From the IMG/VR virus record IMGVR_UViG_3300034355_000282, positions 1-33,608 of that record: 33,608 nucleotides of DNA. One strand, 5' to 3'. The translations under genes were made by a program, and so were the position numbers. Below are positions 1 to 33,608 of this stretch, piece by piece. Each line of letters opens with the position of its first letter. Position 1 is the first letter of the stretch. This DNA comes from a virus. Under the pieces are notes generated by a model that searched no databases, was not told the DNA's origin, and saw only the letters and a program-made list of their open reading frames with translations.

Positions 1-403
1 GTGCTGATTGTGCTGCTAACTCTGTTTTAAGGTCTTTAACCTCATTTTTGTTAATGTTAGCTAAGGCTGTTTGAATGGCAGCTTCTACGTCTTCCATTTT
101 AACGGGTTGGCTTGCTTCAACCTCAACTTCAACTACAGGCTCGCTTTCAGGTACTTTGATGTCGGTAACAAAACCACCCTCGGTAGTTACTAATGTGCCG
201 TCTTCTAATTCGTGGGTTGCATCTTGTGCGGCTTCTATTTGTCCACCAGCATCAATAACATTTAGCTTAGTGCCAACGTTAAGTTCGCCCTCGTATTGCA
301 CGATAGTTCCGTCTTTAAGTTTATCTTCAATAAACTTATGTTCAGCGTTTAGCTTTAATTTAATGCGTTCAATAACGCTTTTGATGTCTTGTGTTAAACT
401 CAT
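1..403 (-). CDS. Capsid scaffold-like protein, partial (C-terminus cut by window edge)
   Basis: This is the N-terminal 134 codons of the same acidic protein encoded in full at 32573-33142. It starts MSLTQDIKSVIERIKLKLNA, so the start codon is the complement of 401-403. It is an internal-scaffold candidate because it lies between the prohead protease and, across the circular join, the major capsid gene, and because it is charged, low in aromatics and partly coiled-coil. Compared with the full copy it has seven residue changes: M25I, A27D, G55Q, Q57E, P58A, E60Q and N61D (full copy first). Five of these fall within residues 55-61. The reading frame is intact up to the window edge, so the truncation is only positional. 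Confidence 0.7.
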   Translation of the reverse strand, partial: MSLTQDIKSVIERIKLKLNAEHKFIEDKLKDGTIVQYEGELNVGTKLNVIDAGGQIEAAQDATHELEDGTLVTTEGGFVTDIKVPESEPVVEVEVEASQPVKMEDVEAAIQTALANINKNEVKDLKTELAAQSA

Positions 404-869
404 TGCTTTTTTATTTATAAAATACATTAAATTAAATGTGTGCCATTAGGTACTCCAAGTCAGCTAAAGCATCGTGTATCTCTGCTAACTCCTCTTGTGG
501 TACGTCTTCTACTTTAACGTGGTTAAATATCCCCTCAACACTAAAGCCTTTCATCTCTCCTGATTTAATTTTTTCCCACACCATATCGTTGTTGACTTTA
601 AAAGAGCCTACCCAACTACCCTCTGGTAAGTCTTGGAATTGTATTCCCCTGGTCTTGTCAATAATCATACTCTCGTACATCACAACACCGTCTATCAACT
701 CACCATTGTGTTGAAGATTAACCTTAGACTGATAGCCCATTTCAAAATAACGTTGCGCTATGGCTTCTATAGTTTGTGCATCAAACTGAACGTAGAACTC
801 ACGCCCTCCTATGTTTCGGTAAATAGGCATATCGGCAACCATTAAAGCCCCGGTAACTATTCGCCTATC
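1..869. repeat. Left copy of 869-bp terminal direct repeat
   Basis: This segment matches 32740-33608 base for base in register with a constant offset of 32739. I count 45 substitutions and no insertions or deletions, about 95% identity. It covers most of the scaffold gene, the short spacer, and the 3-prime two thirds of the protease gene. The simplest reading is that the contig runs once around a circular or terminally redundant genome and overlaps itself, with the two ends taken from different strain variants. A true tandem duplication is possible but less likely. Confidence 0.85.
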
Positions 870-1016
870 CCCATTTTCGCTAAAGGCGAACTCATAGTGT
901 TTAGAGTACGCCATAAATGAACGTTCTATTGCGGGATGGTCAACTATTGCCACCGCATCAACGCCAGTAGTAAAATCAAAGTCATCTATGTGAACTTTGT
1001 ATAGTGGTAATTCCAT
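432..1016 (-). CDS. Prohead maturation protease, XkdF-like (Peptidase_S78_2 type)
   Basis: A 194-residue protein resembling the XkdF-like putative serine proteases that mature phage capsids by cleaving scaffold and capsid precursor. Visible family features are an N-terminal segment GVDAVAIVDHPAIERSF, a central HNGELIDGVV stretch with the candidate catalytic His103, and the conserved SGEMKGFSVEG block with candidate nucleophile Ser159. Spacing and order fit the family. The gene is followed by the scaffold gene 28 bases downstream, and then by the major capsid gene across the circular join, the usual order for a capsid maturation module. The start at 1016 gives the N-terminus expected for the family. 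A second copy of the 3-prime part at 33171-33608 encodes identical protein over 146 codons despite 16 silent changes. Confidence 0.8.
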   Translation of the reverse strand: MELPLYKVHIDDFDFTTGVDAVAIVDHPAIERSFMAYSKHYEFAFSENGDRRIVTGALMVADMPIYRNIGGREFYVQFDAQTIEAIAQRYFEMGYQSKVNLQHNGELIDGVVMYESMIIDKTRGIQFQDLPEGSWVGSFKVNNDMVWEKIKSGEMKGFSVEGIFNHVKVEDVPQEELAEIHDALADLEYLMAHI

Positions 1017-1049
1017 AATATTAATATGTTAGTATTGTTATTAGTGCCA

Positions 1050-2819
1050 TTAGATTGTTATAAGAGCTTTCTTTTTGTTTTGCTGTACGCCCATTTGACT
1101 GTTGGTAATATCGCTTTCTACAACGTACACCTTAAAGTTTTCGCCCTCTTGTATTAAACCGCTTGTGTTAGATGGAGGTTGTATGCTTGGGGGTGTTATG
1201 CCTCCCGCTGTTGGTAGACTTAAATTGCCACCACCGCCACCTACTTGGTTTATTGCAGGTTCTTGTAATGCTTTTTTTGCCGATGCCATTGCGGCTAATA
1301 CAGATGCTATGCCGCTTGTTATATAAGCCACTTGTAAAAATGGTGCTGCTGGTCCACCGGCTGCTGCCGCTTGGGTTGCCCCTGCAATAGTAGATGCAAT
1401 AGAACGTGCCGTGTCAATAGCTATTTGCGCTATAGCTAATGTTTTTTGAAAAGCTGTGTTTTTCTTTCCGTTGCCTGATAGTAATTCTCCTAAAGCGGTT
1501 AGCCCGTTTAGTGTGTTTTGGGCTATCATAAACTTAGCATCTTGTATATCTTTAGCATCTTGTATCTGTTGCTTTTTAGATATATCGCTAACATCTGCCG
1601 CCTCTTGTGCTGCTATTCTTTGTTGCTCAATTAACTTTTGGTTAAAGTCCTTATTCTCATCTAATTCTTTTTTCCTTAGTTCAGCATTTTTTAGTCCTTT
1701 TTCATTCTCAATTTTATCTAACTCTTGCACTAATTTTAATCTACTTTCAATTGAAGATTTATCTTCGGCATCTTTTTCTTTAGCGTTTTTTCTTCTTTCT
1801 TCTAAGTCTTTTTTTGCTCTTTCTATTCCCTTATCAATATAGTATTGGTCTATCTCATCTTGTTTGGCTAATGATAATGCACGTTGATCACGAACAAACT
1901 TTTCAAAATTAGATTGGTCTTCTAAGTTTGTAAACATTTGTGTGCCCATTTTATCTGTATATTCAGTATAATCTATTGCACCTTTAAGTCGCAGGTCTAT
2001 TATTTCTTTTTCTTTTTTTAGTATTTCATCTTGCGGCTTGTGTTGTAATTTCATAAGCCTTAATTGATTTTCTAATATTTTAACATTTCCTGATAGTTTT
2101 CCACCCTCTTCCGCTAAGATTTTTAAATTTTTAGAACGGTCTGTGTTAAAATCAGCCATTTCCTGATTTAGTTTTGCCTGTTTTTCGGCGGCATCATTAG
2201 CACTATTGGCATAGTCCATTAGTTTAGATATGGCTGCACCTAACCCAACTACCAATAAGCCTATGCCTGTGCTTGCTATTGCTGCTTTTAAGCCATTAAA
2301 AGACAGTCCCGTAGCTGCTACCGCACTTGAAAATGTTTTTTGTATAACGGTAGCTGCGGCTGTTACAAGGTTATTAGCTTGCTGAAATATAGTAGTAGTC
2401 TTAATTGCTTGGCTAATATTTACCCATTGCTTTTGCGCTTCTACTAATGATTGTACACCCATAGCTAACGCACTTGCCGACTGAACTTTTAGCAATAGCT
2501 TTTCTACTTCCTCCGACTTTTGCCCTAATAAACCATACAATCCCGTTATAGTTTGAAAGCCCCCTGCTACACTATTTATTAACGTGCCAAACGCTTGTGC
2601 CTTTGCTCCAGGGTCTAACTGATTAACAGCTTCGTTAACATCTTTCAATTGGTCTGCTAACCCTGCGGCTTTCTGTAAGGCTTGGAAATACTCCTCCGTT
2701 CCCTCCTTAGCTTGCAGGGCTGCTTCTTTGGCTTCCCTTAGTTGCTGCTTTACGGTTTTTATCTTAGCCTCGCTATCGCCAGAACCCTCAACCTTTACTT
2801 TTAAAACTACCTCTTCCAT
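1050..2819 (-). CDS. Tail tape measure protein
   Basis: A 589-residue, Ala/Lys/Glu-rich protein. It has long heptad-like helical stretches at about residues 10-60 and 205-430. There are hydrophobic segments near 160-200 (GLLVVGLGAAISKLMDYA) and 455-515 (AIAQIAIDTARSIASTIAGA), followed by a glycine/proline-rich C-terminus. This composition and layout is typical of tape measure proteins, which set tail length and move into the host envelope during DNA ejection. At about 1.5 angstrom per residue, 589 residues would correspond to a tail of roughly 90 nm, an inference. Its ATG overlaps the stop of the preceding large tail gene (TAATG at 2819), indicating translational coupling. It is encoded after rather than before the two large tail proteins, which is unusual outside Bacteroidota phages. 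Confidence 0.75.
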   Translation of the reverse strand: MEEVVLKVKVEGSGDSEAKIKTVKQQLREAKEAALQAKEGTEEYFQALQKAAGLADQLKDVNEAVNQLDPGAKAQAFGTLINSVAGGFQTITGLYGLLGQKSEEVEKLLLKVQSASALAMGVQSLVEAQKQWVNISQAIKTTTIFQQANNLVTAAATVIQKTFSSAVAATGLSFNGLKAAIASTGIGLLVVGLGAAISKLMDYANSANDAAEKQAKLNQEMADFNTDRSKNLKILAEEGGKLSGNVKILENQLRLMKLQHKPQDEILKKEKEIIDLRLKGAIDYTEYTDKMGTQMFTNLEDQSNFEKFVRDQRALSLAKQDEIDQYYIDKGIERAKKDLEERRKNAKEKDAEDKSSIESRLKLVQELDKIENEKGLKNAELRKKELDENKDFNQKLIEQQRIAAQEAADVSDISKKQQIQDAKDIQDAKFMIAQNTLNGLTALGELLSGNGKKNTAFQKTLAIAQIAIDTARSIASTIAGATQAAAAGGPAAPFLQVAYITSGIASVLAAMASAKKALQEPAINQVGGGGGNLSLPTAGGITPPSIQPPSNTSGLIQEGENFKVYVVESDITNSQMGVQQNKKKALITI

Positions 2820-5734
2820 TAGTATACGTTTACTTCTAATTGGTTAACAGCAGAACCTGCCTTTCTAAATATTATGTAATCTTCTTGTGTGCCATCTAAC
2901 AGCGCAAATGTTGATGGGCTTGGGGTGTTGATATTTACCCCTGCACTAAATCTCAAATCGGTTATATTACCACTCTTTTTAAACCTAAAGTCTACTTCTG
3001 GTGGTGATAGTATTTCTTGTATGTCGTAGCTTGTACTTGCCCCCGCTAATAAGAACCTACTTTGCAGGGTATACTCTGCGGGTATGGTTAATGTGTTAGA
3101 ACTAAAAATACTTGCATCGTCTAAGTCTAAGGTTACATCTCCCCTTAAATCTATAACGCTTGGGTTTTTAAGGAATAGCCCCGATTGTGTTATAGTTTGG
3201 TTGTATAGATTTAATGCCGTAACATCACTAACTCCAAACTGAACCGTTATGCCTGATGAGTTTAATAGTGTTACGTTTTCATTGTTGCCCTCCAGTACAT
3301 TGCTATCACCAAATACAACTACACCGCTACTGTTAGCATACACCGTGTTATTCTCCCCCTCTATCATTATACGCATACAGTTGGCGTGTACGCTATTGCC
3401 ATCACCGTTTACCACTAACTGAACGGAACTTGCATCTAAGAAACCGCCCTGCCCGAACCGTATAATCTTACCCGGTAACACCTCACCTGTTAGTGGCTTT
3501 CCATCAACTACAAACCCCGGCTTAACCATTCCACCAATGCTGCTACCTATGCCACCAATAATTGTTTCTTTGGTTACTTGAAAACTTTGCCCGTCTTTAA
3601 TCTTTAAAAACTCGCACTTGGTAAGTTGGTTGCTTAGTGGGTTGTAGTCTTCTATTTTTTGTAGACGTAGGTAGTACCCCTTAATAACATATATTTTGCG
3701 GAATGATAGAAACTCCACGTCTTCTGGTGTTAGCCTTAAATAACAAGTAACTAACTTACTGTTGCTATCGGATAACTCCTCTATCATATCCTTGTAGAAC
3801 TTATTGTATAGGCTGTTGCTTGTATACTCTAAGTTAGGAGGTGCTATGTATGCGTTATATCCGTAGAATAGTTCGTTAGGGTTGCCCCAATTCAATTCTA
3901 CGTCAGGGCTGTATGGGTTATCTAAATGCCCCGCATAAGGGTATTTGTTTAATATGTTGGCAACACTTGTAGGAACGTTAGAGGTAACTATGTAGCTTGG
4001 TGTACTTGTTAGCACCCCACCCCAATACAGTATGCGTATGTTGGTAGCCTTACGTTGTATCGTGTTGTTTTGCTCATCAAACTGATAGATATGCGGAATA
4101 ATACGGTTAGATTGCGTGTTGCCTACTAATGGTGTAGGGCTAAATATAACGTCAATCTTAGATTGATTTTTGCTAAAGTCGTTATCTATAAACTTTTCAA
4201 ACTTACCGTAAACCTCATCGTTGTTTTTTTGGTACTTCTCATTATAGTAGTCTTTGTCCTCTTTGTAGGTAAACAAAAACGACTTGCTATCAAGTTCACC
4301 CATAGGTGTGATAACCATGTCTTGGCTTTCATCTAACTTATCAGTCCAGTCTAAAGTTCTGTTAGCACCCGATTGGTAGTATTGATAGCGTGGCTCTACT
4401 AATATGTTTTTAGGGTTGTCGGGGTCTACTTCTATGTAGAGGTTAAACATCCTGATAAACGAAACAAGTATATCCCTTAGCTTGGTATCGGCAGGGGGCA
4501 ATGCGTTGTTCATTAGCATTGTCATACCCTCTGTAATGGTATCGGTTGCTACACCGTTGTAAAATATAGATGTTGCGGCTACTCTTATTTTTATCTCATC
4601 AAAAGTTAAACCACCGCTTGTTTTAATTAATGTTGCTAAAACTGAATTTATAACTGTAGTTCCGTTTTTTACAAACTCTATAAAGCAAGCTAAAACTACA
4701 TCTTGCTCTTGTGCATACCTTATGCGTACGTTAACATAATCACCAACCACTAAAGATACGTTATCGGCTTGTAGCTGTACGTTAAAAGTGTTAGATGTTC
4801 CCTCTAATACTCCACCATTATACCAATATCCAACAATAACTAAAGTAGTGTTTAGCTTGTAGCTACCATTTTCAACGGGTACAAATCTACCTGATGATGT
4901 GTTAAAGTTACCGCCAGTATCAAAGTTAGGTGCAGTAGTATCGTCATCAAATGGTATAGTGCTACTATTAAAGGTAGGTATAAACGTTCCAAAGAAATCA
5001 GGCGTTTCGTAAAACCCTGTTAAACTTGCTCTAAATGTCCTATCCTGTACATCGGCATTGGTTAGCCTTAAACCATTACCGCTATATGGTATGATTAAAG
5101 ATTTAAAGTAAGTATCGGTTATAAAGTCGGAGGTATAGGTATATCCCGCCAACTCCATTATTCTATCCCAATACTCCTTTGCAAAGATAGCGGGTACAAA
5201 ATCGGTTAGGGTATAAAGGTTGGTTGCCGTTTGGTCATAGTTAATCAAAGGGTAAACATAGCCCGTGCCTATTGTGGGTGTCCAACTTGCCGAAACATTG
5301 GCATAAGTATAGGCATGGTCTAAGTCGCTAAAGTCTAAAGCTGATACGGTCTTATCTCCTAACTCTTGTATTAGCGTTGGGGTGTTGCCTATTATCTGTA
5401 CATCGTAATCTATAAAGTTGGTATCTTTTAAGTATACCCTTAGTAACTGCAAGTCTCCCCTAAATACAGAAACGTCATCAATCAGTAGTTCAACATCGGA
5501 CTTAAGTGCCGGGTTAAACGTTCCGTCAATATCAATCTCAAATATATCGGTAAACAGTTCGTTGTTTAACTTGGTACCTGGGATGCGTATTGTCTTAGAA
5601 TAGTTGCCCTCTCTTGTTTCGGGCTTGCGTATATCCGATATTGAATAGTTTAACGATACAGGAACGTCATCTAATAAGTCTAACTGCGCCCACTCGCTTA
5701 GGTGGTTTGGCTTTATAAATATCTTAGTAACCAT
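2819..5734 (-). CDS. Large tail protein (baseplate hub/tail-associated candidate) with a C-terminal beta-helix
   Basis: A 971-residue protein beginning MVTKIFIKPNHLSEWAQLDL. The N-terminal third (SLNYSISDIRKPETREGNYS, followed by IRIPGT) resembles large tail or baseplate proteins common in Bacteroidota siphophages. It has no recognised enzymatic motif. From about residue 767 to 840 there are short repeats of the form V-x-G-x-x-N-x-V-x-A-N, as expected for turns of a parallel beta-helix, then a beta-rich tail end. The gene lies between the 409-residue tail protein and the tape measure gene, coupled to both through TAATG overlaps (5734 and 2819). The position and size suggest a tail-tip structural protein that may contact the host surface. 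Family assignment is by context and general resemblance only. Confidence 0.55.
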   Translation of the reverse strand: MVTKIFIKPNHLSEWAQLDLLDDVPVSLNYSISDIRKPETREGNYSKTIRIPGTKLNNELFTDIFEIDIDGTFNPALKSDVELLIDDVSVFRGDLQLLRVYLKDTNFIDYDVQIIGNTPTLIQELGDKTVSALDFSDLDHAYTYANVSASWTPTIGTGYVYPLINYDQTATNLYTLTDFVPAIFAKEYWDRIMELAGYTYTSDFITDTYFKSLIIPYSGNGLRLTNADVQDRTFRASLTGFYETPDFFGTFIPTFNSSTIPFDDDTTAPNFDTGGNFNTSSGRFVPVENGSYKLNTTLVIVGYWYNGGVLEGTSNTFNVQLQADNVSLVVGDYVNVRIRYAQEQDVVLACFIEFVKNGTTVINSVLATLIKTSGGLTFDEIKIRVAATSIFYNGVATDTITEGMTMLMNNALPPADTKLRDILVSFIRMFNLYIEVDPDNPKNILVEPRYQYYQSGANRTLDWTDKLDESQDMVITPMGELDSKSFLFTYKEDKDYYNEKYQKNNDEVYGKFEKFIDNDFSKNQSKIDVIFSPTPLVGNTQSNRIIPHIYQFDEQNNTIQRKATNIRILYWGGVLTSTPSYIVTSNVPTSVANILNKYPYAGHLDNPYSPDVELNWGNPNELFYGYNAYIAPPNLEYTSNSLYNKFYKDMIEELSDSNSKLVTCYLRLTPEDVEFLSFRKIYVIKGYYLRLQKIEDYNPLSNQLTKCEFLKIKDGQSFQVTKETIIGGIGSSIGGMVKPGFVVDGKPLTGEVLPGKIIRFGQGGFLDASSVQLVVNGDGNSVHANCMRIMIEGENNTVYANSSGVVVFGDSNVLEGNNENVTLLNSSGITVQFGVSDVTALNLYNQTITQSGLFLKNPSVIDLRGDVTLDLDDASIFSSNTLTIPAEYTLQSRFLLAGASTSYDIQEILSPPEVDFRFKKSGNITDLRFSAGVNINTPSPSTFALLDGTQEDYIIFRKAGSAVNQLEVNVY

Positions 5735-6963
5735 TAGTAGCGTTGCATTTGGTTGGTGTAGCTTGTTTCAAAAGTAACCGTTAGGTTAAAGGTCATATCC
5801 GTTAATGCTTTTTTAGCTATGTAGCTTACATCGGTTATGTTAATGGCTATAAGGTTGCCGTCTTTCTCCCAAAAGATAATAGGGCTGCTTAGTAGTTCCC
5901 TTAACCATTCGCTTTCATAGTCATCAATCCAATCGCTGTTTATTTGATAGGCTGTTTTAACCTCTGTTTGGTATTGGGTTGTTAGCCTATCGGATATGGT
6001 GTAACCAAATGATGAGCCTGTTAACTCTCCTTTCGGCTTCTTGTAATTGTACTTGCTAATTGTGTCGGTCATCTGCGAGCCTTTGATAAAACTAAAGCTA
6101 TCAAACCCGCCTAACCTATTAAGAAAGTGTAGCCGGTACTTGGTATGGTCTGAACAATTAGAAACTATGTTATACGTTTTAGTTACCGAACTTGAGCCAT
6201 TAGGTATGCCTGTATCTAAAGTGCGTATTGTATAGCGTGTTATGTTGCTGTCTATTATCGGTTGGCTGCCACTATTTAAACTTCCACCAGGTATAAGGTT
6301 AAGGCTTGCGGGTGCTGATGGCATGCGTAAGAAACAATCTCCGCTACTTGCGGGTGCGCTGTATGGGTTGTTGACTAAAACGGTTTGCACTAAGGCATTG
6401 CCATTATAGGTCTTAACCTCCGCTTGGCTAAACGTTTGCCCGTTTGGGTTTTGTATCATATACAACCACCCTTTCTCATCAATGCTTACGTTCTGTTCCG
6501 ATGGGCTATTGGTTAGAAACGTGCTACCGCTTGAGCCTAACAAACAAGTACCACTTGAGTAAGTTACAAACTGCTCAAAGTTTATAGCTGCGTTCCAAGC
6601 AAGTATAATATTGCTTTGGGCTAAGTTAGCGTAAACGGTAGGTGTTGCCCCGTACTCCTCCCCTATCCTTATAATGTACCCTTTCCAACTGTTAGCGTTG
6701 GGTGTTACCTCATCAGTAGCTAAGTCAATGTCATCGGTTAGGTAGTTTTCAATTATCCTATGCACGTCAATAACCAACTTGTTAGTGCTGCCCGGATAGA
6801 TGTTTCTCTTTATCCTACGGGTGTAGGTTACATCGCCTAAAAAAACAATGTCAACCACAAACTTAAAGTTAGCTTGCGACTGATTGGTAGTGCTTGCCAC
6901 AAACCAATTCTCATTGTAAGCGGGTGTAAACTTTTGCGGTTCTTGTAATATCGTTATTGCCAT
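5734..6963 (-). CDS. Tail protein, distal-tail-like by position
   Basis: A 409-residue, beta-rich protein starting MAITILQEPQKFTPAYNENW. I see no catalytic motif, signal peptide or membrane segment. The opening (LQEPQ, PAYN) and the VTYTRRIKRNIYPGSTN stretch resemble tail proteins of Bacteroidota phages that sit next to the large hub protein. The C-terminal part (SDWIDDYESEWLRELLSS, then FWEKDGNLIAINITDVSY) looks like a beta-sandwich end domain. The start overlaps the stop of the 971-residue neighbour's upstream partner in TAATG fashion at both borders, so the four genes from 7529 to 1050 form one coupled tail block. A distal-tail or baseplate role is inferred from gene order. Confidence 0.5.
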   Translation of the reverse strand: MAITILQEPQKFTPAYNENWFVASTTNQSQANFKFVVDIVFLGDVTYTRRIKRNIYPGSTNKLVIDVHRIIENYLTDDIDLATDEVTPNANSWKGYIIRIGEEYGATPTVYANLAQSNIILAWNAAINFEQFVTYSSGTCLLGSSGSTFLTNSPSEQNVSIDEKGWLYMIQNPNGQTFSQAEVKTYNGNALVQTVLVNNPYSAPASSGDCFLRMPSAPASLNLIPGGSLNSGSQPIIDSNITRYTIRTLDTGIPNGSSSVTKTYNIVSNCSDHTKYRLHFLNRLGGFDSFSFIKGSQMTDTISKYNYKKPKGELTGSSFGYTISDRLTTQYQTEVKTAYQINSDWIDDYESEWLRELLSSPIIFWEKDGNLIAINITDVSYIAKKALTDMTFNLTVTFETSYTNQMQRY

Positions 6964-7529
6964 TAGTCTCTTATTTCAAAAATTACTTGTTGCCCTAAAA
7001 CTTTTTCTGCTCTCCTTACTAACTGGGTAAATGCCTTTGGGTTTACCACATCAGTATAAAAGTTGCTTGTTTCTATACCGTGTTGTTGGATAGAACGTGC
7101 CATTAAAAACGCTGCTGTATCTAAGGGGTTGTTAGGTGTTTTTCTTATCCCTGCTCTTAGGCTTCTCTTTTTATCGGAGTAACCTTGTATGCTGATACCC
7201 TTGTCCATTATGTACTTTTTTAAAGCTGATACTGGAGGCATCTTATTTGTAAACTTGTACGGGCTGCCTATGCCTTTTAACCGCTTCTTACCTTTACCGT
7301 TACCTTGCACACCCTTGTCCACATACTTCCAATAATCTTGCATTGAAATGCTAACCTCGTTCTCCCCAACTTTTAATAATATGCTTTGACTTAGTAAACC
7401 ATTTGCGTTCCTGTTTTTTTCTGCTAAATTTTTTTGCATATCTTGAACAAGCAACTCGCAAAAGTTGCCAAGCAAGTCAATCATTGCCTGTTCTACGTTT
7501 ACCTTTTTACCCGTTCCTAAGCTTTGCAT
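6963..7529 (-). CDS. HK97 gp10-like neck/tail-completion protein (candidate)
   Basis: A 188-residue basic protein. The middle contains YWKYVDKGVQG followed by a glycine/lysine-rich loop and GSPYKFTNKMPPVSALKKYI. This resembles the HK97 gp10 / tail-completion family, where a conserved Y-x-x-x-V-x-x-G segment precedes a proline-rich turn. Such proteins join the head connector to the tail tube. It lies directly downstream of the tail assembly chaperone. Its first 23 bases overlap the end of the chaperone's -1 frame extension (stop at 7507-7509), which ties its translation to frameshifted ribosomes. Assignment is tentative because only the motif pattern and context support it. Confidence 0.45.
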   Translation of the reverse strand: MQSLGTGKKVNVEQAMIDLLGNFCELLVQDMQKNLAEKNRNANGLLSQSILLKVGENEVSISMQDYWKYVDKGVQGNGKGKKRLKGIGSPYKFTNKMPPVSALKKYIMDKGISIQGYSDKKRSLRAGIRKTPNNPLDTAAFLMARSIQQHGIETSNFYTDVVNPKAFTQLVRRAEKVLGQQVIFEIRD

Positions 7530-7794
7530 TTTTCATCATTAGGTTGCGTATTCTTTCCTTGTCCTTGTAGTATGCCAACATATTTAAAAACTCCACCACG
7601 TTTAGTTGCGTGAAAAAATCCCATTTTTCAGGGCAGTTATTGGAGAGGCTATCCAACGCATTATGCCACCCCCACCTTTCGTTGAACTGACCGACTGCTC
7701 CCGCAATAATTTTGCTGCCACTTTCATCTCCTCCACCGCCTTGTTTATAAAGTAGGTTTCTATATTGGTTGTTAAACCGTTCGTAACTTGATAA
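7507..7794 (-). CDS. Tail assembly chaperone, -1 frameshift extension (95 codons)
   Basis: After the T9 run the -1 frame is open from TTA (7794-7792) to TAA (7509-7507), 95 sense codons. It has no ATG until late in the segment, so independent initiation is unlikely. Translation gives LSSYERFNNQYRNLLYKQ, then a GGGG linker, then FNERWGWHNALDSLSNN and WDFFTQLNVVEFLNMLAYYK, ending KNAKLRNG. The WGW motif followed by a helical L-x-x-L-x-Y-x-x-x-K segment is characteristic of the C-terminal half of siphophage chaperones in this host group. Fused to codons 1-168 it makes a 263-residue protein. It overlaps the unshifted frame for about 63 codons and the next gene by 23 bases. The alternative is a one-base error in the T run, in which case this is simply the end of a single gene. 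Confidence 0.7.
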   Translation of the reverse strand, partial: LSSYERFNNQYRNLLYKQGGGGDESGSKIIAGAVGQFNERWGWHNALDSLSNNCPEKWDFFTQLNVVEFLNMLAYYKDKERIRNLMMKNAKLRNG

Positions 7795-8297
7795 AAAAAA
7801 AGTGCCGCAGGATATGCAACCGAGATAGGCATATACCTGTAAAACTCATCGGCTCGTTCTTTGTGGGCTTTACCATTGTACTTTGAAACTATCAACTTAC
7901 CATACCACGTTTTCTTAGCGGGTAGGTATAGAGTCGCCATTATCTTATGCAGATTGTTAATAGGGTTTTTGATGAACTCGGATAGGTCAATGTATTGCCC
8001 GGCTGTTAGTTCGTTGATTAGTAAATTAGCTTGGTATAGCTTACCGTTTATCTTTATTTGATTGACTGCCTTAGCTTCGGGTAGTTCGTTTAAGAACGCA
8101 ATCTTACCTACCAACGTAGCTAATTGGCTTGCTGTTAGTTCTAAGAATACATCCTCACTTTCTCCCGTAAGTAATGATAGCACCTTAATGTTGCGGTCAA
8201 GTATTCCCTCTGGGTCATCGGTATGTTCTAACTTGGCTATCTTAATAAAAGTGCCAATGGTAACATCTTCTAATTTTGTCGGTATGCTTAATTTCAT
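7602..8297 (-). CDS. Tail assembly chaperone, short (unshifted) product
   Basis: A 231-residue protein starting MKLSIPTKLEDVTIGTFIKI. It resembles Bacteroidota phage tail assembly chaperones: an N-terminal beta segment, an LTAGQYIDL and NLHKIMATLYLPAKK core, then MPISVAYPAALFFYQVTN. The start at 8297 is preferred over an in-frame ATG at 8387. The upstream 30 codons are not protein-like for this family and lie opposite the divergent plus-strand gene and its promoter. Codons 166-168 (CTT TTT TTT) lie in a run of nine T (7793-7801), from which a -1 shift would give a longer chaperone. After the run the unshifted frame continues for 63 more codons and ends with GIMRWIASPITALKNGIFSR. Such chaperones coat the tape measure protein during tail assembly. 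It is the first gene of the tail transcription unit. Confidence 0.65.
   Translation of the reverse strand: MKLSIPTKLEDVTIGTFIKIAKLEHTDDPEGILDRNIKVLSLLTGESEDVFLELTASQLATLVGKIAFLNELPEAKAVNQIKINGKLYQANLLINELTAGQYIDLSEFIKNPINNLHKIMATLYLPAKKTWYGKLIVSKYNGKAHKERADEFYRYMPISVAYPAALFFYQVTNGLTTNIETYFINKAVEEMKVAAKLLREQSVSSTKGGGGIMRWIASPITALKNGIFSRN
7793..7801 (-). other. Slippery run of nine T (candidate programmed -1 frameshift site)
   Basis: On the minus strand the codons are CTT TTT TTT TAT, giving the ideal slippery heptamer T TTT TTT for tandem -1 slippage. It sits exactly where the tail assembly chaperone reading passes from the N-terminal domain to the WGW-containing frame. A run this long could also permit RNA polymerase slippage, or could hide a sequencing length error. 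Confidence 0.6.
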
Positions 8298-8330
8298 ACC
8301 TATAATATGCTGATATTGGTTTTCGTGCCA

Positions 8331-8338
8331 TATATTTG
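8331..8338 (+). promoter_or_regulatory. Promoter -7 element TATATTTG for the plus-strand gene
   Basis: TATATTTG is a perfect match to the Bacteroidota primary-sigma -7 consensus TAnnTTTG. It lies five bases before the ATG at 8343, so the transcript would have almost no leader. A clear -33 TTTG at normal spacing is not seen; the nearest TTG lies about 12 bases upstream. Confidence 0.55.
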
Positions 8339-8342
8339 CGTT

Positions 8343-8666
8343 ATGGCTGCACGAATAATAATAACCAAGCAAGGGGACAAATACCAAATAACCTATAAAA
8401 GCGGGTCAGGTATGGATATGAAAACGAATAAACTGTATAGCAGTAAGTCATTAGCTTACCGTGCTATTGCAGGGTTTATACTTTCAATCTATTCTTTAGG
8501 GGGTTTGCAGGTTAAGCAATGCAAAAGGTTTAAGCAAACCAATGTAATACGGTTTGAACTGAACGGAACTAAGCACCTGATACAAGTAACTGACAAATGC
8601 GTAGAAAGACAAAGCCCCGCATTACGCAGGGCGAAGTCTAACCAATCAAACACTATGCAGGGCTAA
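8343..8666 (+). CDS. Small basic protein, DUF1508/YegP-like motif (only plus-strand gene)
   Basis: A 107-residue basic protein starting MAARIIITKQGDKYQITYKS. The segment KLYSSKSLAYRAIAGF, after two short beta strands, is reminiscent of DUF1508 (YegP) repeats, in which strands are followed by a Y-x-S-K-x-x-A helix; this is a weak resemblance. The ATG at 8343 is chosen because a promoter -7 box lies immediately upstream. An in-frame ATG at 8307 would place the promoter inside the gene. No minus-strand gene fills this interval, and the gene has its own promoter between the packaging and tail transcription units. These are features of an independently expressed accessory gene. Its 3-prime end carries, on the opposite strand, the terminator of the terminase transcript. 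Function unknown. Confidence 0.6.
   Translation: MAARIIITKQGDKYQITYKSGSGMDMKTNKLYSSKSLAYRAIAGFILSIYSLGGLQVKQCKRFKQTNVIRFELNGTKHLIQVTDKCVERQSPALRRAKSNQSNTMQG
8601..8632 (-). terminator. Intrinsic terminator after the large terminase gene
   Basis: Read on the minus strand, GCCCTGC (8632-8626), loop GTAAT and GCGGGGC (8620-8614) form a 7-bp stem including one T-G wobble. It is followed by TTTGTCTTTCT. On the plus strand the same site has a C-A mismatch, so it works better leftward. It lies about 36 bases past the terminase stop, inside the 3-prime end of the convergent gene. Confidence 0.6.
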
Positions 8667-8667
8667 T

Positions 8668-9855
8668 TTACAAAATATTATAACTTCCTGTACCTCTCCT
8701 TAAAAATAATTGCCAACCTAATGCGTGGGCGTTAACCGTATCATCGTGCATCCCCTGGGGTGCTGAATACTTTACCCCGTTTAAACTGTAAACATACTCA
8801 AAGGCTTCTAACTCCTCTTGATGTATTCCTTGTAAGACTGATGTTCTCCCGTTCTGTAATGCATTAGCAAGCCCTAACATTAGTTCCTGTTTACTGTTGG
8901 CGTTGTATTTAAACCCTATTACATTGCATCCGCTATTCTGCAAGTCCTCCACTATCGGGTCTCCTACCCCCGTGCTATCTATCTGGGCTTGGGTTTTACC
9001 TATTACCTCCTTTATTCTTTTGGTAGTATTCCCCCAATCCATCCTAAAGCGTTCAAAATGGCATATAAGCCCCATAGCGTTTAGCCCTATTATTACCGTG
9101 TAGTCAACTGACTTCGCAAGGTCAATCCCATAACACACCGCTTGGTCTGTTTGGATAGGTGCTAAACAAAGTTTAATATAGTTTAACCCAAAAGGGTTGC
9201 TGCCGTCATCACTTGGTTCGGCTAAGTATAGTTCTCGGAAGACGTGGTCGGGTAAATCTCTTTGGGCTTGCTCTATCTCCTCCTGTTTTAATATCCCCGC
9301 TTCTACTGCATCCCACGCTGTTATTTTATGGTACTCATAATCTTGTTCACCAGCACGGGCTTTTAGCCCTAACCTATACCCCCAATTCTTTTTACCTTTG
9401 GCATTACCTATCAGCTTGCATTTACCGTTGGTTGCTGTTAGTGTTGAACGCAATGCAAACCACGCCTCCTCCCTTGCACGGGTAAACTCATCAAACACAC
9501 AAGCATAAACATCATCACCATAAAGGTTATCGGGCTTCTCTGCTGACTTGAATTGAATGATTGCACCCGTTGGTAGTGTTAGCCTTAGCTTGCTTTCGTT
9601 GATGGTAAAGAAACCACGCACCGTTACTTGCTTAATCATTCGCCTAAAGGCTATCTCTGCTTGAGAGTATGTAGGTGCTACCCACCATACCGATTGGTTA
9701 GTGGTGCATTGCAGGGCTTGTTCAAACAACCAAATGATATGGCTTGCTGTTTTGCCTGACTTGGTTGATGCTTCGCAAATAGTAAACCTTGCCTTGCTAT
9801 CCAGTATAGCCCGTTGGTAGTCTGTTATCTTTGGGCGTTTGTAGGCTATCTTCAC
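8668..9855 (-). CDS. terL: Terminase large subunit
   Basis: A 395-residue ATP-driven DNA packaging motor and headful nuclease. The ATPase domain has a Walker A motif STKSGKT at residues 30-36 and a Walker B VFDE ending at D122-E123. The C-terminal RNase H-like nuclease has candidate metal ligands D245 (GIDLAKS), D293 (IDSTGVGDP) and D371/D372 (MHDDTVNA). Length is slightly short for the family but all core motifs are present. The start overlaps the stop of the upstream lipoprotein gene by four bases (ATGA). It is the last gene of the replication/packaging unit and is followed by an intrinsic terminator. Unlike most siphophages, the portal gene is not adjacent but about 11 kb away around the circle. 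Confidence 0.92.
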   Translation of the reverse strand: MKIAYKRPKITDYQRAILDSKARFTICEASTKSGKTASHIIWLFEQALQCTTNQSVWWVAPTYSQAEIAFRRMIKQVTVRGFFTINESKLRLTLPTGAIIQFKSAEKPDNLYGDDVYACVFDEFTRAREEAWFALRSTLTATNGKCKLIGNAKGKKNWGYRLGLKARAGEQDYEYHKITAWDAVEAGILKQEEIEQAQRDLPDHVFRELYLAEPSDDGSNPFGLNYIKLCLAPIQTDQAVCYGIDLAKSVDYTVIIGLNAMGLICHFERFRMDWGNTTKRIKEVIGKTQAQIDSTGVGDPIVEDLQNSGCNVIGFKYNANSKQELMLGLANALQNGRTSVLQGIHQEELEAFEYVYSLNGVKYSAPQGMHDDTVNAHALGWQLFLRRGTGSYNIL

Positions 9856-10247
9856 TCTATATCGTAGCTACATTCACTTACCAGGTACTCAAACTGCCCT
9901 ATGTCATAGGTCGGGGTTGATATGGTGTTGCTTGCAACAAGGTTACCCTCATACCATATTTGCGTTGTTATGTAGCCGGGCGTGTTGTTATCCCCTATGC
10001 TATCGCAATCAATAAAGTATTTGCGATATGCTTGGATGGAAAGGTCGGGGCTATCGGTTGTTTGGCCATTGAAGACAAAGGTGCTATCCCATTGCGTTGA
10101 GGTTATAACGTCATCAATAGTTCCCATAGGTTTAACACCAGTTTGAACGTTGGTTATCACCTTGTAAACCACTTGCCCTTTGGGGATGGTCTTATCTTCT
10201 TTGCAGCCGAATAGGGCTATGATTATAAATAGTAGTATGTTTCTCAT
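9852..10247 (-). CDS. Small secreted lipoprotein within the terminase cluster
   Basis: A 131-residue protein starting MRNILLFIIIALFGCKEDKT. A short positive N-region, a hydrophobic core and a lipobox ending at Cys15 (LFGC) predict export and lipidation. The mature part is beta-rich without recognised motifs. Insertion of a lipoprotein between small and large terminase genes is unusual. Phage lipoproteins elsewhere, such as T5 Llp and TP-J34 Ltp, block superinfection by acting on receptors or injection, so exclusion is a reasonable hypothesis, but nothing in the sequence proves it. The gene starts two bases after the preceding stop and overlaps terL by four bases, so it is co-translated with packaging genes. 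Confidence 0.7.
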   Translation of the reverse strand: MRNILLFIIIALFGCKEDKTIPKGQVVYKVITNVQTGVKPMGTIDDVITSTQWDSTFVFNGQTTDSPDLSIQAYRKYFIDCDSIGDNNTPGYITTQIWYEGNLVASNTISTPTYDIGQFEYLVSECSYDIE

Positions 10248-10249
10248 GT

Positions 10250-10507
10250 CTAATATGTGTTTAATTTATCTAACACTAAATTTGAGTGAGGTCTGAACGT
10301 ATCTAATACCGATTGGTAAAAGTTGCACCCATCTGAATATATGTATGTACCAATAGGGTATTCGGTTGTTTTAACCTTAGCCCATTCAGCATAGGGTTTT
10401 CCATACCCATACCAAATACAGTTAGCTAAATATAGAAAAGACAATTGAAATTCATTTAGCTTATCAAATTTTGTATGTTCAATATCATTATACGTCTTAC
10501 GTTCCAT
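10250..10507 (-). CDS. Hypothetical protein between terminase subunits
   Basis: An 85-residue protein starting MERKTYNDIEHTKFDKLNEF. The ATG at 10507 is preferred to an in-frame ATG at 10570, because it forms a TAATG overlap with the small terminase stop; the longer start would read through 63 bases of that gene. It contains many aromatic residues (YLANCIWYGYGKPYAEW). There is no signal peptide, membrane segment or catalytic motif I can name. Co-transcription with terminase and lipoprotein genes is clear from the packing. Function unknown. Confidence 0.6.
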   Translation of the reverse strand: MERKTYNDIEHTKFDKLNEFQLSFLYLANCIWYGYGKPYAEWAKVKTTEYPIGTYIYSDGCNFYQSVLDTFRPHSNLVLDKLNTY

Positions 10508-10959
10508 TAGTCCAAGTTTAAAGTTACGGTTATCTCCCCCTCGTGTTGAACGGTTTGTTTGTCTACCCATCCCTCTTTTGCTTTTAAATAAAAGATTAGC
10601 CCGGTTGTTGAGCCTTGCCCGTTTACCAGTGCTTCCTCTTTTGCTTCACGGATTTTGTTATCCGTCTTTTTTATAATGTTGCAATATTGCTTTTCTTCTC
10701 CATACCTATGCCATGTTGCCCTATCCATATCTAAGAAGTTCATAAGCCCTCCCATCGTTGGTATGCGTGGCTTTGATACATCAACAACATCACCTTTAGC
10801 AGTAGCTTGTTGCTCTGTATAGTCTAAGCAATGTTGGAAGTATGCCTGTATAGCTTCTTCTAACTCATCAGGCATATAGGAACGTGGCTTACCTATTTGT
10901 AAGTTAGTTTCCTTTCCGCTTTCTACTGACTTGCGGCTGGGGTTGAGTTTCTTGCTCAT
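10507..10959 (-). CDS. terS: Terminase small subunit (P22 gp3-like)
   Basis: A 150-residue DNA-recognition subunit of the packaging motor. The pattern IPTMGGLMNFLDMDRATWHR is a helix-turn-helix-like element. It is followed by a helical IIKKTDNKIREAKEEALVNG segment, then GLIFYLKAKEGWVDKQ, matching the gp3-type small terminase family in order and spacing. Members of that family often serve headful-packaging phages, which agrees with the self-overlapping ends of this genome. The start at 10959 overlaps the upstream gene by 56 bases. A shorter start at residue 29 (MPDELEEAIQ) would remove the overlap, and the sequence alone does not settle the choice. Confidence 0.75.
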   Translation of the reverse strand: MSKKLNPSRKSVESGKETNLQIGKPRSYMPDELEEAIQAYFQHCLDYTEQQATAKGDVVDVSKPRIPTMGGLMNFLDMDRATWHRYGEEKQYCNIIKKTDNKIREAKEEALVNGQGSTTGLIFYLKAKEGWVDKQTVQHEGEITVTLNLD

Positions 10960-11173
10960 AGTTCTTTTGATTTTCTTCGTATAGGTTTCTACCTAATCTT
11001 ATTACTTGTTCTTTACAGGCGCTGCAATTCATATCTGTTGAATAGCCTATTGTTTCTTTTAAGTGTGCCGCTAAACCGTTAAGGTCGTGGTTGGATGTTA
11101 CATAGTAGTTTTTAAAGTAGAACTCCCATATTGGTTTAAAGGTTGCGAGATGATTAAAATGTTCTTGTGTCAT
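10904..11173 (-). CDS. Hypothetical protein with a CxxC motif
   Basis: An 89-residue protein with an aromatic N-terminal half (PIWEFYFKNYYVTSNHDLNG), a CSAC pair at C50/C53, and a polar, lysine- and glutamine-rich C-terminus. A single CxxC could bind metal in a dimer or be incidental. The start overlaps the end of the next upstream gene by four bases. The end overlaps the small terminase start by 56 bases, in the poorly conserved tail. The context suggests a packaging accessory role but there is no family evidence. Confidence 0.55.
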   Translation of the reverse strand: MTQEHFNHLATFKPIWEFYFKNYYVTSNHDLNGLAAHLKETIGYSTDMNCSACKEQVIRLGRNLYEENQKNYEQETQPQPQVSRKRKGN

Positions 11174-11364
11174 AGCGTTACGGTTATGCTTTCTGTTTTC
11201 AGTGGGCAGTTGTCGGGTGTTATAGGTTCATAAACACTTTTTGCATAGTTAATACCTTTAGGTTCTGTTCCTGTTATTTTGCAAGTAGCTACATATTCAT
11301 AGTCGCTACCATCATCAAACAGCGGACAGTCTTTGCACCCTGTTACTTTTATTTCTTTGCTCAT
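11170..11364 (-). CDS. Small Cys-rich (zinc-ribbon-like) protein
   Basis: A 64-residue protein with four cysteines: C10 and C13 (GCKDCPLF), C28 and C53 (PDNCPLK). The spacing suits a small zinc-binding knuckle. Proteins of this kind with a CxxCPLF motif are frequent in Bacteroidota phages but have no known function. It overlaps its neighbours on both sides by four bases (ATGA junctions), so it belongs to the same transcript. Confidence 0.55.
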   Translation of the reverse strand: MSKEIKVTGCKDCPLFDDGSDYEYVATCKITGTEPKGINYAKSVYEPITPDNCPLKTESITVTL

Positions 11365-11615
11365 AGCCGGTTATAAATTATGATTGATAATGTTGCTGCG
11401 GTTGCTGCGGTTAATAATGCTTCTATTGGGTTAACGGTTGTTAGTTGGTATGCAAGGCAACTCCAGAAGGTTAAGCACTTGTTACACTTTAAAGGGTATG
11501 GTATTATATATCCAAAGGGTAAGTTATCGTGTAGCCATTGGTTAGCGTGAGCCATTTGCATTGAAACAACTATTCCTAAGCAAGCAAAGCCGATTATGTT
11601 AAATAGTAAGTACAT
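11361..11615 (-). CDS. Small inner-membrane protein with CxxC
   Basis: An 84-residue protein with two predicted membrane helices (about residues 3-22 and 62-82). They are joined by a loop carrying PLKCNKCLTFWSC, with C44, C47 and C53. The C-x-x-C-x-x-F-W arrangement next to a membrane helix recalls small membrane proteins found near phage glycan-modification genes, though I cannot name a family with confidence. It follows the FkbM methyltransferase gene, overlapping it by 17 bases, so it may act with the modification cassette at the membrane. Confidence 0.55.
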   Translation of the reverse strand: MYLLFNIIGFACLGIVVSMQMAHANQWLHDNLPFGYIIPYPLKCNKCLTFWSCLAYQLTTVNPIEALLTAATAATLSIIIYNRL

Positions 11616-12159
11616 AGTTAAACGCTGTTGTTAATTGTAGCCAATATCCTTTTTTAATTAGCATTGTTACTAATCGGTGGTCTTGTTTACCAAAGGTACA
11701 GTATTCTGCAATAATAATCTTAGGCTTTGGCAGGTCGGTTTTAAAGTATGGCTTTAATACATCGTACTCACTACCCTCTAAGTCAATACTTAACAAGTCT
11801 ATTTGAGTAACGTTGTTTTCTTTTACAAGTGTTGCCAATGATATACCTGGAACTACTTTAACCTTTTCGTGGTCTTTGGTAGTTATCTTTCCCGCTTCTC
11901 CATTGTAGTCAAAGTAAACAGAGCCATCAATTTTGTTTACTGCCTTTTGTATTAGTTTGCAAGTTCGGTCTTTGTAACTATCCAAGTAAAGAGGGTTAGG
12001 TTCTACACAAATACCACTCCAACCCATACTGTCTAAAACTTTGGTGTTTGAGTTTATAGTTCCATCGGCACTACCTAAGTCTAAATAAAACCCATTGTCA
12101 GGCAATATGCCCTCATGGTATAACCATTCATCTTCTTTGCATTGTGAATTAAACTGCAT
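11599..12159 (-). CDS. FkbM-family SAM-dependent methyltransferase
   Basis: A 186-residue enzyme expected to transfer a methyl group from S-adenosylmethionine to a hydroxyl, usually on a sugar. Visible motifs are the SAM-binding loop YLDLGSADG (residues 25-33), the acidic ribose-binding CVEPNP (51-56), and the family hallmark SIDLEGSEYDVL (124-135). It lies immediately after two glycosyltransferase genes, coupled by a TAATG overlap at 12159. The natural reading is that it methylates a glycan made by those enzymes, either on the virion or on the host surface. The target is unknown. Confidence 0.8.
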   Translation of the reverse strand: MQFNSQCKEDEWLYHEGILPDNGFYLDLGSADGTINSNTKVLDSMGWSGICVEPNPLYLDSYKDRTCKLIQKAVNKIDGSVYFDYNGEAGKITTKDHEKVKVVPGISLATLVKENNVTQIDLLSIDLEGSEYDVLKPYFKTDLPKPKIIIAEYCTFGKQDHRLVTMLIKKGYWLQLTTAFNYVLTI

Positions 12160-12881
12160 TAGTATTGCGCTCCGTTATTAAATGGTAAAACTGTTTCATC
12201 TATATGCTCTACTTTTACTGACTTGTCTACAACGTGCCTACCGTAACCAAGTATTTCAGCATCTTCGCAATAGTTTGGGTCATCGGATTGTAGATGTCCT
12301 TTTCTTTGTGAACGCCCCCGGCGAAACTTTAGCACCTCAAACACTTCTTTTTTTATTAATACAAAACCTATATTCCCGTGGTCGCACTCTACTAAGTCGT
12401 TTGGCAAATCAACCGTTCCCCTTTCATTTCCAAATATGTAGCTTGCTTCTTTGTGGTCGTTCCTACCTTTTACAAACCCACCTACCATTGGCTTATTGTG
12501 GCTCATTAGCTTTTTAATTGTGTTTTGCGGTATAACCATATCGCTATCCACAAATAGAATATATTCTGCACCAACATCTAAAGCACATTCTATCGCATCA
12601 TTACGCCCCCTTACAATAGGAACTAACCTTGCTTGGTCTTGGTCAAACTCTGGTTTTTTCCACCAGTTACTCTCATAGTTCCAAAAGTCATAATACAACT
12701 TTGGTAAACGTGGATAGCTTGCAGTTATCAGGTCTTTCCAATTGTCTTTGTCTTTGGTTTCTATGTTGTAGTAAACCTCATAGTTAGGGTAGTCTAACAG
12801 GGTAATACTTTCTAAGGGTATCATTCGGTTATGATACTTCCTATCGCAATGCAGTACGCATACTAATACTTTTGGGTTCAT
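12159..12881 (-). CDS. Glycosyltransferase, GT-A fold
   Basis: A 240-residue enzyme expected to move a sugar from a nucleotide donor to an acceptor. It has the GT-A features: an N-terminal nucleotide-binding strand (KVLVCVLHC), RGRNDAIECAL at 91-101, and a metal-binding DxD as D112-S-D114 (FVDSDMV). There is also a HGNIGFVLI acceptor-side strand, E206-D207 (CEDAEILGYG), and a late His226 (VEHID) that commonly coordinates the metal. The length is that of a compact single-domain transferase. It is coupled to the GT-B gene upstream by a four-base overlap and to the methyltransferase downstream by TAATG, forming a three-gene glycan cassette. Confidence 0.75.
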   Translation of the reverse strand: MNPKVLVCVLHCDRKYHNRMIPLESITLLDYPNYEVYYNIETKDKDNWKDLITASYPRLPKLYYDFWNYESNWWKKPEFDQDQARLVPIVRGRNDAIECALDVGAEYILFVDSDMVIPQNTIKKLMSHNKPMVGGFVKGRNDHKEASYIFGNERGTVDLPNDLVECDHGNIGFVLIKKEVFEVLKFRRGRSQRKGHLQSDDPNYCEDAEILGYGRHVVDKSVKVEHIDETVLPFNNGAQY

Positions 12882-13936
12882 AATGATTTTAGCAGTTTGT
12901 AACGTTTTTCATTAACTTTTGATATGTGATATTTTTCTTTTACTTCTTTGCTTAGGTTGTCGGCTAAATACCTACCGTAGTCAGGTTCGTTAATCAGCTT
13001 ACGCATTGCCTTATACCAGTCTTTATGATTTTTATTCTTATCAATAGCAATGCAATTTACACCATTTTTAATTAAATCTGTATATGGTTTAATATCAGAT
13101 ACTATACACGCCTTGTTCATAAAACCCGCCTCAATCATTTTTAACTCCGACTTGCAGTTGTTAAAGGTGTTATCGTTTAGCGGAACAATACAAGCATCTA
13201 AATGGTTATACCCTAAAGCATAGTTGTAAACATCAGTAGCGTAAACCCTCTCATAATCTTTGCCCCTACCCCTATCCGTAAACACTTGCTCAAATCTACC
13301 GTATTCCGGGCTTTCATCGTTATAGCCAAATAGCTTAACGGTAAACCTACCTTGTAGTTCCCTATCAGCGTGTAGTTGTTTAAACCCGTCTTGCATTAGT
13401 ACAACGTCTTCCCAATGGCATACTCCTCCCATATAGCCTATTCGGTACTTATCACCTGGCACATAGTTAGGTTGGAATTGTGGGTAGATTTCGGGGTAGA
13501 TTGCATTTGGCAAAACCTCTACATTGTGGTTCAGCTTGCTTATCTTTTCGGCTAACTGAACATTGGTTGTCGTAACAAGATCGGCATACTTGATGCTTTC
13601 AATTATCTTTTCGGGGGCTTTAAATATTCGGTACTGTTCTTTAAGAACGTGGAACGCTGATAAGTTCCAGTAGTCATCAATGTCAACTATTATCTTTACT
13701 CCTAATGTTCTTAATTGGTCTGCTATCAGCTTTATGTTTTTAACATCGTTGTGGTGTTCAAACTCCCTTGAGAAGATTACCGCATCAAACTGTTGCAAAA
13801 CCTCATTAGGCATTCCGTTAATAGTGTTGCACCGGGCATACTCTATGTCGGTAGTTTGGGTTAAATGCTGAAAAGGCATCTCCAACCTATAATAGTTGCT
13901 ACCTGATTTATTCTGTTCAACTCCTAAGATTTTCAT
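12878..13936 (-). CDS. Glycosyltransferase, GT-B fold (GT4-like)
   Basis: A 352-residue protein with the two-domain GT-B layout. The first domain includes VDIDDYW (84-90) and ends near the VLPNAI linker at 141-146. The second starts with YRIGYMGG (164-171), a glycine turn that contacts the donor phosphate, and continues to SELKMIEAGFM (263-273), matching the E-x7-E region of GT4 enzymes. It is expected to be a retaining transferase. No membrane segment is seen, so it acts in the cytoplasm. It overlaps the sigma-like gene and the GT-A gene by four bases each. Together with the next two genes it suggests modification of a virion protein, DNA or host glycan. Confidence 0.75.
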   Translation of the reverse strand: MKILGVEQNKSGSNYYRLEMPFQHLTQTTDIEYARCNTINGMPNEVLQQFDAVIFSREFEHHNDVKNIKLIADQLRTLGVKIIVDIDDYWNLSAFHVLKEQYRIFKAPEKIIESIKYADLVTTTNVQLAEKISKLNHNVEVLPNAIYPEIYPQFQPNYVPGDKYRIGYMGGVCHWEDVVLMQDGFKQLHADRELQGRFTVKLFGYNDESPEYGRFEQVFTDRGRGKDYERVYATDVYNYALGYNHLDACIVPLNDNTFNNCKSELKMIEAGFMNKACIVSDIKPYTDLIKNGVNCIAIDKNKNHKDWYKAMRKLINEPDYGRYLADNLSKEVKEKYHISKVNEKRYKLLKSL

Positions 13937-14394
13937 TTCAGCTTGTCCTTAATGCGTTTAACGTGGTTACCAATTGTTCGGTATGGTATTCCACTCTCAT
14001 CGGATAGTTTGCGGTAACTGCCCGACTTAATGTACTCCAGTAACATTCTCTTTTCAAAACTTGGTAGGTTGTTAATGTTTTCCTCTACCTTGCTAACTTC
14101 TATATCTAACTCGTAATTGTACGTTTCGTTTATTACTTCAATATTGTCAATAGTTTCAAACTGCTTTTTGTTTCTGTGTCTTAGTTTCCACTCAATCATT
14201 ATTGTGCGCACAATATACCAACGCAAATAATTATTATTGTAAATCTCTAAAAGCCTATCTTCTGGTATCTCGCAAATTTTATAAATAATATGTTGGTAGA
14301 ACTCCTTACTGTCAACTCCACGACTTATATTAGCGCACGTTGCTTTAACGTCTTTGTCTTTGGCAATGTGTTCTAATAACGTTTGGCGATTCAT
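13933..14394 (-). CDS. Sigma-70-like (ECF-type) transcription factor
   Basis: A 153-residue protein. Residues 104-153 form a region-4-like helix-turn-helix (LPSFEKRMLLEYIKSGSYRK, then SDESGIPYRTIGNHVKRIKD). The upstream helices (LEIYNNNYLRWYIVRTIMIE) resemble a reduced sigma region 2. Sigma-like proteins of this length recur in Bacteroidota phages and are thought to direct middle or late transcription, though direct proof is scarce. Its own -7 box (14400-14407) lies just before the ATG, inside the end of the HNH gene, so it can be expressed apart from the early transcript. Genes for glycan modification and packaging follow. Confidence 0.65.
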   Translation of the reverse strand: MNRQTLLEHIAKDKDVKATCANISRGVDSKEFYQHIIYKICEIPEDRLLEIYNNNYLRWYIVRTIMIEWKLRHRNKKQFETIDNIEVINETYNYELDIEVSKVEENINNLPSFEKRMLLEYIKSGSYRKLSDESGIPYRTIGNHVKRIKDKLK

Positions 14395-14396
14395 TA

Positions 14397-14657
14397 TTAC
14401 AAAGATATACGTTTACTTACAATAATTTGCAGTTGTTCTTTGGTTATTAAATTATCGTGCGCTAAGTTATGACATACCCGGCAAAGTGCAACCAGGTTGT
14501 TGGCGTGGTCTTGTTCTGCCTTTCTTTTGCTGCCAAACTTTGAACGGGGTATTATGTGATGTATGTCTACCGCTTTGCTTGCGCAACACTCGCAACCAAT
14601 ATAATCTCCCAAAGAGTAGCCTAACGCTTTATGGTAGTTTACTATGTGCGCTTGCAT
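14397..14657 (-). CDS. HNH endonuclease
   Basis: An 86-residue zinc-stabilised HNH nuclease. Zinc ligands are C22/C25 (GCECC) and C59/C62 (LCRVCH). The catalytic core is DIHHIIPR at residues 31-38, with N54 (NNLVALC) and H63/H67 completing the beta-beta-alpha-metal motif. It is compact, without a DNA-binding N-terminal domain. HNH proteins near terminases are often needed for packaging cleavage in cos phages, but here terL is 4.5 kb away, so a packaging role is uncertain. It could instead be a homing or DNA-processing nuclease. The sigma gene begins two bases after its stop. Confidence 0.8.
   Translation of the reverse strand: MQAHIVNYHKALGYSLGDYIGCECCASKAVDIHHIIPRSKFGSKRKAEQDHANNLVALCRVCHNLAHDNLITKEQLQIIVSKRISL
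14400..14407 (-). promoter_or_regulatory. Promoter -7 element TATCTTTG before the sigma-like gene
   Basis: The minus strand reads TATCTTTGTAATAATG. The box matches TAnnTTTG and lies five bases before the ATG, predicting a leaderless or nearly leaderless transcript. A TTG occurs about 12 bases upstream, the same spacing as at the plus-strand promoter (8331), but shorter than the usual -33/-7 spacing. Confidence 0.4.
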
Positions 14658-14659
14658 TG

Positions 14660-14857
14660 TTATTCTAATGGTTTAAAATTAGCATTTATTATAGCATACA
14701 ATGTTCTGTATATTACAATAATAGGTAGGCAAATTAGGTATATAATTATAGGAAATATGTATGTTGGTTTTATTTTTTCGCCCCTATTAGCTAATGGTCT
14801 TATACACCATGCGTAAATTATAAATACAATAGCGGTTAATATTATTTCTGTTTTCAT
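14660..14857 (-). CDS. Small two-helix membrane protein
   Basis: A 65-residue protein with two hydrophobic segments, about residues 5-20 (ILTAIVFIIYAWC) and 34-56 (IFPIIIYLICLPIIVIYRTL), separated by a positive loop. There is no lipobox or catalytic residue. The position in the early/middle unit next to the HNH gene argues against a holin. Its high A+T and T-rich codons are normal for this genome's membrane proteins. Function unknown. Confidence 0.5.
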   Translation of the reverse strand: MKTEIILTAIVFIIYAWCIRPLANRGEKIKPTYIFPIIIYLICLPIIVIYRTLYAIINANFKPLE

Positions 14858-14868
14858 CTTTCTATTTT

Positions 14869-15222
14869 TTAAAACTTGTTAGTACTTAGGTATTGCTTGA
14901 TGGCTTCGGCTGCTTTTTGGGCGGCTTCTCTACTTTTAAAACAATTGCCTGTATCGTGGTTTACAAAATCAACATCGTCATTTCCCCAATGAAAATTAGC
15001 TACAAAGAATTGCCCATCGTTACTACCTATATACCAATACTTAACTCCGTAGCTTGGTTGCCACCTCTGCTCTGTTTCAATTGGCTCACCCTCTGTTGTA
15101 TCAATTGGCTGCTTTGTTTCTTGTCCTTTAAAAAGGTACAAGTCCTCTAATCTTTTTAGCCTTTCATTCATACTGGATATTAAGGCTTGGTCTTCTACTG
15201 TTAGGTTTGTTAAGTTAGTCAT
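14869..15222 (-). CDS. Hypothetical phage protein
   Basis: A 117-residue protein. The N-terminal 35 residues are heptad-like (LISSMNERLKRLEDLYLFK), suggesting oligomerisation. A glutamate/threonine-rich linker follows. The C-terminal half has YGVKYWYIGSNDGQ, then GNCFKSREAAQKAAEAI, a beta-hairpin plus helix pattern seen repeatedly in uncharacterised phage proteins. It overlaps the preceding gene by eight bases. I cannot assign a function. Confidence 0.6.
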   Translation of the reverse strand: MTNLTNLTVEDQALISSMNERLKRLEDLYLFKGQETKQPIDTTEGEPIETEQRWQPSYGVKYWYIGSNDGQFFVANFHWGNDDVDFVNHDTGNCFKSREAAQKAAEAIKQYLSTNKF

Positions 15223-15463
15223 TTGATGTGGGTTTAAGGGTTTGTAATGATTTTAATAATTCGTCTAATACGAGGGCGGCTAATGGGTCTTGATAGCAAG
15301 TCCTTTCTAAAGCAATTTGTTTCTCTACTGCTTGCTTATAGGCTGTTGCGCCATCGGTAAAGCCATCTTCATAGCCAAGTTGCCTTTCGTTTGTACTGCC
15401 TTTTAATTTTGTGTTTGAAATGTCTGATGCCTTATCAATCCATTGATTCGGTAATTCTGTCAT
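15215..15463 (-). CDS. Hypothetical small protein
   Basis: An 82-residue, mostly helical protein starting MTELPNQWIDKASDISNTKL. It has GYEDGFTDGATAYKQAVEKQ in the middle and LAALVLDELLKSLQTLK near the end. There is no membrane segment or cysteine motif. Its last eight bases overlap the start of the next gene. It follows the 42-residue RHH gene 18 bases downstream. Function unknown. Confidence 0.55.
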   Translation of the reverse strand: MTELPNQWIDKASDISNTKLKGSTNERQLGYEDGFTDGATAYKQAVEKQIALERTCYQDPLAALVLDELLKSLQTLKPTSND

Positions 15464-15481
15464 GGTGTTCGTTTTAAAGGG

Positions 15482-15610
15482 TTACTTAATTTTAGATAGT
15501 TTGTCCTGTATGGCTTGCTCTACAAAGGCGGTTATGGTTATGCCGGTTGCTTTCTTGCGTTCCTTTATTTGGGTTAACAAGTCCTTTGATACTTTTACGC
15601 TTTCTTTCAT
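15482..15610 (-). CDS. Ribbon-helix-helix (Arc/CopG-like) DNA-binding protein, 42 aa
   Basis: A 42-residue protein beginning MKESVKVSKDLLTQIKERKK and continuing ATGITITAFVEQAIQDKLSK. A short N-terminal strand (SVKVS) followed by a helix, a TGIT turn and a second helix matches the minimal ribbon-helix-helix fold. That fold binds DNA as a dimer through the paired strands. It is complete, with its own ATG and TAA. Such proteins are typically autoregulators or phage transcription regulators. It sits between the PP-loop enzyme gene (86 bases upstream) and small hypothetical genes. Confidence 0.7.
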   Translation of the reverse strand: MKESVKVSKDLLTQIKERKKATGITITAFVEQAIQDKLSKIK

Positions 15611-15695
15611 ATTGCGATATTACTACTTTTTACCACCACCTCCAAACATTAATTTCGCTTTTGGCTTAATCGCTTGGGCGTTAGGTGGTTAATTT

Positions 15696-16583
15696 TTAGT
15701 CGGTACAAAACCCTGCTTGGCAACCACTACCAGTGCCAAAAAAGAAATCCTGTTGCAGCCCTATTGTTTTTATCTGCTCGTAGGTTGCTTCAGTTTTCCA
15801 TCTTCTTGGCTTGCCCGATTTGCTTTTAATCTTTTTTTCTTGGTCTGCAAACCATTGCATCTTTTCGGGGTTATCGTCCCAATTCTTTCTAAGCTGTTGT
15901 ACGTTTTTCCAAAAGCAGCCAACGCAGTTGCTATCAGACGGAAAGTCTAAGGCTGTTGTTTCTGCCCACTCACGAACCATTCTGTGATTAACTTGGTTTG
16001 TTATCAAAGGGTAGTTAGTTTCTCTCCAATATACATCAGCCCATTTGTTTCTGCCGTTTTTGCTTTTACCAACTATTGCATGGTATGGTTTTTCGTGCTT
16101 AGGAACAAACTTTTTAATGCTTTCGTCATACATATAGCCCCTCTCTATCTCGTCAATTCTATACCCTAAATTCATAATAACCTTTTCTTCATTAAACTTT
16201 TCTTGCCACCAGTAGAAGATGGGGTCTAACTTCATTTCTGTTGTACAGAACCTTCGCATAATATTAGGAACTGCCCGCCTTGATTTGTTTATCTTATCAA
16301 AACTTTTGCCCCTTGTCCAAATTATCTCTTTGCCTAACTTCTGCTCTAAATCAAATATTACTTTTAGCGTCTTATCATCTTCCGCAGAGGCTATAAACTC
16401 GCCATAGGTTTTAATCTTTTCAGCCCCTAATTTATCATTTATAGCCTGTACTATTTGTTTATCTTTTGGGGCGCACTTAGGTTCGTCTATACAAACAACA
16501 GAAAATATATTGTAGTCTGCTGGGTAATTAACAGCCATATAGCTGCTGGTCTTTCCACCTGATAGGCTGTTAACTGTTTTCAT
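15696..16583 (-). CDS. PAPS-reductase-like / PP-loop adenine nucleotide alpha-hydrolase
   Basis: A 295-residue protein with an N-terminal PP-loop SLSGGKTSSYMA (residues 6-17), the ATP-pyrophosphate-binding motif of the PAPS reductase / ATP sulfurylase / thiolase group. RRFCTTEMKLDP places Cys113 in the usual second motif. The C-terminal half adds C220 and C223 (NCVGCFWKN) and C288 and C293 (SGCQAGFC), which could hold an iron-sulfur cluster. It does not look like a full assimilatory CysH. Related phage enzymes are thought to support nucleic-acid modification or sulfur transfer, but substrates are unknown. DndC-type DNA phosphorothioation is an alternative, but no other Dnd gene is present. 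Confidence 0.7.
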   Translation of the reverse strand: MKTVNSLSGGKTSSYMAVNYPADYNIFSVVCIDEPKCAPKDKQIVQAINDKLGAEKIKTYGEFIASAEDDKTLKVIFDLEQKLGKEIIWTRGKSFDKINKSRRAVPNIMRRFCTTEMKLDPIFYWWQEKFNEEKVIMNLGYRIDEIERGYMYDESIKKFVPKHEKPYHAIVGKSKNGRNKWADVYWRETNYPLITNQVNHRMVREWAETTALDFPSDSNCVGCFWKNVQQLRKNWDDNPEKMQWFADQEKKIKSKSGKPRRWKTEATYEQIKTIGLQQDFFFGTGSGCQAGFCTD

Positions 16584-16594
16584 TTTTGTTTTTT

Positions 16595-16762
16595 TTAAAA
16601 GTAATGAATATCATACGGGTCGTAATCTTCATCAACTTCAGTTATTGTATCAATAAATTTTTTAAAACTACTATTGTATAACTTAAACTCCCATATCAAA
16701 TATGCAAGGTTAATAATTATAAAAAGAAAAACATACACGGTGTAATTTACTATGTGCTTCAT
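16595..16762 (-). CDS. Small membrane-anchored protein, 55 aa
   Basis: A complete 55-codon reading frame: MKHIVNYTVYVFLFIIINLA, then YLIWEFKLYNSSFKKF, ending in an acidic tail (TEVDEDYDPYDIHYF). One membrane helix at about residues 7-24 leaves a cytoplasmic or periplasmic acidic end. It fills the interval between the 96-residue gene (four bases upstream) and the PP-loop gene, consistent with tight packing. Function unknown. Confidence 0.5.
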   Translation of the reverse strand: MKHIVNYTVYVFLFIIINLAYLIWEFKLYNSSFKKFIDTITEVDEDYDPYDIHYF

Positions 16763-16765
16763 ATC

Positions 16766-17056
16766 TTACCTTGTTTTATTAACTTCAATTATTATCATCA
16801 TCAGCTTCATTTCCATTGCTGCGAGTGAACGGTTGGCTATAAGGATGTGCCTAATGTCTTTCTCATAGCGTTGCAAAAACTTGCACCAACCAACCTCATT
16901 AGTCTTAATTGACTTGGCATAATCAAATGCCCTTGTTAGTGCCTCGTGCTTAATTAGTACAGGCGATGAGGTGTTACCTATGTTGGCGGCCAATAGCTTC
17001 TTTCTGCTATTTACAAGCCCTTGAATAAACGATTGTATTTCTTTTGATAAGTCCAT
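16766..17056 (-). CDS. Hypothetical protein downstream of DnaB
   Basis: A 96-residue helical protein (MDLSKEIQSFIQGLVNSRKK at the start, AAMEMKLMMIIIEVNKTR at the end). Its ATG overlaps the helicase stop as TAATG, so it is translationally coupled to DnaB. There is a single Trp-Cys pair (GWCKFLQRY) and no known motif. A replication accessory role is suggested only by coupling. Confidence 0.55.
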   Translation of the reverse strand: MDLSKEIQSFIQGLVNSRKKLLAANIGNTSSPVLIKHEALTRAFDYAKSIKTNEVGWCKFLQRYEKDIRHILIANRSLAAMEMKLMMIIIEVNKTR

Positions 17057-18516
17057 TAGAAAGGTGCGTTACGTTGTTTGATTGGCTCTGTAAAATCAAT
17101 ATTAGGTTTTAGCGGTTGCTCTTTAATTTGCGGGTGCGTTTCTTGAAAAGACGTAAAGCGTTGGCGATTGCCGGTAAAGGTTAACCTCACATCACCCAGG
17201 CTACCGTTCCTATGCTTGGCAAATATCAATTCAGCATAACCATCAGGGTAAAGGTTGCCATTAGCATCGTGCGTTATATCGTAGTATGCAGGTCTCCACG
17301 GGAATACTACTACATCAGCATCCTGTTCTATGCTACCGCTATCTCTTAGGTCGGATAGTATCGGGCGTTTTTGACCTCCACGTTTTTCAACCTCACGGCT
17401 TAACTGACTTAGGGCTATTACAGGAACATTTAACTCCTTAGCCATCAGCTTTAGGTTTCGAGTTATATGACTTACCCTTGCATTAGCATCGGCATAGCTT
17501 CCCATTTCAGGTGCTGATATCAACTGGATATAATCAACAACTATCATTCCAAGCCCGTATTCGCTTTTAATCTTTGTTGCCTTATTCCATATACCTAACA
17601 CGGTAGTTTGTGCAGTATCATCAATGTAGAGGGGTAAATTTTCAATTTTACCAAGTGCGGTGTTAATCTTTGCCCTATCTGCATCGTTGGTTTTACCTCT
17701 CCTTACCAAGTCAAAATCAACATCAGCCTCATCACTTGCTAACCTTTGCATCAATTCTACACTACTCATCTCTAAACTAAAAAAAGCAACAGGCACTTTA
17801 TTCTTTGCCGCTTCTTTAGCGTTGTTTAATGCCAGTACCGACTTAGCCATTGCAGGTCGGGCTGCTATCACAATCAAGTTTCCATTCTGCCAACCGTTAG
17901 TGTATACGTCTAAATTGTAGATATTAACATTTACTCCCCTGGTCTTACCGCTTGCCATTGCATCGTAAGCATCTGCCTCCATCTGCATTAAATCACGAAA
18001 CGTCTTTAGATTACTTTGGCTTGTAATTAGCGATGCGGATATTGACTTAACACTTGCCTCCGCTTCATCAATAGCATCAAAGCAATCTTTGTTATCATCA
18101 TATCCAACCTTAACCATATCGTACCCAGTGGCTATAAGTTTACGTTGCAGGGCTTTTTGTTTAAGTATAGCACAATGCGCTAAAAGGTTTCCCGTTCCTC
18201 CTACCCTGTTAGTTAGGGTTGCTATGTAAACCACCCCGCCAATAAAAGATAATTGCTTGTCGGCTCTTAGCTTATTGGTTACGGTTAATATATCGTAGGG
18301 GTGTTGGCTGTTGTATAGCAAAACAATAGCTTTGTATATTTCAGCGTGCGGTGGATGGTAAAAGCAATCAGCATCTAAAAACTGTTCTGCCTTTTGCATG
18401 GTGCCTGTTTCAATAAGCAAGCTACCCAAAACCACTTTCTCCAGTTCAACATCAGCCGGGGGTAAGTTATTATCAAACTCCGCCAAGTCTATGTACTTTG
18501 TATCTTTTCTTTTCAT
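17056..18516 (-). CDS. dnaB: Replicative DNA helicase, DnaB family
   Basis: A 486-residue ring helicase that unwinds the phage replication fork. The N-terminal collar domain (PPADVELEKVVLGSLL, then FYHPPHAEIYKAI) is complete, and the linker helix and RecA-like domain follow. The Walker A region reads AARPAMAKSVLAL (residues 218-230), where the usual glycine before lysine (MGKT/MGKS) is Ala224. Walker B is GMIVVDYIQLI, and the C-terminal SDLRDSGSIEQDADVV loop is intact. The gene is coupled to the DUF1376 gene upstream (TAATG at 18516), which probably supplies the initiator or loader. The G-to-A change may reduce ATP binding or simply be tolerated. Confidence 0.92.
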   Translation of the reverse strand: MKRKDTKYIDLAEFDNNLPPADVELEKVVLGSLLIETGTMQKAEQFLDADCFYHPPHAEIYKAIVLLYNSQHPYDILTVTNKLRADKQLSFIGGVVYIATLTNRVGGTGNLLAHCAILKQKALQRKLIATGYDMVKVGYDDNKDCFDAIDEAEASVKSISASLITSQSNLKTFRDLMQMEADAYDAMASGKTRGVNVNIYNLDVYTNGWQNGNLIVIAARPAMAKSVLALNNAKEAAKNKVPVAFFSLEMSSVELMQRLASDEADVDFDLVRRGKTNDADRAKINTALGKIENLPLYIDDTAQTTVLGIWNKATKIKSEYGLGMIVVDYIQLISAPEMGSYADANARVSHITRNLKLMAKELNVPVIALSQLSREVEKRGGQKRPILSDLRDSGSIEQDADVVVFPWRPAYYDITHDANGNLYPDGYAELIFAKHRNGSLGDVRLTFTGNRQRFTSFQETHPQIKEQPLKPNIDFTEPIKQRNAPF

Positions 18517-19196
18517 TAGTCCTCTCCTAAAAATTTACGTTGTTGAACAACCTCTGCCTTTACGTCTTTTTTAATAACCCATCTACGGGCTGCGGCTTGC
18601 CAGTTACGCATCGGGCTTTTACCAACCAACCAACCTTTGCTTTCATAATAGTCAACAAAGCTGTTGGCTTCGGCTTGTACTTTTAGTTTGTCAGGGTTAA
18701 TATCTTTTTCTAATAGGTGTTTAAAAATAAAGTTACCAACCTCGTTCCAGGTAGGCTTTGTAAAAGCCGCCCTTTCTGTATTATTTATAATACTCTTATT
18801 CTTATTCTTTAATGGTAGACTTTTGCTAACGTTTTGCTCAAGCATTGCTTTAGCATTGCTAAGATTTTGATACTTAGCTGTACCGCCCTGTTTACCTGCG
18901 TTTGCTCGTTTTTCGTACTTCTCAATTTGTTCTTTTCGTACAATCTCCATTTTTTTATTGTAAAGTTTCCCGTTTTTTTCTTGCGAAAACTTTAGCAAAA
19001 CTTTATCCAGTGTTTCATGACTGCATTTAGCTATAAAAATCAACTCATCTTTATCGGTTGGTATGCCATCATTTTGCCATTGGTGGTTTAAAAGTAGTAT
19101 ATAAGCCCCTACCCTATCAGCAGCCCAACCTGCTGTACTACGATTAAATAAATCGTGGTAGAACGGGTACCATTGTTTATCAAACTGTTTAGCCAT
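18516..19196 (-). CDS. DUF1376 replication initiator / helicase-loader-like protein
   Basis: A 226-residue protein. The N-terminal 75 residues (QWYPFYHDLFNRSTAGWAAD, then ILLLNHQWQNDGIPTDKDEL) match the DUF1376/YdaU domain, a winged-helix-like module found in phage replication organisers. A charged, low-complexity linker (about 85-140) follows. The C-terminus (YYESKGWLVGKSPMRNWQAA) resembles the DnaT/replisome-organiser C-terminal domain that contacts helicase. The position immediately before dnaB, with a coupled start, supports a loader role. It has its own promoter and a leader of about 135 bases (see 19307-19345). Confidence 0.7.
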   Translation of the reverse strand: MAKQFDKQWYPFYHDLFNRSTAGWAADRVGAYILLLNHQWQNDGIPTDKDELIFIAKCSHETLDKVLLKFSQEKNGKLYNKKMEIVRKEQIEKYEKRANAGKQGGTAKYQNLSNAKAMLEQNVSKSLPLKNKNKSIINNTERAAFTKPTWNEVGNFIFKHLLEKDINPDKLKVQAEANSFVDYYESKGWLVGKSPMRNWQAAARRWVIKKDVKAEVVQQRKFLGED

Positions 19197-19306
19197 AGAT
19201 ACAAAAAATTAGCCCCCTTAGTAAGTTAACGTACGGTTGGACTGCGACACGACTCGCTCCGTAAATTAACCCTAAGAGGGTATATTGTAAATATGATTTG
19301 CTTACC

Positions 19307-19332
19307 ATTGTGTCGTGTTATTGAATTGTGTC
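19307..19332. promoter_or_regulatory. Candidate operator: two ATTGTGTC direct repeats near a promoter
   Basis: ATTGTGTC occurs at 19307-19314 and 19325-19332, 18 bases start to start, so on the same helical face within about two turns. They lie at and just downstream of the predicted start of transcription from the TATATTTG box at 19338-19345. A shorter inverted match (ACACGAC at 19247-19253 against GTCGTGT at 19312-19318) lies further into the 158-base leader. The leader also has a small ACCCT/AGGGT hairpin near 19269-19281. No gene is present between 19197 and 19354. Confidence 0.35.
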
Positions 19333-19337
19333 CGTAG

Positions 19338-19345
19338 CAAATATA
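19338..19345 (-). promoter_or_regulatory. Promoter -7 element TATATTTG before the DUF1376-dnaB genes
   Basis: The minus strand reads TATATTTGC, a full match to TAnnTTTG. A TTTG lies 15 bases upstream, shorter than the usual spacing of about 19-21. The box is placed between the resolvase gene end (19355) and the DUF1376 start (19196), giving a leader of about 135 bases, the longest in the genome. Confidence 0.55.
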
Positions 19346-19354
19346 ACAATTTAT

Positions 19355-19690
19355 TTAATGCAAAGTGTAATGTTCAATTTTAAAGTTAATAAACTCGTTA
19401 CCTTTTTTAGTGTGTACTTTGGTGGCTACTATTTTAAATATCTCCTTATCGTTAAACCCGTACTTTTTTTGAAGTATATCCTCAAAGAGTTTTATCGGGT
19501 TGCTAAGGTCTGCCAATGGGCTGCTAAAACCAAATTCTAAAGTGAGAATGAAAGGCGGCTCTGGTAACTTCAACTTTGGCAACATCAACATCACCGCCCG
19601 TTCATAACTCAAATAATCTTTAGTCTTAAACCGTTTACCCTGCCATGCCTGGTTGACGCTTAGTGGCTTAATTGGTAGTAAGTACATCAA
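19355..19690 (-). CDS. RusA-like Holliday junction resolvase
   Basis: A 111-residue protein resembling the RusA family, which cleaves Holliday junctions and branched replication intermediates. It starts with the typical PLSVNQAWQG segment, and its acidic core is ADLSNPIKLFEDILQKKYGF, followed by ND at 80-81. Candidate metal ligands are D61, D71 and D81, with K67 conserved. In RusA the core is D-x-D-N-x-x-K; here the second Asp is Ser63, so one catalytic ligand appears replaced. It overlaps the exonuclease gene end by 23 bases and closes an ERF-YqaJ-RusA recombination block. Confidence 0.7.
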   Translation of the reverse strand: MMYLLPIKPLSVNQAWQGKRFKTKDYLSYERAVMLMLPKLKLPEPPFILTLEFGFSSPLADLSNPIKLFEDILQKKYGFNDKEIFKIVATKVHTKKGNEFINFKIEHYTLH

Positions 19691-20357
19691 TTAGTTTTGC
19701 TGTTAACTCTAACTTCAACTCTACTGCCTTATTGATAGCCTCTTGGCACTCTAATATATCCTCTTCTATTCGTGGCACATCAATAGTCCTTAGCCCCTTT
19801 TTAGGATGGTAAACCAATACCTTAGCCGCTTGGCAATCCAATACAAGCATATTCATTACACATTGCCAGTACACATCGGCTCGTTCTTTCTTTAGCTTTT
19901 CTACCGTGTTACACAATATCAATTCAACATACTTGTTAGGGGTAAACGGGCATTTAACTTCAAGGTATATCTTTTGAAAGTCTATTAGTTCTACACCATC
20001 AGGGCTTACCCCTGCATTCTCACCAAGCGGTACAAATACTTTAGAGCCATAGATAACGGCACCGGTGGTTGGGTAGCTGATATATTCTTGCATCGCTGCA
20101 AACTCATTAACGCTACCCGCTATCATTGCCGGGCTTTGGTAGTTGTCCTCATCGTAAATACCGATGCTCTCCCCCGCTAAGGTCTTAATATAGGTCTTAG
20201 CGGTTTCGTTGTTAAAGCCTTTCATTAGTTTATGCACAAGGCTTGCAGTTACTTTACCTCTTCGCTGCTCTGCCCATACATCAAAACTAATATCGGCTTG
20301 GTTAAAATGTTCTACTAATGCTGATGTTTCCATAGTGTTTATTATGCCTCCAATCAT
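19668..20357 (-). CDS. YqaJ-like recombination exonuclease
   Basis: A 229-residue alkaline exonuclease of the lambda-exo/YqaJ type, which resects double-strand ends for annealing. Motifs are RRGKVTAS (32-39), NEFAAMQEY (84-92) with catalytic-region glutamates, VSPDG (117-121), LEVKCPF (132-138) with E133 and K135, and YWQCVMNML (163-171). This is the PD-(D/E)xK arrangement. It is directly downstream of the ERF annealing protein, its normal partner. An alternative start at 20333 (METSALVEHF) is possible; the longer start is kept because it abuts the upstream stop. Confidence 0.8.
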   Translation of the reverse strand: MIGGIINTMETSALVEHFNQADISFDVWAEQRRGKVTASLVHKLMKGFNNETAKTYIKTLAGESIGIYDEDNYQSPAMIAGSVNEFAAMQEYISYPTTGAVIYGSKVFVPLGENAGVSPDGVELIDFQKIYLEVKCPFTPNKYVELILCNTVEKLKKERADVYWQCVMNMLVLDCQAAKVLVYHPKKGLRTIDVPRIEEDILECQEAINKAVELKLELTAKLIDVLTTN

Positions 20358-20936
20358 TTATCGTATGTTTAAAAGTTCTTGTTCGTTCTCTTTTGATACC
20401 CGGTAATAGTCTTTAATCTTAGCAATGGTTGTTGTTCCATCTTGCAGCTTTACAATAGCACCGTTCCATTCTTTAGATAGTATGCTTTTGTTTTTGTCTG
20501 AATACTTATTTAACCAGGGCTTTTCATTTAGTTGTACGGGTTGAGGTGCTACACTTGCTGCGTTACCATCATCATCTTTGTCAATGTTAAGGTTAAGCAA
20601 GGCGGCTAATGAGTACCTACGTTGGTAAGTTATTGCACTACCCATAGATTGCGGGTCGTTCTTAACTGGCTTCATTATGCTGTTGGCCATAATATACTCT
20701 CCACTTTCTGCGTGGGCAAGCATAGTTATTAAACCATCGCCACAAGGCAACTGCGTAACCACTAAGCCACTTTCTTGTAGCGGGTCGGCTATTGCATCTT
20801 GTATAGCGGGTAAGTCTGCGTAAAGCGAATGAAAGAACGGGTTGGTATTTTCCTTTTTAATTTTACCGATTTTAATACTGAATAGCATTAAGGCTTTGGT
20901 AAGGTTAACGATGCTGTCTGATTTCTGAAGTTCCAT
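20358..20936 (-). CDS. ERF-family single-strand annealing protein
   Basis: A 192-residue recombinase that anneals complementary single strands. ERF signatures are NPFFHSLYADLPAIQDAI (32-49), the LQESGLVVTQLP stretch, HAESGEYI, and DPQSMGSAITYQRRYSLAAL (94-113) followed by DDDG (121-124). The length fits a standard ERF core plus a short C-terminal region, possibly for SSB or exonuclease contacts. It is followed immediately by the YqaJ exonuclease and the RusA-like resolvase. This gives a complete recombination set that could also help concatemer formation for headful packaging. Confidence 0.85.
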   Translation of the reverse strand: MELQKSDSIVNLTKALMLFSIKIGKIKKENTNPFFHSLYADLPAIQDAIADPLQESGLVVTQLPCGDGLITMLAHAESGEYIMANSIMKPVKNDPQSMGSAITYQRRYSLAALLNLNIDKDDDGNAASVAPQPVQLNEKPWLNKYSDKNKSILSKEWNGAIVKLQDGTTTIAKIKDYYRVSKENEQELLNIR

Positions 20937-20939
20937 AGT

Positions 20940-21140
20940 TTAAAATGTTTCTTGTTTGATTACTGTTGTACCGGCGTTGCCTAAATTTTGCTTTGCTTTC
21001 TCAAACTCGGCTAAGATAGTTGCCTCATCAGGGCTAAAAGCAATCGGGTTAAATAAAGCCTCTTCGTTTGCTTGGTGCATTAGGTAGTATTTAGATGTAC
21101 CTAACGGGCTTGTTTCTTTGTCAATTCTAAGTGTTTGCAT
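20940..21140 (-). CDS. Hypothetical small protein upstream of ERF
   Basis: A 66-residue protein (MQTLRIDKETSPLGTSKYYL at the start, ATILAEFEKAKQNLGNAG further on). No recognised motif. It begins four bases after the preceding stop and ends three bases before the ERF start codon, so it is part of the recombination transcript. Function unknown. Confidence 0.5.
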   Translation of the reverse strand: MQTLRIDKETSPLGTSKYYLMHQANEEALFNPIAFSPDEATILAEFEKAKQNLGNAGTTVIKQETF

Positions 21141-21144
21141 GGTT

Positions 21145-21336
21145 TTAATTGTTTATTTGTTCAACAAGGTCATCAGCTATTACATCAAAGTCAAAGTGGC
21201 TTTGTGTTAGTGCCTGGGTTATGTCTTTGCCGCCTAATAGTACCCGGTGGATATCTATGTCGCTGCGGTCTGCTGGTATCTCGTTTGCGGCAAAATCTAC
21301 CGATACCTCTAATTCAATTGTTACGGTCTTAATCAT
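21145..21336 (-). CDS. Hypothetical small acidic protein
   Basis: A 63-residue acidic protein (MIKTVTIELEVSVDFAANEI, then DRSDIDIHRVLLGGKDITQA). Its strands and short helices suggest a compact fold; no known domain is recognised. It overlaps the DnaA-like gene end by four bases. Acidic small early proteins of phages often bind host factors, but there is no specific evidence here. Confidence 0.5.
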   Translation of the reverse strand: MIKTVTIELEVSVDFAANEIPADRSDIDIHRVLLGGKDITQALTQSHFDFDVIADDLVEQINN

Positions 21337-21734
21337 AAGTATTCAAATATTAGTTTGTTGTACATAGTTTGGTATTTGTCTTTTTTGTCTTTGTAGTTGG
21401 CAATCTCGGTGGCTATTGTTCTTATTGAATGTAGTACCGTTGCGTGGTCTTTGCCCCCTATTCGCTCGCCCATCTTTTCAAGGCTTAATCTTAAAACCCT
21501 GTTTAGTAGGCAATACTCGTTGTACATCCAGCAAGCTAACTGCCTTGCCTCAACCAAATGCCTTTTGCGGTTTTTACTTTTAAAGTCCGCAATGGTAATG
21601 TTTAGTTCCTGGCAAACAAAGTCAATCCAAATGTCAAAGTCTTGTAGCTGTTCTATCTTCATAGCGTTTCTGCCGAAAAACATAGCCTTGCCTCTCTCGC
21701 TTAGGTTTGGGAATATATATGCTTGGCTTGTCAT
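21333..21734 (-). CDS. DnaA domain IV-like DNA-binding protein
   Basis: A 133-residue protein whose residues 54-110 match DnaA domain IV: KNRKRHLVEARQLACWMY, then LSLEKMGERIGG and KDHATVLHSI. This ends in the DnaA signature (GG-x-DH-x-TVLHA-x-R type). There is no AAA+ ATPase domain. A standalone domain IV could bind DnaA boxes in the phage or host origin, to recruit replication proteins or to compete with host DnaA. The N-terminal 50 residues look unrelated and helical. It lies at the head of the replication/recombination unit. Confidence 0.75.
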   Translation of the reverse strand: MTSQAYIFPNLSERGKAMFFGRNAMKIEQLQDFDIWIDFVCQELNITIADFKSKNRKRHLVEARQLACWMYNEYCLLNRVLRLSLEKMGERIGGKDHATVLHSIRTIATEIANYKDKKDKYQTMYNKLIFEYL

Positions 21735-22073
21735 TTATTTAAGTATTAAGGTGCTTGCTACTTTGGCGATGTTCTCGCTTGTTAATTCCTCATCAGTAAA
21801 GTCCGTTATTACTGGAGTGCCATCGCTCTCTATTGGCTTAATGATGTTGTTCTGTATGCCGAACTCCTTACGGATTGCAAAGGCTAAGTCAAGGTGCTTA
21901 TAGGCTTGCTTAGTGATAACCTCATTCCTTTCAGATAGTAGCTTGCGTATGCGAGATTTCTCAAAATCATTAAGGTGAAAAGAGGTAATCTCATAAGCAG
22001 CCATCGCATTTTTCCATTGCTCATCTGTTTGCGCTGTGCCGATTAACTCGGCTAATTGGTATTCAAGTTCCAT
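21735..22073 (-). CDS. Hypothetical early protein
   Basis: A 112-residue helical, acidic protein (MELEYQLAELIGTAQTDEQW, then FEKSRIRKLLSERNEVITKQ). No membrane segment or known motif. It stops immediately before the DnaA-like gene's start and begins two bases after the HTH gene. Function unknown. Confidence 0.5.
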   Translation of the reverse strand: MELEYQLAELIGTAQTDEQWKNAMAAYEITSFHLNDFEKSRIRKLLSERNEVITKQAYKHLDLAFAIRKEFGIQNNIIKPIESDGTPVITDFTDEELTSENIAKVASTLILK

Positions 22074-22075
22074 AG

Positions 22076-22303
22076 TTAATTAAGTATTTCTGTTAATGTT
22101 TGAATGTCTGCAAGTATGCAGTTGTCTTTTAGCAGCTTTACCCCTGCGGTTGCAATGTCTTCTACATATTGCGTAGCCGGTGCGTTAAAGGTGTTCCATA
22201 CTGATTGGCGTGCAAAGCCTGTTTCGGCTTGCAGCGTGCCGAGTAAATTAGCCCCTTTCAGGGCTTTGTATATTACTCGGAGTTGTGTTGGTGTGTGTGT
22301 CAT
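22076..22303 (-). CDS. Small helix-turn-helix protein
   Basis: A 75-residue protein. Residues 15-40 (GANLLGTLQAETGFARQSVW, then NTFNA) form a plausible helix-turn-helix of the Cro/CI-like kind, with the recognition helix around FARQSVWN. The second gene of the early transcript, it is well placed to regulate the promoter and 15-bp palindrome just upstream (22519-22600). The size resembles Cro rather than a lysogenic repressor. No partner repressor or integrase is visible. Confidence 0.5.
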   Translation of the reverse strand: MTHTPTQLRVIYKALKGANLLGTLQAETGFARQSVWNTFNAPATQYVEDIATAGVKLLKDNCILADIQTLTEILN

Positions 22304-22306
22304 TGT

Positions 22307-22498
22307 TTATAGTTGGTTAATTGTTTTAGTGCTATCCATTGCAACCACTTCTGAAAGGCTGAAATCAACGGTTATATCTTTGCCTACTTCGTGGTTATAA
22401 ACTTTACAAGTAACCCTTGTATTTACAATTTCTACTACGTTTAACCATTTACCATTAAGGCCAGAGTAGTTGCTTTTTGTGTTTACTTTTGCTATCAT
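22307..22498 (-). CDS. Hypothetical small early protein
   Basis: A 63-residue beta-rich protein (MIAKVNTKSNYSGLNGKWLN, then VTCKVYNHEVGKDITVDFSL), resembling a small beta-barrel. First gene after the early promoter region, with a leader of about 14 bases from the nearer TACATTTG box. Function unknown. Confidence 0.5.
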   Translation of the reverse strand: MIAKVNTKSNYSGLNGKWLNVVEIVNTRVTCKVYNHEVGKDITVDFSLSEVVAMDSTKTINQL

Positions 22499-22518
22499 TT
22501 TTTGCTTGTTTTGTTTTA

Positions 22519-22558
22519 CAAATGTATAAGGTTTATTAATACCTTTTACGCAAATGTA
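22519..22558 (-). promoter_or_regulatory. Early promoter region with two TACATTTG boxes
   Basis: TACATTTG occurs twice on the minus strand, at 22526-22519 and 22558-22551, 32 bases apart. Both match TAnnTTTG. The nearer box would start transcription about 14 bases before the first early gene. A TTTG at 22575-22572 lies 13 bases upstream of the farther box. The order terminator (22607-22638), palindrome (22586-22600), promoter, gene is that of a regulated early promoter. Confidence 0.55.
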
Positions 22559-22585
22559 AAAATAATTGTAGCAAATTCTGTAACT

Positions 22586-22600
22586 GTTTGATAATCAAAC
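22586..22600. promoter_or_regulatory. Perfect 15-bp palindrome GTTTGATAATCAAAC (candidate operator)
   Basis: Two 7-base arms (GTTTGAT and ATCAAAC) surround one base. It lies about 28 bases upstream of the farther early -7 box and between the late-unit terminator and the early promoter. Its size suits a dimeric HTH regulator such as the 75-residue protein at 22076-22303. Confidence 0.5.
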
Positions 22601-22606
22601 GGAATA

Positions 22607-22638
22607 AAATAAAAAACCCCTAACATTTTTGCTAAGGG
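22607..22638 (-). terminator. Intrinsic terminator of the portal-to-lysis unit
   Basis: The minus strand reads CCCTTAGC (22638-22631), loop AAAAAT, GTTAGGGG (22624-22617). This is an 8-bp stem with two G-T wobbles, followed by TTTTTTATTTT. It lies 26 bases past the stop at 22664 and separates the late unit from the early promoter. Confidence 0.8.
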
Positions 22639-22663
22639 CTAATAAAAATATATGTAGTTTGGG

Positions 22664-23323
22664 CTAATTCGCCATTAAAAGTATCCCCCCCGTTATTCCA
22701 ACAGCTATTCCGCTAATCAGCCAAGCGAGTCGTTTAGGTTTCGGCTGCTTTACAACTACGTTCTGCATATTTACTACCCTTACATTGGGGTTGCTGAATG
22801 ATACGTTAACCACTGGCTTAGACTTTAGTTTTAGGAAACCGTATTTCTCATTAGCTATGGTAGTTGTAACATCGCCCAGGTACGTTGTATGCGGATATAT
22901 AACCACTCCTAAGCTATCTACCCTACCGCAAATGGTATCGTACTTCTCATTAGCGCAAAACTCCCTACCTATCGGCTTGTAAATAGTATCGGTATATTCC
23001 GCAAATATGGTATCAGTATCGTAAACCATTACCGTCTTGGTAACACTCTTAATGTTTCGGTAGCGTTTAGCCTCCTCGCCCAATAGTTTTATGGCAATAT
23101 CCTTGTCGGCAATTAGTTGCTTTTGAGAATACTCTTTGGTGCTGTCATTTTTAATCCGTTCTACAAACCGTTGCTTGGTATCTATCAACTCGCCCTGCAA
23201 GTCGCTTATCTCGCTCCGTGCTGCACGTTCTTTCATTACACCGTAGCAAGTCCCTAAGCCCAAAATAATTATTACCAAGCCCATTATAATTAACAGGCGT
23301 TGCATTAGTCTTATTTTTTTCAT
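22664..23323 (-). CDS. Membrane protein with two terminal helices and coiled coil (spanin-like candidate)
   Basis: A 219-residue protein with an N-terminal membrane helix (about 8-28, RLLIIMGLVIIILGLGTCYG). A charged heptad-rich helix (33-90) follows, then a beta-rich stretch with many aspartates (YDTDTIFAEYTDTIY). A second membrane helix lies at the C-terminus (about 196-216, LAWLISGIAVGITGGILLMA). A weak lipobox-like LGTC is present, but Thr before Cys is atypical. Last gene of the lysis transcript. Anchoring at both ends with a coiled coil between would suit an envelope-disrupting spanin, but similar proteins in Bacteroidota phages are uncharacterised. Confidence 0.5.
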   Translation of the reverse strand: MKKIRLMQRLLIIMGLVIIILGLGTCYGVMKERAARSEISDLQGELIDTKQRFVERIKNDSTKEYSQKQLIADKDIAIKLLGEEAKRYRNIKSVTKTVMVYDTDTIFAEYTDTIYKPIGREFCANEKYDTICGRVDSLGVVIYPHTTYLGDVTTTIANEKYGFLKLKSKPVVNVSFSNPNVRVVNMQNVVVKQPKPKRLAWLISGIAVGITGGILLMAN

Positions 23324-23538
23324 ACTTTATCTGGTCGTTTAACGTCTTGTGGTCTGTTTGCCGGGTATTGCGGTTTCAGTATTTCAGTAGCCGCTTTAAT
23401 TATTCCCGACCTTAGTTCGGGATGCCCGTCAAATATATTAAGAATTACATCAGCCAAGTCATCGGCTGAAAAGTCATCGGTAAAAGCAAGGTTGTAACAA
23501 CCATCTTCTTCGGTGTAGGATATAAAACGGTCTATCAT
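23320..23538 (-). CDS. Hypothetical acidic protein
   Basis: A 72-residue protein (MIDRFISYTEEDGCYNLAFT, then FSADDLADVILNIFDGHPEL), acidic in the first half and proline/lysine-rich at the end (PQYPANRPQDVKRPDKV). It overlaps the genes on both sides by four bases. No motif known. Confidence 0.5.
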   Translation of the reverse strand: MIDRFISYTEEDGCYNLAFTDDFSADDLADVILNIFDGHPELRSGIIKAATEILKPQYPANRPQDVKRPDKV

Positions 23539-24404
23539 AACGGAAATTTTTTACTGTCAATAACGGGTTGCATTTCTTTTTTACCTGTGGTCTTTCTATT
23601 GTTAAAGATAGTTAAAATACGCCCACCAATAGGCTTAACGGGTCTACCTTTTTCAATATGATACCCACCAAAACCATCTTCGTACTCATCTTTATAAGTG
23701 CCTGTTAGCATTAGGTGAATATCTTTTTGCCTTACTACATGCCCTTTTTTAGCGTGAAAATATACACTTTCCCTTACGTCATTCCTTGCGCTGTTTTCGT
23801 GGATATGCCCCATAGTAAATACATCCATCCCCTCAATCATTTCTAATGCCCTGGTTAAGTTAATAGCACCTTTTGTTACTAAGCCACCACCACCCGACCC
23901 GTGATAGTATTTAACGTTTACCTTAACCGTTCCATGCCCTTTGTAGGAATTGATAATTAACCAACCACCATAGCCGCCGGTATAAACATTTACCCCGCAA
24001 GTATGGTTAAGCAAGTCAACAAACCTTTGCAATGGGTCTGTTTCCAAGTTTTTAATAATTGCCGTTTCGTGGTTTCCGTAACCAATAACAGTAAGTAGTT
24101 TGGCATAAGGTTTCCACCAATTAACACAATCTTCAATAACAGCATCAATGTAGTTTACCTTATTGTGTTCGGGGCGGATATCGCCTTTGCTTCTGCGGGG
24201 GTCATACTTTCCCTGCATAAAACAAAAAAAATCCCCATTAATCATAATAGGGATATTCTCTTTAACACAATAATCTAAATGGGCTTTAAGGGTTTCTCTA
24301 TCACAATGGGGGTTATCCCAATGAATATCCGAAAGCATAGCAATTTGCACATCTCCCTTAATGTTAAGTTCGTGTACGTTTCTTGAGTGTTTAGTTACGT
24401 TCAT
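23535..24404 (-). CDS. Calcineurin-like metallophosphoesterase
   Basis: A 289-residue enzyme with the full metallophosphoesterase motif set: D26-x-H28 (LSDIHWD), GD at 57-58 (MINGDFFCF), GNHE at 110-113, H168 (YYHGSGG), and GHIH at 199-202. This predicts a two-metal hydrolase acting on phosphodiesters or phosphomonoesters. Relatives include SbcD/Mre11-type nucleases and cyclic-nucleotide or capped-end hydrolases; the sequence alone does not choose. Its position between the endolysin and the spanin-like gene is odd for a DNA enzyme, so late expression and possible defence against host nucleotide signalling are worth considering. No nuclease capping domain is obvious. Confidence 0.8.
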   Translation of the reverse strand: MNVTKHSRNVHELNIKGDVQIAMLSDIHWDNPHCDRETLKAHLDYCVKENIPIMINGDFFCFMQGKYDPRRSKGDIRPEHNKVNYIDAVIEDCVNWWKPYAKLLTVIGYGNHETAIIKNLETDPLQRFVDLLNHTCGVNVYTGGYGGWLIINSYKGHGTVKVNVKYYHGSGGGGLVTKGAINLTRALEMIEGMDVFTMGHIHENSARNDVRESVYFHAKKGHVVRQKDIHLMLTGTYKDEYEDGFGGYHIEKGRPVKPIGGRILTIFNNRKTTGKKEMQPVIDSKKFPL

Positions 24405-24468
24405 TGTGGTTTGTTAGGTTAGAGTATATGCCTCCTAATACTATTACTATTAAGAGGGCGATTATCAT
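24391..24468 (-). CDS. Tiny membrane protein (25 aa) overlapping the endolysin stop
   Basis: The sequence MIIALLIVIVLGGIYSNLTN, ending HNERN, has one hydrophobic helix (residues 2-15). Its ATG overlaps the endolysin TGA (ATGA) and its end overlaps the metallophosphoesterase start by 14 bases. Such coupling argues that it is translated. A small pinholin-like or regulatory role in lysis is possible but unproven. Confidence 0.35.
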   Translation of the reverse strand: MIIALLIVIVLGGIYSNLTNHNERN

Positions 24469-24923
24469 TTTATACGGGCTTCAATTTGTTTTTCCATTGC
24501 CGCTAACCAACTTGGCGTTTTACTGCCATACAACCAACAAGCGGGATAAGGTTTTGTTAAGTCAATATCAACGTGGATAAAAGACCACCCTAAGCCAATG
24601 CGTTTAAACCCTGCTTTAATCAGGGCTTCAATTAACTTTTTTGCGTGGGCTTCGGAATGAAATTCTATATCAACTGCGCTCCCCGTTGTGTGGGCTGAAT
24701 TAGCTACACCGCCAACCGCCTTGTTAAGTTTTAGGCATCGGTACCCACTTGTAAAAACCATAGGCTCGCCAAAGTAATCACGGGCTATTTGTAGCTGTTG
24801 GGCTAAGTTATCTATGTTATCCAGTACGAATTGTGGCGGATTGAATTGTTCCGTTATGTTTAAACGGGTTGCCGTGTCAGATTTTAGAAACTCGTTAAGG
24901 CTAAAGTTCTTTGTTAACTGCAT
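24465..24923 (-). CDS. Endolysin, peptidase M15 family
   Basis: A 152-residue zinc D,D- or L,D-carboxy/endopeptidase that cuts peptidoglycan peptides at lysis. The M15A core is visible: SGYRCLKLNKAVGG (59-72), the zinc ligands H78 and D85 in SAHTTGSAVDIE, and H117 in FIHVDID. It has no signal peptide, so it needs a holin for export. Length is typical of a single-domain enzyme without a cell-wall-binding domain, as usual for Gram-negative hosts. It lies directly after the holin candidate. Confidence 0.85.
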   Translation of the reverse strand: MQLTKNFSLNEFLKSDTATRLNITEQFNPPQFVLDNIDNLAQQLQIARDYFGEPMVFTSGYRCLKLNKAVGGVANSAHTTGSAVDIEFHSEAHAKKLIEALIKAGFKRIGLGWSFIHVDIDLTKPYPACWLYGSKTPSWLAAMEKQIEARIK

Positions 24924-25113
24924 CTGTTTTAGTGTTTTGCCAAGTGGTTAGAGATAGTAAAGCTGCTACCAATGCTGCCATACTCGCAATAGCGCCATCG
25001 TTCATAGGTTGGTTTTTAAATGTGCAATAGGTAACGTGGAAGCATATACCGGCTGAAAAGAACAAAGCAAGCACCCGCCTAAGCGAATACTTATTGTCGT
25101 TGCCTTGCATCAT
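24901..25113 (-). CDS. Holin candidate (small two-helix membrane protein)
   Basis: A 70-residue protein from the ATG at 25113 (MMQGNDNKYSLRRVLALFFS). Two hydrophobic segments lie at about residues 11-26 and 38-54 (DGAIASMAALVAALLSLTTW). The size, membrane pattern and position just before the M15 endolysin make a class II holin likely. In-frame ATGs at 25146 and 25131 would extend it into the upstream gene. The start at 25113 is preferred as it follows that stop by four bases. The end overlaps the endolysin start by 23 bases. Confidence 0.6.
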   Translation of the reverse strand: MMQGNDNKYSLRRVLALFFSAGICFHVTYCTFKNQPMNDGAIASMAALVAALLSLTTWQNTKTDAVNKEL

Positions 25114-25117
25114 GTGT

Positions 25118-25465
25118 CTAATTGCCCTCATTACCTTTCTCGTCATTAAATATAAATGCGCCCTCGTTCTGTATTATTTTAAAATCAATACCACGTTTAT
25201 ATAAATAATCCTTTAGAGCTTTATTCTCTCTATGTACGGTTAGCAAGTCCAACCTCATCTCATCAATCTCCTTGCTTAACTCATCCACCCGTGCGCTTAG
25301 TTTCTCGGCTGTTTCCCGCCATATCTTGATGGCGTGTTCTACGTTTTCAAGTTCGCTACCTTTAGCATCAGCATTGCTTTTTTTACGAGTAAAAAACCAA
25401 CCAAAGAAACCACCGCCTCCTGCGCCAAAAACTCCAGTTAATATTGTTTCTACCCACCCCTCCAT
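25118..25465 (-). CDS. Membrane-anchored coiled-coil protein of the lysis region
   Basis: A 115-residue protein with a short N-terminal hydrophobic, glycine-rich segment (TGVFGAGGGGFFGWFF, about residues 9-25) and a positive stop-transfer (RKKS). A long coiled coil follows (about 40-90, ENVEHAIKIWRETAEKLSAR). This is the layout of an inner-membrane spanin or a lysis accessory protein. It is coupled to the 44-residue gene upstream (TAATG at 25465) and followed by the holin candidate. No outer-membrane lipoprotein partner is evident nearby. Confidence 0.5.
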   Translation of the reverse strand: MEGWVETILTGVFGAGGGGFFGWFFTRKKSNADAKGSELENVEHAIKIWRETAEKLSARVDELSKEIDEMRLDLLTVHRENKALKDYLYKRGIDFKIIQNEGAFIFNDEKGNEGN

Positions 25466-25599
25466 TATTCCGCTTTTGGTAGTTGCGCTTTGTTTATAGC
25501 CTGTAATAATATTGTAATCTCATTATAGCAACTATTAGCAGGCATTTCGCCCAACTTATTAGCTATTGCAGTTGCTTGTTCTAAAGTAAGTTCTACCAT
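25465..25599 (-). CDS. Small helical protein, 44 aa
   Basis: A complete 44-codon frame, MVELTLEQATAIANKLGEMP continuing NSCYNEITILLQAINKAQLP. It exactly bridges the DUF1353 gene and the coiled-coil gene, with TAATG overlaps at both borders, strong evidence that it is translated. Probably a single helical hairpin. Function unknown. Confidence 0.55.
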   Translation of the reverse strand: MVELTLEQATAIANKLGEMPANSCYNEITILLQAINKAQLPKAE

Positions 25600-25982
25600 T
25601 ATTTCTTGTATTTATTCCAATTTAGTGAGCCAAATATACGCACAATGTAATAAAAAAGCCACTTTGTAAATTTATTTGTGTTACATCTACCCATATCAAT
25701 TAAAAATTGCCTGTCTGCAAACTTGCGAGTGTAGAGGTTATTCTCGTATAAAAAGTCGTGTATAACAGCCGGGTAAGTATAAGTGCCATAAGGCGAGTAT
25801 ATACCCCACAACAAACGTGGAACACTTGCCCCGTTGCTTACCGTGCCTCTTGGTACAAACAGTTGCCTACCATTTATCAGTTGGTGGTCTAAGTGTTCTA
25901 AGGTCTTAAATCTACCCCGTGTTGATTTTGGCAACAACTCCACCTTTGGGTTATCAGTTATCGTAGCGACCATAGGCTTCAT
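25599..25982 (-). CDS. DUF1353 family protein
   Basis: A 127-residue protein of the DUF1353 family often found near phage tail-fibre and lysis genes. The family pattern is clear: a central VPRGTVSNGASVPRLLWGIY segment, then YPAVIHDFLYENN with the conserved H-D-x-L-Y, followed by a helical ADRQFLIDMG stretch. The function of the family is not established. The His-Asp motif suggests a possible hydrolase or metal site. It overlaps the upstream gene by 29 bases; a start at 25973 (MVATITDNPK) would shorten that. Confidence 0.75.
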   Translation of the reverse strand: MKPMVATITDNPKVELLPKSTRGRFKTLEHLDHQLINGRQLFVPRGTVSNGASVPRLLWGIYSPYGTYTYPAVIHDFLYENNLYTRKFADRQFLIDMGRCNTNKFTKWLFYYIVRIFGSLNWNKYKK

Positions 25983-26328
25983 ATTCTAAGGCAATGTTTG
26001 TAGCCATTTCAAGTATTTTAACGGGCTGCGAAAGCATCAGCATAAATAGTTGATACTCCTGAACACAATAAGGGTCGTTCTCATCCTTTGGCATTATAGC
26101 CCCCGTTTGTGCGTTCCTGTAAATCTCACTATCGGGTGTTGCCCTTAGTATAAATTCGGGATTGTTTACAGTTACGTTACTTACCCTTTCTGAATTAATA
26201 AGGTAAAACACATTAAGTACCAATGTAACCTCATCATCGGATATAATTATTCTTTTTATATCAACCTCTCTATCACATTCGGGTAATAGGGGATGCTTTG
26301 CGTTTAAGGGTGCTGTTATTAGTGCCAT
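25954..26328 (-). CDS. Hypothetical protein following the tail fibre gene
   Basis: A 124-residue acidic protein (MALITAPLNAKHPLLPECDR, then DVDIKRIIISDDEVTLVLN-like strands, ending ALEYEAYGRYDN). The TAATG overlap at 26328 couples it to the tail fibre gene. By position it could be a fibre assembly or baseplate protein, but no motif supports that. Confidence 0.5.
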   Translation of the reverse strand: MALITAPLNAKHPLLPECDREVDIKRIIISDDEVTLVLNVFYLINSERVSNVTVNNPEFILRATPDSEIYRNAQTGAIMPKDENDPYCVQEYQLFMLMLSQPVKILEMATNIALEYEAYGRYDN

Positions 26329-27695
26329 TATGCTGTTGTCATTATTTTAAAGTCAGTACCGCCAATATTCATTACTATGTACCCATCATTGGCATATGGC
26401 GCACCTGCTGTTACCTTAGTGGTATTAGGAGCTGTTACAATATGCCTACGGGTTGCATCGCTGTTGGTTAAATGGAACGTATTGTTATACTCCATTGCCC
26501 CTGCCTCTGCGGTTGTCAGTATAGTGCCTGTTGTAAATTTTAAAGGTGCTGTGCTTGCTGTTGCACTACCCGCCCTTATGTGTAAACGGGCTGTGGCTAC
26601 TATTGCCCCTATGCCTACGTTTCTTGTTGTACCGTTTATTGCTATTGCAAACGTATCGCTTGTTATGTCTAAAAAACCTAAGCCACCCGTTCCCAAAATT
26701 GCATTAGAGGTGTTGCCAACCAATATACCCCATTCACGATTAGGGCCAGTATTTAATAATGTTAGCCCTACTGTTGCCGATGTGGTAGATAAACCCCTTA
26801 CGGTTGCTGCCCTAAAATCGTTGTTGTACCTAAATGATAAAACTGTCTGCGGTGTTCCCGAAACTACCTGACCTATCCTTACATCTTGATTAGCTTGGTT
26901 GTTTGTAATAAACATATGGCTATTGGGGCCTTTTAAACTTATGCCAACATTAGCGGCTGTTCCACCTGTATTCTCAATATGTAGCTGTAATTCATTAGAT
27001 GCGTTAAAACCTAAGTTAGAAGGCAAAGATTTTATATTGCCATCACCATAAATTATAAGCCTATTAGCACTATCGGCAGCGTTTCTAATAACTAAATTCT
27101 GAACTGCCGCATTATCTGAACTGTTTACAATTGTTAAGCGTGTACCCCTTGCAGTTGAGCCTCCTATAATGTTATTCAAGGTAAACATATCGCCACCTTG
27201 ATTTACTGTCATAACATCATTAGTACCTAAGTTAGCACCCCACGATAATTTAAAAGGTTTACCCGATACAGAATTATCAATACCAAGTGCAAAGTTTTGG
27301 GCTGTATTTACTGCAAATAATACATGAGGGTCGCCTCCTGATGAAGTGCCACCACTACCCCCTGTTATAACAGTTAAGTGAGCGTGGCTTGCACCGTCGG
27401 TATTGTCTGTATTGTATACCCTTGCTTCTACTGGATTGCCTATGGTAGCCTTTTGAATTAACAAATCAGTTGTTGGGCTGTTAGTACCTATGCCAACTCT
27501 ATCATTTGTGCTATCATACCATAGTGCGTTCTCGCCTGTTATTGCACTTGTGCCACTCCAAAATGCTATTTGACCTGCAACACCGCTTCCAGTAACACCA
27601 CCACCTCCACCACCACCACCTATAACGCCAGTTAATGGGTCATAGGTAATACTACCCGATGCACTTAAACAACTTCTTACCTGATACTTATCCAT
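26328..27695 (-). CDS. Tail fibre / receptor-binding protein candidate
   Basis: A 455-residue, glycine-, asparagine- and threonine-rich protein. It starts MDKYQVRSCLSASGSITYDP and has a run of eight glycines at 26-33. It then has fibre-type repeats such as NDRVGIGTNSPTTDLLIQKA and NVGIGAIVATARLHI, which occur in many trimeric phage fibres and in proteins with intramolecular chaperone stalks. Low charge, few cysteines and many beta segments fit a shaft. There is no signal peptide. It is followed by DUF1353 and lysis genes, as usual for fibre genes. The C-terminal 60 residues may form the receptor-binding tip. Confidence 0.65.
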   Translation of the reverse strand: MDKYQVRSCLSASGSITYDPLTGVIGGGGGGGGVTGSGVAGQIAFWSGTSAITGENALWYDSTNDRVGIGTNSPTTDLLIQKATIGNPVEARVYNTDNTDGASHAHLTVITGGSGGTSSGGDPHVLFAVNTAQNFALGIDNSVSGKPFKLSWGANLGTNDVMTVNQGGDMFTLNNIIGGSTARGTRLTIVNSSDNAAVQNLVIRNAADSANRLIIYGDGNIKSLPSNLGFNASNELQLHIENTGGTAANVGISLKGPNSHMFITNNQANQDVRIGQVVSGTPQTVLSFRYNNDFRAATVRGLSTTSATVGLTLLNTGPNREWGILVGNTSNAILGTGGLGFLDITSDTFAIAINGTTRNVGIGAIVATARLHIRAGSATASTAPLKFTTGTILTTAEAGAMEYNNTFHLTNSDATRRHIVTAPNTTKVTAGAPYANDGYIVMNIGGTDFKIMTTA

Positions 27696-27696
27696 A

Positions 27697-28155
27697 CTAT
27701 AAAGGCACTTGACAGCGATTGTAAGACATTGGTTGCTTTAATCGGATAGTTACATTCCACCCGGCAGTCCAATCTTTAAATCGTTCCGTAAACGGTTCTA
27801 ATGTTGCGGTTTGTTCTAAGTAAAAATTATCCCTGTTTGCAGGGTTGTTAAATAACGCCAGTATATCCAAAGCCACTTCACGCATATCACTTAGCACCTC
27901 ATTCTCTTGTGCGTTCTTATCAGCAGGGTTATCCATATTGTAGTCTATCCTATCACAAATTAATAGGTTAAACGTATGGTAAAGTGTATTGCCGTCAATA
28001 GCTACGTTTCCGTTAACCATATACAATGCAGGGTAGAGCACCTCCTCACTTTCGGCAAACTCCCAGGGGTCTCCAAACTGAAAAGTATTAAGCTGCTTAT
28101 GCGCTGCTACATAACTATCTGTTAGTGCAATTATTTGGTTAAGCGTAAACGCCAT
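27697..28155 (-). CDS. Head-tail joining / tail terminator-like protein (candidate)
   Basis: A 152-residue protein (MAFTLNQIIALTDSYVAAHK, then FNLLICDRIDYNMDNPADKN). It lies between connector-type genes and the tail fibre. The alternating strands and helices (LSDMREVALDILALFNN) and the final beta strand (WTAGWNVTIRLK) resemble tail terminator or minor tail proteins that close the tail tube. Assignment is by position and general pattern. Its start lies 25 bases inside the end of a 43-residue gene. Confidence 0.45.
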   Translation of the reverse strand: MAFTLNQIIALTDSYVAAHKQLNTFQFGDPWEFAESEEVLYPALYMVNGNVAIDGNTLYHTFNLLICDRIDYNMDNPADKNAQENEVLSDMREVALDILALFNNPANRDNFYLEQTATLEPFTERFKDWTAGWNVTIRLKQPMSYNRCQVPL

Positions 28156-28262
28156 AGCTCATCGGTTATTTTAGGTAGTGGTTTGCCGTTCTTTTTGTCC
28201 TGTTCTTTACAAAATGCTGCAAACTTCTCCTTATTTTTTTTGCCTCTATTAGAATTTTCCAT
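28131..28262 (-). CDS. Small basic protein, 43 aa, in the connector region
   Basis: A complete 43-codon frame (MENSNRGKKNKEKFAAFCKE, then KNGKPLPKITDELWRLRLTK), strongly basic. It overlaps the end of the connector gene by 14 bases and the start of the 152-residue gene by 25 bases. It fills what would otherwise be a gap. Small basic proteins here may bind DNA or connector loops; function unknown. Confidence 0.45.
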   Translation of the reverse strand: MENSNRGKKNKEKFAAFCKEQDKKNGKPLPKITDELWRLRLTK

Positions 28263-28851
28263 AGGTAGAATAACAGTCATCACATAGTAAATCATAATTC
28301 CCTTGATACCTTGTTGCTAAGTCTAATGTTAGCCTTGTTGTTGTACCCATTGCAAAGCCTGTAGTAAATACCCTACGTCTTGGGTATACGGTATCAACTC
28401 CACTACCCGGATTGAAATATAACGGGTATAGTGTACTATTCTGTATGAGGTAGTTAACCAACTTTTCCGCATAGCTTTCCGAGCGTTCCTGATACTTACC
28501 GATAATGTTAGCCATATCTCCCATACTTGGCATAACCGATGCTTCGCCTGTTTTGTTAACTATACCTTTGTTAGTATATTTAAAGGATAGTGCTAACGGG
28601 CTTTCCGACATAATGCGCCAAATTAAGGTAGGCTGTATGTAGTCATTAAGTAAGGTTTGGTTTAGTACTGTTACCGTGTTGGCTGTTACTTGGGTTTTTA
28701 ACTCGTTATACAAACCGCTACCTATCAAGTCCTGTATATATAGGTCTTGGATAGAGATTATCTCTGGGCGCAACTGCTTAAAGTCTACGTTATCGGATAT
28801 GATAGTGTAGTCTTTTAATGTTTGCTCATCTATAAAAATTACTAAGCTCAT
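28249..28851 (-). CDS. Head-tail connector-like protein
   Basis: A 200-residue helical protein from MSLVIFIDEQTLKDYTIISD. The pattern IQDLYIQDLIGSGLYNELKT, then SPLALSFKYTNKGIVNKTGE, recalls head completion/connector proteins that bind below the portal in Bacteroidota siphophages. The start at 28851 is preferred because its ATG overlaps the portal TGA (ATGA). The longer in-frame start at 28878 would overlap the portal by 31 bases. It follows the portal directly, the standard place for a connector. Confidence 0.6.
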   Translation of the reverse strand: MSLVIFIDEQTLKDYTIISDNVDFKQLRPEIISIQDLYIQDLIGSGLYNELKTQVTANTVTVLNQTLLNDYIQPTLIWRIMSESPLALSFKYTNKGIVNKTGEASVMPSMGDMANIIGKYQERSESYAEKLVNYLIQNSTLYPLYFNPGSGVDTVYPRRRVFTTGFAMGTTTRLTLDLATRYQGNYDLLCDDCYSTYGKF

Positions 28852-30659
28852 CGTTTTATAGCTATTACTTGTTGCCAAATGTGCCTACAATAAGGCGTTG
28901 CTGTGTCTGTTCCTTTCTTAGTGTACCAACCTCCACGTTCAGTCCATACATCACGCCCTACTTGTGCGCTGATTAGGTTAATTTCAGCCCTTGTGTATAG
29001 CCTATCCAACTCAATTAATTGGCGGCAAAAATCTCGGCTTGTTGGTAGTATAACATTGCCTTGTACTCGTGGTGCTTTAGCGTATTGGTAACGAACTACT
29101 ATTTCCGCTTTGGGTGTTTCGGGCTTTAGTACGTTAATACGCCCACCGTCAATCTCAATAATAGAATTAGCCGCAAGTGTATCAATCATTTTTACCAACG
29201 CATCAATCTTAATCTTAACCGCCTTAGCTAAGTCAGGAAGAGGTATCTCTGGGTTTGTCCTAAGTATATCAACAACTTGCTTTTCTTTCTCTGTAAGGTC
29301 AGCAAATGCAGCCCTAATAAACTCATTCTCTCCTTGCTCTGCTTCGCTATCGTTATGAAACTTTCTTACCCTTGTTGATACTATGTTGTAATCGGTTGCG
29401 GGTTTACCGCAATTAGCAAATAGGCTTATTACCTTGCTTGTAGCATCATCAGCCGACATCTGTACAGGAATAGCAATAGGCTCTAAACCTATTCTTTCCC
29501 TTAACTCATCACGGGTTAATATTTGGGTTAATATTTGTTCCGAATAAACAACCTCAAGCGGTGCAAACTCTTTTATCTCCACCTCTCCACCAATGCCAGT
29601 TAACTGTAACGCAAAGTTCCAATTATCCTCCATTGCTTTCTGCCTTGCCTGTACATAAGTCTTTTTAAATAACTCATATTTAAGGTCGGTAGCGTTCCTA
29701 TCTCCTAATGCACCCTCTGTTGGTATACCAAATAATTCAGGGCTTGGTATCTTATGCCCCGAATAGATCTCTTGTTGGATTTGCTTGTTTAACTCTAAAA
29801 ACTGTTTATCAAGGTCGGATGGTGCTAACGTATCTACCGTTGGGGCTTGTACGTTTGGTGGAGTAAACGATAAGATAAACCTACCCGCATTGTTAGTACC
29901 GGCAAACTTATTTCTAAATTGCGCCTCTATGTTGTTCTTAGCTTCCTCTGTTGGCTCTCCATTATGGAATGAGATTAAAGTGCTGCTTACAAAACCATTC
30001 TTTAGGTTGTTGAGGTGAAAGTTAGCAACCTCCATATCCATATTAATATACGGTACTGCACCAACATAATCAGGCAATGGATATACATCAGGCTCGTTAC
30101 CCATCTTAGGTCGGTACAACTTATAAGCGTACATCTTAACGCCTTTGTTTATTCCGTTGTAAGCCTGTACTGTTTCAACATCCCTTGCAGCTAATCGGGT
30201 TGACTTCTCCCACTTATCCGATATGTAATATTCTGAACAATCATTGTTAGTCCTTACCTTTGCAAATGGTATGTGGGTAATGTATTTTAATCTACCTACA
30301 CGGTCAAAGATAAACTTCCAATAAAACCCACCAAAAACCTCCAAGTCCATTACCGACTTATACTGCACATCTTCTGCGGTCTCGTATGGGTTAACCAAAT
30401 CTAAATAGGCATTAACACTATCAGCGTTAACACTATCTTTTTTAGCATCTATACCTTTGCCTGTTATGTATTGTACCTTGCCTGTTATAATAGCGTTATG
30501 CTTTGCAGAGCCATTAAGCAATGCAACAAGGTAATCGGGATAGGTGTTACCCTCTCCAAATAATACCCAGGGCTTTGTGCTATCGTGGTTTTTTACCTCC
30601 TTAAATACAGGTGGCGCACTATTTATCAGCTTTACTACTATTAAATTATTATCCTCCAT
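28848..30659 (-). CDS. Portal protein with C-terminal winged-helix and MuF-like extension
   Basis: A 603-residue protein. Residues 1-430 look like a dodecameric portal (FGEGNTYPDYLVALLNGSAK, then NLKNGFVSSTLISF, then SGHKIPSPELFGIPTEGALG), the DNA gateway at one head vertex. Residues 455-512 form a helix-turn-helix pattern (LTEKEKQVVDILRTNPEIPL, then LAKAVKIKIDALVKMIDTLA). Residues 519-603 end with YTRAEINLISAQVGRDVW, RGGWYTKKG and TPYCRHIWQQ. This resembles the conserved C-terminus of Mu gpF-like head morphogenesis proteins, normally a separate gene. The fusion is in one intact frame. Its start overlaps the preceding gene by 11 bases. Confidence 0.75.
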   Translation of the reverse strand: MEDNNLIVVKLINSAPPVFKEVKNHDSTKPWVLFGEGNTYPDYLVALLNGSAKHNAIITGKVQYITGKGIDAKKDSVNADSVNAYLDLVNPYETAEDVQYKSVMDLEVFGGFYWKFIFDRVGRLKYITHIPFAKVRTNNDCSEYYISDKWEKSTRLAARDVETVQAYNGINKGVKMYAYKLYRPKMGNEPDVYPLPDYVGAVPYINMDMEVANFHLNNLKNGFVSSTLISFHNGEPTEEAKNNIEAQFRNKFAGTNNAGRFILSFTPPNVQAPTVDTLAPSDLDKQFLELNKQIQQEIYSGHKIPSPELFGIPTEGALGDRNATDLKYELFKKTYVQARQKAMEDNWNFALQLTGIGGEVEIKEFAPLEVVYSEQILTQILTRDELRERIGLEPIAIPVQMSADDATSKVISLFANCGKPATDYNIVSTRVRKFHNDSEAEQGENEFIRAAFADLTEKEKQVVDILRTNPEIPLPDLAKAVKIKIDALVKMIDTLAANSIIEIDGGRINVLKPETPKAEIVVRYQYAKAPRVQGNVILPTSRDFCRQLIELDRLYTRAEINLISAQVGRDVWTERGGWYTKKGTDTATPYCRHIWQQVIAIKR

Positions 30660-31041
30660 AAACCGCAGTTGTTACTGTTCTTGTGTATTGTGTGTCGGTG
30701 GTTGCCGTTCCTATTACTTTTACCATTCCGCTTTCAACTATTGTCTTTCCTGTTGGGCTTAGGTTGGTAGCACTTGCTTGTTCGTATACATTGTAAGTCC
30801 ACTCCCCTGTTGTTGCCAATGTTACTTGCCCGGCTATCGGGTTAGGTGTCGCAGTTTCTGTTATCGTAAACTGATTAAACCTATCTAAGTATTGGCTTAA
30901 ATCTACAGGCTGTATGCAATACTTTTTTTCTCCGCTTGCTTTGCTTATAAATTCCCATAAGTAGTAAGCGTTGGCAATAGTTGTCTTCTCTTTTAGAGTT
31001 ACCGTAACTATGTTGCTTTGCCCTTTATTTATAACTACCAT
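30649..31041 (-). CDS. Virion-associated protein of unknown role
   Basis: A 130-residue beta-rich protein (MVVINKGQSNIVTVTLKEKT, then YYLWEFISKASGEKKYC, then GEWTYNVYEQASATNLSPTG). This pattern recurs in structural clusters of Bacteroidota phages, usually near capsid and portal genes. It may be a decoration, head-closure or tail protein. It is the first gene after the strong terminator at 31074-31101, so it likely begins a new transcript. A TTTG in the terminator T-tract lies 19 bases from a TATATTAT, a possible but imperfect promoter. Confidence 0.5.
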   Translation of the reverse strand: MVVINKGQSNIVTVTLKEKTTIANAYYLWEFISKASGEKKYCIQPVDLSQYLDRFNQFTITETATPNPIAGQVTLATTGEWTYNVYEQASATNLSPTGKTIVESGMVKVIGTATTDTQYTRTVTTAVYGG

Positions 31042-31073
31042 ATTTATAATATACAGTTAGTTCGTTTTGTGCC

Positions 31074-31101
31074 AAAAAAAAAGCCCCCACGGATGGAGGC
31101 T
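31074..31101 (-). terminator. Strong intrinsic terminator after the capsid/tail-tube genes
   Basis: The minus strand reads AGCCTCCA (31101-31094), loop TCCG, TGGGGGCT (31089-31082). This is an 8-bp G+C-rich stem with one T-G wobble, then nine T. It ends the unit that contains tail, protease, scaffold and major capsid genes. Confidence 0.9.
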
Positions 31102-31122
31102 CTTCTTAACCGCTACAAACAC

Positions 31123-31626
31123 TTATGAAATCAAACTGCTTTCTGAACCGGTGTACTCAAACCAATCATTAGGCTCGTTACCGTCAAACACTACGGTGTA
31201 ACCGTTAAGGTCGCCCATTGCTGTTCCTGTAACTGCTGTTGAGGTTGTAACCATTAGACCTTTTTGTTTGCCGCAAATCCATAGTTTGCCGTTGTTATCT
31301 TTTACGATAATAACCAAACGGTTTTTAGATAGGGCAACAATTTTGTCACGGGTTTGGTAGGTTAACTTTTGGAAGATAGCCGACACTTGTTGTGCAAAGA
31401 AAACCGTTCCGTTAGGGCGGCTGCCTGTTAGCACACTTTGAGCCATTGAGTTTTCCTCCTCAAGTTCATATTTGTAGAACACGCCCGACTTAGTAATAGC
31501 CGATACTGTTCCACTTGCTTCTGTATAGGCTGTAACATTAGCGGTAGTGTTAATGTAGAGGGTTTGTATACCCCCTACACTATCACGACAATCTAATGCA
31601 AAGCCTTGGGTTATAGCGCAAGGCAT
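31123..31626 (-). CDS. Probable major tail tube protein
   Basis: A 167-residue beta-rich protein (MPCAITQGFALDCRDSVGGI at the start, GTAMGDLNGYTVVFDGNEPN near the end). The pattern of a Cys-containing N-terminus, a central SVLTGSRPNGTVFFAQQVSA strand set, and a C-terminal G-D-L-x-G-Y-x-V-x-F-x-G-x-E matches a common Bacteroidota phage structural protein. I take it as the tail tube subunit because of its size, predicted fold and absence of another candidate. It begins three bases after the capsid gene stop and is followed by the strong terminator. It could instead be a head decoration protein. Confidence 0.45.
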   Translation of the reverse strand: MPCAITQGFALDCRDSVGGIQTLYINTTANVTAYTEASGTVSAITKSGVFYKYELEEENSMAQSVLTGSRPNGTVFFAQQVSAIFQKLTYQTRDKIVALSKNRLVIIVKDNNGKLWICGKQKGLMVTTSTAVTGTAMGDLNGYTVVFDGNEPNDWFEYTGSESSLIS

Positions 31627-31629
31627 AGG

Positions 31630-32547
31630 TTAAGAGTTTGTATATTCAACAATACGATTACCAAAGTAGTACTGAACACCAATTTTGGTTTCAGCTACAA
31701 AGCGAACTTTACGAGCCTCACGAGCGTAAAACAACTCAATGTTTTCTTCTTCGTTTAGCAAGTCAGTACCAAGTACAAAGTTACCATTCTCGCCAAACTC
31801 ACCTGCGATGATACGATTAGTTCCGTTTAAACCCGGTACGCCAATAAGTGTGTACATAGAGTTTTCAACTTTCATTTCGTAACCTACTGCATCACCAAAG
31901 TAATGGTAAAGGTTATCGGCAGCAAGTTTGTTTTGGTAAATTTCAAAGGTATCATAACCGCACATAAACTTTACATTATCACGACCTTTTACGTCAATAG
32001 GTATTTTCGTAATCATGTCCTGTAAAATAGTACGAATGTTGGTAGTATTGATTGTTGATGGAGTTGCAGAAACAACCGTGTTATCAGCATCAATAATTTT
32101 TAATAGTCCGTCAAACTTGTTAAGGTAAACGTTAGCCGAGTTAGTATCACCTTGCCAGATAGCAACCTCTTTACGTTTCTCAATGTTTTGCATAGTATCA
32201 TCAACGATGTACTTTTCAAAATCATCTAAGCCCATAGGAGAACCAGGTTTCAAACCTTTTTGCGTCCATTTAGCCTCAAGGTCTTTAGGACACCAATCAA
32301 GGTAAACGCCAATCTTACCTACTGTTAGGGTGCGTTGAGAGAATGTAGTATCGCCCGATGCAGTAAAACCACACGCTTGGGTTTGCCATACGCCCTCTGT
32401 AGCAATAATGTTTAGTTTCTCGGCAGACTTGATGCCTACCTGTGAGGCTAATAAGCCTGCTGTTTTACCCGAAAATACTAAAGCGTATTTAAGGGTATCC
32501 ATTTCTTCCTTGGTATAATTACCAATGTTGTCAAATACAAATGCCAT
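31630..32547 (-). CDS. Major capsid protein
   Basis: A 305-residue protein starting MAFVFDNIGNYTKEEMDTLK. The balanced composition, the DDFEKYIVDDTMQNIEKRKE helix (spine-helix-like) and the C-terminal ARKVRFVAETKIGVQYYFGN, then RIVEY, fit an HK97-fold capsid subunit. Length is typical of Bacteroidota siphophage capsids made after removal of a separate scaffold. It is directly downstream of the scaffold gene, which follows the protease. No N-terminal delta domain is fused, consistent with the separate scaffold. Confidence 0.8.
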   Translation of the reverse strand: MAFVFDNIGNYTKEEMDTLKYALVFSGKTAGLLASQVGIKSAEKLNIIATEGVWQTQACGFTASGDTTFSQRTLTVGKIGVYLDWCPKDLEAKWTQKGLKPGSPMGLDDFEKYIVDDTMQNIEKRKEVAIWQGDTNSANVYLNKFDGLLKIIDADNTVVSATPSTINTTNIRTILQDMITKIPIDVKGRDNVKFMCGYDTFEIYQNKLAADNLYHYFGDAVGYEMKVENSMYTLIGVPGLNGTNRIIAGEFGENGNFVLGTDLLNEEENIELFYAREARKVRFVAETKIGVQYYFGNRIVEYTNS

Positions 32548-32572
32548 TTTCTTTTATTTTTAGTTTTTTAAG

Positions 32573-33142
32573 TTACTTTTTGTTTGCTGCAAACTTTTGT
32601 GCTGCGGCTTGCATACGCTCTACTACAGTTGCTTTCTCGTTAGCTATTTGTTTGCTGAATGATGTTTTGGTTGGTTTGTCAGCCGGTGCTGATGGGTCTT
32701 CTGCTAACTTCTCAATAACAGCAAACATATCTTTGATAAGTGCTGATTGTGCTGCTAACTCTGTTTTAAGGTCTTTAACCTCATTTTTGTTAATGTTAGC
32801 TAAGGCTGTTTGAATGGCAGCTTCTACGTCTTCCATTTTAACGGGTTGGCTTGCTTCAACCTCAACCTCAACTACAGGCTCGCTTTCAGGTACTTTAATG
32901 TCGGTAACAAAACCACCCTCGGTAGTTACTAATGTACCGTCTTCTAATTCGTGGGTTGCATTTTCAGCAGGCTGTATTCCACCACCTGCATCAATAACAT
33001 TTAGCTTAGTGCCAACGTTAAGTTCGCCCTCGTATTGCACGATTGTACCGTCTTTTAGCTTTGCCTCCATAAACTTATGTTCAGCGTTTAGCTTTAATTT
33101 AATGCGTTCAATAACGCTTTTGATGTCTTGTGTTAAACTCAT
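32573..33142 (-). CDS. Capsid scaffold-like protein, complete copy
   Basis: A 189-residue acidic protein. Residues 1-30 are helical, 30-110 contain Gly/Glu/Val-rich strands, and 105-150 form a helical segment (AAIQTALANINKNEVKDLKT). A proline linker and a basic C-terminus follow (TVVERMQAAAQKFAANKK). A basic C-terminal helix after an acidic body is the usual design of a scaffold that binds the capsid subunit. It lies between protease and major capsid genes, with 25 bases to the capsid start. The other partial copy (1-403) differs by seven residues. Confidence 0.7.
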   Translation of the reverse strand: MSLTQDIKSVIERIKLKLNAEHKFMEAKLKDGTIVQYEGELNVGTKLNVIDAGGGIQPAENATHELEDGTLVTTEGGFVTDIKVPESEPVVEVEVEASQPVKMEDVEAAIQTALANINKNEVKDLKTELAAQSALIKDMFAVIEKLAEDPSAPADKPTKTSFSKQIANEKATVVERMQAAAQKFAANKK

Positions 33143-33608
33143 TGCTTTTTTATTATTAAAACCATTAAAATTAAATGTGTGCCATTAGGTATTCCAAGTC
33201 AGCTAAAGCATCGTGTATCTCTGCTAACTCCTCTTGTGGTACGTCTTCCACTTTAACGTGGTTAAATATTCCCTCAACGCTAAAGCCTTTCATCTCTCCC
33301 GATTTGATTTTCTCCCACACCATATCGTTGTTGACTTTAAAAGAGCCTACCCAACTACCCTCTGGTAAGTCTTGGAATTGTATTCCCCTGGTCTTGTCAA
33401 TAATCATACTTTCGTACATAACAACACCGTCTATCAACTCGCCATTGTGTTGAAGATTTACCTTAGACTGATAGCCCATTTCAAAATAACGCTGCGCTAT
33501 GGCTTCTATGGTTTGTGCATCAAACTGAACGTAGAACTCACGCCCTCCTATGTTTCGGTAAATAGGCATATCGGCAACCATTAAAGCCCCTGTTACTATT
33601 CGCCTGTC
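32740..33608. repeat. Right copy of 869-bp terminal direct repeat
   Basis: This repeats 1-869 in register without indels. The 45 differences split as 22 in the scaffold gene, 7 in the short spacer and 16 in the protease gene, the last all silent. The clean reading frames on both sides show real biological variation rather than read errors. Confidence 0.85.
33171..33608 (-). CDS. Prohead protease, XkdF-like, partial (N-terminus cut by window edge)
   Basis: This is the C-terminal 145 residues of the protease described at 432-1016. The frame is open to the window edge (D-R-R-I-V-T-G-A-L before the internal Met at 33581), so the first Met seen here is not the true start. Protein sequence is identical to the other copy across the shared region, including His and Ser candidates. 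The 16 nucleotide changes are all synonymous, a sign of purifying selection. Confidence 0.8.
   Translation of the reverse strand, partial: DRRIVTGALMVADMPIYRNIGGREFYVQFDAQTIEAIAQRYFEMGYQSKVNLQHNGELIDGVVMYESMIIDKTRGIQFQDLPEGSWVGSFKVNNDMVWEKIKSGEMKGFSVEGIFNHVKVEDVPQEELAEIHDALADLEYLMAHI

Follow-up and report, generated by a model that had tools for sequence, protein, structure and literature searches.

Diverged ends of an uncultivated phage contig read as one locus in two alleles: a 32.7-kb circular map with a tail from a second strain

The phage contig IMGVR_UViG_3300034355_000282, analyzed here over its whole length of 33,608 nucleotides (the window), is a closed circular map of 32,739 bp followed by a 742-base tail from a second strain. 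We hold, with a probability of about 0.95, that a de Bruijn assembly with k=127 produced the contig from a strain mixture of one phage, and that the repeat at its ends is a single locus present as two alleles, A and B. On this reading the 869-bp repeat is no real terminal repeat; one locus is seen twice in two allelic forms. The underlying effect is already known as ordinary assembly behavior and is ordinary as biology.

Direct alignment reproduced the collinear ends, given as about 95% identical in the preliminary description. Positions 1 to 869 match 32740 to 33608 at a constant offset of 32739 with 45 substitutions, no indels and 94.8% identity; the overlap is above chance, since the runner-up end-to-end offset reached 38%. 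When the record itself was queried with window 1-869, two places were returned, namely the two end copies. Absent from the earlier account was the finding that bases 1 to 127 are identical to 32740 to 32866, the first substitution standing at 128. If the 45 substitutions were placed at random, the probability of the first 127 bases being clean would be 0.00067, and that of the first mismatch falling exactly at 128 would be 4e-5. Positions 1-403 hold 22 substitutions, the spacer at 404-431 holds 7, and 432-869 holds 16, the last of them at 867 and followed by 2 bases, where copy B stops at the contig end. Because the second copy of the 127-mer sits 742 bases inside the right contig end, this overlap does not reach both contig ends exactly (Table 1).

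Table 1. Features of the window discussed in the text
Feature	Positions	Strand	Basis
Branch vertex X, copy 1, the contig's starting 127-mer	1..127	.	Alignment and graph; equals 32740-32866
Branch vertex X, copy 2, closure point of the circle (unit 32,739 bp)	32740..32866	.	Alignment and graph
Allele A of the scaffold-like/protease region, running on into the remaining contig	128..869	.	Alignment
Allele B tail, 742 bases, dead end	32867..33608	.	Alignment; 32856-33608 identical to IMGVR_UViG_3300042526_000153
Putative prohead protease (Peptidase_S78_2, XkdF-like), allele A, 194 aa	432..1016	-	PF14550, E 2.4e-14
Same protease, allele B, cut by contig end	33171..33608	-	ORF and codon comparison
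Scaffold-like gene, allele A, across the join	403..1 continuing at 32739..32573	-	ORF reading
Scaffold candidate, 189 aa, between protease and capsid gene, allele B, complete	32573..33142	-	Position only
Probable major capsid protein, 305 aa	31630..32547	-	phrog_1623 and phrog_25898 (head proteins)
Terminase large subunit, used for finding the family	8668..9855	-	Protein family searches

A de Bruijn graph built from the contig with k=127 has a single branching vertex, with one entry and two exits, at contig base 1; both exits continue in homologous sequence, and the right end of the contig is a dead end. In the contig's own graph at k=99 the branch moved to base 29, 28 bases inside, and at k=128 no branch was left. 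Thus, the contig starts exactly at a fork of the k=127 graph. The metaSPAdes run described by JGI authors used k values of 33, 55, 77, 99 and 127, the largest being 127 (PMC10434106), and contigs of the metaSPAdes type are described as ending in maxK-long overlaps where paths branch (PMC10914622). We infer that this record comes from such an assembler with k=127. Terminal repeats equal to the k-mer length have been documented for circular templates (PMC8116208), and strain variants are described as showing up as branches in the graph (PMC10563150). Among 12 aligned relatives, the 127-base block is 100% identical in 2, 98 to 99% in 2 and 82 to 98% in 8; as it is rather conserved in some of them, its identity alone is weaker evidence than its exact length.

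The path most compatible with this graph would start at vertex X, the 127-mer common to the two strains, take strain A's branch once round the circular 32,739-bp map and return to X. It would then leave X by the second exit onto strain B's branch and follow it for 742 bases until that branch ends, probably because of low coverage or a further fork. The preliminary description had reasoned that an assembler merges identical ends, which does not apply to a de Bruijn assembler; the latter leaves a k-long identical overlap, and the 127-base block is here the real closure.

The repeated region encodes a putative prohead protease and a scaffold-like protein. Window 1-403 holds the N-terminal 134 codons of a minus-strand, scaffold-like gene, which reads open through the join in both forms, as expected if base 1 comes after base 32739. 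Its 189-aa product had no match in protein family searches and is a scaffold candidate from its position, where scaffolds often sit. Alleles A and B are both open and intact. Between them, the protease part differs by 16 synonymous and 0 nonsynonymous codons, while the scaffold-like gene carries 11 synonymous and 7 nonsynonymous changes. The abrupt stop of B at the contig end could suggest that copy B reflects noise from sequencing or assembly, with no real allele behind it. This is extremely improbable, given that all 16 protease codon changes are synonymous and that 753 bases of B (32856-33608), the whole divergent part included, occur unchanged in an independent contig, IMGVR_UViG_3300042526_000153, which comes from another metagenome and carries the region once.

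The possibility of a true duplication was weighed against the relatives. In that case, the scaffold-like/protease region would be present twice, in diverged form, in a phage or prophage whose genome extends beyond this contig. Neither copy is disrupted, and a protease that differs only synonymously is what two functional paralogues could show. Among the relatives found by the protease, however, the 869-base stretch was single-copy in 12 out of 12. In 11 of these, the copy is joined to the left part of the window on one side and to the right part on the other; the twelfth (L014) covers 243 bases only, its contig ending inside the copy. The closest long relative, G013 (IMGVR_UViG_3300042939_000090), closes on itself at 127 bases to a unit of 34,846 bp and gave one protease match. 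A duplication would also leave the exact 127-base start unexplained, and we regard it as very improbable. In the protease search of the family contigs, 15 of the 18 matching records gave two rows, both of them falling in a single open frame of equal length, which we read as two pieces of one protease and not as two copies; G031 gave no protease match. With single-copy relatives throughout and copy B alone in the contig of another metagenome, the two haplotypes of one phage population proposed earlier are borne out. So is the circular unit of about 32.7 kb, here 32,739 bp, which the relatives with both flanks and the 127-base closure of G013 support.

Variants of the region appear to be exchanged among strains. 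Copy A is 90 to 97% identical to IMGVR_UViG_3300042526_000153 across three diverged blocks, and its positions 128-869 were found in exact form in none of the other fetched loci, which leaves this contig as the sole known source of the complete allele A. At two variable spots of the scaffold-like protein, G013 has B's variant and then A's, while another relative (L007) has A's and then B's; recombination among strains would give such mixed combinations. Against window 1-869, G013 is 99% identical in the 127-mer, 93 to 95% in the remaining scaffold-like gene and 74 to 82% in the protease part, where the drop marks a sharp switch of allele.

Since A and B strains evidently recombine, with scaffold-like variants in mixed combination on other contigs, one might also think of a terminal-redundancy heterozygote, in which single phage DNA molecules carry different protease/scaffold-like alleles at their ends and one such molecule was caught by the assembly. 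Short-read assembly, however, cannot link ends that lie 31.9 kb apart, and the repeat starts exactly at k. Moreover, four relatives behave alike with overlaps from 202 bp to ~4.2 kb, unlike what a fixed packaging rule would produce. A heterozygote is therefore even less probable than a duplication. Returning to the two-strain assembly, the 1.2 kb leading up to the join are 96 to 99.7% identical to the B-carrying contig, whereas 500-base blocks of window 1-6000 are 92 to 98% identical to it, with one block at 73%. As identity to the B-carrying contig is higher before the join, a circle cut at 32866 may join two strains, and the 32,739-bp sequence may, on these comparisons, be a mix of strains.

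A terminase scan found 534 relatives, of which 80 loci were kept. Every contig of at least 28 kb among these loci was included in a large set (n=18), and both ends of each were compared. Exact end overlaps of 127 bases were found in 3 of the 18 (G013, G022, G026), and exact overlaps of 123 bases in 4 (G014, G024, G025, G028), the latter presumably reflecting the k of another assembler. The 127-base closures give units between 30.9 and 34.8 kb, a range that includes 32,739 bp.

Imperfect end overlaps were seen in four further contigs of the 18. A block of exactly 127 identical bases sits at one terminus of each: G015, G018 and G021 begin with it, and G019 ends with it. The overlap is 202 bp with 4 mismatches in G018 (IMGVR_UViG_3300037502_002003; unit ~31.8 kb), 247 bp with 1 mismatch in G021 (IMGVR_UViG_3300042559_000589; unit ~31.2 kb) and 1401 bp with 97 mismatches in G019 (IMGVR_UViG_3300037508_000609; unit ~31.6 kb); G015 (IMGVR_UViG_3300047557_001190; unit ~33.1 kb) has ~4.2 kb of overlap at 84 to 86% identity, with indels. 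G027 (IMGVR_UViG_3300035126_000208) has a 126-base end overlap behind 13 odd starting bases; by eye, its bases 1-20 look reverse-complementary to bases 63-82, the pattern expected of a snap-back artefact. No end overlap was seen in 6 of the 18 large contigs (G016, G017, G020, G023, G029, G030). The control set consisted of 76 wholly retrieved contigs of less than 22 kb from protease- and terminase-derived loci. None of the 76 overlapped end to end; two had internal matches of 29 to 33 bases that did not reach the ends.

Direct terminal repeats of k length are described for CheckV (PMC8116208) and as "self_circular" in COBRA (PMC10914622), and a contig truncated at 32866 would match them, with a 127-base identical end. 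In contrast to such contigs, the path here ran on through 742 bases of the second strain, and a simple search for identical ends misses this contig as a result. The papers on COBRA (PMC10914622), Phables (PMC10563150) and PenguiN (PMC11443906) describe breaks due to strain variation, in which a branch within a population ends or misroutes a contig, as happened here too; COBRA also describes queries with both ends extending into closely related sequences (PMC10914622). Set against those breaks, the present case has both branches already within one contig.

The preliminary description had also linked the circular unit to headful packaging. A circular assembly graph arises as well from direct terminal repeats and from circular or concatemeric replication forms, so nothing in the present data supports headful packaging, which is a possible mode for this phage. 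Terminal redundancy with circular permutation of the T4/P22 type would likewise yield a circular map; the redundant ends of such phages are the same sequence copied within one molecule, whereas the end copies here differ. PhageTerm is described as deriving the packaging mode from read-start bias (PMC5557969).

The terminase is at most 33.3% identical to those of annotated phages among the best 20 of 173 records. In a genome collection it had 6 matches, 5 of them in assemblies titled Bacteroidetes, Bernardetia or Flammeovirgaceae, including two that fall in one Bernardetia MAG, and 1 in an FCB-group assembly. A Bacteroidota host is therefore likely, but the matched contigs might have been binned with these genomes by mistake. 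A nucleotide search of a phage collection with window 1-8000 returned nothing, and tRNA and Rfam scans of the window were empty. The window also carries, on the minus strand, a phosphoadenosine phosphosulfate reductase-like gene (15696-16583) and a glycosyltransferase-like gene (12878-13936); much of the stretch at 14.7-16.9 kb is without a match in a related contig (L025). The portal gene (28848-30659, minus strand) lies downstream of the protease, scaffold-like and capsid genes, and the terminase gene is far off. This head-gene order, with the portal after the capsid and a distant terminase, seems unusual to us.

The main use of the overlap is as evidence of genome completeness; it is also a reminder that the "genome" was traced through several strains. 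Looking for an exact k-long block at one contig end within an imperfect end overlap is a cheap general test, and it gave four further closures among the 18 family contigs (G015, G018, G019, G021). By the same reading, a contig without identical ends yields the complete map, 32.7 kb in length, of a phage that has many uncultivated relatives.
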